Origin: Sphingomonas jatrophae
GTDB lineage: Bacteria; Pseudomonadota; Alphaproteobacteria; Sphingomonadales; Sphingomonadaceae
Reading direction: 5' to 3'
Assembly (NCBI RefSeq): GCF_900113315.1
Contig: NZ_FOZG01000003.1
Span: forward strand, 496,001-560,000
Length of the DNA stretch: 64,000 bases
A program made the position numbers and the translations under genes. Positions 1-64,000 of the stretch are shown piece after piece (position 1 is the stretch's first letter; each line of letters begins with the position of its first letter). The notes under the pieces were generated by a model. That model was not told where the DNA came from. It was given only the letters and a program-made list of their open reading frames with translations, and ran no database searches.

Positions 1-204
1 CAGCCACGCGCGCGTCTCGGCATAGCTTGGCGTTGCGGCAAAGCCGTTGCGCTCGGCCGGCGTGATCCACGGGTCGCCGGCTTGTGCGATCAGGCGCTCA
101 CTCGCGCCGTGCCAGGCCATGACGGGCGGGAGCGGCGCGCGGGCAGGCGGCGCTTCGGGCGGCGTGGCGAGGCCCGCCAGCAGCCCGGCGGCAAGGGGAA
201 GCAT
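1..204 (-). CDS. M14-type zinc carboxypeptidase, N-terminal part only (runs off window)
   Basis: Only the first 68 codons are present. They encode a short hydrophobic signal-like segment, a Pro/Ala-rich linker, then a stretch with GDPWITPAE and TPSYAETRAWL that I recognise from the start of secreted M14 metallocarboxypeptidases of sphingomonads. The zinc ligands lie beyond the window, so catalytic competence cannot be judged. The ATG at 204 follows GGAG about a dozen bases upstream and lies 19 bp after the stop of the permease gene, so this is probably the last gene of the ABC exporter operon. The family call rests on remembered similarity of the leader region and is moderate. Confidence 0.6.
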   Translation of the reverse strand, partial: MLPLAAGLLAGLATPPEAPPARAPLPPVMAWHGASERLIAQAGDPWITPAERNGFAATPSYAETRAWL

Positions 205-223
205 CACGAAGGTCGAACTCCTG

Positions 224-1588
224 TCAGGCGCGGTCGGCGCCGGAAATCCGCGCGACGCGCCGGCTGCCCGCACTGAGCAGCAGCGCCGCGACCACGGCCA
301 GCGCCAGCAGCGGCGCGGCCGGCACCGCGCCCGAGGGCAGGCGCGGGGCGAAAGTCGGCATGCGGGCGAAATCGGCGCGGGTGAACGGACGGTCGGTAAA
401 GAGATAGGGATAGAAGAAGTGGCGCAGCCGATCGTGGAAGGCGGCGATCCTGTCCTGATAGGCGAACTGGCCGAACGGGTCGGTGTCGGCGATCCTGTGC
501 AAGGCGCCCTGCGCGGCGACACCCGGCAGCAGATAGCCGACGCGCTCGCTCCACCGCTCGCGCGCGATCAGGCTGGCGCGGTAGGCGGCGACGTCGCGCG
601 CCACGGCCTCGTCGCCGACCTGGTGCATGGCGAATAGCCACTTCCAGTGGAACCGCCCCTCGAATCCTTCGCGCCCGCGCCATTCGGGGTGGTTGAGGAA
701 GAAGCGCTCGAACGTGTCCTGCTTGGCGATGTCCCAGCCGTGATGGACGATCTCGCGCTGGGCGAGCGTCAGGTCGATGCCCTTGGCGGCCGGGATGGCG
801 CGCGCGATCGCCGCGCTGGCCAGCGTCGGGACGACCAGCGTCAGCAGGATCCAGCAGCCGATCAGCGCCGCCGCGGCAGACGCTGATGCGCGCATCGCCG
901 TGCCGACGAGCAAGGCACAGCCGGCCCAGAAGGCGAGGTAAAGCGCCGCGACCAGCAGCATCGCCGCCGTACCCGCCACGGGCGCGTGGGTGACGATCGC
1001 GCCGACGGCAAACGGCACAGCGAGCGCGAACAGCACCAGCGCATAGCGGAGCCCGATCCGCCGCCGCCACAATCCCTGACCGGGCAGCGACAGCAGGAGA
1101 CGCAGGCGCCCGCCCTCACGCTCGCCCGTCACCAGATCGTGCATCAGCGCGATGATGATGAGCGGCGCCAGATAGACGAGCACGAACGCCCAGTCGAACA
1201 CGCCGGGCAGCGCCAGCTCGGCATTGATCGCCTCCGCATCGTAGAGCTGTTGCTGGAGCCCGAGCGCGCGGACGCGCAGCACGAACGGCTGGATGTCGCG
1301 CTGGCCGATCGCGGCGAAGGCAAGCGGGGGTGGCGCATCGTGGGTCAGCAGGAAGCTGTAATAAGCGGCATAGCCGGCATCGCCGTCGGGCTTGCCATGG
1401 GTGGCAGCAACGCCGGCAAAGTCGCGGCGCTGCTCCCCGGACACGCGGGCGATCGTCTCCCGCTGGCGCTCCATCTGCGCGATGCCGGACCAGACCGCGA
1501 GCGACGAAAGCAGCAACAGCAGGAGCAGCGATCCCACGCCCATGCGCGAGCGGAGGATCAGGCGAAGCTCGGCCGACAGACGGCTCAT
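224..1588 (-). CDS. ABC transporter permease, DUF3526-type (second copy)
   Basis: A 454-residue integral membrane protein. It has one N-terminal membrane anchor (about residues 16-36), a large extracytoplasmic region of about 120 residues, then clusters of hydrophobic helices (from about 130) and a last helix near the C-terminus. This is the layout of DUF3526/NosY-like ABC-2 permeases. The start ATG at 1588 overlaps the stop of the upstream permease as ATGA, so the two are translationally coupled and probably form a heterodimer with the ATPase at 3000-3782. The long extracytoplasmic loop suggests export or maturation at the periplasmic face rather than import. The substrate is unknown. Confidence 0.85.
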   Translation of the reverse strand: MSRLSAELRLILRSRMGVGSLLLLLLLSSLAVWSGIAQMERQRETIARVSGEQRRDFAGVAATHGKPDGDAGYAAYYSFLLTHDAPPPLAFAAIGQRDIQPFVLRVRALGLQQQLYDAEAINAELALPGVFDWAFVLVYLAPLIIIALMHDLVTGEREGGRLRLLLSLPGQGLWRRRIGLRYALVLFALAVPFAVGAIVTHAPVAGTAAMLLVAALYLAFWAGCALLVGTAMRASASAAAALIGCWILLTLVVPTLASAAIARAIPAAKGIDLTLAQREIVHHGWDIAKQDTFERFFLNHPEWRGREGFEGRFHWKWLFAMHQVGDEAVARDVAAYRASLIARERWSERVGYLLPGVAAQGALHRIADTDPFGQFAYQDRIAAFHDRLRHFFYPYLFTDRPFTRADFARMPTFAPRLPSGAVPAAPLLALAVVAALLLSAGSRRVARISGADRA

Positions 1589-3003
1589 CGTGCGACCCTT
1601 CCGATGCGGCGGGCGGTGACGGCGAACAGCAGGCCCAAGCCGGCGAGCCAGCCGGCGAGCACCAGCAGGCTGCGGCGGATGGCGCCGGCGTCCCGCAGCG
1701 GATCGTAGCTGCGATAGGCGAAGCGGGGCACGCGCTTCCAATTGTCCGCCGAGACGCGCGGATCCTCGCCGCCGATATGGGGGATCAGCTCCGCCTGCAT
1801 GCGGTTGAGCGTCTGGACGAAACGGTAGCGGAACGCCTCGGCCTGATCGAGGAAGTCGAGATGCGCCGCGGGATCGCTGGCGGTCAGCGCCATCGACACC
1901 TGCCGGATGGCGATGAGCGGGCTCAGCGCGGCGAAGGCGTGGACGAAGCGATTCTGCCGCGCTTCGCGGCCGGCACTGTCCGCGGCGGCACGGGCGTAGA
2001 GCGCGGTGCTCAGCCGCTCGCCCTCCATGCCGACCAGCCCGGCATATTGCACCGGCAGATCCTCGATCCGCGACACGCCGTAACGGGCGAGCACCTGCTG
2101 CCTGAACCCGTTGAAGTAGGGATCGTCGGGATCGTGGCTGTCGCCGATGCGGGCGAGATCGCGGTGCAGCGCGATCTCCGTCTCGATCCGGGTCGGCAGC
2201 ACCACCTGCGCGGCGGCCGCCTCCGGCAGCGCCCGGGGCAGCAGGATCACGCCGATCAGCCAGAGCCCGATCAGCGCCGCCAGCGCCGCCCGCGAGTCAT
2301 GCGCCCAGGCGGACACGAGCACCGCCAGCAGCGCCCAGAGCAGCAGCCACGCGGCATAGCCCAGCATCAGCAGCAGGGTCGCCCCCCAGCCGGCCACCCC
2401 GGCCAGCGCGAAGCCAGCCAGCACGACAAAGGCGGGCGCGGCCACCGCCAGCGCGACCGCGGCCTGCGCCAGCAGCTTGCCGCCGAGCAAGGTGCGCCCG
2501 TCCAGCCCCTGCGCCAGCAGCAGCCGGAGCGTGCCGCGCTCCCGCTCCCGCGCGACGCTGGCGAACCCCAGGAAGATGAGCAGCAGCGGCGCGAGCGTCT
2601 GCAGCACGAAGGCGGGGGTGAGCTGGCCGAACCGCAGCAGCAGCGAGGATTGGCGCGCCTCGGCGAAGTTGGCGCTGTTCTGGCGATGCCCCTCAAGGAA
2701 GATGGTGTTGCCCGTATAGCTGTCGATCCCGGCGTCGAAGAAGGCGAGCGGCGCGATCGGGCGGAAGACGAACTGGCCGTAATGCACCATGCGGTGGGGA
2801 TGGCGATCGGGCTGCCGGTCGAACCCGGCATCGACACTCGCCTGGTAGCGCGCGCGATCCGCCTCGATCCGGTCGCGCCGCTCGATGCTGACGAAGCTCG
2901 CCACCAGCACCAGCGCGACCAACAGCAATGTGGCGATCACACCGGCCCGGTTGCGGAGCAGCGCGCGCCACTCCTCGCGCGCGATGCGCGTGGCGGCGCT
3001 CAT
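1585..3003 (-). CDS. ABC transporter permease, DUF3526-type (first copy)
   Basis: A 472-residue membrane protein with the same plan as its downstream neighbour: an N-terminal helix (about residues 22-40), a periplasmic segment of about 110 residues, a block of helices around residues 130-270, a second soluble segment, and a final helix near 445-462. The short motif SVARERERGTLRLLL after the second helix is typical of DUF3526/ABC-2 permeases. It starts at ATG 3003, overlapping the ATPase stop as ATGA, and ends in an ATGA overlap with the next permease. Two adjacent, diverged copies imply a heterodimeric channel. Confidence 0.87.
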   Translation of the reverse strand: MSAATRIAREEWRALLRNRAGVIATLLLVALVLVASFVSIERRDRIEADRARYQASVDAGFDRQPDRHPHRMVHYGQFVFRPIAPLAFFDAGIDSYTGNTIFLEGHRQNSANFAEARQSSLLLRFGQLTPAFVLQTLAPLLLIFLGFASVARERERGTLRLLLAQGLDGRTLLGGKLLAQAAVALAVAAPAFVVLAGFALAGVAGWGATLLLMLGYAAWLLLWALLAVLVSAWAHDSRAALAALIGLWLIGVILLPRALPEAAAAQVVLPTRIETEIALHRDLARIGDSHDPDDPYFNGFRQQVLARYGVSRIEDLPVQYAGLVGMEGERLSTALYARAAADSAGREARQNRFVHAFAALSPLIAIRQVSMALTASDPAAHLDFLDQAEAFRYRFVQTLNRMQAELIPHIGGEDPRVSADNWKRVPRFAYRSYDPLRDAGAIRRSLLVLAGWLAGLGLLFAVTARRIGRVAR

Positions 3004-3782
3004 GCCGCCGCCCGCGGCTGCGCATAGCGTGCGTGCAGCGCGTTGAGGTCGAACCGCGCCGATCCCGCCGTGGCGGTGCGCTCCTCATCGATGCGGCCGT
3101 CGGCAAGGAAGCCGATCCGGTCGGCGACGTCGACCGCGCTCAACAGATCGTGCGTCACCATCAGCACCGCGACATCACGCGCCCGCGCGGTGTCGAGCAG
3201 GCGGTTGAACTCCAGCGTGGCCTGCGGATCGAGGCCGGAGGTCGGCTCGTCCAGCAGCAGCACGGGCACGTGCCGCGCGAGCGCCAGCGCGATCGCCACC
3301 TTCTGGCGCATGCCCTTGGAAAAGCCGCTCACGCGCGCATCCCAGGCGTGCACCGGCAACCCGACCGCCTCCAGCGCAGGATCGATCACGGACGGGCGAT
3401 CGCGCGCGGCGCCCGCGAGCGCGAGGAAATAGTCGACATTCTCGCGCGCGCTGAGATGATCGTAGAGCGCGACGCTCTCGGGCACGTAGGCGAGCAGCGC
3501 ACGCGCCTGCGCCGGCTGCGTCACGGGATCGACGCCGCAGATCCGCACGGCGCCCGCGGACGGCGCGATGAAGCCGAGCAGCGCATTCAGCGTCGTCGAC
3601 TTGCCCGCGCCATTGCCGCCGAGCAGCGCGTAGATCTCGCCCCGCCGCACCGTCAGGTCGAGGTCGCGCAGCACGGCGCGGGGGCCGTAACTGTGGCGCA
3701 CCCCGCTCAGCAGGATCGCCGCGTTCGTCCCTTCGATAATCGTCAAATCGCGTCTCGCCCTTAACATCTTGCGTTGCAGCAT
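3000..3782 (-). CDS. ABC transporter ATP-binding protein
   Basis: A 260-residue nucleotide-binding subunit with a Walker A motif (GGNGAGKST), an ABC signature region (SGFSKGMRQK), a Walker B motif with catalytic Glu (VLLLDEPTSGLD) and the switch His (MVTHD). ATG 3782 was chosen because AAAGGG lies just upstream; an in-frame ATG at 3815 would extend it by 11 residues and a downstream ATG at 3767 is also possible. It is the first gene of an operon with two DUF3526-type permeases and an M14 peptidase, and it diverges from the TonB receptor at 3845. It resembles ATPases of ABC-2 type exporters. The substrate cannot be deduced. Confidence 0.92.
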   Translation of the reverse strand: MLQRKMLRARRDLTIIEGTNAAILLSGVRHSYGPRAVLRDLDLTVRRGEIYALLGGNGAGKSTTLNALLGFIAPSAGAVRICGVDPVTQPAQARALLAYVPESVALYDHLSARENVDYFLALAGAARDRPSVIDPALEAVGLPVHAWDARVSGFSKGMRQKVAIALALARHVPVLLLDEPTSGLDPQATLEFNRLLDTARARDVAVLMVTHDLLSAVDVADRIGFLADGRIDEERTATAGSARFDLNALHARYAQPRAAA

Positions 3783-3792
3783 CGTCCCTTTA

Positions 3793-3807
3793 TGAGACGG
3801 TGTATCA
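3793..3807. promoter_or_regulatory. TGA-N9-TCA dyad between ABC operon and TonB receptor gene
   Basis: The divergent intergenic region holds TGA, nine bases, TCA, within the wider near-symmetric TTATGA-N9-TCATTA. TGA-N9-TCA is the core of the iron-rhodo box bound by RirA-type iron regulators in some alphaproteobacteria. Its position 38 bp before the receptor start is suitable. With six fixed bases the match is weak, and RirA is not established for this organism. Confidence 0.3.
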
Positions 3808-3844
3808 TTACGCAACCGGCAAAGACCCGCCGGGCTTCGGGGAC

Positions 3845-5965
3845 ATGGAAAGACACATGCGCATCTTGGCCGCGATCAAACACTGGCGTCTCGCGGGGGT
3901 TGGGCTGACGGCGCTCTGCGCCTGGTCACCCGCGGTGGCGGAAGATGCGCCGGCGGAAGACACGGCTGCCGCGCGCGAGCATGAGCATAGCGACGTGGAC
4001 GAGATCGTCGTTCTCGGCCGCCGCCGCATCGACCGGGTCAATGGCTCCGACGTGGTGACCGAGCGCATGTCGCAGGCGAGCATCGCGCTCGATCGCACGA
4101 TCCTCGACGATTATGGCGTGCGGCGGCTGAGCGATGCGCTGGAACTCGTCAGCGGCATTTCGCAGCAGAACAATCTGGGCGGCCTGCGCGACAATTACGC
4201 GATCCGCGGCTTCCTCGGCACACCGGACACGGGCGCGGAATATTTCGTCGACGGCTTTCTTGCCAATCGCGGCTTCGGCCCGCCGCGCGATCCGGCCAAT
4301 GTCGAGCGGGTGGAGGTGCTGAAGGGGCCTGTCGGCGCAGTGTTCGGCTCGGTCGATCCGGCGGGCCTCGTCAACATCGTCACCAAGAAGCCGCAGTTCC
4401 GCACCGGCGGCGTCTTCACCGCCAGCGCGGGTTCCTTCGCCACCTACCGGCTGGAGGGCGATGTCGAATCGCTGCTGGCGGACACGCTCTCGATCCGGCT
4501 GGTCGGCGCGCTGGAGAATAGCGACGGTTATCGCGATTTCGTCGATCTGCGCCGTCACCTGTTCGCGCCATCGCTGAGCTGGCGGCCGGCGCCCGGCACC
4601 ACGCTCACCTATCAGGGCGAGTATATCCAGTATCGCTCGCCCTTCGATCGCGGCATCCCGGCGGTGAATGGCGACGCCGAGGCCGTGCCGCGCGATCGCT
4701 TCCTCGGAGAGCCGGCGGACGGGCGCGTTTCCTCGCGCAACTGGCGGCATGAAGCGACGCTGGAGCAGGATCTCGGCGGCGGCTGGTCGCTGGTCGGCGG
4801 CGGCGCCTACCGCGACGGGCGCATCTTCGGCTTCTCGACCGAGACGTCCACCGCGCCGGTGAACGGCATCGTCACGCGGCAGCGGCGCCTGCGCGACTGG
4901 AACCTGACCGACTGGTCCGCACGCGCGGAGGTGCGCGGCACGGTGGAGGCGTTCGGCACGCATCGGCCGAGCCTCGGCGCCACCTTCTACGATCTCGACT
5001 TCGACACCTATCAGACGCGTTTCCGGCCGAGCGCCGCACGGCCTTATGCGATCGACGTGTTCGATCCCGTCTATGGCGGCACTGCCGGCCCGCTGACGCC
5101 GTTCACCGTCACCAACGAACGGCGCAAGGCCGTCGCCCTTTATGCGCAGGACATGTGGGAGGCGACCGATGCGCTGAGCGTCGTCGCGGGGCTGCGCTAC
5201 GAGCATCTGAAGCAGCGCATCGACAATATCCGCTCGGGCCAGCTCAGCCGGCTGACGCGTGATCCCGTCGAGTTTCGCGCAGGTGTCCGCTACCGGCCCG
5301 ATCCCCGTTTTGCCTTTCACGCGAACTGGGGCGAGGGGTTCCGGCCCAATTCCAGCGTCGGCCGCGAGGGCCAGGCCTTCGCACCGGAGACGGGCAAGGG
5401 ATATGAGATTGGCGGCAAGCTCGTCCTGCCCGCCCTCCGCGTGACAGCGAGCTGGTTCAGCGTGTCCAAGCGCAACATCCTCGCGACGGACCCGGTGGAC
5501 GCCAATTTCCTCGCCCCGGTCGGCCGTATCCGCTCGCGCGGCGTGGAGCTGGACGGCGAGATCGATCTGGCGCGGGGGGTGCGGCTGATCGGCAATTACG
5601 CCTTCACCGACGCAGAAGCGCGCGATCCCGCCTTCCCGAGCGCCGACGTGCTGAACGTGCCGCGCCACTCGGGCACGCTGCAGCTTTTTGCCAGCCTGCC
5701 AGTCGCGGGCCGCGATCTCGACCTGAGTTTCGGCGGAACCTATGTCGGGCCGCGCGCCGCAGCGCTCGATGGCGGCAACCTGCGGCTGGGCCGTTACGTC
5801 AAGGTCAAGGCCAGCGCCGCTTATGCCCTGACCGACCGGCTGACCGCGCGCGTCGAGGTCGACAACCTGCTCGACCAGACCTACGCGCAGAGCAGTTACA
5901 GTGCCTTGTGGATCTATCCCGGCGCGCCGCGCTCGATCACCGCCGCGCTGACCATCCGGATGTAG
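3845..5965 (+). CDS. TonB-dependent siderophore-type outer membrane receptor
   Basis: A 706-residue outer membrane receptor. It has an N-terminal signal peptide ending near AVAE, a TonB-box-like segment (DEIVVLGRR), a plug domain with YAIRGF and VEVLKGPVGAVFGSVDPAG, and a long beta-barrel with alternating aromatic strands. The plug motifs are those of the siderophore receptor group. ATG 3845 is given as start; ATG 3857, preceded by GGAAAG, is an equally good choice and gives a more typical signal peptide. The C-terminus ends in Met rather than the usual aromatic residue. It is transcribed divergently from an ABC exporter/peptidase operon, which hints at a shared ligand, possibly a siderophore or peptide. 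The ligand is not deducible. Confidence 0.92.
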   Translation: MERHMRILAAIKHWRLAGVGLTALCAWSPAVAEDAPAEDTAAAREHEHSDVDEIVVLGRRRIDRVNGSDVVTERMSQASIALDRTILDDYGVRRLSDALELVSGISQQNNLGGLRDNYAIRGFLGTPDTGAEYFVDGFLANRGFGPPRDPANVERVEVLKGPVGAVFGSVDPAGLVNIVTKKPQFRTGGVFTASAGSFATYRLEGDVESLLADTLSIRLVGALENSDGYRDFVDLRRHLFAPSLSWRPAPGTTLTYQGEYIQYRSPFDRGIPAVNGDAEAVPRDRFLGEPADGRVSSRNWRHEATLEQDLGGGWSLVGGGAYRDGRIFGFSTETSTAPVNGIVTRQRRLRDWNLTDWSARAEVRGTVEAFGTHRPSLGATFYDLDFDTYQTRFRPSAARPYAIDVFDPVYGGTAGPLTPFTVTNERRKAVALYAQDMWEATDALSVVAGLRYEHLKQRIDNIRSGQLSRLTRDPVEFRAGVRYRPDPRFAFHANWGEGFRPNSSVGREGQAFAPETGKGYEIGGKLVLPALRVTASWFSVSKRNILATDPVDANFLAPVGRIRSRGVELDGEIDLARGVRLIGNYAFTDAEARDPAFPSADVLNVPRHSGTLQLFASLPVAGRDLDLSFGGTYVGPRAAALDGGNLRLGRYVKVKASAAYALTDRLTARVEVDNLLDQTYAQSSYSALWIYPGAPRSITAALTIRM

Positions 5966-6033
5966 GCTCATACCCTCGGAGGCGGCAGGCCGGGCTGCTA
6001 TCCACACCGCGCACAAGGAGAGGCAGCAGCCCC

Positions 6034-6681
6034 GTGAGCCGAGACACCGACCAGCGCCGCAGCTCGCCTGCGGCACAACGCAATGCCGGGCCGCTGCTGG
6101 CCGTGCTGCGGCAGGTGCTGCCGCCTTCGGGGACCGTGCTGGAGATTGCCAGCGGCACGGGGGAGCATGCCGTCCATTTCGCGCGTGCCCTGCCCGGCCT
6201 CCGCTGGCAGCCGAGCGATCCATCCGCTGACGCGCGCGCGTCCATTGCGGCATGGGCGGCGGCCGAACGATTGCCGAACCTGCTGCCGCCCCTCGCCCTG
6301 GACGCCGCTGCGGAGGACTGGCTGGACGGACCCGTCGCGGCGATCCTCTGCGTCAACATGGTGCATATCAGCCCGTGGGCAGCCACGGAGGGCCTGATGC
6401 GCGGCGCGGCGCGGCTGCTGCCGGCCGGCGGGCCGCTCATCCTCTACGGCCCCTATCGCCGGGACGGTGTGCCGACCGCCGCCAGCAACGAGGCCTTCGA
6501 TGCGGACCTGCGCCGCCGCGACGCGCGCTGGGGCCTGCGCCGGCTGGAAGACGTGGTGACGCTGGCCGGCGAGCACGGGCTGACCTTAAGCCGGGTGGTC
6601 GAGATGCCGGCGAACAACCTGACCGTGGTGCTGCATCGCCGGCCGGACGGCGAGACCGGGAGCGCGCTTCCGGTATCTTAA
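6034..6681 (+). CDS. DUF938 family SAM-dependent methyltransferase
   Basis: A 215-residue class I methyltransferase-like protein. AAQRNAGPLLAVLRQVLP and VLEIASGTGEHAVHFA (SAM-binding motif I, about residues 30-50) are hallmarks of the DUF938 family, and the conserved NMVHISPW follows near the middle. The GTG start at 6034 is preceded by AAGGAGAGG; longer in-frame versions would overlap the TonB receptor. The substrate of this family is not established. It stands alone, 68 bp after the receptor gene and in the same direction. Confidence 0.85.
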   Translation: MSRDTDQRRSSPAAQRNAGPLLAVLRQVLPPSGTVLEIASGTGEHAVHFARALPGLRWQPSDPSADARASIAAWAAAERLPNLLPPLALDAAAEDWLDGPVAAILCVNMVHISPWAATEGLMRGAARLLPAGGPLILYGPYRRDGVPTAASNEAFDADLRRRDARWGLRRLEDVVTLAGEHGLTLSRVVEMPANNLTVVLHRRPDGETGSALPVS

Positions 6682-6734
6682 TCGGTTCATGCTCTGGCTG
6701 CGGCGGCGGGCAACATCGTCGCGGGGAGGGGAAC

Positions 6735-8573
6735 GTGCTGCACTTCGGCAGGAAATTGTTCGGTCGCAAGGGCGTGGCGGATCACCCTGCTCCGGATGCT
6801 GCCGCGCCCCCGACCCGCCTGCGCAGCTTCCTCCGCCCCAGCGAAACAGAGGCGCCCCAGCCCGGCACGATGACGTTCGACCGGCTGCTGGGCGAACTCA
6901 CCCGCTCGACCAGGGACGGCCAGGTCGGCGCCTATGCGTTCAAGACGCCGCTGGAACAGCTGTCCCCGTCCGAGCGGATGGAGGTGATTGTTTCGCTGGC
7001 GGACGAGATGGCGGAGCTGAAGGGGTATGTCGTCGGCAGCCCGAGCGATCGCGCCAGCCAGATGGAATATTGCTACGCCACCTGCCTCAAGAGCGAGATC
7101 GTCGCCGACAAGGAGCATCTCGGCTCCCTGATTACCTGCCTGGTTGGCAGCGATCGTTACCACCGCTCCTATCGGCAGGAGGAGTTCGGCGCACTGATGG
7201 CGCTGATGCGGCAGGCCGTGAAAGCGGGCGGCTTCCTCACCTCGGACGATTGCGCCAGCCTCGCGGCGTTCGCCACCACCTTGCGGACGGCGGCCGAGAA
7301 GGAACGCGGCAAGCCCGACAAGAAGGCGCTCATCGCACGCGCCGAGGCGATCGAGAAGTTCGCCGGCGTGGAGGTCTCCGCCACCTCGCTGCTGCTGGAA
7401 CGCTGCGAGCCGGCAGAAACGGGCCGCACACTCGGCCCCTGCCCCGAACATTACCTCTTCTGGTGCCGCCTGCTCGCCGCCACCGCACACGGCGTCGCAG
7501 CCATAGCGGAGGATGTGAAATCCAAGCGGCGTGTGGCCTGGATGAGCGACCCGACCGCCTTTGCCGAACGCTTCCCCGCCGCGGGGCCGCTCACGCCGCG
7601 GTTCCGCCAGTGGGAAGATCCGGCGCTTGCGGAAGATGCGCGCAACTTCGCCCGACTGCGTCGAATGCTGCGCGACAAGCGGAACGGGCTCGTCGCTCCG
7701 GCCGACTTCCTCGCGCTGCCGGGCAAGCGTCCGCTCGTCGAGCCGATGTTCCGCTTTGACTGGCGGACGCCCAATCTGCCCGCGCTCGACCGGCTGGGCG
7801 ACCTCGAAGACCCGCAGCAGACCGCTCTGCTCGAGCAGCTCATCTCCGCCCGAAATGCGCCGCGCCCGACCGCCAAGTGGCTGAAGCAGATCGTCGCGGC
7901 AGCCGAGGCGGTCGGCATGTCGGCGGTGGAGGCGCGGCTGCATGACTGGCTGGCGCTGTTCCACACGCCGGTGACCAGCCCGACGATCCTCGCCGATGCG
8001 CTCAACATCGACGAGATGGACCGCGGCGTCGCCCACCTCAACGCGCTGCTGCCGCACTGGCCGGTCGAGATCGGCGAGGATGGGATCGACGCCGCTGGGC
8101 ATGCGCTGGCGGTGGAGTTGGCCAGCGGCAATCCGTCCGCCTTGCCGACGCCACTCACGCTCGAGCTGTTCGCCTATAACGACGATTACTGGGAGGGGCG
8201 CAGCCCGACGCGGGGGCGGCTGAAGCTGATCGTGCCCAAGGATCCGCGCGATCGCTGGTCGTCGCCGAGTATCTTCTCGTGGCAGGCCGTCTCGATCGAG
8301 AATGAGCAGCCGCTGCGTGGCGCGCTGTGGCTGGTCGCGCGGATGCCGGATCGGGCGCGTGCGATCGACGCGATCGAGCGGACTGCGCTCTCCGCCGCCT
8401 GTCGGCTTCACCTCGGCGACAACAGCCACCGCTCCAAGGTGGTCGCCAACGCCGCCATCGCCACGCTGATCGACATGGGCGGTGCGGACGTGCAGCCGGC
8501 GATCCTGCGGCTGTCGCGCGCGATCCCGGATCGGACGATCAATCCGCCGCTGATCAAGGCGCTGAACGGCTGA
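6735..8573 (+). CDS. Uncharacterised 612-aa protein with DUF4132-like helical C-terminus
   Basis: A soluble, mostly helical protein with no membrane segment or signal peptide. The GTG at 6735 follows a strong GGAGGGG; there is no close ATG before residue 47. The N-terminal half is not recognised. The middle (AKWLKQIVAAAEAVG, then LHDWLALF) and the C-terminal 110 residues (LGDNSHRSKVVANAAIATL, then AIPDRTINPPLIKAL) read like the HEAT-type repeats of DUF4132 proteins, a family that in MolR-type proteins also carries a WGR domain. A WGR domain sits at the C-terminus of the convergent helicase whose stop lies 10 bp away, so the two may be parts of one system. The homology is inferred from memory of the pattern; the function is unknown. 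Confidence 0.75.
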   Translation: MLHFGRKLFGRKGVADHPAPDAAAPPTRLRSFLRPSETEAPQPGTMTFDRLLGELTRSTRDGQVGAYAFKTPLEQLSPSERMEVIVSLADEMAELKGYVVGSPSDRASQMEYCYATCLKSEIVADKEHLGSLITCLVGSDRYHRSYRQEEFGALMALMRQAVKAGGFLTSDDCASLAAFATTLRTAAEKERGKPDKKALIARAEAIEKFAGVEVSATSLLLERCEPAETGRTLGPCPEHYLFWCRLLAATAHGVAAIAEDVKSKRRVAWMSDPTAFAERFPAAGPLTPRFRQWEDPALAEDARNFARLRRMLRDKRNGLVAPADFLALPGKRPLVEPMFRFDWRTPNLPALDRLGDLEDPQQTALLEQLISARNAPRPTAKWLKQIVAAAEAVGMSAVEARLHDWLALFHTPVTSPTILADALNIDEMDRGVAHLNALLPHWPVEIGEDGIDAAGHALAVELASGNPSALPTPLTLELFAYNDDYWEGRSPTRGRLKLIVPKDPRDRWSSPSIFSWQAVSIENEQPLRGALWLVARMPDRARAIDAIERTALSAACRLHLGDNSHRSKVVANAAIATLIDMGGADVQPAILRLSRAIPDRTINPPLIKALNG

Positions 8574-8590
8574 GCGGGAGCCCTCAGCCG
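8567..8590. terminator. Hairpin spanning both stop codons of convergent genes
   Basis: CGGCTGAG and CTCAGCCG form a perfect 8-bp stem around an 8-base loop. The stem contains the TGA stop of the plus-strand gene and the stop of the helicase on the minus strand. There is no T-tract, so it may act as a bidirectional barrier rather than a canonical intrinsic terminator. Confidence 0.5.
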
Positions 8591-11500
8591 GCCTCCTGAT
8601 AGCCTTTGCGCGTCTTCTCCAGGGTCAGCTTGGTGGCTTCGCGGCGGGCGCGCGCCTCGTCCTCGAACGACTTGATGACGCGCTGGCCCTTGGTGCCGAT
8701 GCGGCCGAACTCGACGATCAGGTCGCCGCCGTCGACCCCCACGCGCCAGAACTTGTTCGATGCCCCTTCGACGAGGCGATATTCGGTGAGGCCCGCCCCA
8801 GCCGCACTGGCTGGCACTTCGACAGCCGCAGCGACGGGGTGGGCGAAGGCGCCCGGAGCCGCCGCCGGCCCCGTCTCGCCATCGGGCGCCAGCGCGACGC
8901 CGGCATAAGGATCGTCGTCGGCAAGATCCCAACTGGACCGGGCCAGTTCCGCCTCGACCCGCTCGATCGTCTCGTCGCGCGCGCGTAGCCACGAGGCGAC
9001 GGGCACGTCGATCACGCGCCAGCCGAACGCGCGCAGGATCGAGGGACGGAAGACGAAGCGTTCCTCCACCGCCCGCTCGGCGCTGTCGCGGTCGAGCAGG
9101 ATGCCGAGTGCGTAGCTGGCGCCATCCGGCGCGACGATCGCAAGATCGCAGCGGAAGCTGGCGCTGCCGACATGCTCGCGCACGTCGTGGCCGCGCGCAC
9201 GCAGCGCATCGGCGATGGCGTGGCGCACCGCATCGGCGGGCGGCGCGGTGCCGAAGGCGCGTGCGGCATCGGGATTGAGCGTCGTCAGCACCGCCTGCGC
9301 ATGCGCCGCCTCCCCGCTCGACTGCGCCTCGGCGAAGGTGAGGAAGCTGCGCAGCGCGCGCGCGCCGTCATTGTGGACGTTGGTGATCGCCTCGGGCGCG
9401 ATGCTGGAGACGATCGCCATGTGGCGGCGCGCGCGGCTGAAGATGACGTTCAGGCGCTTCTCGCCGCCGCGCTGGTTGATCGGGCCGAAGTTCATCGCCA
9501 TCCGCCCGTTGCGGCCGGGCGCGTAGCAGACGCTCATGATGATGATGTCGCGCTCGTCGCCCTGCACGTTCTCCAGGTTCTTGACGAACAGGCCGCTATG
9601 CTGCCCATCGTCCTCGCGGACATATTCCTGTTCGACCGCGGCGGCGAAGGCCGGATCGGCCGCCGCCAGCCGATCGAGCGCGCCCTCGATCTCGCTCTGC
9701 TGCGCCTCCGAGAAGGCGACGATGCCGAGCGTCGCGCCGGTGCCGCGCGCCAGCAGCTCGCGCACCAGCCCGGCGATATAGGCGGCCTCGGGCGGATTGA
9801 TGCGGCCTTCATAGCGTCCGTCGGCGATGCGGTGCGCGGTGATCGGCGCGGCGAGCAGGCGATCGGTGCCTGTCGCCCATCCGCCTTCATCGTCGGAGCG
9901 GACGGGTGCGGCCGGGCCGCTCGCCGTGCGCAAATCGCGATCGGGTATGGTGACGAGCTGGCCGGCGTAGAAGGCGGCGTTGGAGAAGCTGATCAACGCT
10001 TCCGAGCGGCTGCGATAATGCCAGGCGAGCAGGGTGGCGGGCAGGTTGCGCGCCGCCTGGTTGAGCAGGCTGTCCGCATCGAGCAGGATGCCGATCCGCT
10101 CGCCATCCTCCTCCACGATCACGCTGGCCTCCTCTTCCCCGAGCGAAGCGGAGAAGAAGTTCGTCGGCGGCAGCTGCATCTCGTCGCCGACGATGACGAC
10201 CTGGGTGGAGCGGCAGAGCGCCGGCACCGCCTCCTCGACGGGGATCTGGCTCGCCTCGTCGAAGATCACCACGTCGAACAGATCGGTGCGCAGCGGCAGC
10301 GTGTCCGAGACGGACAGCGGGCTCATCAGCCAGATCGGCTTCAGATCGTTGACCACCGCGCCCGAGGCGCTGCTGACCAGATCGCGGATCGAGCGGTGGC
10401 GCATCGTCTTGCCGAATTCATGCTCCACCTCGCGGCGGCCGGCGGCGAAGAGCTTTTTGAACTCGCGGCCAGCCGGATCGAGCAGGGTCACCGACGTCTC
10501 GGATGCCTTCACATGATCGCGGAACGTGCGGTGGAGCGTCGAGCGGATCGCGTCGGCATTCTCCTTGCGCAATCGGGTGCGGGCGGCGGCGGCCCGGCGG
10601 GTCGCCTGGACGAGCCGGGCGATGTCGAAGCGGCGGATCTCGGGATCGCTCCGCTCGATCCGCGCGATTGCCTCATCGACGACCAGCGCCTCGATTGCGG
10701 TGAGCGGCAGGCGGAGTTTGCGGAGCGCGCCGGCAAAGGTGGGATCCGCGCGGTGCAGGTCGGCCAGCACGGGGAGCAGATCGGGCAAATCGCCGAGCGA
10801 TTCGCGCAGGTCGCGCAGCAGCTCGCCCGCCGCGTCGAAGGTGAGCGGGTTTGTGTCGTCGAGGATGCGGGTGGCGGTGTCACGCAGTTGCGCGAGGGCG
10901 TCCGCCTGCGCCGCCATGGCGGCGATGGCGGTGGCGCCCGCGACCAGCATCGCCTGGATGAGCGGGCTGCGCGCGCCGCCGGTGAGCTCGGCGCGCAGGG
11001 TGAGCAGCGCGTCGAGATCGCCGGTGTGCAGCTTCGCCCGCAAGGCTTCGGTTGCGGTGTCGAGCGCATCGCCCGCATCGTGCGAGGCGGCGAGCAGCTG
11101 GAGGACAGTGCCGATCTTCGGCGGCACGGCATGCGCGGCGAAGTCGTAGCGTGCGGCGACATTGGCCTTCAGCGCGCGCCATGGGCCGCTGAGAAATGCG
11201 AAGAACGACCCCTCCTTCTCCTCCGCCAGCGCCAGCGCCGCCGCATTGTCCGTCCGCGAAAAGGCATCGCGCCAGTTCGCCGCTTCTGCCGCGGCGGCGG
11301 CAGCACGGGTGCGGAGCCGGTCTAGGTCGGCGAGATCGGCGTCGAGCTGGCGGGAGGCGACGGTGGCGGGATCGAGCAGATCGGGCGACGCGGCGAGCCC
11401 CGTGCGGACCAGCCGTGCCGCCAGGGCCCCGGCCTCGGCCGCCTCGGCGATCGGCGTGGCGCCCGAGACCGGCGCCTCGCCGCGCTCGATCCAGTCCTCC

Positions 11501-14028
11501 AGCCGCTGGAGCAGCGTCTCGGCCGCGTCGATCGCGGTTTCGATGCGCGCGTAAGGCTGGTCGCCCGTCAGCGTGGCGGCGGTCAGCGCGGCGAAGGGAT
11601 GCGCGGCGAGGCTGTCGGCGCCGGCATGATCGCGCAGCGCCCGGGAGATGCGCTCGGCCAGTGCGCGGTGCGCATCCCACACCGGCAGCGTCGGCAGCGC
11701 CTCACGCTGGCGCGGGCCGAACGCATCGGGCGGGGGCGGCAAGGCGGCGGCGCGGCGGACGAGCGTGCGCAGGCTCTGTGGTTGCGCCGCGCCCACGGCG
11801 GCATCGTAGCGAGCGATCGAGTCCAGATGCTGGGCCAGCGCCGATCCGGTGCGCGCGCGGATCGCGCGGTGCCGGTCGAGCGCGTCGTCGCTCGTCCCCC
11901 AGCTTTCATAATGGGTCTTCAGGTCGGCGATGAAGCCCTTCTTGTCCTCCTGCGAATCGTGGATGATGCAGGCAAGGCCGTCGAGCCCGGCCTGCCCCAA
12001 CCGGTGGAACACGACATCGAGCGCGGCGCGCTTCTCGCAGACGAACAGCACGCGTTTGCCGCGGCCGGCATAGTCCGCGATCAGGTTGGTGATCGTCTGC
12101 GACTTGCCGGTGCCGGGCGGACCCTGGATGATGAAGTTGCGGCCCGTGCGGGCGAGCGCGACCGCGGCATCCTGCGTCGCGTCGGACGGTACGACGCTCC
12201 ATTGCTCGGGCGCGGGGATTGGCGGCGGCGCTTCCTGCGTGAAGGGCCGCGGATCGATCGAGAAGACCTGGTCGAAGGCGGGCAGATCGGACGGTGCGTC
12301 GATCAGCTGTGAGAAATCGCGCACCAGCGACATCTTGCGATAGTTCAGGTTGGCCAGCGTGACCTGCGTAAGATCGATCTCCCACGCGAAGCGATGACCC
12401 TCGTCGACACCCGCCGAATAGGTCAGCGCCTCCGTCTCGGCGACCATCCGCGCCGGGCCCTGCCGCAGCGATCCGCCAGCGGCGAGCCGTTGCGGCAGAG
12501 GCGCCGGCTTCACGAATTTTTCGAACAGCGCGAGCCCGAGCGGCCGATAATCGTCGCGGTCGTAGCTGAAATCGGTCCGCGTGCTCACCGCCTCGCGCGT
12601 TCCCCGGCGGCGATTGAAGCGGTTGACCCGCTGGATCGCCTTCTGGAGGATCAGCCGGATCTGCGGCCGCTCCTGCAGGTCGAGCCGCACGCCCGGTTCG
12701 CTGCGGTGGATCTGTGCGGCCAGATCGGCATGGATGTCCGCCAGCGAGACGGTCGCGAGGTCAACCTCCTCGGGCAGCTGGATGTCGTAGAGCTGGCGCA
12801 GCATGTGGCGCAGCGCCGGATTGTATTCGGCCACCGTTTCGGGGCAACGCAGCACATATTGATCGCGCACGCCCTTGGCCTTGGCGATCTCCACCGGCAG
12901 CCACAGGAGCGGGGAGACGATCCGCTCGTCCGGCGCTTCCTTCAGATTGTGCCAGCGCAGGAAGCCGATCACCAGCCTGAGGTGGTTGAAGCCATATTCG
13001 GCGCGGTCGCGACGCGTTTCCTGGATGATCCGGTCGAAGGCGGAGGGCAGGTGCGGCTGATCCTCGAAGCGCAGCCATTTGTTGAGCGGCAGCGCCTTGC
13101 CCGCCAGCACATCGTCGACGAAGCGGCCCTGCCACGTGCACAGCCGATCGGCGCGCACCGCCTCGATCCGCATGACGATGGGGATGCTCGCCTCGGTCAG
13201 GTTCACGCTCGATTGGGTCGGGCGGAAGTGGATCAGGCGGTTGCGGCGCGACAGATCGAACAACCGGTCGCGCAGGTGCGAGAGGACGGCGACGCGGCGA
13301 TCGGGCACCGCCTTGGCGTCGGCCAGCACGCGGTCCACATCCAGATCGACCGGCTGGTCGCGATAGGTCTCCAGCCGGCGGGCGAGCCCGGCAAGATCGG
13401 TTGCGCGGTCGTGGCGGTTGAGCGCGGTCGCCTCGACGATGATCGACGCGACCACCGGATGCAGCCGCGGCGCGATGGCGAACAGGTTGCTCCGGTTGAA
13501 CGAGAAGCGCTCGATCGCCGCCGGATCGCGCGGATCGAGCGCGCAGGCGGCGCAGGCGAGCAGCATGCCGATCTGAAAGACATCGGTGATCTCGTCATGA
13601 TGACCGAGCTCGATCTCCCAACTGCGCAGATCGGTGAGGTAGATGGGCTTGACGAGGGTCTCGCCATCCGCGCGCGCGCGCAGATCGTCCACCCGCGCGC
13701 CAGCATCGCCACCGTGGGTGACGCGATATTCGCCGACAACCTTCAGTGCCGAACTGGCCTGCGGCTGCACCTGATGGATCGCGGCCATGTTGGCGGTGGG
13801 CACGATGCCTGCCGGGTCGGTCAGGCGGAAGCGGCCCTCGGCATCCTCGATCACGTCGGCGAGACCCAGCCGGGCGACGCGACCCTGCTCATGCAGCGCG
13901 GCGACCTGCCGCATGAGCGGCAGCATGGCATGGACAAGATCGTCGGTCGGCAAGCCACGGCCGAGACCGGCGAGAACGGTGCCGATCCCGGTGGGCGCAA
14001 CGGATGCGTCGTTCGCGTCCATCGTCAT
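8584..14028 (-). CDS. Giant SF1 helicase: kinase-like / DUF4011 / helicase / Vsr-like / WGR
   Basis: An 1,814-residue cytosolic protein. Order of parts: residues about 20-235 resemble the C-lobe of a Ser/Thr kinase (LHEQG, then GRFRLTDP, EITDVFQIGMLL and RHDRATDLAGLARRLETY) without an N-lobe, HRD or DFG; about 250-600 is a DUF4011-like region starting LRDRLFDLSRRNRLIHF; the UvrD/Dna2-like (COG1112) helicase has Walker A GPPGTGKS (636-643), DEAS Walker B (1253-1263), GDEMQLPPT (1281-1289), WHYRSR (1336-1341), NLENVQGDERD (1484-1494) and RLNVIFSRARRHM (1525-1537); about 1590-1690 looks like a Vsr/REase-type fold; 1748-1811 is a WGR domain ending in FGRIGTKGQR. A long helical insertion splits the two RecA lobes. 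ATG 14028 overlaps the upstream peptidase stop as ATGA. Helicase motifs are complete; the kinase-like part and perhaps the nuclease-like part look catalytically dead. A defence or nucleic-acid surveillance role is inferred. Confidence 0.9.
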   Translation of the reverse strand: MTMDANDASVAPTGIGTVLAGLGRGLPTDDLVHAMLPLMRQVAALHEQGRVARLGLADVIEDAEGRFRLTDPAGIVPTANMAAIHQVQPQASSALKVVGEYRVTHGGDAGARVDDLRARADGETLVKPIYLTDLRSWEIELGHHDEITDVFQIGMLLACAACALDPRDPAAIERFSFNRSNLFAIAPRLHPVVASIIVEATALNRHDRATDLAGLARRLETYRDQPVDLDVDRVLADAKAVPDRRVAVLSHLRDRLFDLSRRNRLIHFRPTQSSVNLTEASIPIVMRIEAVRADRLCTWQGRFVDDVLAGKALPLNKWLRFEDQPHLPSAFDRIIQETRRDRAEYGFNHLRLVIGFLRWHNLKEAPDERIVSPLLWLPVEIAKAKGVRDQYVLRCPETVAEYNPALRHMLRQLYDIQLPEEVDLATVSLADIHADLAAQIHRSEPGVRLDLQERPQIRLILQKAIQRVNRFNRRRGTREAVSTRTDFSYDRDDYRPLGLALFEKFVKPAPLPQRLAAGGSLRQGPARMVAETEALTYSAGVDEGHRFAWEIDLTQVTLANLNYRKMSLVRDFSQLIDAPSDLPAFDQVFSIDPRPFTQEAPPPIPAPEQWSVVPSDATQDAAVALARTGRNFIIQGPPGTGKSQTITNLIADYAGRGKRVLFVCEKRAALDVVFHRLGQAGLDGLACIIHDSQEDKKGFIADLKTHYESWGTSDDALDRHRAIRARTGSALAQHLDSIARYDAAVGAAQPQSLRTLVRRAAALPPPPDAFGPRQREALPTLPVWDAHRALAERISRALRDHAGADSLAAHPFAALTAATLTGDQPYARIETAIDAAETLLQRLEDWIERGEAPVSGATPIAEAAEAGALAARLVRTGLAASPDLLDPATVASRQLDADLADLDRLRTRAAAAAAEAANWRDAFSRTDNAAALALAEEKEGSFFAFLSGPWRALKANVAARYDFAAHAVPPKIGTVLQLLAASHDAGDALDTATEALRAKLHTGDLDALLTLRAELTGGARSPLIQAMLVAGATAIAAMAAQADALAQLRDTATRILDDTNPLTFDAAGELLRDLRESLGDLPDLLPVLADLHRADPTFAGALRKLRLPLTAIEALVVDEAIARIERSDPEIRRFDIARLVQATRRAAAARTRLRKENADAIRSTLHRTFRDHVKASETSVTLLDPAGREFKKLFAAGRREVEHEFGKTMRHRSIRDLVSSASGAVVNDLKPIWLMSPLSVSDTLPLRTDLFDVVIFDEASQIPVEEAVPALCRSTQVVIVGDEMQLPPTNFFSASLGEEEASVIVEEDGERIGILLDADSLLNQAARNLPATLLAWHYRSRSEALISFSNAAFYAGQLVTIPDRDLRTASGPAAPVRSDDEGGWATGTDRLLAAPITAHRIADGRYEGRINPPEAAYIAGLVRELLARGTGATLGIVAFSEAQQSEIEGALDRLAAADPAFAAAVEQEYVREDDGQHSGLFVKNLENVQGDERDIIIMSVCYAPGRNGRMAMNFGPINQRGGEKRLNVIFSRARRHMAIVSSIAPEAITNVHNDGARALRSFLTFAEAQSSGEAAHAQAVLTTLNPDAARAFGTAPPADAVRHAIADALRARGHDVREHVGSASFRCDLAIVAPDGASYALGILLDRDSAERAVEERFVFRPSILRAFGWRVIDVPVASWLRARDETIERVEAELARSSWDLADDDPYAGVALAPDGETGPAAAPGAFAHPVAAAVEVPASAAGAGLTEYRLVEGASNKFWRVGVDGGDLIVEFGRIGTKGQRVIKSFEDEARARREATKLTLEKTRKGYQEAG

Positions 14029-15218
14029 GCCGCCTTCCGCGCGGCGGAGACCAACCGGTCGATCGCGCCTTTCTGCCAATGAAGGTCGCGCTTCAGGGCG
14101 AGGCGGAATCGGTCAAGCCCGTCGAACGCCGCAGCGGTGCGCGCGGCGGCGGTGAGCACCGCGTCGCGCGCATCGGCATCGGCCATGGCACAATCCAGCA
14201 TCAAGGCGACGAGATAGTCGCGCGTGGCATCGTCGATGCGGTCCGCAGCGATGTCCGCCTGGTCGATCGGCGCCTCATCCGGCTGGAAGTCGGGGAAGAA
14301 GCTGCGAACCTGGGTCAGCACGCTTTCCCCACCCACGCCCGGCTGCGTGAGGAAGCGGGCCAAGAAGCGGCGGGTGAGCGCCGTCAGCTGCTTCTGCCGC
14401 AGCAGATCGAGCGTCTCGATGGAGAGCGGCCCATGCAGCCGCCGCTCCAGCCATGCGTCGAGATCGGGCGCCTGCTGCCACCACAGGCTGAGCGCGCGGG
14501 CGCGCAGGAAAGCCTCCGGATGCGAATGGCCCTGCGACTTGAGATCGCTGCTCTCCAGCTCCTCGGCCTGGCGGAGGTAGGCGGCGGGATCGACGCTGGC
14601 GAGGCCGGTCATCGTCTTGACCAGCACCGACACGGCCGGCTCCACCGCCTGCGCGGCGATGGCGGCGCCGCGATCGGCATATAGCTCGGTATGCAGGCTG
14701 AGCAGACGCGCCGTCTCGCGGTGCGCGGGTGCGGCATCGCCATAAGCGACGGTCTGGTCGAGGATGCGGCTGGCGTTGAAGAAGGCGCCGTCCTCCGCCC
14801 CCCACAGCCGGTAATGCGCCAGTTCGTGCCCCATCAGGGCCAACAGCTCGTCAGGCGTCAGCTTTTCCAGGATCGGCCCGCTGAAGATCAGGTGGATCTC
14901 GCCGGGGATATAGCAAAGCCCGGCGTTCATCGTGCCGTCCGACGCCTGGTACAGCGTTATCGGCGCGTCGATCGCGAGCCGCTCCATCGCGGTGCGGCAG
15001 GCGGCGAAGGCCGCGGCATGCCCTTCGGGCTCAAGCCGGTAGGTTTCCCGCAACATGGCGGCACGCACCTCGTCCGCCTGCGAACGGCGCATGTCGACGG
15101 ACTGCGACCAATCCCACACCGCGGGTTCCGCGGTGCGGAGATAATCAACCAGATCCTTGTGATAGCGAAGCGGCTGCAATGCTTCGTCGGAGGGCACGCT
15201 AGCTGCGACGATCGCCAT
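14025..15218 (-). CDS. Soluble M48-type zinc metallopeptidase coupled to the helicase
   Basis: A 397-residue protein with HELAH (residues 131-135) and a downstream TELYADRGA whose Glu178 fits as the third zinc ligand, the M48 peptidase arrangement. Unlike HtpX or Oma1 it has no membrane segment and no signal peptide, so it should act in the cytosol. The remaining C-terminal 200 residues are helical and not recognised. It is the first gene of the operon and its stop overlaps the helicase start (ATGA), which implies fixed stoichiometry and probably a physical or functional partnership. The start ATG 15218 follows GAGGGTGGGG. It could be a protease released when the helicase senses damage or foreign nucleic acid, but this is inference. 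Confidence 0.88.
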   Translation of the reverse strand: MAIVAASVPSDEALQPLRYHKDLVDYLRTAEPAVWDWSQSVDMRRSQADEVRAAMLRETYRLEPEGHAAAFAACRTAMERLAIDAPITLYQASDGTMNAGLCYIPGEIHLIFSGPILEKLTPDELLALMGHELAHYRLWGAEDGAFFNASRILDQTVAYGDAAPAHRETARLLSLHTELYADRGAAIAAQAVEPAVSVLVKTMTGLASVDPAAYLRQAEELESSDLKSQGHSHPEAFLRARALSLWWQQAPDLDAWLERRLHGPLSIETLDLLRQKQLTALTRRFLARFLTQPGVGGESVLTQVRSFFPDFQPDEAPIDQADIAADRIDDATRDYLVALMLDCAMADADARDAVLTAAARTAAAFDGLDRFRLALKRDLHWQKGAIDRLVSAARKAA

Positions 15219-15367
15219 TCCCCACCCTCGCTCCGCGCCGGCCCGGTTCCGGCGCTCTACGCACCAAGTCTAGAGCTTGTGCCGCCACGCGCTAGCAGGC
15301 GCGAGCCAGACGTTGCGCCCTCCTCGGCTACGGACGCTCTTGGGCGAGGGGGCCCACCGCCGCAAAG

Positions 15368-15814
15368 TCAGGCGACGGCGCTATGCTCTTCCTCAAGCGC
15401 CAGCCGGTGCAGCGTTTCGAACAGATGATCCGCGCTCATCCGCGACGGATCGTAGCCGCTCGCCACTGCGATGCCGCCATAACGCTCCGCATCCGCCGCA
15501 CGCGTGCCGACGAAGCCCATGGCCCAGTTCGGGAAGGCGCGGGCGTCGATGGCATCGAAGCCCAGCAGCGATACGTCGCTGTGCCGCGGATCGCGCTGGA
15601 TGCGTTCAAACGTCGCTTCCACGGCGCGGCGCGACCCTTCGAGCACCTGGCCGAAGCAGCCGGCGTTGAACAGCAGCGCGCCGGTGACGCCCGCCGGCGC
15701 ATTGTTGCGCTGGCTGGTGGCGAGCACGGACCGGACGCCGTCAGCGAACCTTTCCACCTCCTCGCCCATCCGGGTGCGACTGTAGTAAACGAGTCGATAC
15801 AGGTCTTCGCTCAT
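15368..15814 (-). CDS. BLUF-domain blue-light photosensor
   Basis: A 148-residue stand-alone BLUF protein. It keeps the flavin-switch residues: Tyr10 in LVYYSR, Asn38 in RNNAPAGVTG, Gln56 in CFGQVLEG, and the Trp97/Met99 pair in PNWAMG. It should bind FAD and respond to blue light. The start overlaps the stop of the upstream PAS-GGDEF-EAL gene as ATGA, so sensor and cyclic-di-GMP enzyme are made together. This is a split version of the fused BLUF-EAL enzyme known from BlrP1. About 40 residues follow the core fold, enough for capping helices or a partner contact. Confidence 0.92.
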   Translation of the reverse strand: MSEDLYRLVYYSRTRMGEEVERFADGVRSVLATSQRNNAPAGVTGALLFNAGCFGQVLEGSRRAVEATFERIQRDPRHSDVSLLGFDAIDARAFPNWAMGFVGTRAADAERYGGIAVASGYDPSRMSADHLFETLHRLALEEEHSAVA

Positions 15815-17541
15815 GCCTCTTTCCCGATCTTCGCTCCCCGCGACGCCAGCAGAGCGGCCGCATCGGCCCCGCTCATCGGACGTCCGGTGAGATAACCCTG
15901 TACGTGGCTGCACCCCTCCGCCCGGATGGCGTCGAGCTGTTCCTGCGTTTCCACACCCTCGGCAGTGGTTTTCATGCCGAGGCTCGTCCCCAGCCGCGCC
16001 ACCGCGCGGACGATGGCGCCGGCCTCGGCATTGTCGCCCATGCCGCGCACGAAGCTCTGGTCGATCTTGATCTTGTCGAAGGGGAACTTCTGAAGATAGC
16101 TGAGCGACGAATAGCCCGTGCCGAAATCGTCCATGGAGATCCGCACGCCTAGCCCGCGCAGCGTCTTCAGCGTCGCGACCACCGTGTCGGTCTCGTCCAT
16201 CAGCGCGCTCTCGGTGATCTCCAGCTCCAGCCGTCCCGGCTCCAGCCCGGAATGGGCCAGCGCAGAAATCACCGTCTGCACCAGCTTGTGGTCGCGGAAC
16301 TGGATGGGCGACAGGTTCACCGCGACTTCTGCCGGGTGCGACCAGCTCGCCGCCTCGCGGCAGGCGGTGCGCAGCACCCACTCGCCGATGGAGACGATGA
16401 GCCCGGTATCCTCGGCGATCGGAATGAACTCCGCCGGGGAGATCAGGCCGCGCCTGGCATTGCGCCAGCGCAGCAGCGCCTCGAACCCGACCACGGCCTG
16501 CGTGGAGAGATCGACCTGCGGCTGATAGACCAGCTCGAACTCCTTGAGCGCGAGTGCACGCCGCAGATCGAGCTCGATCGCCCGGCGCGCCTGCATCTGC
16601 GCGTCCATGTCCGCCTCGAAGAAGCGGAAGCGCCCCCGCCCCTCCGCCTTGGCGCGGTAAAGGGCGAGATCGCCGTTCTTGAGCAGCGTGTCGCCATCGC
16701 TGCCATCGGTCGGCGCGAGCGTGACGCCGACGCTGGCGCCGACGTTCAGCATATGCCCTTCCAGCACGTAGGTGCGCCCGACCAGATCGACGATCCGCTC
16801 CGCCGTCTCGCTGATCGCGGTCGGGCTGGCATCGCCCGGCCGCAGCATCGTGAACTCGTCGCCGCCGACGCGCGCCACGACATCGCCCGGGCCGGCGATC
16901 GTCACCAGCCGCTCCGCCACCCGGCGCAGCAACGCATCGCCGATCGGGTGGCCGAGCGTGTCGTTGACGCTCTTGAAGCGATCGAGATCGATGCAGAAGA
17001 CGGCGACCGGCAGTCCCGCCGCCAGCATGTCCGCCAATGCGCCGTGCAGCCCGACGCGGTTGGCCAGGCCGGTCAGCGGATCGACGCGGGCCCGCTCCGC
17101 TTCGCGGACGAAGGCGCTGACATCGTTGAGGCTGAGCGCCGCGCCGCCGTTCGGCAGATAGCGCGCCTCCGCGTTCACCGCGCGCCCGTCGCTCAGCCGC
17201 AGCTGCGCCATCTTCTCCGGCGTCGCCGCGCTGGGCAAAGCCGGGCGTCCGTCGACGCCGCAGGACGCCAGCAGATCGTCGAGCCGGAGCAGCGGCGCAG
17301 CGCTGCAGCCGAGCATGGCGCAGACCTGCCGGTTGGCGAATTCGACGAACCCGTCGCGGTCGACCAGCAGGACGGGGGTGGCAAGCTCGACCAGCGCCGC
17401 CACATAGGCGTCCGCCGGCCAGTCGGCCCGGTCTTGGAGAAGCGCGTTGAGTGCCAATGCCTGATCCCTGAGTTGCACCGCATTTGCCAATGAGATGAGA
17501 AGGATCGGTAAACGCGCGGCCTCTTGCTTATCGCGGCGCAA
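15811..17541 (-). CDS. PAS-GGDEF-EAL cyclic-di-GMP enzyme
   Basis: A 576-residue bifunctional-type protein: a PAS-like segment (about 45-140), a GGDEF domain with intact RVGGDEF (226-230), and an EAL domain with FEALLRW (EAL 354-356), NLSPIQF, ELEITESALM, DDFGTGYSSL and TTAEGVET, all residues needed for phosphodiesterase activity. The I-site position reads GPGD instead of RxxD, so product inhibition is probably lost. There is no membrane segment. The start is uncertain: the reading frame opens at TTG 17541, and a TTG preceded by AGGGAT some 90 bases further in is an alternative. Coupling to the BLUF gene suggests blue-light control of cyclic-di-GMP turnover. Confidence 0.92.
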   Translation of the reverse strand: MRRDKQEAARLPILLISLANAVQLRDQALALNALLQDRADWPADAYVAALVELATPVLLVDRDGFVEFANRQVCAMLGCSAAPLLRLDDLLASCGVDGRPALPSAATPEKMAQLRLSDGRAVNAEARYLPNGGAALSLNDVSAFVREAERARVDPLTGLANRVGLHGALADMLAAGLPVAVFCIDLDRFKSVNDTLGHPIGDALLRRVAERLVTIAGPGDVVARVGGDEFTMLRPGDASPTAISETAERIVDLVGRTYVLEGHMLNVGASVGVTLAPTDGSDGDTLLKNGDLALYRAKAEGRGRFRFFEADMDAQMQARRAIELDLRRALALKEFELVYQPQVDLSTQAVVGFEALLRWRNARRGLISPAEFIPIAEDTGLIVSIGEWVLRTACREAASWSHPAEVAVNLSPIQFRDHKLVQTVISALAHSGLEPGRLELEITESALMDETDTVVATLKTLRGLGVRISMDDFGTGYSSLSYLQKFPFDKIKIDQSFVRGMGDNAEAGAIVRAVARLGTSLGMKTTAEGVETQEQLDAIRAEGCSHVQGYLTGRPMSGADAAALLASRGAKIGKEA

Positions 17542-17606
17542 ACCTTTGATGCCGCCGCGCGATGCCGTTCAGCGTGGGTAGCGGCGGCGCGGCTATACGG
17601 AGCGGC

Positions 17607-18869
17607 ATGGAAAGACGCGCATTGGTGAACGGCTGGATCGCGGCGGCGGCAATCGCTCTCGTTCCGCCCGGCGCCGCTGGTGCCGCTCCGCAGCCGACCG
17701 CCGAAGCTGTCTTGCCAGCTCCCGCCGTGCTGCCCGCGCCGGCGCCCGCACCCGCGGGCCTCGCGCGCGACGCCCGCGAATATGCGCGGCAGATCGGCGT
17801 GTCGCAGGAGGAAGCCGTCCGGCGCCTGCAGGCGCTGGAGGAGACCGTTGCGGCGACCGACCGTATCGCCGCCACCTATCGCGATCGCCTTGCCGGGCTG
17901 TGGATCGAGCATGTTCCCGCCTTCCGCATCGTCGTGCTGCTGACCGGCGATGCGCCGGTGGCGACGGAGGCGCTGGTCACGCGCGATATTGTCGTGCCGG
18001 TGGTCTACCAGACGGGCGGGGCGGCGACGCGCGAACAGCTGGTCGCCGCGATCAGCGCGCGGCAAGGCGAGATCCGCGCCGCGCTCCCTTCGGTGCGGGG
18101 CATCGGCGCCGATCCCAAATCGGGGCAGCTTGCCCTGATGGTGCGGGCGGAAGATGCGGCGTTCACGGATCTGGAGGCGCTGTCGGCCGAGGCGACGGCG
18201 ATTGCCGGCGTGCCCGCGCGGGTGCGCGTGCTGACGCGGACGGACGGCAATTTCAGGCTGGACGGCGGTTCGCGGGTGGAGGGCACGGCCGATGGGCCGG
18301 CGGGCGCCCCGCGCACCTTCGTCTGCACGGCGGCCTTTGCCGTCAGCGACGGCGTGCGCAGCGGCCTGACCACCGCGGCGCATTGCCCCGACACACTGAG
18401 CCATGTCGGCCCGGACGGCGTGCGCACGCCCCTGCGCTTTGTCGGGCAATGGGGTGCCGGCTATCAGGACGTGCAGGTCAACGTCGCGGATCTGCCCTTC
18501 GACCCTGCATTCCGCGCCGATCCGGACGGCCCGCCACGACCGCTGACCGGCTGGCGCAACCGCGCCAGCACGCGGGTCGGCGACTTCGTCTGCCACCGGG
18601 GCGAGCGCACCGGCTATAGCTGCGCGCAGGTCGAGCTGGTCGATTTTGCGCCACCTGCCCCGCTCTGTGCCGGCGAATGCAATCCGGTGTGGGTCGCGGT
18701 GGCAGGGCCGTCCTGCCGCTATGGCGACAGCGGCGGGCCGGTCTTCCTTGGCGGCACTGCGTTCGGCATCCTCAAGGGCGGCAGCTACGAGGCGTCGGGC
18801 ACGTGCAGTTTCTATTACTACATGTCGGTCGATTACCTGCCCCAGGGCTGGTCGCTGATCCGCGGCTGA
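17607..18869 (+). CDS. Secreted chymotrypsin-fold serine protease with N-terminal prodomain
   Basis: A 420-residue exported protein: signal peptide (1-26), Ala/Pro-rich linker (27-50), a helical prodomain-like region (50-220), and a protease domain with catalytic His259 in TTAAHC, probable Asp288 in YQDVQV and Ser375 in GDSGGPVF. The layout resembles streptogrisin/alpha-lytic proteases, whose prodomain assists folding. Several cysteines in the protease domain could form disulfides. ATG 17607 follows GGAG at proper spacing. It diverges from the PAS-GGDEF-EAL gene across a 65-bp gap. The substrate is unknown. Confidence 0.87.
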   Translation: MERRALVNGWIAAAAIALVPPGAAGAAPQPTAEAVLPAPAVLPAPAPAPAGLARDAREYARQIGVSQEEAVRRLQALEETVAATDRIAATYRDRLAGLWIEHVPAFRIVVLLTGDAPVATEALVTRDIVVPVVYQTGGAATREQLVAAISARQGEIRAALPSVRGIGADPKSGQLALMVRAEDAAFTDLEALSAEATAIAGVPARVRVLTRTDGNFRLDGGSRVEGTADGPAGAPRTFVCTAAFAVSDGVRSGLTTAAHCPDTLSHVGPDGVRTPLRFVGQWGAGYQDVQVNVADLPFDPAFRADPDGPPRPLTGWRNRASTRVGDFVCHRGERTGYSCAQVELVDFAPPAPLCAGECNPVWVAVAGPSCRYGDSGGPVFLGGTAFGILKGGSYEASGTCSFYYYMSVDYLPQGWSLIRG

Positions 18870-18888
18870 GCGGGAGCCTTGTCGCACG

Positions 18889-19248
18889 GTGATGCAGGCC
18901 GAGTGGATCGCCAGAGCCGCCGCGGCCGCCCGCACGCTGAGCGCGACCAGCGCGGGCCAGCGGGGCGCGGGCCATTCCGTCTACGTCATCCTGCTGCACA
19001 ACCCCGCGCGGCGGGATGCGTGGGGCCTGTATGTCGGCCAGACGGCGCGCGATCCCGACTGGCGGTTCGACCAGCACAAGGCGGGCTACAAGGCGAGCGG
19101 TGCGGTGAAACGGTTCGGCATCCGGCTGCTGCCGGCGCTCACCGAGCATCTCAATCCGATGCGGCGCTGGGAGGCGATCGAGCTGGAGGCGGCGCTGGCG
19201 GAGGCGTTGCGCGGCGCCGGGATCTCGTGGGTGGAAGGCGGCCACTGA
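18889..19248 (+). CDS. Small GIY-YIG-like nuclease-fold protein
   Basis: A 119-residue protein with VYVILL and GLYVGQTARDPDWRFDQH, which matches the beta-strand pair and first helix of the GIY-YIG fold (Tyr, Tyr and Arg in expected places), and a later EAIELEAAL helix that could supply the catalytic Glu. No DNA-binding appendage is present. GTG 18889 or ATG 18892 can be the start; GGGAG lies upstream. It follows the serine protease by 19 bp and is probably co-transcribed. Whether it cuts DNA is unknown, since some stand-alone members are inactive. Confidence 0.7.
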   Translation: MMQAEWIARAAAAARTLSATSAGQRGAGHSVYVILLHNPARRDAWGLYVGQTARDPDWRFDQHKAGYKASGAVKRFGIRLLPALTEHLNPMRRWEAIELEAALAEALRGAGISWVEGGH

Positions 19249-19331
19249 CGCGCGGGCCCGACATCCGGGTAAGATACCGGAAAGGAATAGCGTCTATTTT
19301 ATCGGCCACCTACCGTCCCGATGAGGCCGCC

Positions 19332-19571
19332 ATGGACGTCACAGGTCGCGAGAGTGCCGCCGCGGGCGAGGGCGAGCGTCGCCTGCCGCCGAACCTGCAG
19401 GCGAGTGTCGATCGACATAGCCGTCATCTGGCGGAACTGGCCGCCAATTTGCGTGCCGCGGGCATCGGCGAGGATGTGATCGACGCCAGCGTGCGCGATC
19501 TCGTCGGCAGCTATCAGGCGGAGCTGACCGCAGCGATGCGGGTTGTCGTACAAGGGCAGGACCATGTCTGA
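19332..19571 (+). CDS. Hypothetical 79-aa protein preceding GAF-GGDEF gene
   Basis: A small soluble helical protein with no recognised domain. Residues 22-75 could form two amphipathic helices (SVDRHSRHLAELAANLR and VIDASVRDLVGSYQAEL). Its last eight bases overlap the start of the diguanylate cyclase gene, so it is probably translated from the same message and may regulate or stabilise that protein. The start ATG 19332 has only a weak upstream ribosome site. Confidence 0.6.
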   Translation: MDVTGRESAAAGEGERRLPPNLQASVDRHSRHLAELAANLRAAGIGEDVIDASVRDLVGSYQAELTAAMRVVVQGQDHV

Positions 19572-20568
19572 ACTCGTGATCGACGACGAAGACGCGCGTC
19601 TGGCGGCGCTCCGCCGTCTCGACGTGCTGGACACGCCGGCCGAGGAGCCGTTCGAGAAGATCGTCAACCTGGTGCAGACGGTGCTCGGCGTGCCGATGGC
19701 CACCGTCACGCTGGTCGATCAGGACCGGCAATGGTTCAAGGCGCATCGCGGCCTCGATGCACAGGAAACGCCGCGCTCAATCTCCTTCTGCACGCACGCC
19801 ATCCGCCAGCGCGAGCCGCTGGTGGTGCCCGACGCGCTGGCGGACGAGCGATTCGCCGCCAGCCCGCTGGTGACCGGCGAACCGTTCATCCGCAGCTATG
19901 CCGGCGTCCCGCTGCGCACGCCGGAAGGCTACAATGTCGGCGCGCTGTGCGCCCTCGACACCAAGCCGCGCCGCTTCTCCGCGGCCGAGTTGGCCATCAT
20001 GGGCAATCTGGCGAGCATCGTCTGCGATGAGCTGCAGCTCCGCCTGATCGCGCAGCGCGATCACCTGACGCATACGCTGACGCGGCGCGGCTTCGTCGAG
20101 CAGGCGGAGAAGGAGATCGCCAAGTGCCGCCGCTACGGCCGCCCGGCGAGCCTCGCGCTGCTCGACATCGATCACTTCAAGTCGATCAACGACACCTATG
20201 GCCATGGCGGCGGTGATGTCGTGCTGCGCCAGCTGGCCGAGATCTGTGCCGCCAACATGCGCCCGAGCGACGCCATGGGCCGGATCGGCGGCGAGGAGTT
20301 CGCGCTGCTCATGCCGGAAACGGGCGCGGCCGAAGCCCTCGCCGCGGCTGAGCGGTTCCGCGCGATCATCGAGGCGCATGAGTTCGAACTGGAAGGCGGC
20401 CGCCTACTTAAGGTGACGGCCAGCTTCGGCGTCGCCGCCTATACGCCCGATCTTGCCGACACGACTGCGTGGCTCGCGCAGACCGATCTGGCGCTGTACC
20501 GGGCCAAGCGCGAGGGCCGCAATCGCTGCCGTCTGGAGCCCGCGCCGGAAGAGCGGAGCGCGGCCTGA
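19564..20568 (+). CDS. GAF-GGDEF diguanylate cyclase
   Basis: A 334-residue cytosolic protein: a GAF domain (about 25-160) followed by a GGDEF domain with the active-site loop RIGGEEF (GGEEF 242-246) and a conserved I-site RPSD (233-236) five residues upstream. It should make cyclic-di-GMP and be product-inhibited. The GAF domain belongs to the group with LDTPAEEPFEKI and FCTHAI, often a small-molecule or redox sensor. ATG 19564 preceded by GGGCAGGACC is preferred over the earlier ATG at 19543. It lies near the BLUF/PAS-GGDEF-EAL pair, so synthesis and breakdown enzymes are close together. Confidence 0.93.
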   Translation: MSELVIDDEDARLAALRRLDVLDTPAEEPFEKIVNLVQTVLGVPMATVTLVDQDRQWFKAHRGLDAQETPRSISFCTHAIRQREPLVVPDALADERFAASPLVTGEPFIRSYAGVPLRTPEGYNVGALCALDTKPRRFSAAELAIMGNLASIVCDELQLRLIAQRDHLTHTLTRRGFVEQAEKEIAKCRRYGRPASLALLDIDHFKSINDTYGHGGGDVVLRQLAEICAANMRPSDAMGRIGGEEFALLMPETGAAEALAAAERFRAIIEAHEFELEGGRLLKVTASFGVAAYTPDLADTTAWLAQTDLALYRAKREGRNRCRLEPAPEERSAA

Positions 20569-20575
20569 GGCCCGT

Positions 20576-20776
20576 TCAGCTCGTCGGCGTGCCGCCGACC
20601 AGCCGCGCTTCCTTGATCAGCTTGCGCAGGGCAACCACGACCGACCCGCTGATATGCGCATCGACCGCGTCATAGCCTTCCGACTTCAGCTTGCGACGGA
20701 GGAGATCCATGTCGGCATAATCGCCGGCGCGGGCCAGCGAATAAGCGCGCTCGAGCAGGGTTGGCTTGGACGTCAT
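20576..20776 (-). CDS. Small hypothetical protein (66 aa)
   Basis: A short basic helical protein containing TLLERAYSLARAGDYADMD and LRRKLKSEGYDAVDAH, a pattern I recall from small conserved sphingomonad proteins of unknown function. It ends 7 bp from the stop of the convergent diguanylate cyclase. A perfect palindrome (20790-20801) lies just upstream of its start. Confidence 0.65.
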   Translation of the reverse strand: MTSKPTLLERAYSLARAGDYADMDLLRRKLKSEGYDAVDAHISGSVVVALRKLIKEARLVGGTPTS

Positions 20777-20789
20777 GCCGTATCGTAGC

Positions 20790-20801
20790 CGACACGTGTC
20801 G
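20790..20801. promoter_or_regulatory. 12-bp perfect palindrome upstream of the 66-aa gene
   Basis: CGACACGTGTCG is a perfect dyad, ending 13 bp before the start of the small minus-strand gene and 60 bp before the divergent metallophosphoesterase. The position fits an operator for either gene, but no regulator is identified. Confidence 0.3.
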
Positions 20802-20861
20802 CCCTTTCCAGTGATTGCCCAACCGATGTGAACCAGCGTGGCGGTGCGTCGTTCAGCCGCG

Positions 20862-21710
20862 ATGGCCCGTATCGCACACCTGTCCGACATTCATTTCGGC
20901 GCACATGATCCCAAGATCGTCTCCGCTACCGAAGCCTGGCTGCAACAGCACCAGCCCGACCTGATCATCATCAGCGGGGATTTCACCCAGCGCGCGCGCG
21001 AGGCGCAATTCCGCGAAGCATCCGCCTATCTCAACCGGTTGCGTGCGGCCGGGTTCAGGACGCTGGTGGTGCCGGGCAATCACGACGTGCCGCTCTACGA
21101 TGTCGTCCGCCGCTTCGCCGCGCCGCTCGATCGCTACAAGCGCTACATCGACAACGATCTGTGCCCCTGGTTCGAGAATGACGAGGTGGCGGTGCTGGGC
21201 ATCAACACCGCGCGCTCGCTGACGATCAAGGACGGGCGGATCAATCACGAGCAGATCGAGATCCTTCAGGAGCGGTTCGCCGTGGTCGCACCGAACAAGA
21301 CGCGCATCCTCGTCACGCACCATCCGCTCTATGCCATGCCGATCGGCGAGGGCGGCGAGCTGAGCGAGGCGGTGGGGCGCCACCGCGATGCGGTGAAGGC
21401 GGTGTGCAAGGCGGGTGTCCACCTCGCGCTCGCCGGGCATTTCCACCGCACCTATGCGGAATCCGCGCGCAAGATGGTGGAGCATGCCGGCTCAACCTTG
21501 GTCATGCAGGCGGGCACGACGTCGACGCGGCTGCGCAACAGCGAGCCGCAGAGCTTCAACTGGATCCACGCCGCACGGAACGACGAGATCGAGCTGCAGG
21601 TGGTGGTGTGGGATGGCGCGAGCTTTCGCCGCGGCAATCACGAACGCTTCAGCTTCAAGGGCGACGGCTGGACGGCGCAGGAAATCGAGGGCGAAATCGC
21701 CTATGCGTGA
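20862..21710 (+). CDS. Calcineurin-like metallophosphoesterase
   Basis: A 282-residue cytosolic phosphoesterase with the full metal-binding set: SDIHFG, GDFTQ, GNHD, THHPL and GHFH. The arrangement resembles class III cyclic nucleotide phosphodiesterases (CpdA/Icc), but the substrate cannot be fixed from motifs. ATG 20862 is chosen because the conserved beta-strand MARIAHLSDIHF begins there; GTG 20838 is an upstream alternative. Neither start has a clear Shine-Dalgarno sequence. Confidence 0.88.
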   Translation: MARIAHLSDIHFGAHDPKIVSATEAWLQQHQPDLIIISGDFTQRAREAQFREASAYLNRLRAAGFRTLVVPGNHDVPLYDVVRRFAAPLDRYKRYIDNDLCPWFENDEVAVLGINTARSLTIKDGRINHEQIEILQERFAVVAPNKTRILVTHHPLYAMPIGEGGELSEAVGRHRDAVKAVCKAGVHLALAGHFHRTYAESARKMVEHAGSTLVMQAGTTSTRLRNSEPQSFNWIHAARNDEIELQVVVWDGASFRRGNHERFSFKGDGWTAQEIEGEIAYA

Positions 21711-21749
21711 GAAGGTGCCGTCCGCCCGGACGGCACCTCCGATATCAGC

Positions 21750-22067
21750 TCAGCCGCAGACCTGGATGCGCTGGCCGTTGCGCCACTCGGGCCGGCAGCG
21801 GCGCTGATTGGCCCAGCGCCGGTTGCTGCGATACTCGCTGGCGCGGCGTCCGCGACGGTCGTCCCGGTGCCAGCGACGGCGATCGTCGCGGCCATAGCGG
21901 CGGCGGTCATCGCGATCGTAGCGACGATGATCACGCCGGTCGTAGCGATCGCTGTCGCGCCGCTGCTCCCAGCGGTCGCCGCGGCCGGGCTGCGCATCCG
22001 CCGGAACGGACGCGCCGAATCCGGCAAGGACAATGCCGACGGCGGCGAACAGGGTGGTGAACTTCAT
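21750..22067 (-). CDS. Secreted Arg/Asp-rich protein (105 aa)
   Basis: A signal peptide ending near ADA is followed by a highly charged region in which DRR, DRRRY and RDD recur several times (about residues 30-80), then a C-terminal part with two cysteines that could pair. It is periplasmic or surface-associated, low in complexity and of unknown function; similar charged proteins occur in other sphingomonads. An EcfG-type promoter motif lies upstream, suggesting expression under general stress. Confidence 0.78.
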   Translation of the reverse strand: MKFTTLFAAVGIVLAGFGASVPADAQPGRGDRWEQRRDSDRYDRRDHRRYDRDDRRRYGRDDRRRWHRDDRRGRRASEYRSNRRWANQRRCRPEWRNGQRIQVCG

Positions 22068-22105
22068 GCCGATCTCCCGGCCCGGTCAGCGGGCTCGGCA
22101 AAGCA

Positions 22106-22131
22106 GACGATTCAGGGGGCTGGCCCGTTCC
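22106..22131 (-). promoter_or_regulatory. EcfG-like promoter for the Arg/Asp-rich protein
   Basis: On the minus strand GGAAC, a 17-base spacer and CGTC lie about 40 bases before the start at 22067. This differs in one base from the alphaproteobacterial general-stress consensus GGAAC-N16/17-CGTT. Confidence 0.45.
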
Positions 22132-22189
22132 AAGCGCGGCGGCTAGACCCCGGTCAGGGCCGCCCGCCGCGGGCGCAGGAGGAAAGCGA

Positions 22190-22531
22190 ATGTCGCACGG
22201 CAGCAACATCGTCCACTGCGACGGGCCCGACTGCCCCCACGCCTTCGACGTGATGCCCATCCAGCCGCGCAACGGCAGCCTCGACGCGCTCTGCCCCAAA
22301 TGTCACGGTCACGGCGGCTGGAACAAGGAGATCGACCTCGTCAGCTTCCGCTGCAAGCGCGCGATCTGCGACCGCTGTCTGGGCGCGGGCTGGGTAGAGA
22401 CCGGCAGCGACCCTGTCGGCCTGCCCGACATCGAGGCCGGGCCTGACGGCGCGCCGCGCTGGACGACGCGCTATCTGGCTCCGGAGGAAGAGGCCGAGCA
22501 GGATACGGACGGGCCGCTCGCGCAGCCCTGA
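22190..22531 (+). CDS. Small zinc-finger-like protein with two CxxC motifs
   Basis: A 113-residue soluble protein. CPKCHGHGGW and CDRCLGAGW are CxxCxGxG units like the DnaJ central zinc finger, and an N-terminal CDGPDC adds another cysteine pair, so it should bind zinc. There is no J-domain. A strong ribosome site (AGGAGGAAAG) precedes ATG 22190. It is divergent from the Arg/Asp-rich gene and converges with the M20 peptidase with a 6-bp gap. The function is unknown; a chaperone-like or redox role is possible. Confidence 0.78.
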   Translation: MSHGSNIVHCDGPDCPHAFDVMPIQPRNGSLDALCPKCHGHGGWNKEIDLVSFRCKRAICDRCLGAGWVETGSDPVGLPDIEAGPDGAPRWTTRYLAPEEEAEQDTDGPLAQP

Positions 22532-22537
22532 ACCCGC

Positions 22538-24061
22538 CTACCAGTCGAGATCGGCGACCAGCCCGGCATAGACCTCGATGCCGTCCCACAGATTACCGAT
22601 CCGCAGATTCTCGTTCCGGGCATGCTGGTTGTCGTCGTAATTGGCGATGCTGACGGTGACCATCGGCGCCTTCAGCTGGTTGACGATCTCGGCGAAGCCC
22701 GAGCTGCCGCCGACGATCGGCAGCTGGATCACGTCATAACCGACGGTGCGGCCGATCGACTTGGCAACCGCCTGCGCCGCCGGCGTCTCGAGCGGCGTCT
22801 TGGTCGCGATCGAGCTGCCTTCGTCCCAGGCCAGCCGCACGATCTTGGGATGAGCCAGCCTGGTTGCCGCATCGGGCGTGTCGCGGACGATGAACCAGCC
22901 CTTGGACGTCAAGTAAGCCTCGGTCACCTTGCGGATGCGCGCGGGCGTCTGGCCGGGGGCGAGGCGGAAGTCGAACGAGGCGGAGGCTTCGGTGGCGATC
23001 GCGTTGGCAGCGTTGGGGCCGTCATCGCCGGCATGGATGGCGCGGACGTTCAGCGTCGGCGAGAGATAGCCGTCCGCCAGCCGCTTGGGGCCGATGGTGC
23101 GGCCGAGGCCGAGGGCCTTTTTCAGATCCTCCTCGACCGGCGGCATCGCCGCGAGACCGGCCTTGTCCGCCGCGGTCGCCGGGGTCACCTCGTCGGCGAT
23201 GCCGGGGATCAGGATGCGGCCATCCTCGGTGCGCAGGCTCATCACCAGGTCGGCGATCATCACCGAGGGGCTCGGCACCCAGCTGCCATAATGACCGTCA
23301 TGCAGCGGCTTGTTCGGGCCGTAGACCATCGCGGTGAAGCCGGCGATGCCGCGATTGCCGCCGCTGATCAGCTGCTTGCCCGACTGGTGCATCGGCCCGT
23401 CGCCGAAGATCAGCAGATCGCCGCGCACCAGCTCCAGGTTCTGCGCGATGATGCGGCCGAAATTGGGGGAGCCCTGCTCCTCCTCACCTTCGTAGAGCAG
23501 CTTGATGTTGACGCTGGGCTTGATGCCGCGCGCCTTCAGCGCGTCGAGCGCGCTGATCATCGCCTGGATCGGTGCCTTGTCGTCACCGGCGGAGCGGGCA
23601 TAGATCCGCCAGTCAGGGTTGATCGGCCCCTGCGCGGGCACGGTCACTTCCTTGTCTTCGGGGGGAGCGGTGCGCAGCGTCGGCTGGAACGGCGGATTGA
23701 GCCAGCCTTTCTGCGCCACCGGCTGGCCGTCATAATGGGCATAGAACACCACGGTGCGCTTGGCGCCGGGGGTGCGAAGCTCGGCGAAGACGGACGGTGG
23801 CGTGCCGGGCGATGCCCGCAGCAGCCGCGTCTTGAAGCCACGCGTCTCGAGCAGGCCGGAGATGTAGGCGGCGTTCCGCTCGACATCGGGCAGGTTGGTG
23901 GCGACGTTGGGCATCGCCAGCAGCTTGCTGAAATCCGCCAGGATCTCCCGCTCATGCGCCTGCCGCCAGGTCCGCACCTCCGCGCTCGGCGATGCGGCGG
24001 ACGCGCTGCCCGCCATCGCGCAGCAGGCCGCCGCCATCATGATCGCCTTGAACCGCCGCAT
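22538..24061 (-). CDS. Secreted M20-family metallopeptidase
   Basis: A 507-residue exported dipeptidase/carboxypeptidase-type enzyme. Signal peptide (1-22, ending SASA), then the di-zinc ligands in order: YAHYDGQ, SAGDDKAP, the Glu pair in LYEGEEEQG, FGDGP and a late NQHARNENLR. These support M20 (ArgE/DapE/CPG2-like) with a dimerisation domain inserted in the middle. ATG 24061 is taken as the start because it opens the signal peptide; the frame continues upstream without a likely signal. It probably degrades peptides in the periplasm. Confidence 0.88.
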   Translation of the reverse strand: MRRFKAIMMAAACCAMAGSASAASPSAEVRTWRQAHEREILADFSKLLAMPNVATNLPDVERNAAYISGLLETRGFKTRLLRASPGTPPSVFAELRTPGAKRTVVFYAHYDGQPVAQKGWLNPPFQPTLRTAPPEDKEVTVPAQGPINPDWRIYARSAGDDKAPIQAMISALDALKARGIKPSVNIKLLYEGEEEQGSPNFGRIIAQNLELVRGDLLIFGDGPMHQSGKQLISGGNRGIAGFTAMVYGPNKPLHDGHYGSWVPSPSVMIADLVMSLRTEDGRILIPGIADEVTPATAADKAGLAAMPPVEEDLKKALGLGRTIGPKRLADGYLSPTLNVRAIHAGDDGPNAANAIATEASASFDFRLAPGQTPARIRKVTEAYLTSKGWFIVRDTPDAATRLAHPKIVRLAWDEGSSIATKTPLETPAAQAVAKSIGRTVGYDVIQLPIVGGSSGFAEIVNQLKAPMVTVSIANYDDNQHARNENLRIGNLWDGIEVYAGLVADLDW

Positions 24062-24207
24062 GTCTCGTCCCCCAGGAATATGGGCGGACTGTGCCCGGCC
24101 CGTCGCCTCAGAGCAACAGGAGCACGCACCTGACGGTTGCGCGTGACGCAATCACTTACATTCCATGTTGCACTTGCACACCGCCATGTTGCGGCGCACA
24201 AAGGGCG

Positions 24208-24268
24208 TGCCTTTCAGGCATCCTCTCCTAGACTTCAGGGCTGGCTCATCGAGCCGGCCCTTTTTTTT
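24208..24268 (+). ncRNA. Candidate trans-acting sRNA (3' part)
   Basis: Between two minus-strand genes, plus-strand sequence shows a small hairpin (TGCC-TTTCA-GGCA, 24209-24221), an unpaired pyrimidine-rich stretch with TCCTCTCCT, then a strong terminator ending in eight T. This order (5' hairpin, anti-Shine-Dalgarno-like loop, intrinsic terminator) is typical of Hfq-dependent sRNAs of alphaproteobacteria. The 5' end is not fixed; a direct repeat of CATGTTGC near 24165 and 24185 and TTGCAC elements lie upstream. No plus-strand protein gene ends here that would need the terminator. Confidence 0.5.
24238..24268 (+). terminator. Strong intrinsic terminator with eight-T tail
   Basis: GGGCTGGCTC and GAGCCGGCCC form a 10-bp stem with one G-U pair and a three-base loop, followed directly by TTTTTTTT. 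It is the only canonical intrinsic terminator I noticed in the window. Confidence 0.85.
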
Positions 24269-24287
24269 GGCCGTTCGATCCCGCCGA

Positions 24288-24467
24288 TCAGGCCCGCTGC
24301 GTGAACAAGGCAGGCTGTTCCTCATCAAGATCGGCGAGCAGCCGCGCCGGATCGGCAGCGCCATCGCCCTGCGGACACGGCTTGTAGGCATCGCGCAACG
24401 CGCGGCCGAGCCGGTAGACAGCGTCGGGCTGCTCCAGTTCCAGCATCTGCTCGGTGCAGCCGTCCAT
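24288..24467 (-). CDS. Small acidic protein (59 aa), unknown
   Basis: A short frame with a good ribosome site (GGAGTG seven bases before the ATG at 24467). The protein is acidic, with a helix-like segment YRLGRALRDAY and a later RLLADLDEE. These faintly resemble the LG..LR..Y and LL..LD ends of the anti-sigma factor NepR, but the central EPVP core of NepR is absent, so no function is assigned. It is divergent from kaiC across a 219-bp gap that otherwise holds nothing I recognise. Confidence 0.6.
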   Translation of the reverse strand: MDGCTEQMLELEQPDAVYRLGRALRDAYKPCPQGDGAADPARLLADLDEEQPALFTQRA

Positions 24468-24686
24468 CGGAAATCACTCCACGCGGGAAAACAGGAACAT
24501 AACGCACACGGCTTAGCCCAGTTTCTGCGGCACCGCTGTGACCCGCGCCACCAGGGCGCGGTCTGCGTCATACTGGAAGTCTGCCTGTTTGTGCGCCAGC
24601 GCGCATAACTTTCGCAACCAACATGGCGCATTGCCGCAGCCGGTCCGCTGCCATAATCGACGCGTTCAAACAGGCGGCGGGGCAAT

Positions 24687-26381
24687 GTGACGGACGGTAT
24701 CGCGAAGGCGCGAACGGGGATCAGCGGGTTCGACGAGCTGACGCTGGGCGGCCTGCCCGCCGGCCGCCCGACCCTGGTGTGCGGATCCGCCGGCTGCGGC
24801 AAGACGCTGTTCGCCACCACCTTCCTGATCAATGGCGCGCGCGACGAGGACGAGCCCGGCATCTTCGTGACCTTCGAAGAACGGCCGGTCGACATCGTCG
24901 CCAACGTCCGCTCGCTCGGCTTCGCCATGGGCGACCTGATCGAGCGCAAGAAGATCCTGATCGAGCATGTCGCGATCGATCCGGCCGAGCTGGCCGAGGT
25001 CGGCGACTATGATCTCGAGGCGCTGTTCCTGCGGCTGGAACTGGCCGTCGATGAGATCGGCGCGAAGCGGATCGTGTTCGACACGATCGAGAGCCTGTTC
25101 TCCGCCTTCCAGAACCCCGCCATCCTGCGCGCCGAGATCCGCCGTCTGTTCGACTGGTGCAAGGAAAAAGGTCTCACCGCCGTCATCACCGGCGAGCGCG
25201 GCGATGGCGCGCTGACGCGGCAGGGGCTGGAGGAATATGTCTCCGACTGCGTGATCCTGCTCGATCACCGCGTCCACAACCAGGTGTCCACGCGCCGCCT
25301 GCGCATCGTCAAATATCGCGGCACCGCCCACGGCACGAACGAATATCCGTTCCTGATCGGCGAGGACGGCTTCAGTGTGCTGCCGGTCAGCTCGCTCGGC
25401 CTCGGCCACAAGGTGTATGACGAGCGCATCTCAAGCGGGATTGCCGATCTGGACGCGATGCTGGCAGGCGGCGGCTTCCACCGCGGCAGCAGCATCCTGC
25501 TGAGTGGGGTCGCGGGCTCGGGCAAAAGCTCGATCTCCGCCTCCTTCGCCGCGGCGACGTGCGCGGCTGGTGAGCGGGCGCTCTATTTCTCGTTCGAGGA
25601 ATCGGCGCAGCAGACGGTGCGCAACATGCGCTCGATCGGCCTCGATCTGCAGCCGCACATCGATGCGGGCCTGCTTCACACCGTGGCATCGCGGCCGACC
25701 TTCTACAGCCTGGAAATGCACCTCGCCCTGATGCTGCGCGAGGTGCAGCGCGTGCGCCCCGCGCTGGTCGTGCTCGATCCCATCTCCGCCTTCATCGATT
25801 CGGGCGAGCAGCTGGAGGTGCAGGCGATGCTGCTGCGGATGATCGACCATCTGAAGAGCGAAGGCATCACCGGCGTATTCACCCACCTCGCCCACTCGCA
25901 GGGCGAGGCGAAGACGGATGCAGGCCTGTCCTCCCTGATGGACGCATGGATCCTGCTGCTCAATCGCGAGACGAACGGCGAGTTCAACCGGGAGCTTTAT
26001 CTGCTCAAGGCGCGGGGCATCGCCCATTCCAATCAGGTGCGCGAATTCGTGATGAGCGATCGCGGCATCCGCCTGGTGCCGCCCTATCTCGGCGCGAACG
26101 GTGCGCTCACCGGATCGGCCCGCCGCTTCGAGGAAGCGCGCGAGCGGCGCGAGGAGCAGGCGCGCATGGCCGAGGCCGCGCAACGGCGCGAGCTGGTGGC
26201 CCAGCGTCGCCGCCGCACCGAGGCGCAGATCGAGGCGCTGCGCGCCGATCTCGCGGCCGACGAGATGGAGCTGCACAGCCTGTCCGAGCAGGAAGCCGAT
26301 CATATCCGACAGGCCGAAGCGGACCGCGCGGCGATGGCCAGCGGCCGCGGCGCGGCAACGGGAACGAGGGACGACCGATGA
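24687..26381 (+). CDS. kaiC: KaiC-family double-RecA ATPase/autokinase
   Basis: A 564-residue protein with two RecA domains. CI has Walker A GSAGCGKT (33-40), catalytic Glu pair 64-65 and Walker B ending in Asp132; CII has GVAGSGKS (274-281), Glu pair 304-305 and LVVLDP (Asp364). The CII phosphosite segment reads [11 protein letters not shown], so Ser415-Ser416 replace the cyanobacterial Ser-Thr pair. The C-terminus (475-555) is a long charged coiled coil. It starts at GTG 24687 behind GGCGGGG. It is followed by kaiB (ATGA overlap) and a histidine kinase, with no kaiA, as in other proteobacterial kai operons. It may work as an hourglass or stress timer. Confidence 0.93.
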
Positions 26382-26662
26382 CCGAGGCGGCCACCCCGCT
26401 CAAGCTGACGCTCTACGTCGCAGGCCAGACACCGAAATCCGTCGCCGCCATCCGCAATCTCGAGCGGATGTGCGCCGAGCATATGCCCGGCCGCTACGAA
26501 GTGGAGGTGATCGACCTGCGCCAGCATCCCCAACTGGCGCGCGAGCATAACATCGTCGCCATCCCGACGCTGGTGCGCTCGCTGCCTGTGCCCGTCCAGA
26601 AGATCATCGGCGACCTGTCCGATCAGGAGAAGGTGCTGGTCCACCTCAAGGTCGAGGACTGA
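26378..26662 (+). CDS. kaiB: KaiB-family thioredoxin-like clock protein
   Basis: A 94-residue protein with the KaiB pattern [13 protein letters not shown], a central VEVIDL strand followed by LRQHPQLA, and the conserved [10 protein letters not shown] loop with cis-Pro. KaiB binds phosphorylated KaiC through a fold switch in cyanobacteria. The start overlaps the kaiC stop (ATGA), and the kinase gene begins one base after its own stop, so the three genes form a single translational unit. Confidence 0.93.
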
Positions 26663-26663
26663 G

Positions 26664-28136
26664 GTGACCACCGATCCAGCGCGCGCCGGTGAGCGCGAAG
26701 CCGAACTCCGCCGCCGCCTGGACGAGGCCGAGGAAACGCTGCGCGCGATCCGCGACGGCGAGGTCGATGCGCTGGTGGTGCGCGGCGAAGACGAGGACGA
26801 GGTGTTCGCGCTGGGCGCGCAGGACAGCTACCGCGCCTTCATGGAGGCGATGGATATCGGCGCCGCGGCGCTCGATGCCGAAGGCCGGCTGATCTACGCC
26901 AACGCCGCCTTGTGCGAGCTGCTGGGCCACAGCGCGCGCGAGCTGCAGCAGCACGGCATCTTCGGCGTGCTGGCCGATCCGGCCGGCAGCATCGTGCGTG
27001 ATCTGATCCGCGAGGCCGCGGCGCACCGCCGCAGCCGCCAGATGGCGCTGCCCTGCCGATCGGGCCAGGTCCATGTCGAGGTGACCGCCGCGCCGCTGTC
27101 GCTCGGCTTTGGCGAGGGGGTGGCGCTCACCTTCACCGACGTCACCGAGCGGATCGAGGCCGCCGCGGCGCTGGAGAGCGACCGTATCGGGCGCGCCATC
27201 ATGAACTCCTCGAACGAGGTGGTGGTGGTATGCGATGCCGCCGGGCTGATCACCCACGCCAATGCCGGGGTCCGCCAGCTGCACGACGGTGTCGCCATCG
27301 GCCAGCCGTTCGACCAGGCATTCCCGCTCGATTTCTCGCTCGGCTCGGGGCTGATCAGCGGGACCGACCTGATCGACGTGGCGCTTGCCGGGACGTCGGT
27401 GCGCGGGGTCGGCGCGACGCTGACGCTGGATGGCCGCATGCGCGACGTGCTGCTGAGCGCGGGGCCGCTGCGCCGCTCGGGCGAGACGATCGGCGGCTGC
27501 ATCGTCACCATCGCCGATGTGACCGAGCAGCGCGCAACCGAGAAGCGCCAGGCTTTGCTCATGGCCGAGCTGACGCACCGGGTGAAGAATACGCTGACCC
27601 TGGTCATGTCCATCGCCAACCGCACGATCAGCGGCGCGAAGGACCTGCCCGATTTCCGCACCGCCTTCGCCCGGCGCATCGAGGCGCTGGCGGCAACGCA
27701 TGCTTTGCTGCTGGAAGGCGGCATGGGCCGGCTGACGCTGGCGGAGCTGATCGCAGCGGAGCTCGCCCCCTACGTCTCGGTCGGCAGCGAGCGGGTGCGC
27801 CTGAGCGATGTCGATGTCCGGGTAACGCCGGATACCGCGGTGGCACTGGGGCTGATCCTGCACGAACTCGTTACCAACGCGGTAAAATACGGTGCGCTGT
27901 CCAACGATCAGGGCACGATCACGATCAGCACCGCCGCTGCCGGTCAGGCGACCGAGATCGTGTGGCGCGAGGATGGAGGGCCGACGGTGGTGCCGCCCGA
28001 AAAGATGGGGTTCGGCCAGACCGTGATCGCCCGCGGGCTGGGGCAGAGCGCGGCGCAGCCGACGCAGGTCTCGTTCCGGCCGGAGGGCCTGGAATGCCGC
28101 ATGTTCGTGCCGACGGATCAGATTTCCGCCCAATAA
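26664..28136 (+). CDS. PAS-PAS HisKA_2/HWE-type sensor histidine kinase
   Basis: A 490-residue soluble kinase: an N-terminal coiled coil (8-35), PAS 1 (about 50-165), PAS 2 (about 170-290), then phospho-acceptor His305 in ELTHRVKNTL and an ATPase domain with LHELVTNAVKYGAL (His400, Asn405) and WRE (434-436), the marks of the HWE/HisKA_2 group. No membrane helices are present, so the signal is cytosolic; the PAS domains lack an obvious LOV cysteine motif. GTG 26664 follows the kaiB stop by one base. It is probably the output partner of KaiBC; its response regulator is not in the window. Confidence 0.92.
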   Translation: MTTDPARAGEREAELRRRLDEAEETLRAIRDGEVDALVVRGEDEDEVFALGAQDSYRAFMEAMDIGAAALDAEGRLIYANAALCELLGHSARELQQHGIFGVLADPAGSIVRDLIREAAAHRRSRQMALPCRSGQVHVEVTAAPLSLGFGEGVALTFTDVTERIEAAAALESDRIGRAIMNSSNEVVVVCDAAGLITHANAGVRQLHDGVAIGQPFDQAFPLDFSLGSGLISGTDLIDVALAGTSVRGVGATLTLDGRMRDVLLSAGPLRRSGETIGGCIVTIADVTEQRATEKRQALLMAELTHRVKNTLTLVMSIANRTISGAKDLPDFRTAFARRIEALAATHALLLEGGMGRLTLAELIAAELAPYVSVGSERVRLSDVDVRVTPDTAVALGLILHELVTNAVKYGALSNDQGTITISTAAAGQATEIVWREDGGPTVVPPEKMGFGQTVIARGLGQSAAQPTQVSFRPEGLECRMFVPTDQISAQ

Positions 28137-28146
28137 TGCCGCGGCC

Positions 28147-28383
28147 TTAGTCGCAGGCGGCCTCGTCGCCTGCGCGGCAGGCCGCGACCTGACGCCGCCA
28201 CGCGGCCAGCTCCGCCTCGTAACGCGCCCGCTCCGTCCGGTAGCGGGCCTGCGCGGCGGCGGCCGCGCGCGGGCGGGCGGCGGCAGCGGCACGGCGATTG
28301 AGATCGATGGTCCGCAGGCGATCGGCGCGGTGCGCGGCATCTTCGGGCGGCGCGGCGGCGAGCAGGGCGGCAAGGATCAGCAT
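28147..28383 (-). CDS. Small secreted or anchored Ala/Arg-rich protein (78 aa)
   Basis: A short hydrophobic N-terminus (LILAALLAAA) precedes a helical Ala/Arg-rich stretch and a C-terminal part with two Cys (VAACRAGDEAACD). It is probably exported. ATG 28383 is given; TTG 28401, preceded by AGGACAG, would add a basic n-region and make a better signal peptide. It converges with the histidine kinase gene. Unknown function. Confidence 0.55.
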   Translation of the reverse strand: MLILAALLAAAPPEDAAHRADRLRTIDLNRRAAAAARPRAAAAAQARYRTERARYEAELAAWRRQVAACRAGDEAACD

Positions 28384-28432
28384 GACGGCAAGACTGCGCA
28401 AGCAGCGCTGTCCTGCAGCTGAACGATCCGCC

Positions 28433-28792
28433 TCAGCGGGTGGCGAAGGTGCGGACGAGCTCGATGGCGGCGGGGGCGAGGCCGAGCGTGGCGAGCATCG
28501 CCGCCGCGGTCGCCGCGTCGCGATCCCCGCGCCGCGCGAGGCCGACGTAGCGGCGCAGCGTCTCCAGCCGCTCATCCGCCAGCTGGCGCACGCCGCCCTC
28601 AACGCCGGTCAGCCAATCCATCATCCGGCCGAGGCGCGTGCGCGGCCTGAAGGCCGCAGTGCCGTGGCGATCCGCCTCCGCCCGCGCCAGCGCGACAACC
28701 CGCCAGTCCAGCGGCGTGAGGCCATGCGCCACCGGCGGCAGCACCGCCGTCGCCAGACCTGCATCCATCCGCATGTTCGTCATGTCCATCAC
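28433..28792 (-). CDS. Hypothetical 119-aa protein
   Basis: A soluble helical protein without recognised domain. The frame has low-bias codon use typical of the window and a start at GTG 28792 or ATG 28789. PLDWRVVALARAEAD and LGRMMDWLTG are its most distinctive parts. The 164-bp region upstream (28793-28956) holds a CTGAACG/CGTTCAG inverted repeat but no clear promoter. Confidence 0.6.
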   Translation of the reverse strand: MMDMTNMRMDAGLATAVLPPVAHGLTPLDWRVVALARAEADRHGTAAFRPRTRLGRMMDWLTGVEGGVRQLADERLETLRRYVGLARRGDRDAATAAAMLATLGLAPAAIELVRTFATR

Positions 28793-28956
28793 GAACCGTC
28801 CCGTTCAAATCCTTGCGCCAAGTGGCGCCCCTGCCGGGCCGCCGCTATGTCGCCCGCCACAACCCTGCACCCGGGCTGCGATGACGAACGCGCTTCCAGG
28901 GACGAAGCTGCAATTCACGCGCTGAGCGCTGTCTGAACGATGTTGTCGTCTGCCGT

Positions 28957-29712
28957 TCAGGTGGCAGGCGCGGGGCGTGGGTCGAGATACAGGTAGGACG
29001 GATCGAACTCCGCCACCCTGGCCAGCCCCGGCCAGTCGAGGATCTGCAGCCGCCGCGCCGTGATCGCGATCAGCCCGGATTCGCGCAGGCGGCGGAAGAC
29101 GCGATTGACGTGGACCGGGGTCATGCCGGTCGCCTCCGCGATGTCGCCCTGCGTGAAGGGGAGCGGGAAGGCGTGATCCTCCGTCATTCCCACCGTTTCG
29201 TGGCGGACGAACAGCTCGCAGAACAGGTGCGCGACACGGCCGAGTGCACTCCGCCGTCCGATCGACAGGATCTGCTCGCGATGGCCCGCCGCCTCGACCA
29301 GCGTCGTCGTCCAGAGCTGGCGGGCAAGCGGCTGCTCATCCTCGGTGATCCGCAGCAGCGCCTCGTGCGGGAAGCGGACGAGCCGGGCGGTGGTGAGCGT
29401 GACCAGATCATGCTCGAGCGTCTTGAGCAGGAAGCTCGGCAGATCGATGAAGTCGCCCGGCAGGCTGATCTGCAGGATCTGGCGCTGGCCGTCGGGCAGA
29501 TCCTTGTAGCGCGCGACATAGCCGTCGACGAGCAGGTTGGAGCAATGCTGCGGCACGCCTTGCGGCACCACCGTCTCCCGCGGCGAGGCGGCATAGCTAT
29601 CCCCGACGGCGGCGGCCAGCGCGCCACGCTGGTGCGCGGACAGCGTGCCGCGTCGGCCCAGTTTGGCGAAGAGCGGCTCCAGCAATGGTCTACCTTCCGG
29701 AAAGGATACCAC
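28957..29712 (-). CDS. Crp/Fnr-family transcriptional regulator
   Basis: A 251-residue regulator: a cyclic-nucleotide-binding-type beta-roll (about 40-140, with PDGQRQILQISLPGDFIDL), a dimerisation helix, and a C-terminal winged helix with TQGDIAEATGMTPVHVNRVFRRL. No FNR-type cysteine cluster is seen, so it is not an oxygen sensor of that kind. It belongs to the alphaproteobacterial Crp-like group whose effectors are mostly unknown. The frame opens at GTG 29712; TTG 29685 behind GGAAGG is a good alternative. Confidence 0.9.
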   Translation of the reverse strand: MVSFPEGRPLLEPLFAKLGRRGTLSAHQRGALAAAVGDSYAASPRETVVPQGVPQHCSNLLVDGYVARYKDLPDGQRQILQISLPGDFIDLPSFLLKTLEHDLVTLTTARLVRFPHEALLRITEDEQPLARQLWTTTLVEAAGHREQILSIGRRSALGRVAHLFCELFVRHETVGMTEDHAFPLPFTQGDIAEATGMTPVHVNRVFRRLRESGLIAITARRLQILDWPGLARVAEFDPSYLYLDPRPAPAT

Positions 29713-29766
29713 CCGGACCTAGCGAACGCAGCGTGCCGTCAAATGTTGCGGCCTTGTCATGATCCC

Positions 29767-29792
29767 GGAACTCGGCCCGGCGCTCGACGGTT
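29767..29792 (+). promoter_or_regulatory. EcfG-like promoter for the histone-H1-like gene
   Basis: GGAAC, a 17-base spacer and GGTT lie about 30 bases before the ATG at 29821, one base from the GGAAC-N17-CGTT general-stress consensus. Spacing to the start fits a short leader with GGAG. Confidence 0.45.
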
Positions 29793-29820
29793 GGCCCGGC
29801 CTCATCTCCTGGAGATCAGA

Positions 29821-30348
29821 ATGGCCGACGAAGCAGCCGGGAACGCCGAGGGCGGCGACGCGCCGGCAGAGACCAAGCCCACCAAGCCGAAGTCGCCGCG
29901 CAAGCCGCGAGCCGCCGCCGCGACCAAGGAAGCGGATGCAAAGCCTGCGCCGCGCCGCGCCAAGGCGGACACGGACGCCGCGCCGGCCAAGAAGCCGGCT
30001 GCGCGCAAGGCGGCGGCCAAGCCTGCTGCCAAGAAGAAGGCGCCTGCCCGCAAGAAGGCGGACGCCGGCACCGTCGAAGGCGTCGTCAAGGCGGTCCGCA
30101 CGTCGAAGCCGGCCAAGGCCGCGCGTGCCGGCGCCAAGAAGGCAGGCGAGGCGCTGCCCAAGAGCCGCGGCGGCGTGGCTGCCGTGGTCGGCGCCGCTGC
30201 GCTGGGGATTGCCGGCGCGCTGGCGGCGACGGTGGGCAAGGAAGCGACCAAGCGCGCCACCGATGCGGTCCGCGCCAAGGTCAAGCAGCGGCGCGAGGAT
30301 CAAGCAGCGGGTGCCGATGGCTCCGAGGATTCTTCCGCCGCCGGCTGA
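29821..30348 (+). CDS. Histone H1-like Lys/Ala/Pro-rich protein
   Basis: A 175-residue protein whose residues about 20-110 are dominated by Lys, Ala and Pro with AKPAAKKKAPARKK-type repeats, as in bacterial H1-like DNA-binding tails. A hydrophobic segment (about 120-142, Gly/Ala/Val) and a charged tail follow, so it could link DNA to the membrane. GGAG precedes ATG 29821. Its last 49 bases overlap the end of the convergent HemX-like gene on the other strand. It is probably stress-induced, judging by the upstream EcfG-like motif. Confidence 0.78.
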   Translation: MADEAAGNAEGGDAPAETKPTKPKSPRKPRAAAATKEADAKPAPRRAKADTDAAPAKKPAARKAAAKPAAKKKAPARKKADAGTVEGVVKAVRTSKPAKAARAGAKKAGEALPKSRGGVAAVVGAAALGIAGALAATVGKEATKRATDAVRAKVKQRREDQAAGADGSEDSSAAG

Positions 30349-31199
30349 ACCGGATCGGCCGCCGGCGCGCTTGCCGGCGGCGTGACGTCAGGCCGCGGTG
30401 CGTTGAGCGCTGCGGCCTCGATCAGGTCGAGCGCCTGGCGGGCGGAGACGTAGCGCCGTGCCGAGGCGATCCAGCCTGCCGCGGCGTCCCGCCCCGGCAG
30501 GCGCGCGACTTCGGCCAGCGCGCGATCCACATGCCCGGCCTCGACCGCTGCCTGCGCCCGGTCCAGCCGGTCCGCGGGCTGCATCGACGGCGCAGTCGCC
30601 CGTCGCAGCACGACCAGCCCGGCGATCTCGCGCCGCACAGCCTGCCACCAGCCCGCCCGTGGCCCTGCACCCGCAAGGGCAGGGCGTGCCTGGGCCAGCC
30701 CGGCACGCAATTCGTCGAGCGTGACCGGCAGGCGCGCCGCGGTGAGGATCGTCGCCACCGCCTGCGGCTGCGCCTCACCGAAACGCGCGCGCATCAGCGG
30801 CTCGAGATAGCCGAGGCCCACACCACGATCGAGCGCACGCCGGGCGGCAAAGGCGACGAGCAGCGCCTCTGCCCGATCCGCATTGACCGAGGCGACGCGG
30901 GCCCGCGCATCGATCGCGCCGATCCGCCCTTCGAGCTCCACCACACGGCCCGACAGCGCCTCCACCGCCGCGAGCGGCAATGGCGTGACGATCACCGGTG
31001 GGCGCGACGGCTGCGCGGGCATGGCCGGCAGCGGCACGGGGTCGGGCTCGGCCGGGCGCAGGTAGCGCGCGGCGGTGTCCCAATGGGTCAGCGCATAGCC
31101 CATCGCCAGCGTACCCGCGAGGAAGGCGAGCAGCAGCGCCACAAGGCGCGGCAGGAGGCCACGCGAACGGCTTGGCCGGGCTTCATCGTCGATCGTCAC
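30300..31199 (-). CDS. HemX/mitofilin-like inner membrane protein
   Basis: A 299-residue protein with one N-terminal membrane helix (about residues 18-38) and a periplasmic part starting with a Pro-rich linker, a coiled coil (ALSGRVVELEGRIGAID) and a helical C-terminal region with alpha-helical pairs. It is the third gene after hemC and hemD, the usual place of the HemX/COG4223 family. The GTG start overlaps the hemD stop (GTGA). The role of such proteins in tetrapyrrole metabolism is unclear. The end overlaps the convergent H1-like gene by 49 bp. Confidence 0.78.
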   Translation of the reverse strand: MTIDDEARPSRSRGLLPRLVALLLAFLAGTLAMGYALTHWDTAARYLRPAEPDPVPLPAMPAQPSRPPVIVTPLPLAAVEALSGRVVELEGRIGAIDARARVASVNADRAEALLVAFAARRALDRGVGLGYLEPLMRARFGEAQPQAVATILTAARLPVTLDELRAGLAQARPALAGAGPRAGWWQAVRREIAGLVVLRRATAPSMQPADRLDRAQAAVEAGHVDRALAEVARLPGRDAAAGWIASARRYVSARQALDLIEAAALNAPRPDVTPPASAPAADPVQPAAEESSEPSAPAA

Positions 31200-31861
31200 G
31201 CGCGCTCTCCCCGTTCTTCCTCGCACAGCGAAGCCGCCGCCGCCAAGAGCGCGTCATCGTTCGGCGCCGCGGCGATGCGCGAAGCAGCCCAGCCAGGGCC
31301 GGCCGCCGCTGCCGCCGCCGGACTGATCGCCGCCAGCCGCAGCCTGGCGGGATCCGTAACGCGGGCCGCCAGCAGGCGCGCGGCACGCGGCGAGTGGACC
31401 AGCGCGATCGCCTCACCTTCAGGCACTTTGGTGCCCGTCTCCTCCGCCGCATAGACCGGCAGGCGCACGATCCGGACGCCCGCCTGCTCGACGGCCTTAT
31501 GCTCCCGACCGACGAGATGTAGCAGCTTGGTCTGGCCGTCCGCGACGGCGCGGGCGAGGATCGCCGCCGCATCGCCCTCTCCCGCGACGATGGTGCCGAA
31601 GCCCGCCTCGCGCGCCGCCCGCGCGGTCGCCTCGCCGACCGCGTAGAGCGGTAAAGCGTGGAGGCGGCGGAGCAGCGGGCCACCGTGACGCATGGCATTT
31701 GCGCTGGTGACGAGCAGCGCGTCGAACGACTCATCCGGCAGCGACCAGTCGAGCGCCCGCACGGCGAACAGCGGATGCGCCTCCGCCGCCATCCCGAGCG
31801 CATGCGCGCGGGCGACGGTTGCCGACGCGCCGGGCTCCGGCCGCAGCACGAGAAGCTTCAT
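31196..31861 (-). CDS. hemD: Uroporphyrinogen-III synthase
   Basis: A 221-residue two-lobed protein. VLRPEPGA near the start, LLVTSANAMRHGG in the first lobe and IALVHSPRAARLL in the second are typical HemD features; sequence conservation in this family is low, so position matters. It closes the linear hydroxymethylbilane into uroporphyrinogen III. It overlaps hemC (ATGA) and the HemX-like gene (GTGA). Confidence 0.9.
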   Translation of the reverse strand: MKLLVLRPEPGASATVARAHALGMAAEAHPLFAVRALDWSLPDESFDALLVTSANAMRHGGPLLRRLHALPLYAVGEATARAAREAGFGTIVAGEGDAAAILARAVADGQTKLLHLVGREHKAVEQAGVRIVRLPVYAAEETGTKVPEGEAIALVHSPRAARLLAARVTDPARLRLAAISPAAAAAAGPGWAASRIAAAPNDDALLAAAASLCEEERGERA

Positions 31862-32778
31862 GGCCCGGTGAACAGCGCCCGCACGCGCGCCGGCGCCCGA
31901 TCGAGCAGCCGCGCGGCAAGGCGGGCCGGAGCGTCCGCCTCGCTGAGCGCGATCGCGTCCGAAACCCGCGCGCTGCCCGCCTCGTCGAGCAGTTCAGCGG
32001 CCAGCGTCCACAACCCGCCGTCCTCGCGCGCCAGCGCCGCCACGGGGGAGCGGCAATCCGCGCCCAAGGCCGCAAGCAGCGCGCGCTCCGCCTCGACCGC
32101 GCGGCGGGTGGGCGCGTGATCGATCGGCCCGAGCAGCGCGAGGACCCGGCCATCGTCTGCCCGCGCCTCGACACCAACCGCCCCTTGCGCGGGTGCCGGC
32201 AGCATCGTCTCGATGGGGATGGCATGGCCCACCGCCTGCCCCAGCCGGTCGAGCCCCGCCGCCGCCAGCAGGGTCGCTTCCGCCTCACCTGCGGCGAGCT
32301 TTGCCAGACGGGTCGCGACATTGCCGCGGAAGAGGACGATTTCCACGTCCGGACGCAGCGCCCTGAGCTGCGCCGAGCGGCGCGGGCTGGAGGTGCCGAT
32401 GCGCGCACCCTGCGGCAGCGCGGCGACGCTCTCCGCGCCGATCAGGCGATCGCGCACGTCGGCGCGCGGCAGCAGCGCGGCGATCGCGATTGTAGCCGGC
32501 CGGTGCGTCTCGACATCCTTCATCGAATGGACGGCGAAATCGATCTCGCCGCCGAGCAGCGCGCGATCGAGTTCCTTCGTCCACAGCGCCTTGCCGCCCA
32601 CCTCGGCAAGCGCACGATCCTGGATGCGATCGCCGGAGGTGCGGATCGGCACGATCTCGATCTCCGGCGCGGCGGCACCGTGCGCGGCGCGGATCGCGTC
32701 GGCCACCATGTTGGCTTGCGTGAGCGCAAGCGGCGAGCCGCGGGTGCCGAGACGGAGGGGAGGCGTTGGTGCGATCAA
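31858..32778 (-). CDS. hemC: Hydroxymethylbilane synthase (porphobilinogen deaminase)
   Basis: A 306-residue enzyme joining four porphobilinogens. RLGTRGSPLAL at the start, HSMKDVE, GTSSPRRSAQL and RGNVATRL are the substrate-binding motifs; Cys242 in GADCRSP carries the dipyrromethane cofactor. It is the first gene of hemC-hemD-hemX-like and is divergent from tsaD across 111 bp. Confidence 0.97.
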   Translation of the reverse strand: MIAPTPPLRLGTRGSPLALTQANMVADAIRAAHGAAAPEIEIVPIRTSGDRIQDRALAEVGGKALWTKELDRALLGGEIDFAVHSMKDVETHRPATIAIAALLPRADVRDRLIGAESVAALPQGARIGTSSPRRSAQLRALRPDVEIVLFRGNVATRLAKLAAGEAEATLLAAAGLDRLGQAVGHAIPIETMLPAPAQGAVGVEARADDGRVLALLGPIDHAPTRRAVEAERALLAALGADCRSPVAALAREDGGLWTLAAELLDEAGSARVSDAIALSEADAPARLAARLLDRAPARVRALFTGP

Positions 32779-32889
32779 GGGAGCCGTGCGGGCTGAGCGA
32801 CGTCGAAGCCCTGCCCTTCCTTTCCGCTGCGCGGGTTAGAAGAAGGTGCGCCCTTCGACAAGCTTCGGCCGAACGGCTAGGGTCGGGCG

Positions 32890-33921
32890 ATGCTGATCCT
32901 CGGCCTTGAATCCTCCTGCGACGAAACGGCCGCGGCGCTGGTCCGCGATGACCGCACGATCCTGGCGCACAAGTTGGCCGGGCAGGAAGCGGCGCACCGC
33001 CCCTATGGCGGCGTCGTGCCCGAAATTGCGGCCCGCGCGCATGTCGAGATGCTCGCCCCGCTGGCCGAGGCCGCGTTGGCCGAGGCGGGCGTGCGGCTGG
33101 ACGATGTCGACGCCATCGCCGCGACGGCGGGGCCGGGGCTGATCGGCGGCGTGATGGTCGGCCTCGTCACGGCCAAGGCGCTGGCGCTGGCGGCGAGCAA
33201 GCCGCTGGTCGCGGTCAACCATCTGGAGGGGCACGCTCTGTCGCCGCGGCTGGCGGACCCCGATCTGGCCTTTCCCTATCTGCTGCTGCTCGTCTCCGGC
33301 GGGCATTGCCAGTTGCTGGAGGTGCGCGGCGTCGGCGATTATCGCCGGCTGGCGACCACCATCGACGATGCGGCGGGCGAGGCGTTCGACAAGACGGCCA
33401 AGCTGCTCGGCCTCGGCTTTCCCGGCGGTCCCGCGGTGGAGCGGGCGGCGATAGCGGGCGATCCCCGCGCCGTGCCGCTGCCGCGCCCGCTGGTCGGCTC
33501 GCGCGAGCCGCATTTCTCCTTCGCCGGGCTGAAGAGTGCGGTGCTGCGCGCCGCCGATAGCGGCCGCTGGAGCGCTGCCGACATCGCCGCTTCGTTCCAG
33601 CAGGCGGTGGTCGATTGCCTGATCGATCGCACCCGGATCGCACTGGCTTCGGCAGGGCCGGTCACCGCTCTGGTGGTGGCCGGCGGCGTGGCGGCGAACA
33701 GTGCGGTGCGCGGCGCACTGGCGACGCTGGCGGCACGGCATGGCGTCCGCTTCGTCGCGCCGCCGCTGTGGCTCTGCACGGACAATGCGGCGATGATCGC
33801 CTGGGCGGGGGCGGAGCGGTTCGCCGCGGGGCTGACCGACCCGCTCGACGTGCCGGCGCGCGCGCGCTGGCCGCTCGATCCCGATGCCGAGAAAGCGCGC
33901 GGGGCGGGGGTGAAGGCATGA
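32890..33921 (+). CDS. tsaD: tRNA N6-threonylcarbamoyladenosine synthase subunit TsaD
   Basis: A 343-residue ASKHA-fold enzyme that transfers threonylcarbamoyl to A37 of ANN-decoding tRNAs. It has [13 protein letters not shown], the metal-binding His pair in [10 protein letters not shown] and [17 protein letters not shown] and a C-terminal NAAMIAWAG. It overlaps gpsA (ATGA), a common alphaproteobacterial pairing. Confidence 0.97.
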
Positions 33922-34892
33922 AGATCGGCGTGATCGGCGGCGGCGCATGGGGCACCGCGCTGGCACAGGTCGCCGCGGCGGATGGCGCGCCCGTGCTGCT
34001 CTGGGCGCGCGAGGCCGAGGTGGTCGCCGGCATCAACGACGCCCGAGAGAACAGGCTGTTCCTCGCCGGCGTGCCGCTCTCCCCGGCGGTCCGCGCGACG
34101 GGTGACCTTGCCGATTTGGCCGGCCTCGATGCGCTGCTGGTGGTGGCGCCCGCCCAGCATGTCGGCGCGGTGCTGCGCGAAACGCCCGCCGGCGCGGCGC
34201 TGGTGCTGTGCGCCAAGGGGATCGAGGCGGGCAGCGGACGGCTGGTGAGCGAGGTGGCGGCGGACGCGCATCCGGGCGCGGCGCTCGCCGTGCTGTCCGG
34301 CCCGACCTTCGCGCATGAGGTGGCGCAAGGCCTGCCGACCGCGGTGACGCTGGCGGTGGAGGATGAGGCGCTGGGCGCGCGGCTGGCGGAGCGGCTCGCC
34401 CGCCCCGGCTTCCGCCCCTATCGCTCGACCGACGTGATCGGGGCGGAGGTGGGCGGCGCCGTCAAGAACGTGCTTGCCATCGCCTGCGGCGTGGTCGACG
34501 GGGCGGGGCTCGGCCAGAATGCGCGCGCCGCCCTGATCGCGCGCGGCTTTGCCGAGATGACGCGCTTCGGCCTCGCCAAGGGCGCACGGCCGGAAACGCT
34601 GGCGGGGCTGGCGGGGCTCGGCGACCTGGTGCTGACCTGCTCGTCCACCTCCAGCCGCAATTTCTCGCTCGGCCGGGGCCTCGGCGAGGGACAGAGCCCG
34701 GCGGCGCTGCTGGCCGATCGGCGGACGGTGGCGGAAGGCGCCTTCACCGCGCCGGTGCTGGCGGAAACGGCGCGGGCGATGAGCGTCGAAATGCCGATCG
34801 TCGATGCAGTCTGTGCGCTGCTGGACGGCAGCGCGGACGTGGGCACGGTGATCGAGCGGCTGCTTGCCCGCCCGCTCCGCGCGGAGATCTGA
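33918..34892 (+). CDS. gpsA: Glycerol-3-phosphate dehydrogenase [NAD(P)+]
   Basis: A 324-residue enzyme making sn-glycerol-3-phosphate for phospholipids. A Rossmann [10 protein letters not shown] motif opens the protein, [17 protein letters not shown] follows in the middle, and catalytic Lys lies in [15 protein letters not shown], with [10 protein letters not shown] further on. The start overlaps the tsaD stop. Confidence 0.97.
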
Positions 34893-34911
34893 GACGACCT
34901 GTTTGTTGGCC

Positions 34912-34955
34912 GTGGTTCCCGGGCCGGCAGGTGAGTCCACCTGCCTCGGAACCAC
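34912..34955. terminator. Two-part hairpin between convergent gpsA and SDHAF4-type gene
   Basis: GTGGTTCC/GGAACCAC and GGCAGGTG/CACCTGCC form two stacked 8-bp stems separated by a small asymmetric internal loop, with a four-base loop at the tip. It fills the gap between two convergent stops and lacks a T-tract; it is probably a bidirectional terminator or mRNA 3'-end stabiliser. Confidence 0.6.
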
Positions 34956-34956
34956 T

Positions 34957-35130
34957 CTAGAAGTCGACGATCCGGCCGCCGTCCTTGCCATGTTCCCAGT
35001 CGCCGTAGCGCGTCGGATCGAGGCCGTTCTTGCCGACCTGCGGCTCCACCTCCACCTCGCGCGGCTCGGGCACCGGCGTGTTCGGCGTGAGATAAGCGGG
35101 CGGGCGGACGTGGGCGGGGCGTTTGCCCAT
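34957..35130 (-). CDS. DUF1674 / succinate dehydrogenase assembly factor 4-type protein
   Basis: A 57-residue protein ending in [22 protein letters not shown]-like sequence, the diagnostic DUF1674 C-terminus shared with mitochondrial SDHAF4, which binds the flavinated SdhA subunit during complex II assembly. The N-terminus is Pro-rich and variable, as in the family. GGAGC precedes ATG 35130. The sdh genes are not in the window. Confidence 0.88.
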
Positions 35131-35196
35131 GATTTTGCTCCGGTTGCGAAATGTGGCGCGCTCTCCCACATCGGCGTCGAGAGGACGTGCCGCAAG

Positions 35197-36057
35197 ATGA
35201 TCCGTTTCCGAACCGGCCTGTTGCTGGCGGCGCTGACCGCCTTGTTCATGGGGCTGGGCTTCATGGCGGGTGGACCGCGGGGTGCGCTGCTCGCGCTGCT
35301 GGTCGCGGCGGGCATGAACCTGTTCACCTACTGGAATGCGGATCGCATCGTCCTGTCCATGCACGATGCGCGCGAGGTGGATGCGCGGCGCTGCCCTGAG
35401 CTGGGAGGGCTGGTGCGGGCACTGGCGCGACGCGCGGGCATTCCGATGCCGCGGCTCTACATCATCGACGATCCGCATCCCAACGCCTTCGCCACCGGCC
35501 GCGATCCCGATCATGCCGCGGTGGCGGTAACGACCGGGCTGCTTGGCCTGCTCGACCGCGACGAGATTGCCGGCGTGCTGGCGCATGAGCTTGGGCATAT
35601 CCGCAATCGCGACACGCTGGTGATGACCATGGCGGCGACGGTCGCGGGTGCGATCTCGATGCTGGCCAGCTTCGGTCTCGCCGGGCGGGTGCGGGGCAAT
35701 CCGTTGCTGCTGATCGTCGGCGTGGTCGCAGCCCCGTTTGCCGCGGCGATGGTGCAGATGGCGATCAGCCGCACGCGGGAATATGGCGCCGACCGCGCCG
35801 GGGCCGAGATCTGCGGCAAGCCACAGGCGCTGGCCAGTGCCCTGGCGAAGCTTGCCCGGGGCGCGGCCGAGCGGCCGAGCCCGGCGATGGCGCGAAATCC
35901 CGCTGCCTCCGCGCTCTATATCGTGCCTGGTGGTCAGGCATTGTTCTCCACCCATCCCGCGACGGAGGATCGCATCGCCGAGCTGATGGCGATGCGCCCG
36001 GCGGCGCCGCGTCCGCCCCGCGCCTCCGCTCTCGATCCACTGGGTGCCAAGCGTTGA
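35197..36057 (+). CDS. htpX: Membrane zinc metalloprotease HtpX
   Basis: A 286-residue M48B protease of the inner membrane: two N-terminal helices (about 7-45), HELGH with the third ligand in [10 protein letters not shown], and two further helices between. It degrades misfolded membrane proteins. The start at 35197 lies 13 bases after GAGG. Its TGA stop overlaps the TTG start of rsmB. Confidence 0.93.
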
Positions 36058-37304
36058 GCGGCGAGGAGGGCGGCACGCCGCTGCCGCCGGGTTTCGCGGT
36101 TCGTCGCTCGGCGCTGCGCCTGCTCGATGCGGTGCTGCGCAAGGGCCTGCCGCTTGAGGCGGCGCTGCCGTCCGCGACCCAATCGCTCGACCGCGCGGAT
36201 GATCGCGCCTTCGCCCACGCCATCGCTGCGGAGACGCTGCGCCGCCTGACCGATCTGGACGCGCTGATCGACGCTGCCACGGCCAAGCCGCTGCCTGCCG
36301 ACGCAAAAGCGCGCACTGCGCTGCGCATCGCATTGGTCCAGGCGCTGGCGCTCGGCACGCCGCCGCATGCCGCTATCGCGACGGTGCTGCCGCTGGTCGA
36401 TGGCGGCCCGCGCCGGCTGGTCCACGGCGTGTTCGGCGCGACGATGCGGCGCGGGGCGACCCTGCCCTCCCCACCGCATCTGCCCGACACCGTTGCCACG
36501 CGCTGGCCGGCCGCATGGGTGGAGCCGGCACGCGCCATGCTGGCGGCACCACCGCCGATCGATCTGACGCTGAAGCCGGGCGTGACCGCACCCGAGGGCT
36601 TTACGCTTGCCTCCGGCCACGTCCGCGTGCCCGCAGGCACCGCCGTGACCGCGCTGCCCGGCTATGAGGCGGGAGACTGGTGGGTGCAGGACATTGCCGC
36701 CTCGCTTCCCGCCCGGCTGATCGGGGCCGGCCGCGGCCACGCGATCGACCTGTGCGCTGCGCCGGGGGGCAAGACGATGCAGCTGGCGGCAGCCGGCTGG
36801 CAGGTCACCGCGCTCGATCTCGACCGCAAGCGGCTGGACCGGCTGCGCGAGAACCTCACCCGCACGCGACTGAGCGCGCGGGTGGTGGAGGCCAATGCTG
36901 GCGTGTGGCTGCCCGATGCACCTGCGGACGCCGTGCTGCTCGATGCGCCCTGTTCGGCCACGGGCATCTTCCGCCGCCACCCGGATGTGCTGCACCGCGC
37001 CCGGCCGCGCGCGATCGCCAATCTCGCTGCACAGCAGGCGGTGCTGCTGGCGCATGCGGCGGAGATGGTCGCACCCGGCGGCGTGCTGGTCTACGCCGTC
37101 TGCTCGCTGGAGCGGGACGAGGGCGAAGCGGTGGCGGACGGCTTCGCCGCTTCCGGTTTCGTGCCCGAGCCGATCCGCGCCGATGAGCTGCCCGACGGCT
37201 TCGTGCCGGATGCGAGCGGCCGGCTGCGCGTCGCACCGGGCACGCTGGCCGAGGCGGGCGGTGCCGACGGCTTCTTCGTCGCGCGATGGCGACGCAGCCT
37301 ATAG
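36054..37304 (+). CDS. rsmB: 16S rRNA (cytosine-967-C5)-methyltransferase RsmB-type
   Basis: A 416-residue protein: an NusB-like N-terminal domain (about 15-140) and a C5-methyltransferase domain with [14 protein letters not shown] (SAM motif), catalytic Cys in DAPCSATG and second Cys in [12 protein letters not shown]. It opens with TTG 36054, overlapping the htpX stop as TTGA. It could methylate another rRNA or tRNA cytosine of the Fmu family, but RsmB is the best call. Confidence 0.9.
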
Positions 37305-37388
37305 GTCAGCGGCGGTGCCGCTTATGCGTTGGCGGCGGGGCGAGGGGCGTATAGAGGTGCGGGCCCCTGCCCCACCTGGAAGGCCGCA

Positions 37389-38483
37389 ATGCCCGCCGAT
37401 GCCCTGCCCCCATTTTCGCTGACCGCCCACCCGGCCCCGCGCACGCCCGACGAACGTGCCGTGCTGATGGAAAATCCGGGCTTCGGCCGGGTCTTCACCG
37501 ATCACATGGTGACGCTGCGCTGGCGCGAGGGTGAAGGCTGGCAGGACGGCAGGGTGGAGCCGCACGGCCCGTTCAAGCTCGATCCCGCCTGCGCGGTGCT
37601 GCATTACGCGCAGGAGATCTTCGAGGGCCTGAAGGCCTATCGCTTCGACGATGGCGCGCTTGCGCTGTTCCGGCCCGAGCGCAACGCCGCACGCTTCCGC
37701 GATTCCGCACGCCGTCTGGCAATGCCCGAACTGCCGGATGAGCTGTTCCTCGGCTCGCTGGAGGCGCTGGTGAAGGCGGATCGGGACTGGGTGCCGGGCG
37801 GTGACGGCAGCCTGTATCTGCGCCCCTTCATGTTCGCCAGCGAAGCGTTTCTCGGCGTGCGGCCGGCGAGCGAGTTCATCTATTGCCTGATCGCCTGTCC
37901 GGTCGGCGCTTACTTCAAGGGCGGCGTGAAGGCGGTGTCGCTGTGGGTGTCGGAGGATTTCACCCGAGCGGCGCCCGGCGGCACCGGCGCGGCCAAGTGC
38001 GGCGGCAATTACGCCGCGAGCCTGATCGCGCAGGCGCAGGCGATCGAGCATGGCTGCGACCAGGTCGTCTTCCTCGACGCCGCCGAACATGCCTATGTCG
38101 AGGAACTCGGCGGCATGAACATCTTCTACGTGATGGATGACGGCAGCCTCGTCACGCCACCGATCGGCGGCACCATCCTGCCCGGCATCACGCGCGAGTC
38201 GATCATCGCGCTGGCACGCGACGAGGGACGGCAGGTGGAGGAGCGGCGCTACCGCTTCGACGAGTGGCGCGCAGACGCCGCATCCGGCCGCCTGCGCGAG
38301 GCGTTCGCCTGCGGCACCGCCGCGGTCGTCACGCCGATCGGTCAGGTGCGCTCGGCGAGTGGCGATTTCACCATCGGCAACGGCTCCGGCGGCACCGTCA
38401 CCGACAGCCTGCGCGCGCGGCTGACCGGTATCCAGCGCGGTCAGGTGGCCGATCCGTTCGGCTGGGTGCGACGGATCGGTTGA
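37389..38483 (+). CDS. ilvE: Branched-chain amino acid aminotransferase
   Basis: A 364-residue fold-type IV PLP enzyme of the long BCAT2 form. HYAQEIFEGLKAYR, the substrate loop region YLRPFMFAS, catalytic Lys in GGTGAAKCGGNYAASL and the PLP-binding EELGGMNIFYV are all present. It makes or degrades Leu, Ile and Val. GGAAGG precedes ATG 37389. A very strong hairpin follows 30 bp after the stop. Confidence 0.95.
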   Translation: MPADALPPFSLTAHPAPRTPDERAVLMENPGFGRVFTDHMVTLRWREGEGWQDGRVEPHGPFKLDPACAVLHYAQEIFEGLKAYRFDDGALALFRPERNAARFRDSARRLAMPELPDELFLGSLEALVKADRDWVPGGDGSLYLRPFMFASEAFLGVRPASEFIYCLIACPVGAYFKGGVKAVSLWVSEDFTRAAPGGTGAAKCGGNYAASLIAQAQAIEHGCDQVVFLDAAEHAYVEELGGMNIFYVMDDGSLVTPPIGGTILPGITRESIIALARDEGRQVEERRYRFDEWRADAASGRLREAFACGTAAVVTPIGQVRSASGDFTIGNGSGGTVTDSLRARLTGIQRGQVADPFGWVRRIG

Positions 38484-38512
38484 GCCAAGCGACGGATAGA
38501 GCAGGAAAATTT

Positions 38513-38545
38513 CCGCGGCGGCCGCTTGCGGAGCGGCCGCCGCGG
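38513..38545. repeat. Perfect 14-bp inverted repeat between ilvE and MarR gene
   Basis: CCGCGGCGGCCGCT and its exact complement flank a five-base loop. It ends 16 bp before the MarR start and just before its AAAAAGG ribosome site. It could end ilvE transcription (no T-tract), serve as an operator, or fold in the MarR leader. Confidence 0.7.
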
Positions 38546-38561
38546 GCGTAAAAAGGCCAGA

Positions 38562-39011
38562 ATGGTTGCCCAATCTGCGTCTCCCCTTTTCCTGCGCGAA
38601 GCCGAAATCCGCAAAGGGGTCGAGCTTCTCTATTTCGGCTATTCGAACCTGTATCGCGGCACCGACCGGACCCTGGCCGACCAGGGTCTCGGCCGGGCGC
38701 ATCACCGCGCGCTCTACTTCATCGCGCGTCAGCCCGATCTGACCGTTTCGGCGCTGCTTCGTATCCTCAGCATCACCAAGCAGTCGCTCGGCCGCGTGCT
38801 GAACGAGTTGGCGGAGCGCGGGCTAGTGGAAAGCCGTCCGGGTACGAGCGATCGCCGCCAGCGGCTGCTGCGCCTGACCGAGGCAGGCGCGCGCCTTGAG
38901 GGCGAGTTGTTCGCGGCGATGAAGGACAAATTGTCCGGTGCCTATGCCCGCGCGGGGCAGAGCTCAGTCACCGGTTTCTGGCAGGTGCTCGAAGGCCTCG
39001 TCGAAGGCTGA
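38562..39011 (+). CDS. MarR-family transcriptional regulator
   Basis: A 149-residue winged-helix regulator. The recognition region LTVSALLRILSITKQSLGRVLNELAERGLVESR and the wing SDRRQRLLRLTEAG are typical of MarR proteins. The ligand is unknown. It sits between ilvE and proC (convergent, 4-bp gap). ATG 38562 follows an AAAAAGG site. Confidence 0.92.
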   Translation: MVAQSASPLFLREAEIRKGVELLYFGYSNLYRGTDRTLADQGLGRAHHRALYFIARQPDLTVSALLRILSITKQSLGRVLNELAERGLVESRPGTSDRRQRLLRLTEAGARLEGELFAAMKDKLSGAYARAGQSSVTGFWQVLEGLVEG

Positions 39012-39015
39012 GGCG

Positions 39016-39813
39016 TCAGCGCGCCGCGGCCGCCATCTCGGCATTGCGCCGGGCGGCGGCGGCAAGCGTTTCCGCCAGCAGCCGGTCGAGATCGCCATCG
39101 CGGTCGAGGCGGTTCATGCCCTCGCGGGTCGATCCTCCGGGGCTCGCGACACGGTCCGCCAGCACCGCCGGCGGCTCATCCGCCTGCACCGCCAGCGCAG
39201 CCGCGCCGTCCACCGTCGCCAGCGCGAGCCGCGCCGCCTGATCGGCGGGCAGGCCGAGCGCCGCGCCTGCCTTCGCCATCGCATCGACAAAGCGGAACAG
39301 GAAGGCCGGGCCGCAGCCGGACAGCGCCGTCACCGCATCGAACAGCGCCTCGTCCTCGATCCATTCGACCAGGCCAAGCGGCGCCAGCAACGCGGCGACG
39401 GCATCGCGCCGGACATCGACGCCGTGCACCGCCATGACGCCCTTGCCGACCGCAACAGGCGTATTCGGCATCACGCGGGCGACCGCGCGCGAGGCGAAGC
39501 GCCGCCGCAGCGACGCGATCTCGACACCTGCGAGGATCGACACCAGCACCGTCTCGGGCGCGACGATCGGCGCCAGCGCGGGCGTCACCGCATCGAGCAG
39601 CTGCGGCTTCACCGCGAGCACCAGCGTGGCAGGCTGCGCGCCATCGGGGGGCGGGGCCGGCAGCGCGACGATGCCACCCGGCAGATTGCCCGCCTGAGGG
39701 TCGATCACCGTCACCGTGGCAGGATCCAGCCCTGCTGCCAGCCAGCCGCGAAGCATCGCGCCGCCCATATTGCCCGCGCCGACGAGCCAAAGCGGACCGT
39801 GATGAATGGCCAC
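39016..39813 (-). CDS. proC: Pyrroline-5-carboxylate reductase
   Basis: A 265-residue NAD(P)H enzyme for the last step of proline synthesis. It opens with LVGAGNMGGAMLRGW (dinucleotide fold), has MPNTPVAVGKGVMA in the middle and ALSGCGPAFLFRFVDAM plus SPGGSTREG near the end, as in ProC. It lies 8 bp behind the YbjN-type gene, in the same direction. Confidence 0.95.
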   Translation of the reverse strand: MAIHHGPLWLVGAGNMGGAMLRGWLAAGLDPATVTVIDPQAGNLPGGIVALPAPPPDGAQPATLVLAVKPQLLDAVTPALAPIVAPETVLVSILAGVEIASLRRRFASRAVARVMPNTPVAVGKGVMAVHGVDVRRDAVAALLAPLGLVEWIEDEALFDAVTALSGCGPAFLFRFVDAMAKAGAALGLPADQAARLALATVDGAAALAVQADEPPAVLADRVASPGGSTREGMNRLDRDGDLDRLLAETLAAAARRNAEMAAAAR

Positions 39814-39821
39814 GGCCTCGC

Positions 39822-40337
39822 TCAGGCCTCGCCCTGTGTCTCGATCAGCGCGGCGGCGATCGCCTCAGCCGGCGTCTTGTCCGCCCAGAGGACGAACTGG
39901 AAGACCGGGTAGAAGCGCTCGCACTCGTCCAGCGCCGCTTCGACCAGGGTCTCCGCGCCATCCAGCGTCAGCGCCGGCTCGTCACCTGCATCCAGCAGCG
40001 CGGCATGGCGGAACAGCAGCATGCCGGAGGAGGCCCACATCTCGAAATGGCCGATCCACAGCTGCTCGTTGATCAGGCCGATCGTCTCGTAAATGGCGGC
40101 ACGCTTGTCGGCGGGCACGCGGATGTCAGGCAGCGCCAGGAACTGGAGGACGCGGTCCTCCTCCCGCCAGACGGCACGCAGCTCATATTGCGTCCAGGAG
40201 CCTTGCGCGGTGGCGACAATCTCCTCGTCTCCGCTGCGCTCATGGCTCCAGCCATGCGCATCGAAGTAATAAGCCAGCATGTCGATCGGCAGCGCGCCGT
40301 CGTCTCGGTCGGACATTTGGTCGTCGAGCATCATCAT
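39822..40337 (-). CDS. YbjN domain-containing protein
   Basis: A 171-residue acidic cytosolic protein matching the YbjN (T3SS-chaperone-like) domain: an amphipathic N-terminal MLAYYFDAHGW, then WTQYELRAVWREEDRVLQFLA and a GHFEMWASSGMLLFRHA strand. Function unknown in this group; YbjN affects motility and stress in enterobacteria. ATG 40337 starts a run of three ATG-type codons; an internal ATG at residue 8 is possible. Confidence 0.85.
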   Translation of the reverse strand: MMMLDDQMSDRDDGALPIDMLAYYFDAHGWSHERSGDEEIVATAQGSWTQYELRAVWREEDRVLQFLALPDIRVPADKRAAIYETIGLINEQLWIGHFEMWASSGMLLFRHAALLDAGDEPALTLDGAETLVEAALDECERFYPVFQFVLWADKTPAEAIAAALIETQGEA

Positions 40338-40381
40338 CGGAACGCGGCCCCCTTCGCCGAGGCAGGCCGAGCGTGGCCCAA

Positions 40382-40413
40382 CGGCCCCGTCGCTGTCCAG
40401 CGACTCGGGGCCG
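40382..40413. repeat. GC-rich hairpin upstream of YbjN-type gene
   Basis: CGGCCCCG/CGGGGCCG with an inner TCGCTG/CAGCGA stem and a two-base bulge. It lies between the ubiK stop and the YbjN-type start, both minus strand, so it may separate the two transcription units or lie in the leader. Confidence 0.5.
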
Positions 40414-40456
40414 AACAGGTGATTAAGCGGTGGATAAGTGTGTATTCCCGCGTGGA

Positions 40457-40795
40457 TCAGACGACGGGCGGCTCACCGGGCAGCCGATCGGACGTGGCGC
40501 CCGTGGTGCCGCCGGCATCGGGCGACACGGTATAGCTGTTCGGCACCGGCGGCTCGCCCTTGCCCTCCAGCGCATCGAGGCGTGCGCGCAGCGCCTCCAC
40601 CTCGTCGCGCGCGGTCGCGGCCATGGCCTTCACCGCATCGAACTCCTCGCGGGACACGAGATCGAGACCGCCGACCCACTCACGCGCGCGCGCGCGCATC
40701 GTCGATTCCGCCTCGCGCCCCATGCCGGCCAGCGTGCCGGCGGCGCCGTTCAGCACCTTGGCGAGATCGTCGAAAAAGCGGTTCTCGGTCTGCAT
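40457..40795 (-). CDS. ubiK: UbiK/BMFP-family accessory factor
   Basis: A 112-residue protein with the BMFP pattern: NRFFDDLAKVLNGAAG, a Gly/Ala-rich amphipathic helix, then a C-terminal coiled coil FDAVKAMAATARDEVEALRARLDALE. UbiK assists aerobic ubiquinone synthesis with the Ubi complex in proteobacteria. The final 30 residues are a disordered Pro/Gly tail. GGAGC precedes ATG 40795. The frame extends further upstream, but without a better start. Confidence 0.82.
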   Translation of the reverse strand: MQTENRFFDDLAKVLNGAAGTLAGMGREAESTMRARAREWVGGLDLVSREEFDAVKAMAATARDEVEALRARLDALEGKGEPPVPNSYTVSPDAGGTTGATSDRLPGEPPVV

Positions 40796-40859
40796 GGGGA
40801 AGCTCCACAAACGGTGGCCGGACCCGGTGCGCCGGCCTGCCGACCGGGACAATCCGGTG

Positions 40860-41414
40860 TCAGATGGACACTTGGGTGCTGGCAGCGTCTGGCGCAAGCC
40901 TCTCCGCATCGGGGTTCAGCACGTCGTAGCGGTGGTTCAGCACCGCCGCGAACAGCAGCCAGGCGATATAGGGCAGCAGCAGCAGCCCCGCCACCCGGCG
41001 CACCCGGAAGAAGGCCCAGGCGGTCGCGGCGGCGAGCGGGATCAGCAGGAGGATCCACCAGAAAGCCAGGCTGACCTGGTGCGCCGCGAAGAACAGAGGC
41101 GACCAGGCGAGGTTGACCGCGAACTGGACGACAAACAGTGCGATGGCGAGGCCACGCCCGCGCGCACCGCGGGCATGGACGACCATCGCCAGCGCCACCC
41201 CCATCAGCAGATAGAGGATCGTCCAGACGATACCGAAGGCCGCACCCGGCGGCATGATCGACGGCTTGGTGAGTGCGGCAAACCAGGCATTGTCCGTGCC
41301 CGATCCCGACAGCCGGCCGGACGCGGCGCCGAGCAGCACGACCAGCGGAACCAACACCAAGGCCCAGCGCAGGAATGACCAGCGAAGCTGCGACGGAGAT
41401 GCGATCTGGCCCAA
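40860..41414 (-). CDS. tspO: TspO/MBR-family tryptophan-rich membrane protein
   Basis: A 184-residue protein with five membrane helices. ALTKPSIMPPGAAFGIVWTILYLLMG, NLAWSPLFFAA and a last helix with PYIAWLLFAAVLN are conserved TspO features for tetrapyrrole/cholesterol-type ligand binding. In alphaproteobacteria TspO tunes porphyrin handling under oxygen and light. It lies downstream of the RND pump genes in the same direction. Confidence 0.93.
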   Translation of the reverse strand: MGQIASPSQLRWSFLRWALVLVPLVVLLGAASGRLSGSGTDNAWFAALTKPSIMPPGAAFGIVWTILYLLMGVALAMVVHARGARGRGLAIALFVVQFAVNLAWSPLFFAAHQVSLAFWWILLLIPLAAATAWAFFRVRRVAGLLLLPYIAWLLFAAVLNHRYDVLNPDAERLAPDAASTQVSI

Positions 41415-41439
41415 AGAACCCCCCGAACCCGGGCGCCCG

Positions 41440-44400
41440 CTATTCGGCCGGCTGGGCCTTGGCGAGCGCAGTCTGCAAGTTGCGTGACACCGCGTTAGGC
41501 GATTCCGTGCGCCGCGCCATCAGCAAATAGAGGGCCGGGATTAAGAAGAGAGTTACCAAGGTCGCGATCGACACGCCCCAGACGACGACGACGCCGATCG
41601 CGCGGCGCGCACCCGCCCCCGCGCCGGAGGCCACCATCAGCGGCACAGCACCCGCCACGGTGGCGATGGAGGTCATCAGGATCGGGCGGAGACGGCGAAC
41701 CGAGGCCCGGCGGATCGCCTCGAGGAACTCGACGCCCTCGTCACGCAGCTGGTTGGCGAATTCGACGATCAGGATCCCGTTCTTGGCGGCGAGGCCGACG
41801 AGCATGACGATGCCGACCTGGCTGTAGAGGTTGAGCGTCTGCCCCATCGCCGCCAGCCCGATCACGCCGCCGGCAACCGCCAGCGGCACCGTGGTGATGA
41901 TGATGGCGGGGTGGATGAAGCTTTCGAACTGGGCGGCGAGGACGAGATAGACGAGCAGGATCGTCAGCACGAAGGCGAGGATGATCGAGCTGCCCGTTTC
42001 CTTATAGGCCTGGCTTTCGCCGCGATAACCGACGGCGGAGACCTCGGGGGCGGCGGCAGCCTCCTGTTCGAGGAAGGCGAGCGCCTGCCCCAGCGAATAG
42101 CCGGGCGCGAGGCCTGCCGTGAGCGTGATCGCGCGCATCTTGTTGTAGCGCCCAAGCTCACGCGCATCTGCCGCCGGGCGCATCGTCACGAGATTGGACA
42201 GCGGCACCAGCGCACCGGTGCGCGCGCGGACGTAGACCTGGCCGAGATCCTGCTCCACCGCGCGGCCCGACGGCTCCGCCTGCACGATGACGCGATATTC
42301 CTCGCCCCGGTCGACATAGGTTGAGACGCGGCGCGAGCCCATCAGCGTCTGCAACGCCTGACTGACCGCATCGACCGAGACGCCGAGATCGCCGGCACGC
42401 GCGGTGTTCACATCAATGCGCAGCTGCGGCTTCGTCGCCTTGTAGTCGCTGTCGAGGTTGAGCAGGCCGGGATTGCTCTGCGCCGCGGCGATGATGCGAT
42501 CCCGGGCGGCAGCGAGATCGGCATAGGTGGTGCCTGCGATGACGAAATTGACCGGATTGCCGCGGCCGCGGCCGAGCGACGATGGCGCCGCCGCATTGCC
42601 GCGCAGCCCCGGCTGATCCGCCAGCGCCTCGTTGATCATCTTGACCACGTCGGCGGTGGTTTCCGTCCGCTCCTCCCACGGTTTCAGGAAGACGCTGACC
42701 GAGCCCTGGTTGAAATCCTCGGTGGTGCCGTTGGCCGATGGTGCGCGCACCACCGTGCGGCGGATCGCGCCCTTGCCGACCAGCGGCTGAACGCGATCTT
42801 CGAGCCGCAGCACCTGCCGCTGCAGCTCGTCATAGCCGGTGCCCTCGGCGGTGGTCACCTCGGTGCGGATGATGCCGACATCCTCGGGCGGGGCGAGTTC
42901 CGACGACAAGGCGGTGAACAGCACACCCGCGCCGACGACCAGCAACGCCGCGCCTGCCGCCACCAGCCACGGCCGGCCGAGCGCACGGTCGAGCCCGCCG
43001 GCATAACGGTTCTCGACGCCCACCAGGCCCCGCTCGACGAGGGCGGCGATCCGCCCGCGCTCGCTCTGGCGGAGCAGCTTGGAGCAGAGCATCGGCGTCA
43101 ACGTCAGCGCGAGAAAGCCCGAAAAGGCGACCGCCCCGATCATCGCCGCACCCAGTTCACGGAACAGCAGGCCCGTCTGGCCTGACAGGAACATGATCGG
43201 CACGAACACCGCGCAGACGACCGCCGTGGTCGAGATGACGGCGAACCCCACCTGTCGCGTGCCGAGGAAGGCGGCGGCGAGCGGGTCCTCCCCCTGCTCG
43301 ATCCGGTGATAGACGTTCTCGAGCACGACAATGGCGTCGTCGACGACAAGGCCGATCGCCAGCACCAGCGCGAGCAGGGTCAGCAGGTTGATCGAGAAGC
43401 CTGCGGCCCACAGCACGCAGAAGGTGGCGAGCAGACAGATCGGCACGGTGACCGCGGGGATCAAAGTCGCCCGCCATGAGCCGAGAAACAGGAAGATGAC
43501 CAGCACGACGAGCACCGCCGCCTCGGCGAGTGTATGGTAGACGGCCTCGATCGCGCGCTCGATGAACAGCGAGCTGTCGGAGCCGACGCCGATCGTCATG
43601 CCCTTGGGAAAGCCGGGGCGGATCCGCTCCACCAGCGCCTTGGCCTCTTCCGCCACCGACAATGTGTTCGCGCCCGACTGGCGGACCACGCCGAGCCCGA
43701 CACCCTCGATGCCGTTCGAGCGGAAGCTGGTGTAAAGGTTCTCCGCCCCCTGCTCGACCCGCGCGACATCGCCGAGGCGGACGAGATAGCCGCCCGCACC
43801 CCGGCCGACGACGAGGGCGTTGAACTGCTCGGGGCTGCCGAACGGCCGGTCGACACGCAGCGTCACATTCTGGCTGCGCCCCTCGATCCGTCCGGCGGGC
43901 AGCTCCACATTCTGGGAGCGCAGCGCCATCTCAACGTCGTTCGGGGTGAGGCCGAACGCGGCGAGCCGCTCGGGTTTCAGCCAGACGCGGATCGACGGCC
44001 GCGCCTCGCCCGCGACGGTCACGCGCGCCACGCCGTCAAGTGCGGACAGGCGATCGACGAGGTTGCGGTCCACCCAGTCGCTCAGCTGCAGCCGGCTCCA
44101 GCCGGGCGGTGCGGTCAGCGCGAACCACAGGATCGGCTGCTCGTCCGCATCGACCTTGCGGATCTCGGGAGCGAGCACCTCTTCGGGCAGATCCTCGGCC
44201 ACCGCGCCGACGCGGTCGCGCACGTCGTTCGCCGCCGAGTCGACATCGCGATTGGGGGAGAATTCGATGGAGATCGAGCTGACGCCATCGCGCGAGCGCG
44301 AGGTGATCGTCTCGATCCCCTCGATGCCGGCCAGCCGTTCCTCGATGATCTGGGTGACGCGGCTTTCGACCACGTTGGCGGCCGCGCCCGTATAGGTCGT

Positions 44401-44544
44401 CTCGACCGAGACGACAGGCGGATCGACATCGGGATATTCGCGCACGGGCAGCGCACGGAAGGCAACCAGACCGGCGACCGTCAGCAGGATCGCCATGACC
44501 GCCGCGAAGACGGGCCGTTTGACCGAGATATCGGACAGGCCCAT
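41440..44544 (-). CDS. RND efflux transporter inner-membrane permease (HAE-1 type)
   Basis: A 1,034-residue proton-driven pump. It has twelve expected membrane helices in two halves, two large periplasmic domains (about 35-340 and 560-870), the paired Asp of helix 4 in LAIGLVVDDAIVVLENVYH, and a C-terminal second repeat. It acts with the periplasmic adaptor encoded 5 bp upstream; an outer membrane channel is not encoded nearby. It resembles MexW/MexF-type multidrug pumps; substrates are unknown. Confidence 0.95.
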   Translation of the reverse strand: MGLSDISVKRPVFAAVMAILLTVAGLVAFRALPVREYPDVDPPVVSVETTYTGAAANVVESRVTQIIEERLAGIEGIETITSRSRDGVSSISIEFSPNRDVDSAANDVRDRVGAVAEDLPEEVLAPEIRKVDADEQPILWFALTAPPGWSRLQLSDWVDRNLVDRLSALDGVARVTVAGEARPSIRVWLKPERLAAFGLTPNDVEMALRSQNVELPAGRIEGRSQNVTLRVDRPFGSPEQFNALVVGRGAGGYLVRLGDVARVEQGAENLYTSFRSNGIEGVGLGVVRQSGANTLSVAEEAKALVERIRPGFPKGMTIGVGSDSSLFIERAIEAVYHTLAEAAVLVVLVIFLFLGSWRATLIPAVTVPICLLATFCVLWAAGFSINLLTLLALVLAIGLVVDDAIVVLENVYHRIEQGEDPLAAAFLGTRQVGFAVISTTAVVCAVFVPIMFLSGQTGLLFRELGAAMIGAVAFSGFLALTLTPMLCSKLLRQSERGRIAALVERGLVGVENRYAGGLDRALGRPWLVAAGAALLVVGAGVLFTALSSELAPPEDVGIIRTEVTTAEGTGYDELQRQVLRLEDRVQPLVGKGAIRRTVVRAPSANGTTEDFNQGSVSVFLKPWEERTETTADVVKMINEALADQPGLRGNAAAPSSLGRGRGNPVNFVIAGTTYADLAAARDRIIAAAQSNPGLLNLDSDYKATKPQLRIDVNTARAGDLGVSVDAVSQALQTLMGSRRVSTYVDRGEEYRVIVQAEPSGRAVEQDLGQVYVRARTGALVPLSNLVTMRPAADARELGRYNKMRAITLTAGLAPGYSLGQALAFLEQEAAAAPEVSAVGYRGESQAYKETGSSIILAFVLTILLVYLVLAAQFESFIHPAIIITTVPLAVAGGVIGLAAMGQTLNLYSQVGIVMLVGLAAKNGILIVEFANQLRDEGVEFLEAIRRASVRRLRPILMTSIATVAGAVPLMVASGAGAGARRAIGVVVVWGVSIATLVTLFLIPALYLLMARRTESPNAVSRNLQTALAKAQPAE

Positions 44545-44549
44545 GCGCG

Positions 44550-45599
44550 TCAGCCCTTCGCCGCCCCGCGGGCAGGGCCTTGCGCGGCCTCCTGCCCTTC
44601 GATGCGGATCTTCATCCCGTCCGCCACCTTGACCACGCCATCACCGACGACGCGGTCGCCTGCGCTCAGCCCCTCGACGATCTCGATCAGGCCGGCATCG
44701 CGCGTGCCGGTGCGAACGGGCACGCGCTTGGCCGTATCACCCTCGATCCGGAAGACGAAGCGGCGCTCCCCCTCCCCAACCACGGCGAGTTCGGGCACCG
44801 CCAGCCCGGACCGGGGCCGGGACTGGATCGCCACGGTCAGCAACATGCCGGGTTTGAGCAGGCGATCCGGGTTGGGCAGCAGCGCACGGACCAGCACCGA
44901 GCGGGTAGCGGGATCGACCACCGGATCGATCGTCGTGATGCTGCCGCGGAACGGGCGATCACCGAAGGCCGCCGCCCGCGCCTCGATCGTCTGACCTTGC
45001 GAGATCTGGGTCAGGATCGTCTCGGGCACCGGAAAGTCGAGCTTGATCTGGGAGATGTCGCTGATCTGCGCGATCTCGGTTCCCGCAGTGACGACGGCCC
45101 CGACCGACAACATGCGCAGCGAGGCATAGCCGGAGAAAGGTGCCACGATCACCCGGTCGCCGATGGTGGCGCGGGCCTGCGCTGCCTGAGCGCGCGCCGA
45201 GGCGGCGGCGGCAAGCTGCGTGTCCAGCGTGGCGTTGGTGGCGAAGCCGCGTTCGCGCAGCCGCTGGAGACGGGCGAGCTGCTGCTCGGTCTCGCGCTCC
45301 GAGGCGCGCGCCTGGGCGAGTTGCGCCGTCTCCTCGGCCTGCGCCAGCCGGGCGACCACCTGACCGGCGCGGACATAGCCGCCATCGGTGAAGTTGAGCG
45401 AGACGATCCGCTCGGTCACGGGCGCCGCCAGCGTCACCTGCTCGCGCGCGCGCGCCGTGCCGACCGCCTGGATGCTGTCAACGAAGCGGCGCGGCGTGGC
45501 GGCAACGGCGCTGACCATCGGCGCCGGCCGCTCGGTCTTGGGCTTCTCGCTCCCGCAGGCGGCGGCGAGAAGCAGCGGGAGGAGGATGAGAGCGCGCAT
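44550..45599 (-). CDS. RND efflux periplasmic adaptor lipoprotein
   Basis: A 349-residue membrane-fusion protein. The signal peptide ends in lipobox LAAAC (Cys15). A barrel-sandwich hybrid, an alpha-hairpin (about residues 88-145, ASERETEQQLARLQRLRERG), a beta-barrel and a membrane-proximal domain follow in the usual order. It bridges the pump at 41440-44544 to an outer membrane channel. The pair is probably controlled from the palindrome at 45647-45661. Confidence 0.95.
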   Translation of the reverse strand: MRALILLPLLLAAACGSEKPKTERPAPMVSAVAATPRRFVDSIQAVGTARAREQVTLAAPVTERIVSLNFTDGGYVRAGQVVARLAQAEETAQLAQARASERETEQQLARLQRLRERGFATNATLDTQLAAAASARAQAAQARATIGDRVIVAPFSGYASLRMLSVGAVVTAGTEIAQISDISQIKLDFPVPETILTQISQGQTIEARAAAFGDRPFRGSITTIDPVVDPATRSVLVRALLPNPDRLLKPGMLLTVAIQSRPRSGLAVPELAVVGEGERRFVFRIEGDTAKRVPVRTGTRDAGLIEIVEGLSAGDRVVGDGVVKVADGMKIRIEGQEAAQGPARGAAKG

Positions 45600-45646
45600 G
45601 GACGGGTGAGAGGGCTATCCCTCCACCCGCCGGGGTTCAAGCGGCC

Positions 45647-45661
45647 ATTGAACAATTCAAT
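45647..45661. promoter_or_regulatory. Candidate operator for the RND efflux pair
   Basis: ATTGAA-CAA-TTCAAT is a perfect 6-3-6 inverted repeat in an AT-rich patch 48 bp before the adaptor start, and it overlaps the stop codon of tlyA. The position suits a TetR- or MarR-type repressor site. No local repressor gene was found next to it; the MarR protein at 38562 is the nearest candidate. Confidence 0.45.
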
Positions 45662-46415
45662 CTTGTAACGGATCGGAAATTGCGCGGCGTGCAGCGAGCA
45701 AAAACTCCACATTCCCTTCCGGGCCGGTGATCGGGCTGGGCACGATGCCCTCCACTTGCCAGCCCTGCGCGGTCACCCACTCGGCCGCAGCGTCACATAC
45801 GCGGGCGTGGATCGCGGGATCGCGGACGACGCCGCCCTTGCCCACCTCGCCGCGCCCGGCCTCGAATTGCGGCTTCACCAGCGCCACCAGCCGGGCACCC
45901 GGAGCGGCGAAACGAAGCGGCGTATCGAGCACCTTGGCCAGCGCGATGAAGCTGGCATCGCAGACGATCAGGTCGATCGGCTCCGGGATCTCCGCCTCGG
46001 TCAGGTGGCGGGCATTGGTCTGCTCCAGCACGACGACGCGCGGATCCTGCCGCAGCTTCCAGGCGAGCTGGTTGGTGCCCGAATCGACGGCATAGACCTT
46101 CGCCGCGCCGCGGCTGAGCAGCACATCGGTGAAGCCGCCGGTGGAACTGCCGACATCCATTGCCACGGCACCGGCCACGTCCCAGCCGAAATGCGTCAGG
46201 GCATGATCGAGCTTGATGCCACCGCGCGACACCCACGGGTGATCGCGTCCGCGCACCTCCAGCGGGGCGTCGGGCTTTACCGGCTGTCCCGCCTTTGCCA
46301 GCTTGGTTTCGCCGGAGAAGACGTGGCCGGCGAGGATCAGCGCCTGCGCGCGCGCGCGGCTTTCGGCGAGGCCACGCTCGACGAGCAGCTGGTCGGCACG
46401 AATGGTGGTCGGCAT
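45657..46415 (-). CDS. tlyA: TlyA-family rRNA methyltransferase / hemolysin-like
   Basis: A 252-residue protein with an S4 RNA-binding domain (about 3-60, RADQLLVERGLAESRARAQ) and an FtsJ-type methyltransferase domain with VAMDVGSSTGGFTDVLL, DLIVCDASFI and LVKPQFE. Family members 2'-O-methylate 16S and 23S rRNA cytidines. It is close to dxs, as in many proteobacteria, with an unrelated hydrolase between. Confidence 0.92.
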   Translation of the reverse strand: MPTTIRADQLLVERGLAESRARAQALILAGHVFSGETKLAKAGQPVKPDAPLEVRGRDHPWVSRGGIKLDHALTHFGWDVAGAVAMDVGSSTGGFTDVLLSRGAAKVYAVDSGTNQLAWKLRQDPRVVVLEQTNARHLTEAEIPEPIDLIVCDASFIALAKVLDTPLRFAAPGARLVALVKPQFEAGRGEVGKGGVVRDPAIHARVCDAAAEWVTAQGWQVEGIVPSPITGPEGNVEFLLAARRAISDPLQD

Positions 46416-46519
46416 CGCGCCTTGTCTAGCGCCCGCCCGCCGGCTTGTCGAAGCGCCAGAGGCTCCGCCTCCATCCGGCGCATGGAACCGGCAGCCGGGC
46501 GCAGAGCGGCTTCCTAAGT

Positions 46520-46545
46520 TGAACGGTAGAGATAATCTCTACGTT
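46520..46545 (+). promoter_or_regulatory. EcfG-like promoter with embedded palindrome
   Basis: TGAAC, a 17-base spacer and CGTT (one mismatch to GGAAC-N17-CGTT) precede the hydrolase gene at 46587. The spacer is almost filled by a perfect dyad GTAGAGAT-A-ATCTCTAC (46526-46542). A protein bound there would block the promoter. Confidence 0.45.
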
Positions 46546-46586
46546 GCGACTCAAGGATTTCACCTCGTCGCGAAGGAGGCCGACGC

Positions 46587-47255
46587 ATGACGTTCGCACG
46601 CTCCGAACAGGCCCGGTCCGAACTGGCCCGCGCCGAACTGGGTGGTCGGATGCCGACCATCCTCACCGTTCCGGGCCTTGGCGGCTCGGGCCCCGCCCAT
46701 TGGCAGACGCTCTGGGAACAGTCGCGCAACGACACCATCCGCGCGGAACTCGGCAGTTGGGACGCGCCGAGCCGCAATGCGTGGGTGACGCGGCTCGATC
46801 AGGCGATCCGGAATGCGGCCGCGCCGGTGATCCTCGTTGCCCATTCGCTCGGCTGCCATGCGGTGGCATGGTGGGCGACGCTGACCGGGCAGCCGTGGGG
46901 CTGGCCGGTTGCGGGCGCGCTGCTGGTCGCGCCGCCCGATGTGGACCAGGCCGATGCCTGCGTGTCGCTCCGCCGCTTCGCGCCCGCACCGCGCGAATCG
47001 CTGCCCTTCCCGTCGATCCTCGTCGCTTCGGACGACGATCCCTATTGTTCGCTCCAGCGCTCGTTCGATCTCGCGCGCCATTGGGGTTCGACGTTCGAGG
47101 ATGCCGGCCCGCTCGGCCACATCAACGCGGCGAGCGGCCTCGGCTTCTGGCAGGATGGTCAGGCGCTGCTCGACCGGCTGATCGGCGCGAGCGAGCAGAG
47201 CGCCGCTGGCAGCACGCCGGCCGAGGTGACGCGGGCGCTGGAAGCGCGGGCCTAG
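46587..47255 (+). CDS. RBBP9/YdeN-type alpha/beta hydrolase
   Basis: A 222-residue soluble serine hydrolase. After a short N-terminal tail it has [18 protein letters not shown], the nucleophile motif [15 protein letters not shown], an Asp in ASDDDPY and a final His in [10 protein letters not shown], as in the RBBP9/YdeN family. GAAGGAGG precedes ATG 46587. Physiological substrate unknown. Its TAG stop shares a CTAG with the convergent dxs stop. Confidence 0.9.
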
Positions 47256-49177
47256 GCCCGCGCGCCCTCGACCACGCCGACGGCATTGCGGCGGAGTGCG
47301 GCCAGCACCGTCGCCACGATCGCGTCGGCGTCCAGCCCCGCCTCGGCATATTGCCGCTCCGGCTTGTCGTGATCCTGGAAGCGATCGGGCAGGCGCATCG
47401 TGCGCAGCTTGAGGCCGCCGTCGATCAGGCCCTGATCGGACGCCATCGTCAGCACGTGCGCGCCGAAGCCGCCGATCGAATTCTCCTCGATCGTCACCGC
47501 CACTTCATGGCTGACCAGCAGGCGGCGGATCAATGCCTCGTCGAGCGGCTTGGCGAAGCGGAGATCGGCAACGGTGGCGGACAGGCCCTGCGCTTCGAGC
47601 CGTTCGGCTGCCTTCAGCGCCTCCTCAAGCCGCGTGCCGAGCGACAGGATCGCGACCGTCTTGCCTTCGCGCACGATCCGCCCGCGGCCGATCTCCAGCC
47701 GCTCGGGCACCTCAGGCAGTGCCACGCCGACGCCGTTGCCGCGCGGGTAGCGGAGCGCGATCGGCCCCGAATCGTGCAGCGCCGCGGTGTGCGTCATGTG
47801 GACCAGCTCGGCCTCGTCCGCCGCGGCCATGACGACGAAGTTCGGTAGCGACGCGAGGTAGGTCACGTCGAAGCTGCCCGCGTGCGTCGCGCCGTCCGCA
47901 CCGACCAGGCCCGCCCGGTCGATGGCGAATCGCACCGGCAAATTCTGGATCGCGACGTCGTGGACGACCTGGTCGTAGGCGCGCTGGAGGAAGGTGGAAT
48001 AGATCGCGCAGAAGGGCCGCATCCCCTCCGCCGCCAGCCCCGCCGCGAAGGTCACGGCATGCTGCTCGGCGATGCCGACGTCGAAGAAGCGATCGGGATG
48101 TGCGGCGGCGAACTTGTCGAGACCGGTGCCGGCCGGCATCGCCGCGGTGATCGCGCAGACCCTGTCGTCACGCGCCGCCTCGGCCAGCAGCGCCTGCGCG
48201 AACACGCCCGTATAGCTGGGCGGGCCCGGGGGCGCCTTGGCCTGCACGCCGGAGACGACATCGAACTTCTGCACGCCGTGATACTTGTCCGACGCCGCCT
48301 CGGCCGGGGCATAGCCCTTGCCCTTCTTGGTGACGACATGGATCAGGCATGGCCCCTCGGCCGCATCGCGCACATTCTGCAGCACGGGCACGAGGTGATC
48401 GAGATTGTGGCCGTCGATCGGGCCGACATAATAAAAGCCCAGTTCCTCGAACAACGTGCCGCCCATCGTCATGCCGCGGGCGAACTCGTCCGTCTTGCGG
48501 GCAGCGGTATGGAGCGGGCGCGGCAGGCGCCGGGCGACCTTCTTCAGCAGATCGCGCACGCCGAGGAACTCGCGGCTGGACACGATGCGCGAGAGATAGG
48601 CGGACAGGCCGCCGACGGGCGGCGCGATCGACATGTCATTGTCGTTGAGGATGACGATCAGCCGGTTGCCCGCCTGCTCGGCATTGTTCATCGCCTCATA
48701 GGCCATGCCGGCGGACATCGCGCCATCGCCGATCACCGCGATCGCCTTGCCCGGCCGGCCCGCCAGCTTGTTCGCCACCGCGAAACCGAGCGCGGCGGAG
48801 ATCGACGTCGACGAATGCGCCGCGCCGAACGGGTCATATTCGCTCTCGCTGCGCTTGGTGAAGCCGGACAGGCCACCCCCCTGCCGCAAGGTGCGGATCC
48901 GGTCGCGCCGGCCGGTCAGGATCTTGTGCGGATAGGCCTGGTGGCCAACGTCCCACACCAGTTTGTCGCGCGGCGTGTCGAATACATAATGGAGCGCGAC
49001 CGTCAGCTCGACGACGCCGAGCCCCGAGCCGAGGTGGCCGCCGGTGGTGCCGACGGCGGAAATCATCTCCTGCCGGAGATCATCGGCAAGCTCGCGCAGC
49101 CGGTCTTCGGGCAGGCGGCGAAGGTCCTCGGGCGTGGCGACGGTGTCGAGCAACGGGGTGGCGGGGCGATCGGACAA
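47252..49177 (-). CDS. dxs: 1-deoxy-D-xylulose-5-phosphate synthase
   Basis: A 641-residue thiamine-diphosphate enzyme, first step of the MEP pathway feeding ubiquinone, carotenoids and hopanoids. [33 protein letters not shown] (ThDP/Mg), catalytic [12 protein letters not shown] and RYPRGNG are present. The TTG at 49177, nine bases after GGAGGAAG, is the start; an upstream ATG 49411 would add a tail with no family resemblance. Confidence 0.95.
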
Positions 49178-49315
49178 GGGACAGGCTTCCTCCAGCTTGT
49201 CCCCGCTTAGTCGAACGCAGGCGCGCTGTCGAACCGCGCCAACATGCAGCAAAACCGGTGCGACGGCGTTACGGCAGGCGGAGCCGCTCACGCGGTCGAT
49301 GAAAGGATAACAAGG

Positions 49316-49924
49316 ATGAAGGCTGTCGCGCGCGCGTTGGCGCTGGGTATGATCGGTCTGGTGGCGGCGTGCACCACATCCGCGCCGCAGACGCAGGTCA
49401 CCCGCTTCCATCTCGGCCAGCCGATCGCGCGCGGCCAGGTGGCGGTGGAGCCGCTCAACCCGGCGGTGGGCGGCAGCCTGGAATATAATCTGTTCGAAGG
49501 TGCGGTGTCGCGCGAACTGGCGCGTGCGGGCTTCAACGTGGCGCCGGGCGTGCCGCAGTCGGAGCTGGTCGCGGTCGTCTCGGTCAATCGCAACTTCCGC
49601 GAAGAGCAGCGTCAGGGCTCGGGCGTGTCGGTGGGTCTCGGCGGCGGCGGCTTCTCGGGGGGGCGGCGTGGCGGCGGCATCGGCCTTGGCGGCGGTGTCA
49701 GCTTCCCCATCGGCGGCGGCCGGGGCCGCGAGGTGACGGCGACCGAACTTGCCGTGCAGCTGAAGCGGCGCTCCGACGGCACGGTCATCTGGGAAGGACG
49801 CGCCCAGACGCAGGCGGCATCGAACAAGCCGGAAAGTGCGCCCGACGCGACCGCGGCGCGCCTTGCCAACGCGCTGTTCGCGGGCTTCCCCGGCGAGTCG
49901 GGACGGACCATAAGCGTCAAATGA
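49316..49924 (+). CDS. DUF4136-type lipoprotein
   Basis: A 202-residue exported lipoprotein: signal peptide with lipobox LVAAC (Cys19), a central strand-rich part, an unusual Gly-rich stretch (about residues 100-140, GLGGGG and GGRRGGG), and a C-terminal segment with [10 protein letters not shown] and [13 protein letters not shown] as in DUF4136 proteins. Function unknown. It overlaps the next gene, an M14 carboxypeptidase, by ATGA. Confidence 0.82.
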
Positions 49925-51066
49925 CGCTCCGCATCTCCGCCGCCTTCGACAGCGGCAACATCCGCGTGGTGGACGCGCGCGACGACGGCTTCGATCTCGA
50001 AATCGTGCGCGATCATCAGTCCGATTTCTACCAGTGGTTCCACTTCCGCCTGACGGGCGCGAAGGACCGGCCGGTCGCCCTGCGCATCCTGAACGCGGGC
50101 GGCTCAGCCTATCCGGACGGGTGGCCGGGTTACCGCGCCTGTTATTCCTACGATCTGGAAGAGTGGCGCCGGGCGGAGGGCACCAGCTATGTCGGGCAGA
50201 CGCTGACGATCGAGCAGACGTTCTCGGCGGACAGCGTGTGGATCGCGTACTTCGCCCCCTATTCGCAGGAGCGGCACCAGGCGCTGATCGCCGCCGCGCA
50301 GCTGGCCGATGGCATCACCTACGAGTCGCTCGGCCACACGCTCGACGGGCGTGACCTCGATTATCTGCGCGTCGAGGGTGGACCGAAGCAGGTGTGGCTT
50401 TATGCGCGCCAGCATCCGGGCGAGACGATGGCCGAATGGTGGATGGAAGGCGCGCTCGACCTGTTGACCGATCCGCACAGCGCGGTCGGCCGGGCGCTGC
50501 GCCAGCGTGCCACCTTCCACCTCGTGCCCAACATGAACCCGGACGGATCCGCCCGCGGCCACCTGCGCACCAATGCGGCGGGGGTGAACCTCAACCGCGA
50601 ATGGCACGCGCCGACGGCCGAGCGCAGCCCCGAAGTGCTTGCGGTGCGTGGCCGCATGGATGCGACCGGCGTCGATTTCGCCATGGACGTGCATGGCGAC
50701 GAGGCGATCCCCTACGTCTTCCTCGCCGGCTTCGAGGGCATACCGTCCTGGACGGAGGCGCAGGGCAGCGCTTTCACCGCCTATCGCACCGCGCTTGCGC
50801 GCCGGTCGCCCGATTTCCAGTTCAAGCACGGCTATGGCGTCGCCGCGGCGGGCAAGGCCAATCTGGCCATGTCGACCAACCAGCTGGCCGAGCGGTTCGG
50901 CTGTGTGGCGATGACGCTGGAGATGCCGTTCAAGGACAATGACGACCTGCCCGATCCCATTCACGGCTGGTCGCCCGAACGATCCGCCCGGCTGGCGGAG
51001 GAGTGCCTCGGCGCGTTGCTGGAGATGATCGAGACGCTGCCGCAGACGCGCCGCCCCGCTGCCTGA
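49921..51066 (+). CDS. Cytosolic-type M14 carboxypeptidase (CCP-like)
   Basis: A 381-residue zinc peptidase with an N-terminal beta-sandwich domain (1-130, typical of cytosolic carboxypeptidases, with [11 protein letters not shown] and FYQWFHFR), then zinc ligands in [13 protein letters not shown] and DVHGDE, substrate-binding [23 protein letters not shown]-type sequence and catalytic Glu in TLEMPF. No signal peptide is seen. Eukaryotic relatives remove glutamates from tubulin; the bacterial substrate is unknown. It is coupled to a lipoprotein gene, which is odd for a cytosolic enzyme. Confidence 0.92.
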
Positions 51067-51085
51067 ACGCCCAAGGAGACGCGCC

Positions 51086-51307
51086 ATGACCGATCCCATC
51101 GCCATCGCCACCCGCCGCCGCGAGATGGCGGTGGAGCATCTGCTGTTCCGCCTGATCGGCTATGTCGAGGAACGGCAGCCCGGCCTGATCGACGCGCTGG
51201 AGGCGAGCCTCGATCATCTCGGCGACCCTGCGCATGACGAGACCAAGGACGACGAGGCGGTGCGCACCATCGCACGCAAGATGATCGAGGGCGCGCGGCG
51301 CGGGTGA
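51086..51307 (+). CDS. Small hypothetical protein (73 aa)
   Basis: A short helical acidic protein with a good ribosome site (AAGGAGA) before ATG 51086, placed 19 bp after the M14 gene and likely in the same operon. No domain recognised; REMAVEHLLFRLIGYVEE and AVRTIARKMIEGA are its main helices. Confidence 0.7.
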   Translation: MTDPIAIATRRREMAVEHLLFRLIGYVEERQPGLIDALEASLDHLGDPAHDETKDDEAVRTIARKMIEGARRG

Positions 51308-51344
51308 GCCCGACGGTGCGGAAGAAAGGATGACGGGCGGCGCC

Positions 51345-51381
51345 TCTCTGTTCTAAGCGCCCTCGAGCACAAGAACAGGGA
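51345..51381 (+). promoter_or_regulatory. Leader hairpin masking the gpmA ribosome site
   Basis: TCTCTGTTCT and AGAACAGGGA can form ten pairs (one G-U) around a 17-base loop. The right arm contains most of the AGGGAG that serves the TTG start at 51391, so folding would hide it. Confidence 0.4.
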
Positions 51382-51390
51382 GCCCGCATC

Positions 51391-52083
51391 TTGCCCAATC
51401 TCGTCCTGATTCGTCACGGCCAATCCGCCTGGAACCTGGAGAACCGCTTCACCGGCTGGTGGGACGTGAACCTGACGGCGCAGGGCGAGCAGGAGGCGAA
51501 GGCCGCGGGCGAGCTGCTGGCGGCGCGGGGCCTCGATTTCGACCTCTGCTTCACCAGCTTCCAGACGCGCGCGATCAAGACGCTGAACCTCGCGCTCGAG
51601 GCGATGGGCCGGCTGTGGCTGCCGGTGGAGAAGGACTGGCGGCTGAACGAGCGCCATTATGGCGGCCTGACCGGGCTCGACAAGGCGGAGACCGCCGCCA
51701 AGCACGGCGAGGACCAGGTGAAGATCTGGCGCCGCTCGTTCGACATCCCGCCGCCGGACAGCGATGTGGGCGGCCCTTACGACCTGTCGGCCGACCGCCG
51801 CTATGCGGGCATCGCCATCCCCTCGACCGAGAGCCTGAAGGACACGATCGCGCGCGTTTTGCCCTATTGGGAAGCGCGGATCGCGCCCGAGCTGAAGGCG
51901 GGCAAGCGTGTCGTCATCTCCGCCCACGGCAATTCGCTGCGGGCGCTGGTGAAGCACCTCAACCACATTTCGGACGACGAGATCGCCTCGCTGGAGATCC
52001 CGACGGGCAAGCCGATCGCGTTCGAGCTGGACGGCGATCTGGCGATGAAGGACTGGTATTACGTCCATGAGCGGCAGGGCTGA
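51391..52083 (+). CDS. gpmA: 2,3-bisphosphoglycerate-dependent phosphoglycerate mutase
   Basis: A 230-residue glycolytic enzyme. [10 protein letters not shown] carries the catalytic His, with [25 protein letters not shown] and [13 protein letters not shown] (second His) following. The start is TTG 51391 behind AGGGAG; no ATG is near. A hairpin may cover the ribosome site. It is followed by purE in the same direction. Confidence 0.96.
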
Positions 52084-52088
52084 GCGCC

Positions 52089-52574
52089 ATGGCTGACGCC
52101 CCGCTCGTCGGCATCATCATGGGTTCGCGCTCGGACTGGCAGACCATGCGTCATGCCGCCGAGACGCTGGCGGCGCTCGGCGTGCCGCATGAGGCCAAGG
52201 TCGTCTCCGCGCACCGCACGCCGCAGCGTCTCTACGATTATGCGGGCAGCGCCGCCGAGCGCGGCCTGAAGGTGATCGTCGCGGGTGCCGGCGGCGCGGC
52301 GCACCTGCCGGGCATGGCGGCGGCGATGACACGGCTGCCGGTGCTGGGCGTGCCCGTTGAAAGCGCGAGCCTGAAGGGCATGGATAGCCTGCTCTCCATC
52401 GTCCAGATGCCGGGCGGCATCCCGGTCGGCACGCTGGCAATCGGCAAGCCCGGCGCGATCAACGCCGCCCTGCTCGCCGCAGCGATCCTCGCGACGAACG
52501 ACGAGGCGCTGGCCGGGCGGCTGGACGCGTGGCGCGCGCGGCAGACCGCGGCGGTGGACGAAGCTCCCGAATGA
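52089..52574 (+). CDS. purE: N5-carboxyaminoimidazole ribonucleotide mutase
   Basis: A 161-residue class I PurE of purine synthesis. [24 protein letters not shown] and the [11 protein letters not shown] loop with catalytic His are conserved. It overlaps purK by ATGA, the usual gene pair. Confidence 0.97.
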
Positions 52575-53623
52575 TCCCGCCCGGCTCCACTATCGGTATC
52601 CTCGGGGGCGGCCAGCTCGGCCGCATGATCGCCATCGCCGCGGCGCAGCTCGGCTATCGCACGCACATCTACGCACCCGAGGCGAGCGGCCCGGCGATCG
52701 ATGTCGCCCGCAACTGGACGCGCGCGGCCTATGAGGACGAAGCCGCGCTTGCCGCCTTCGCCGCGCAGGTGGACGTCGTCACCTACGAGTTCGAGAATGT
52801 GCCGGTGGCCCCGCTCAAGGCACTCGGCCACACGCCGCTCCATCCCCCGGCCGCCGCGCTCGAGGTCGCGCAGGATCGACTGGCGGAGAAGAGTTTCGCC
52901 GAGCGCCTTGGCATTGCGACTGCGCCCTGGGCGGCGGTCGACGATGCGACATCACTCGCCGCGGCGCTGGAGCAGGTGGGCACGCCGGCGATCCTGAAGA
53001 CGCGCCGCTTCGGCTATGACGGCAAGGGGCAGGCGCGCATCATGGCGCCGGAGGATGCGGCGGCGGCCTGGGATGCGGTCGGCCGGCGCCCGGCGGTGCT
53101 GGAAGGCTTCGTCACGTTCGAGGCGGAATTCTCGATTGTCGCAGTGCGCGGGGCGGACGCCTTCGCTACCTATGAGGCGCCGGAGAACCGCCACAAGGAT
53201 GGCATTCTCGCCACCTCCACCCTGCCCGCATCATCGATCATCCGCGACCAGCAGGACCAGGCGGAGGCGATCACCCGCCAGCTCGCCGAGGCGCTCGACT
53301 ATTGCGGCGTGCTGACGTGCGAGTATTTCGCGACTGCCGATGGCCCCGTGTTCAACGAGATGGCACCACGCGTCCACAATAGCGGCCATTGGACGATCGA
53401 GGGTGCCGCGACATCGCAGTTCGAGAACCATGTCCGCGCGATCTGCGGGTTGCCGCTCGGCTGGACCGCGCGCGCCTTCGGCCGCGTCGAGATGCACAAT
53501 CTGATCGGTGCCGAAGCGGGCGGCTGGCACGGCTGGCTGGAGCAGGGCGGCCATCTCCACCTCTATGGCAAGGGAGAGGCGCGGCCCGGCCGCAAGATGG
53601 GGCATGTGACTTTGCTGGGATGA
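52571..53623 (+). CDS. purK: 5-(carboxyamino)imidazole ribonucleotide synthase
   Basis: A 350-residue ATP-grasp enzyme that supplies the PurE substrate. [16 protein letters not shown] opens it, with [21 protein letters not shown], and [16 protein letters not shown] in the active site. The start overlaps the purE stop. It converges with phhA, 7 bp apart. Confidence 0.97.
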
Positions 53624-53630
53624 GGCGCCG

Positions 53631-54485
53631 CTAGCGCGCCTTCTCCGCCGCATAAGCCTGCGTGCCTTCGTGCAGCACGCGATCGCCCTCGACGATCTCG
53701 CCCGGCGCAAAATCGGGCAGGCTCGCCAGCTCGGCATAGAGCGGGGCGAAATCGGTATCCACCGCCGTCCTGAGCAGTTCGTCGAAGCTGCGGATGACGA
53801 AGTAATTCTGCTGATAATCGTCGATGCGGTAGCGCGTCCGCATCACCCGCTTCAGATCGAAGCCAATCCGGTGCGGGCTGTCGCTGTCGAGCGCGAAGCG
53901 GCTTTCCCCCGCGGACGAGACGATCCCCGAGCCATAGATGCGAAGCGCACCCGCTTCCTCCACCAGCCCGAACTCGACGGTGTACCAGTAGAGCCGCGCC
54001 AGTTTGTCGAGCGCGCCATAGCCCATCGAACGCAGGCCGCCCTGGCCATAGGCCTGGATGAAATCGGCAAAGACCGGATCGGCCAGCATCGGCACATGGC
54101 CGAACACGTCGTGGAAGACGTCCGGCTCCTGCAGATAATCGAGCTGGTCGGCCCGGCGGATGAAATTGCCCGCGACGAAGCGGCGGTTGGCAAGATGCTC
54201 GAAAAAGACCGCGTCGGGCACGAGGCCCGGCACCGCGACGACGCGCCAGCCCGTCGCACGCATCAGCCGCTCGGTCAATTCCTCGAAATCGGGGATGCCC
54301 GGCCGCGACAGGCGCAGCACGTCGAGGCCGCGCAGATAGGCTTCGCAGGCGCGGCCGGGCAGCAGCTTTACCTGCCGCTCGAACAGCTGATCCCAGATGG
54401 CATGCTCTTCCGCCGTATAGCGGTCCCACCCCTGCGGGATGGTCCAGTCGGCCGCGGCGCCGGGTGGGGGAAGATCGCTCGCCAT
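53631..54485 (-). CDS. phhA: Phenylalanine 4-monooxygenase
   Basis: A 284-residue bacterial, single-domain aromatic amino acid hydroxylase converting Phe to Tyr with tetrahydropterin and iron. The facial triad is His125 and His130 in DVFHDVFGH and Glu171 in WYTVEFGL. There is no N-terminal regulatory domain. It is the first gene before a 74-bp gap to ligA on the same strand; a TyrR-like site was not recognised. Confidence 0.95.
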   Translation of the reverse strand: MASDLPPPGAAADWTIPQGWDRYTAEEHAIWDQLFERQVKLLPGRACEAYLRGLDVLRLSRPGIPDFEELTERLMRATGWRVVAVPGLVPDAVFFEHLANRRFVAGNFIRRADQLDYLQEPDVFHDVFGHVPMLADPVFADFIQAYGQGGLRSMGYGALDKLARLYWYTVEFGLVEEAGALRIYGSGIVSSAGESRFALDSDSPHRIGFDLKRVMRTRYRIDDYQQNYFVIRSFDELLRTAVDTDFAPLYAELASLPDFAPGEIVEGDRVLHEGTQAYAAEKAR

Positions 54486-54559
54486 CGCCGATGGTTATGG
54501 TTTCATATGCAACGACAGGCAAGCGGATGCGGCAGCGATCGCCACCGCATTCCAGCGCC

Positions 54560-56692
<2,133 letters not shown>

Positions 56693-56726
56693 TCAGCCCC
56701 AACGGGAGCGGCCGGAGCGGCACGGC

Positions 56727-57530
56727 TCAGCGGATCCCGAATGCCTTGAGGATCGTGGCTTCCGTCGTCGCGAAAGCGGGCGTGCCGGGCACGAGCATGC
56801 CGAAATGCCCCGCGTCGGTCAGCGGCGTCACCTCAACCGTGTCGCCCAGCCCCTCACCGTGTGCGGCATAGGCCTGCGCCTCGGCGGGCAGATAGACGGT
56901 CGAGGGCAGGACATATTGCTTCACGCCGAGCGGATGGAGCGCGAAGGGTGAGGCGGCCCGGTAGCGCGCGGGCTGGTCGACTGGCTGACCGCCCATCAGC
57001 GGCACGATCACCGGCTTGCCGCACACCTTCGCGTCGACCCCGACGAATGGCGCGAGATCGCCCGGACCGTCGATCGCGACCACCGCCAGCGGTCGGAGCG
57101 GCCGCGCGGTCCAGATGTCGCTCGTCTTCGGGACGCGGCTGCGGCCGGCAACCCACAACGCCGCCTGCGCGCCCGCCGAGTGCCCGATAACGACCACGCG
57201 CTTGAGGTCGAGCCGGTTGGCCTTGGCCACTGCGCGCAACCGATCCGCAGCGCCGCCCCAATCCTGGAACGAGCCCGGCCAGCCGCCGCCCGGATCGCCG
57301 ACCTCGCGATAGTCGATGTTCCAGGTGGCGATGCCACGTGCGGTGAGCGCGCCGGCGAGCGGCGCCATGTCGGCCGGCGCGCCGAAACCCTCCGTCCAGC
57401 AGCCGCCATGGATCAGCAGCGCCACCGGGAAAGGCCCACGCCCCTTCGGCAGGCGCAGATCGCCGACCTGTTGCGGCGCGGGCCCGTAGCGCAGGACGCG
57501 CGTAGGCGGCGTGACCGGCAGCGCGGACAT
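56727..57530 (-). CDS. Alpha/beta hydrolase, signal peptide apparently out of frame
   Basis: A 267-residue esterase/dienelactone-hydrolase-like protein. ALLIHGGCWTEGF (oxyanion region), nucleophile GHSAGAQAALW, an Asp and a final His in DAGHFGM form the catalytic set. As read from ATG 57530 it lacks a signal peptide. A good signal peptide (ATG 57591, hydrophobic run ending TAPAQM) lies directly upstream in another frame; the joint at ACGCCCCAGG has one base too many (or two too few). Either a recent frameshift has disabled export, or there is a sequence error, or translation starts at 57530. Confidence 0.8.
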   Translation of the reverse strand: MSALPVTPPTRVLRYGPAPQQVGDLRLPKGRGPFPVALLIHGGCWTEGFGAPADMAPLAGALTARGIATWNIDYREVGDPGGGWPGSFQDWGGAADRLRAVAKANRLDLKRVVVIGHSAGAQAALWVAGRSRVPKTSDIWTARPLRPLAVVAIDGPGDLAPFVGVDAKVCGKPVIVPLMGGQPVDQPARYRAASPFALHPLGVKQYVLPSTVYLPAEAQAYAAHGEGLGDTVEVTPLTDAGHFGMLVPGTPAFATTEATILKAFGIR

Positions 57531-57539
57531 CCTGGGGCG

Positions 57540-57591
57540 TCATCTGCGCCGGGGCGGTGGCAAGCAACAGCGCGGCAAGCGAAGCGATCAT
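57540..57591 (-). other. Out-of-frame signal peptide segment of the hydrolase
   Basis: Reading from ATG 57591 gives MIASLAALLLATAPAQM, a typical signal peptide with an AxA-like end, then a short run that leaves the hydrolase frame. It appears to be the original N-terminus of the hydrolase at 56727-57530. Confidence 0.5.
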
Positions 57592-57645
57592 GGCAAGGCC
57601 CCCTCGGTTCAGCGGGAGCGAGCGTCGCTTCGTCGTGCTACAACG

Positions 57646-57957
57646 TCAAGCGCCGCCGAGCAGCGCCAATCCGCCGAGCAACAGCATCGTCCTGACCGCA
57701 GCCCATGCGACCGCGCCCGGCTGCGGATCGGCGAGCGACTCGATGCCGATCGCCATCGTCCAGAAGGCGAGCAGCAGCAGCGTGGCGGTGCCCGCAATCA
57801 CCGCCCAACGCGAATCGGCCAGCAGCACCGGGCCGCTCGTCACGGCCAGGCCGATGAGCGGCAGCGCCGCGGCGGCGGACACCGCCATGAACAGGCCGAG
57901 CGAGGCGACCAGCAGCAGCGACACGCCCGCGCCGAGCCGGGCGCCCGCCGCGTTCAC
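57646..57957 (-). CDS. Small membrane protein (103 aa)
   Basis: Three hydrophobic helices (about residues 8-35, 52-72 and 85-102) and no soluble domain. The GTG start overlaps the recN stop as GTGA, so it is translated with recN. Its function is unknown. Confidence 0.72.
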   Translation of the reverse strand: MNAAGARLGAGVSLLLVASLGLFMAVSAAAALPLIGLAVTSGPVLLADSRWAVIAGTATLLLLAFWTMAIGIESLADPQPGAVAWAAVRTMLLLGGLALLGGA

Positions 57958-59615
57958 GCCACCTCCAGCAGCCGGGCGGCCTGTGCGCGCGCCTCCGCCG
58001 TCACCTCCGCGCCGGACAGCATACGGGCAATCTCTTCCCGCCGTGCCGTGCTGTCGAGCGCGTGGACCGAGGTGCGGGTGACGAGGCCGTCATGCGCCTT
58101 GGCGATCAGCCAGTGGCGGCGCGCACGGGCGGCCACCTGCGGGCTGTGCGTCACCACCAGCAGTTGCGAGCGCTCCGCCAGCCGCGCCAGCCGCTCACCG
58201 ATGGCGGAGGCGACCGCGCCGCCGACACCGCGGTCGATCTCGTCGAAAATCATCGTGCCGGCGCCGCCCGCCTCCGCCAGCGCGACCTTAAGCGCGAGGA
58301 TGAAGCGGCTGAGCTCGCCACCGCTGGCGATCTTGGCGAGGGGGGCGAAGGGCGCGCCCGGATTGGTCGCGATCTCGAACTCCACGCGGTCACGCCCGTG
58401 CGCGCCCCACTGCCGCTCATCCAGCGGTTCCACGACCGTCCTGAAGCGCGCGGCATCGAGCTTGAGCGGCGCCAGCTCCGCCGCGACCGCGGCGTCGAGC
58501 CGGGCGGCGGCCTCGCGGCGGCCGTCGGACAGGCCGGCGGCGGCCGCCTCATAGGCGGTGCGCGCGGCTTTCGCCTCCGCGGTCAGGCCGGCGAGGGCGC
58601 CCTCCCCTGCCTCGATCCGATCGCGCCGCGCCGCGAGATCGGCGGCGAGACCGGCAAGATCATCGGGCTGGACGCGGTGCTTGCGGGCGATGCCGCGGAG
58701 TTCGAACAGGCGGGTCTCGATCTCGTCGAGCCGCTCGGGATCGAAACGGAGCGCTTGGGCGCCGTCTGCCAGCGCACTCTCGGCATCCTCGGCCTCGACG
58801 ATCGCGCGGTCGAGTGCGGCGAGCGCGTCGGCGAGGCGGGGATGATCGTCCGCCACCCGCTCCAGCCGGCGACCGGCCTTGCGTAGCGCGGCGACGGCTC
58901 CGTCCGTGCCGGCGAACTCGGCCTCCACGGCGGCGATGTCCTCGGCCAGGCGGGCGCCGCGCTGCATGCCCGCGCGCTCCTCCGCCAGAGCCGCCTCTTC
59001 GCCCGGCTCGGGTGCCAGCTTGGTCAGCTCGGCCACGGCATGGTCGAGCCACTCGCGATCGCGGTTCGCGGCGTCGAGCTCCTCGCGCGCCTGCGCCAGC
59101 GCGCCTTCTGCCGCCGCCCAGCGGCGATAGGCCGCGCCCACCGCCGCCACGTCCAGCCGGCCGAAAGCGTCAAGCAGCGCCCGATGGCCGCGCGCATTGA
59201 CGAGGCCGCGATCGTCATGCTGACCGTGGATCTCGACCAGCCCCGCGCCAAGCTCCCGCAGCAACGCCACGCCGGCGGGCTGATCGTTGACGAAGGCGCG
59301 GCTGCCGCCATCGGCCTTGACGATGCGGCGGACGATCAGCGGCTCGCCCGGCTCCGCCTCCAGCCCGTTCTCCGCAAGCACGGCATGCGCAGGATGATCC
59401 GCCGACAGCTCGAACGTCGCGGTGACGACGGCCTGCGCGGCTCCCGAGCGGACGAGACCGCTGTCTGCCCGGGCGCCAAGCGCCAGACCGAGTGAATCGA
59501 GCAGGATCGACTTGCCGGCACCCGTCTCTCCGGTGAGCGCGTCGAGCCCGGCGGCGAAATCGAGCTCGAGCGCCTCGATCAGGACGACATCGCGGATGGC
59601 CAGCTGAGCGAGCAT
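57954..59615 (-). CDS. recN: DNA repair protein RecN
   Basis: A 553-residue SMC-like ATPase of double-strand-break repair. Walker A GETGAGKS (29-36), long coiled coils (about 155-360), and a C-terminal ABC-type half with SGGELSRFILALK and MIFDEIDRGVGG. No LexA box was recognised in the 70-bp gap to bamD. It is probably transcribed after bamD, which lies upstream on the same strand. Confidence 0.95.
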   Translation of the reverse strand: MLAQLAIRDVVLIEALELDFAAGLDALTGETGAGKSILLDSLGLALGARADSGLVRSGAAQAVVTATFELSADHPAHAVLAENGLEAEPGEPLIVRRIVKADGGSRAFVNDQPAGVALLRELGAGLVEIHGQHDDRGLVNARGHRALLDAFGRLDVAAVGAAYRRWAAAEGALAQAREELDAANRDREWLDHAVAELTKLAPEPGEEAALAEERAGMQRGARLAEDIAAVEAEFAGTDGAVAALRKAGRRLERVADDHPRLADALAALDRAIVEAEDAESALADGAQALRFDPERLDEIETRLFELRGIARKHRVQPDDLAGLAADLAARRDRIEAGEGALAGLTAEAKAARTAYEAAAAGLSDGRREAAARLDAAVAAELAPLKLDAARFRTVVEPLDERQWGAHGRDRVEFEIATNPGAPFAPLAKIASGGELSRFILALKVALAEAGGAGTMIFDEIDRGVGGAVASAIGERLARLAERSQLLVVTHSPQVAARARRHWLIAKAHDGLVTRTSVHALDSTARREEIARMLSGAEVTAEARAQAARLLEVA

Positions 59616-59685
59616 CGCCGCCTATCTAGTGCGGGATGGGACGCGTGAAAACCGTCTGTTCACGGCGTGTTCGCATGTCGGGCGC

Positions 59686-60465
59686 TCAGGCGCCGCAGCC
59701 ATGCTCCTGGCACAGCTTGTAGGCGCGCTGATACCATTCGCTGCCGGGATAATTGGCGCCGAGCACCGCCGCCGTCTTCCGCGCCTCTTCCTTCACGCCC
59801 ATCGCGAGATAGCTTTCGGTCAGCCGCTCCAGCGCCTCGGGCACGTGGCTCGTCGTATCAAATTGCTCCACCACCGTGCGGAAGCGGATGGACGAGGCCA
59901 GCCAGTCGGCGCGGCGCTGGTAGAAACGGCCGATCTCCATCTCCTTGCCCGCCAGGTGATCTCGAACGAGATCGACCTTCAGCCGCGCGTCGGCGGCGTA
60001 GCGCGTATCCGGGTAGCGGCGGATCACCTCACCCAGCGCATCGAGCGCCTGGCCGGTGATCTTCTGATCGCGCGTCACGTCGGTGATCTGCGAATAATAG
60101 TCGATCGCGATCAGATAGAGCGCGTAGGGCGCATCCTTGTTGCCCGGATGGATGGACAGGAAGCGCTGCGCCGACTTGATCGATTCGGCATAGTCGCGGG
60201 CAAGATAGTAGCTGAACGCGCTCATGAGCTGCGCCCGGCGGGCCCACACCGAATAAGGATGCTGCCGCTCCACCTCGTCGAACAGCGCGCCGGCCAGCTT
60301 GTACTGCCGCCGGTCGAGCCGGTCCTTCGCCGCCGAGTAGAGCGAGTCGACGTCGCGGGCGACATATTTCCTGTCGGCCTTGTTGCGCGACGTGGCACAG
60401 CCGGCGAGCGGCAGGGCGACACAGAGGAGGGCGAGCGGCGCAAGCGCGCGGAAAGACTGACGCAT
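59686..60465 (-). CDS. bamD: Outer membrane assembly lipoprotein BamD
   Basis: A 259-residue lipoprotein with lipobox LAGC (Cys23) and TPR repeats across the whole mature part, for example YKLAGALFDEVERQHPYS and APYALYLIAIDYYSQ. It is an essential part of the BAM machine that inserts beta-barrels. The 72-bp gap upstream separates it from a divergent glycosyltransferase. Confidence 0.95.
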   Translation of the reverse strand: MRQSFRALAPLALLCVALPLAGCATSRNKADRKYVARDVDSLYSAAKDRLDRRQYKLAGALFDEVERQHPYSVWARRAQLMSAFSYYLARDYAESIKSAQRFLSIHPGNKDAPYALYLIAIDYYSQITDVTRDQKITGQALDALGEVIRRYPDTRYAADARLKVDLVRDHLAGKEMEIGRFYQRRADWLASSIRFRTVVEQFDTTSHVPEALERLTESYLAMGVKEEARKTAAVLGANYPGSEWYQRAYKLCQEHGCGA

Positions 60466-60538
60466 CGGGCGGCCTTCTAGCCGAGCCGAGCGCGGACGAA
60501 AAGACGGGCGTTAACCGCTGACCGCTAGAGGAGCGACG

Positions 60539-61705
60539 ATGCGCGTGCTCACCCTCTCCACCCTGTTCCCCGATGCGACGCGGCCGAGTTTCGGCGTGTT
60601 CGTGGAGCGTCAGACGCGCGCGCTGGCCGAGCGGCCCGGTGTCGAGGTGCGGGTGGTGGCGCCGATCGGATTGCCTTTGCTCTATGGCGCGCGGGGGCGC
60701 TGGGCAGGTTTCTCCGGGGTGCCGGCACGCGAGGTGTGGGGCGGGCTGGAGGTGTCGCGGCCGCGGTTTCCGACGGTGCCGGCGATCGGCGGGCGGATGA
60801 TGCCGGCATTGCTGGCGCGGACATTGCTGCCGCAGCTGCGTGCCTTGCGACGGCAGTGGCGGTTCGACGTGATCGATGCGGAGTTCTTCTACCCCGATGG
60901 CCCTGCGGCGGTGCGGCTGGGGCGTGCGCTGGGCGTACCGGTGTCGATCAAGGCGCGCGGGGCCGACATCCATCATTGGGGCCGGGTGGCGGGGCCGCAG
61001 ATCGTGGCGGCAGGCCAGGCCGCGGGCGGCTTGCTGGCCGTCTCCGCCGCGCTGCGCCGGGACATGGCGGCGCTCGGCCTGCCGGAGCAGAGGGTCCGCG
61101 TGCACCATACCGGCGTAGAGCTCGACCGCTTCCGCCCCGTCGCGGATAGGGAGGTCGCCAAGCAGGCGTGGGGCGTGACCGGGCCGATGCTCGCCTGCGT
61201 CGGGCACCTCATCCCCCGCAAGGGCCAGACGATCGCGCTGGAGGCGCTGGCGCTGCTGCCGGGCGTGACCCTGATGCTGGCGGGCGAGGGCCCGGACCGC
61301 GCGGCGCTGGAGGCGCAGGCGGCGGCGCTCGGCATTGCGGCGCGCGTGCGCTTCCTCGGCAGCCTGCCGCATGCGCGCCTGCCCGATCTGCTGGCGGCGG
61401 CCGATGCGATGGTGCTGCCGGCCGCGTCCGAGGGGCTGGCCAATGCCTGGGTCGAGGCGATTGCGTGCGGTACGCCCGTCGTCACCTGCGACGTGGGCGG
61501 CGCGCGCGAGATCGTTGATCGGCCCGAGGCCGGGCGACTGGTGGCGCGCGAGGCGGAAGCGTTCGCGGCGGGGGTGCGTGAGGTGCTGGCGGCGGCCTAC
61601 GTGCCGGATGTGGTGCGGGAGGCGGCGCTGCCGTTCACGTGGGAGGCGAATGCGGCCGCGCTGGAGGCGCATCTGCGCGGCGTCATCGCCGCCGCCTCCC
61701 GCTGA
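60539..61705 (+). CDS. GT4-family glycosyltransferase
   Basis: A 388-residue GT-B fold enzyme. The N-terminal part starts with LTLSTLFPDATRPSFGVFVERQ; the C-terminal nucleotide-sugar site has CVGHLIPRKGQTIALEAL, LAGEGPDR and SEGLANAWVEAIACGTPVV. Related proteins add sugars to exopolysaccharide or lipids. GAGGAG precedes ATG 60539. No other glycan genes are nearby, so the product cannot be named. Confidence 0.92.
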   Translation: MRVLTLSTLFPDATRPSFGVFVERQTRALAERPGVEVRVVAPIGLPLLYGARGRWAGFSGVPAREVWGGLEVSRPRFPTVPAIGGRMMPALLARTLLPQLRALRRQWRFDVIDAEFFYPDGPAAVRLGRALGVPVSIKARGADIHHWGRVAGPQIVAAGQAAGGLLAVSAALRRDMAALGLPEQRVRVHHTGVELDRFRPVADREVAKQAWGVTGPMLACVGHLIPRKGQTIALEALALLPGVTLMLAGEGPDRAALEAQAAALGIAARVRFLGSLPHARLPDLLAAADAMVLPAASEGLANAWVEAIACGTPVVTCDVGGAREIVDRPEAGRLVAREAEAFAAGVREVLAAAYVPDVVREAALPFTWEANAAALEAHLRGVIAAASR

Positions 61706-61709
61706 GAGT

Positions 61710-62078
61710 TCAGAGCCCGATCAGCGCAGCGCCGATCCAGCGGCCCTCGGCCCGCAGCACGCCCCACGCACGCGCGGCAGCGCGGCTGTCCATCGCCTCG
61801 ACGCCGATTCCCTCCGCCTCAAGCGCGGCGACGAAGGTCGGTGACGGGCGGCGCAGCGTGGCGCCGGTGCCAAGCAGCAGGAACTCCGGCCGCGCGGCGA
61901 TCAGCGGCGCGACATGCTCGGGCGCCAGATCGGCAAGCGCAGGCGCATCCCAGGCGCGCACCCATTCGGGGGTGAGCATCGCCGCGGCATAGGCCTGCCT
62001 GTCGATGCGGAAGCCCGTGCCGGAGAAGCCGGTGATCTGCGGCCCCGCACTGGGGTGCGCGGGATCGAGCTTCGCCAT
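61710..62078 (-). CDS. Mth938/NDUFAF3-type protein
   Basis: A 122-residue protein of the Mth938-like fold. ITGFSGTGFRID, PEFLLLGTGATLRRPS and a C-terminal IGVEAMDSRAAARAWGVL match the family that includes the complex I assembly factor NDUFAF3. It starts with a one-base overlap (TGATG) behind secF, and secD-secF-NDUFAF3 linkage is a known alphaproteobacterial arrangement. Confidence 0.9.
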   Translation of the reverse strand: MAKLDPAHPSAGPQITGFSGTGFRIDRQAYAAAMLTPEWVRAWDAPALADLAPEHVAPLIAARPEFLLLGTGATLRRPSPTFVAALEAEGIGVEAMDSRAAARAWGVLRAEGRWIGAALIGL

Positions 62079-63046
62079 CAGGCCTTGGGGCCGATCCGCT
62101 CGGCGCCCGAGGCGATCGAGCTCTTCTTCGCCTTCTCTCGCACCTCGGCGGTGAGGCCGAGCGAGATGAGCAGCGAGGAGGAGACGTAGATGGACGAATA
62201 GGTGCCGACGACGATGCCGAGCATCATCGCCGCGGTGAAGCCGCGCAGCACATGGCCGCCGAACAGCAGCAGCGAGGCGAGCGCGAGCATGACCGTGATC
62301 GACGTCATCACCGTGCGCGGCAGCGTCTCGTTGACCGACAGGTCGATCAGCGCCTTCATGTCCATCTGCCGGTATTTCCGCATGTTCTCGCGGATGCGAT
62401 CGTCGATCACCATCTTGTCGTTGATCGAATAGCCGACGATCGTCAGCACCGCGGCGACGATGTTGAGATCGAATTCGAGCCGGGTCAGCGCGAAGAAGCC
62501 GAGCGTCATCAGCACGTCGTGCAGGATGGCCACCGCGGTGGAGACGCCGAACTGCCATTCGTAGCGCAGCCACGAGAAGATCGCGATGCCGATGATGGCA
62601 AGCGCGATGGCGCCGACGCCGCGCAGGATCAGCTCGTTCGAGACCTTGCCCGAGACGGTGTCCGCGCGGAGGAACTGCACGCCCGGAAAATCCTGCGCCA
62701 TGCCCGCACGGACCTTGCGGATCACCGCGGCGGTGGCGCCCTCATCCTCGCTCTCCGGCAAGGGCAGGCGAATGGAGACGGTGTTGGGATCACCCACACC
62801 CTGCAGCTGCGCCTCGCCGACGCCGAGCCGGTCGACCGAGGTGCGCACCCGGTCGAGCTGCTGCGGCTGCGGGAAACGGGCCTCGATCATCAGGCCGCCG
62901 ACGAAATCGACGCCGAGGTTCAGGCCGCGCGCGCCGACGAGCCCGATCGCCAGCACGGTCAACAGGGCGGTGATGCCGAACGCCCAATACCGGATCCGGA
63001 CGAAGCCGATATTGGTGTTGTCGGGGACGAGCTTCAGCAGGCGCAT
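62078..63046 (-). CDS. secF: Protein translocase subunit SecF
   Basis: A 322-residue membrane protein of the SecDF chaperone that uses the proton gradient in late export. First helix near 20-40, a periplasmic P1-like domain (about 45-140), then five helices with GYSINDKMVIDDRIREN and the TSITVMLAL segment. Its stop and start each overlap a neighbour by one base (TGATG). Confidence 0.96.
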   Translation of the reverse strand: MRLLKLVPDNTNIGFVRIRYWAFGITALLTVLAIGLVGARGLNLGVDFVGGLMIEARFPQPQQLDRVRTSVDRLGVGEAQLQGVGDPNTVSIRLPLPESEDEGATAAVIRKVRAGMAQDFPGVQFLRADTVSGKVSNELILRGVGAIALAIIGIAIFSWLRYEWQFGVSTAVAILHDVLMTLGFFALTRLEFDLNIVAAVLTIVGYSINDKMVIDDRIRENMRKYRQMDMKALIDLSVNETLPRTVMTSITVMLALASLLLFGGHVLRGFTAAMMLGIVVGTYSSIYVSSSLLISLGLTAEVREKAKKSSIASGAERIGPKA

Positions 63047-64000
63047 CAGATGTGGATCTCCGTCGGGCGCTTGCGCTTCAGCCAGCTCGCGACGAGCAGG
63101 CGGGTGAAGGTGACGGCGGTGAAGACGGACGTGGCGATGCCGATCAGCAGCACGACCGCGAAGCCCTTCACCGGCCCCGAGCCGAGCACGAGCATGATGA
63201 CGCCGGCGATGGCGTGCGTCACGTTCGCCTCGAAGATGGTGCGGCTGGCTTCCTTGTAGCCATGCTCCACCGACGCGATGATCGATCGGCCGCGCCGCCG
63301 CTCCTCGCGGATGCGCTCGTTGATCAGCACGTTGGCGTCCACCGCGGTGCCGATGGTCAGCACGAAGCCGGCAATGCCCGGCAGGGTCAGCGTGCCGTTC
63401 AGCAGCGCCAGCACGCCGACGATGACGAACAGGTTCAGCGTGACCGCGATCGTCGCGTAGATGCCGAACCGCCCGTAGGTCAGCACCATGAACGCGATCA
63501 CCGCGGCAACCGCGATGACGCTGGCGAGAACGCCGGCGCGGATCGAATCGGCGCCGAGCTGCGGGCCGACAGTGCGCTCCTCGATCACCTTGAGCGCGAC
63601 GGGCAACGCACCCGAGCGCAGCTGGATCGCCATCGCATTGGCCGATTCGACGGTGTAGTTGCCCGAGATCTGCGCGGAGCCGTTGAGGATCGGCGTCTGG
63701 ATCGTCGGCGCGGACAGCACCTGATTGTCGAGGATCATCGCAAACGGCTTGCCGACATTGTCGCGCGTCACCGCGGCGAAGCGCGCACCGCCCTGGCTGT
63801 TGAAGCTGATCGCGATGACCGGGCGGCCATTCTCGTCATAGCTTTGCTCGGCCTTGGTCAGCTGGTCGCCGGTGATGATGGCGCGGCGCTGCACCGCGAT
63901 GAACTGGCCGGGCTGTTCCAGATAAGGCAGCGCCTGGCTGCCGGCCGGCGCGCGGCCGCGCGCGACGAGCGCGGGATCGGCGGCGAGATCTACCAGCTTG
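63046..64000 (-). CDS. secD: Protein translocase subunit SecD, C-terminal part (runs off window)
   Basis: About 318 C-terminal residues are present; the gene continues past base 64000. It shows the end of the P1 domain (VARGRAPAGSQALPYLE, RRAIITGDQLTKAEQSYD), the PTIQTPILNGSAQISG loop, then six helices with PGIAGFVLTIGTAVDANVLINERIREE. It works with SecF encoded next to it. Confidence 0.96.
   Translation of the reverse strand, partial: KLVDLAADPALVARGRAPAGSQALPYLEQPGQFIAVQRRAIITGDQLTKAEQSYDENGRPVIAISFNSQGGARFAAVTRDNVGKPFAMILDNQVLSAPTIQTPILNGSAQISGNYTVESANAMAIQLRSGALPVALKVIEERTVGPQLGADSIRAGVLASVIAVAAVIAFMVLTYGRFGIYATIAVTLNLFVIVGVLALLNGTLTLPGIAGFVLTIGTAVDANVLINERIREERRRGRSIIASVEHGYKEASRTIFEANVTHAIAGVIMLVLGSGPVKGFAVVLLIGIATSVFTAVTFTRLLVASWLKRKRPTEIHI

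What the first reader, a model, noticed from the sequence alone, without database searches (positions are those of the whole stretch)
6735..15218. Possible undescribed system: kinase-like/helicase/nuclease-fold/WGR giant, coupled M48 peptidase and DUF4132-like partner
Seen: three large cytosolic genes sit together. An M48-type peptidase and an 1,814-aa SF1 helicase overlap by ATGA, and a 612-aa protein converges on the helicase 10 bp away. Known: COG1112/DUF4011 helicases with kinase or nuclease parts occur in antiphage systems such as Mokosh, and WGR and DUF4132 domains occur together in MolR-type proteins. Inference: WGR on the helicase and DUF4132-like repeats on the partner suggest one system, with the helicase as sensor and the peptidase as effector. 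I know of no described system with exactly this trio.
Basis: partly seen in the sequence, partly recalled or inferred. Interest (0 to 1): 0.85.

Follow-up and report, generated by a model that had tools for sequence, protein, structure and literature searches.

The report
Helicase–peptidase operon with optional partner
A very large DNA-helicase-like protein is always encoded together with a cytosolic zinc peptidase as a rare two-gene unit that moves between bacteria, here with a third gene, and it looks like an undescribed DNA-surveillance system that acts by cutting protein rather than DNA.

Summary
The three genes are real and placed as described. The M48-family peptidase and the 1,814-aa DUF4011/SF1 helicase form an obligate pair. 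In 298 genomes of the host's order both occur in the same 5 genomes; in 199 Pseudomonas genomes both occur in the same 8. All 41 loci found by a collection scan have the peptidase directly upstream of the helicase, usually with an ATGA overlap. The pair is patchily distributed, sits at many sites, is horizontally transferred and is under purifying selection. The 612-aa gene is an add-on in most alphaproteobacterial loci only; it is related to the helical half of split DUF4132 systems but has no DUF4132 domain. The helicase's "kinase" is a C-lobe-only pseudokinase fold, and its MTES_1575 nuclease fold lacks the usual catalytic Glu, while the peptidase's HExxH...E site is invariant. I therefore favour a sensor helicase that controls or positions a protease effector (Hachiman-like logic), most likely defence against foreign DNA. 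The alternative is DNA–protein-crosslink or other genome maintenance. The loci are not in defence islands, and none was found on plasmids or phages, so the defence role is not established. No named system in PADLOC, NCBIfam or the searchable papers contains this pair.

The parts
14025..15218 (-). M48-family (gluzincin) peptidase, 397 aa, cytosolic, no TM or signal segment; conserved ~150-aa C-terminal extension
   Evidence: Pfam PF01435 31.5 bits > cutoff 20.3; max 19-residue hydropathy 1.25; full-length homologues in 41 loci
14814..14828 (-). HELAH (HExxH) zinc/catalytic motif, residues 131-135; the third ligand E178 (TE..AD) is at 14685-14687
   Evidence: H131, E132, H135, E178, A181, D182 invariant in 21 diverse homologues
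14025..14028 (-). ATGA stop/start overlap of peptidase and helicase
   Evidence: an in-frame ATG in ATGA in about 26 of 41 loci, 13-nt overlap in Pseudomonas loci
8584..14028 (-). DUF4011/COG1112-type SF1 helicase, 1,814 aa
   Evidence: orthologues about 50-66% identical over most of the length
13357..13998 (-). helicase residues 11-224: pseudokinase (kinase C-lobe fold, no N-lobe, HRD/DFG not conserved)
   Evidence: AF2 model pLDDT 81; top 45 Foldseek PDB hits at E<=0.001 all kinases; VIA Z 16.1 to PknB; non-conserved catalytic positions
12799..13266 (-). DUF4011 domain
   Evidence: PF13195 63 bits
12100..12123 (-). Walker A GPPGTGKS (residues 636-643)
   Evidence: invariant in 41 helicases
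10249..10260 (-). Walker B DEAS (residues 1257-1260)
   Evidence: invariant in 41 helicases
8944..9219 (-). REase_MTES_1575 (Vsr-like nuclease fold), probably inactive: RCDLA...GILLD lacks the Glu of the usual GIExDG..YH
   Evidence: Glu replaced in all homologues shown; a canonical relative keeps GIECDGAAYH
8590..8769 (-). WGR domain at the helicase C-terminus; absent in Variovorax orthologues
   Evidence: PF05406 59.6 bits
6735..8573 (+). 612-aa all-helical accessory protein, convergent, related to the helical-repeat half of split DUF4132 systems; no DUF4132 domain

Best explanation
This is a horizontally transferred helicase-peptidase operon, with an optional third gene in Alphaproteobacteria. 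Shown: the M48-type peptidase and the DUF4011/SF1 helicase are an obligate, overlapping, co-evolving pair with intact peptidase and helicase motifs, a pseudokinase C-lobe, a nuclease fold that has lost a usual catalytic acid, and usually a C-terminal WGR. Inferred: the two proteins form a complex in which the helicase surveys DNA (the motor plus WGR and nuclease folds recognising ends, nicks or replication intermediates, the pseudokinase as scaffold). On meeting foreign or abnormal DNA it releases or positions the peptidase, which cleaves a DNA-bound, phage or host protein. The 612-aa helical protein is a fast-evolving adaptor or regulator borrowed from DUF4132-type systems. The most likely role is defence against phages or other mobile DNA, with a protease as effector, the logic of Hachiman with a peptidase in place of the nuclease.
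For: Same 5 of 298 genomes carry the peptidase and the helicase N-domain; same 8 of 199 Pseudomonas genomes (in one, G863, both genes are broken). 41/41 contig loci have the pair side by side. ATGA coupling. Distance-matrix correlation of the two proteins r=0.99; dN/dS about 0.04-0.21 for both. Catalytic HExxH...E invariant; nuclease Glu lost and no conserved kinase catalytic residues, leaving the peptidase as the only apparent intact effector enzyme. Helicase relatives are named antiphage proteins: ProA 690 bits, Hhe 442 bits, PADLOC PDC-S37 648 bits. Patchy presence (5/298, 8/199, 17/81 genomes), different flanks in most Pseudomonas loci, and a Rhizobium copy nested among Erythrobacteraceae indicate transfer and loss. 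Hachiman shows a helicase can hold an effector until it meets damaged DNA (PMC12278908, abstract seen).
Against: Neighbours of the loci are mostly housekeeping genes, with few PADLOC matches. No orthologue on 72,556 plasmids or 50,697 phages, or in IMG/VR. In Variovorax the pair sits at one conserved place next to dnaE, which is unlike a fast-moving defence gene. No direct evidence of complex formation, protease substrate or phage phenotype. Loss of Glu in the nuclease fold does not strictly exclude activity, and ProA-type helicases share the loss.
Confidence: 0.5

Rival explanations
1. Genome-maintenance protease: the helicase runs along DNA and delivers the M48 peptidase to DNA-protein crosslinks or stalled protein-DNA complexes, a bacterial analogue of SPRTN/Wss1 (proteolysis-coupled repair) and not a defence system.
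For: Soluble metallopeptidase obligately tied to an SF1 helicase with a WGR domain (WGR binds DNA ends in PARPs, own knowledge); weak SprT-like match E=0.037; fixed place next to dnaE in Variovorax; not in defence islands. WGR/DUF4132 relatives are in DNA-damage regulons (PMC8533742).
Against: Very patchy distribution is unusual for a repair function; no LexA-like box upstream of the peptidase in the loci or the window, apart from one loose match in L021; helicase relatives are antiphage proteins.
Confidence: 0.22
2. Toxin-antitoxin-like or abortive-infection module: the peptidase is toxic to the host (for example cleaves a translation or replication factor) and the helicase, or in Alphaproteobacteria the convergent 612-aa protein, restrains it.
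For: Tight coupling and coordinated decay in G863; the 612-aa protein evolves about twice as fast (dN/dS 0.15-0.39 against 0.04-0.21), as expected of a partner under changing specificity.
Against: The 612-aa protein is dispensable in most lineages; no small antitoxin-like gene is conserved.
Confidence: 0.15
3. The three genes are neighbours by chance, or a core housekeeping locus.
For: The 612-aa gene is convergent, not co-transcribed, and missing from most lineages.
Against: Peptidase and helicase always co-occur; the 612-aa protein is beside them in 9 loci and otherwise found only as two distant homologues among 298 genomes; present in under 2% of the order, so not core.
Confidence: 0.02

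Closest known systems
ProA antiphage protein (NCBIfam NF058533) and PADLOC candidate PDC-S37
   Same: DUF4011-family SF1 helicase with C-terminal MTES_1575 fold; the Acinetobacter ProA-type protein has also lost the nuclease Glu
   Different: Window protein scores 690 bits against the ProA cut-off of 1500; its N-terminal pseudokinase half is outside the best aligned part (match starts at residue 548); it has a WGR and an obligate M48 partner, which is absent beside the relatives examined
Hhe (NF042953)
   Same: DUF4011 helicase with MTES_1575 domain, antiphage
   Different: 442 bits against a cut-off of 2000; Hhe model has no peptidase partner
Mokosh (MkoA/MkoC)
   Same: kinase-like plus helicase architecture as recalled from the literature; helicase part matches MkoA at 121 bits
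   Different: Only the helicase core matches; kinase part is a C-lobe pseudokinase; partner is a peptidase, not the PLD nuclease MkoB (recalled)
Hachiman (HamAB)
   Same: proposed logic: sensor helicase controls an effector (PMC12278908)
   Different: Unrelated effector (nuclease there, M48 peptidase here) and different helicase family; analogy only
MolR-type / WGR-DUF4132 proteins
   Same: WGR domain; 612-aa protein is homologous to the helical partner of split DUF4132 operons (hhalign prob 99.5, E 1.4e-22)
   Different: No DUF4132 or DUF7737 domain at this locus; direct link to fused DUF4132 proteins not significant
SPRTN/Wss1 DNA-protein-crosslink proteases
   Same: soluble metallopeptidase that would act on DNA-bound protein with a DNA motor (analogy)
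   Different: M48 rather than SprT family (SprT-like E=0.037, below threshold)

Membership tests
M48 peptidase family (PF01435) | Pfam profile above gathering score, HExxH plus downstream Glu ligand | tested here: met
   31.5 bits > 20.3; invariant H131 E132 H135 E178
M48 peptidase family (PF01435) | membrane or periplasmic location typical of HtpX/Ste24/BepA (not required of all M48) | tested here: not met
   no TM-like or signal segment, max hydropathy 1.25; simple hydropathy only
DUF4011/COG1112 SF1 helicases | DUF4011 domain plus AAA_11/AAA_12 helicase core with Walker A/B | tested here: met
ProA (NF058533 equivalog) | score above curated cut-off 1500 bits over full length | tested here: not met
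   689.6 bits, main match 548-1698; Pseudomonas and Variovorax orthologues 687 and 681 bits
Hhe (NF042953 equivalog) | score above cut-off 2000 bits | tested here: not met
   442 bits
Mokosh | full MkoA/MkoC match and MkoB PLD partner | tested here: not met
   MkoA best stretch is residues 1235-1544 only; the partner in all 41 loci is M48, and no other gene family recurs across lineages
DUF4132 / MolR-type | DUF4132 domain (PF13569) | tested here: not met
   no Pfam match in the 612-aa protein at E<=1
DUF4132 / MolR-type | helical repeat partner of split DUF4132 operons | tested here: met
   profile match to L079 protein E 1.4e-22, whose overlapping neighbour is DUF4132+DUF7737
Protein kinases | catalytic residues (N-lobe Lys, HRD, DFG) | tested here: not met
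   fold is kinase C-lobe (Z 16.1) but the HRD/DFG positions vary and there is no N-lobe
Hachiman | HamA nuclease and HamB helicase profiles | tested here: not met
   no Ham match in PADLOC for any of the three proteins
Defence system | phage or plasmid restriction phenotype | not testable with these tools
   needs bench work
Defence system | location in defence islands | tested here: not met
   150 nearest neighbours of 28 loci: few PADLOC matches, mostly housekeeping Pfam families; no formal background rate computed

The most novel reading that the evidence does not exclude
A helicase-licensed protease immune system: an SF1 helicase whose own kinase and nuclease folds have degenerated into sensors senses foreign DNA and switches on, or delivers, an M48 metallopeptidase that destroys phage or host proteins. 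That would be defence by proteolysis under control of a DNA motor.
Probability: 0.4. Interest if true: 0.85.

Novelty: new variant of a known kind. Interest (0 to 1): 0.62.

Why it matters
DUF4011-type giant helicases are a recurring part of antiphage systems, but how they act is mostly unknown. A clade that has kept the helicase, lost kinase and nuclease chemistry and become inseparable from a cytosolic zinc protease would separate sensing from killing and make the mechanism testable with two point mutants. If defence is confirmed it adds proteolysis to the effectors driven by DNA-surveying helicases. If it is repair instead, it would be a horizontally spread bacterial DNA-protein-crosslink protease.

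Tried and rejected
(1) Single-sequence genome-contig scan with the peptidase found nothing; the alignment scan worked. (2) Plasmid, phage and IMG/VR searches for orthologues: peptidase none in any of the three, 612-aa protein and full-length helicase none on plasmids. (3) PDB profile searches for peptidase and 612-aa protein: no match at E<=1. (4) AF2 of the 612-aa protein: low confidence (pLDDT 59.5, pTM 0.39), helical only, not used for fold search. (5) WGR and 612-aa gene as one linked feature: rejected, WGR occurs without the gene in Gamma/Betaproteobacteria. (6) LexA-type operator upstream of the peptidase: none in the window or the loci, bar one loose CTGN10CAG match in L021. (7) Empty-site analysis: no congeneric genome held; the DUF938 homologue of the window and the best EAL homologue lie on different contigs in G304 and G301, so no empty site shown. 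(8) Direct homology of the 612-aa protein to fused DUF4132 proteins: best E 0.017 in the expected stretch, not significant. (9) Literature: no paper with DUF4011+WGR, PDC-S37 or the ProA antiphage protein; the library holds open-licence papers only.

Full report
What is there. The window lies in a 4.06-Mb genome of Sphingomonadales affinity (nearest named carriers are Erythrobacteraceae). Their base composition does not differ from neighbours (GC 0.68-0.70, GC3 0.84-0.87). Flanking genes are ordinary: ABC exporter with DUF3526, TonB receptor, DUF938, BLUF, GGDEF/EAL, metallophosphatase, M20 peptidase; no tRNA.

The proteins. Helicase: DUF4011, split SF1 core (Walker A GPPGTGKS and DEAS invariant in 41 orthologues), REase_MTES_1575 and WGR. 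Its first 225 residues fold as a protein-kinase C-lobe: AF2 pLDDT 81 from 17 homologues, all 45 PDB hits with E<=0.001 are kinases, VIA Z 16.1 to PknB, with residues 11-224 on the C-lobe. There is no N-lobe, and the positions of HRD and DFG are not conserved, so it is read as a pseudokinase. The nuclease fold keeps its first Asp (RCD; Glu in one sequence) but has L/V where a canonical relative has Glu (GILLD against GIECDGAAYH). A ProA-type Acinetobacter protein shares this loss. Peptidase: cytosolic, HExxH and E178 invariant in 21 diverse homologues, with a conserved C-terminal extension. No solved structure matches its profile. 612-aa protein: no database family, predicted helical but at low confidence.

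Co-occurrence. In 298 genomes of the order, full-length peptidase homologues occur in G000, G126, G165, G207 and G286 (six further hits are only short weak matches, mostly around HExxH). The helicase N-domain occurs in exactly those five. In 199 Pseudomonas genomes the peptidase (one further weak short hit) and the helicase N-domain occur in the same eight. If independent, the chance of such identity is about 5e-11 and 2e-14, although the two genes are adjacent and of course inherited together. In G863 the peptidase is split by a frameshift and the helicase is truncated, so both decay together. A collection scan gave 41 loci from Alpha-, Beta- and Gammaproteobacteria; all have the helicase directly downstream. 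That scan used two short peptide patterns, so 41 is a lower bound. ATGA or 13-nt overlaps predominate. Pairwise distances of the two proteins correlate at r=0.99 and both are under strong purifying selection.

The third gene. 612-aa homologues lie convergent and 3-455 bp from the helicase end in the window, L012, L016/L013, L017, L018, L019/L014, L021, L023 and L056. They are absent beside the pair in Brevundimonas (L022), in G165 (L015) and in all Beta/Gammaproteobacterial loci, and were not found elsewhere in 12 such genomes. In 385 alphaproteobacterial genomes only the window's own genome had a hit. In the order sample, two distant homologues (G214, G092) are each followed by an overlapping 484-aa DUF4132+DUF7737 gene; the profile match is E 1.4e-22. 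It evolves about twice as fast as the pair (dN/dS 0.15-0.39 against 0.04-0.21). WGR does not track it, and Variovorax helicases have lost WGR.

Mobility and context. Presence is 5/298, 8/199 and 17/81 (Variovorax) genomes, and 1/180 in a phylum sample. Flanks differ among most Pseudomonas loci. The Rhizobium rhizogenes helicase is nested in Erythrobacteraceae (SH-aLRT 91 for the local group, 95 and 100 for the enclosing ones). Variovorax copies, in contrast, sit at one place between a PBP gene and dnaE. The 150 nearest neighbours of 28 loci give only scattered PADLOC matches, and the nearer half that was scanned against Pfam is mostly housekeeping families. No orthologue of the peptidase is on plasmids or phages, nor of the other two on plasmids. 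The pair therefore behaves as a stand-alone accessory cassette, not as a defence-island resident.

Interpretation. Since kinase and nuclease sites look degraded while helicase and peptidase sites are intact, the simplest working model is a DNA-surveying helicase that controls or delivers a protease. Hachiman is the mechanistic precedent: a sensor helicase holds an effector until it meets damaged DNA (PMC12278908, abstract). Family relatives (ProA, Hhe, PDC-S37) and sparse, transferred distribution favour defence. The absence from defence islands and the fixed Variovorax locus keep genome maintenance (a SPRTN-like role) alive. I put about 0.5 on defence, 0.22 on maintenance, 0.15 on a toxin-like module.

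Known or new. The helicase is a relative but not a member of ProA or Hhe (scores far below curated cut-offs). The peptidase and the 612-aa protein are in no PADLOC or NCBIfam model above threshold. Open-licence literature has no match. I rate it a new variant of a known kind (helicase-centred surveillance systems) with an unusual protease partner.

Noticed in passing
L078:7825-11098 and L079:9129-12384: A split DUF4132 system: a ~620-aa helical protein overlapping a 484-aa DUF4132+DUF7737 gene, conserved in two sphingomonad genomes; in L078 a TIR-TPR protein gene (13594-15636) is nearby.
   Followed up: partly
G863:C1:443734-445693 (Pseudomonas): Both peptidase (frameshift) and helicase (open frame only 887 aa) are broken in the same genome, coordinated decay of the pair.
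   Followed up: no
L015:4868-7456: The G165 copy of the pair lies near a phage tail-sheath protein gene (862 aa), possibly a contractile-tail element.
   Followed up: no
L043, L045-L055 (Variovorax), helicase C-terminus: Variovorax helicases lack the WGR domain and sit at one conserved chromosomal place between a penicillin-binding protein gene and dnaE.
   Followed up: partly
L039:5674-9711: A 1,345-aa protein with an M48 domain is encoded upstream of the pair, on the other strand, in Lysobacter sp. Root690.
   Followed up: no
L084:11409-17757 (Acinetobacter baumannii plasmid): A ProA-like DUF4011 helicase lies beside WYL and ThiF-family genes on a plasmid, a defence-like neighbourhood unlike that of the M48-coupled clade.
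   Followed up: no
window:15371-20565: A BLUF photoreceptor gene, a PAS-GGDEF-EAL gene and a GAF-GGDEF gene lie close together beside the operon, a possible light-responsive c-di-GMP cluster.
   Followed up: no
window:227-3815: Two tandem ABC-2 permeases with DUF3526 and an ABC ATPase.
   Followed up: no
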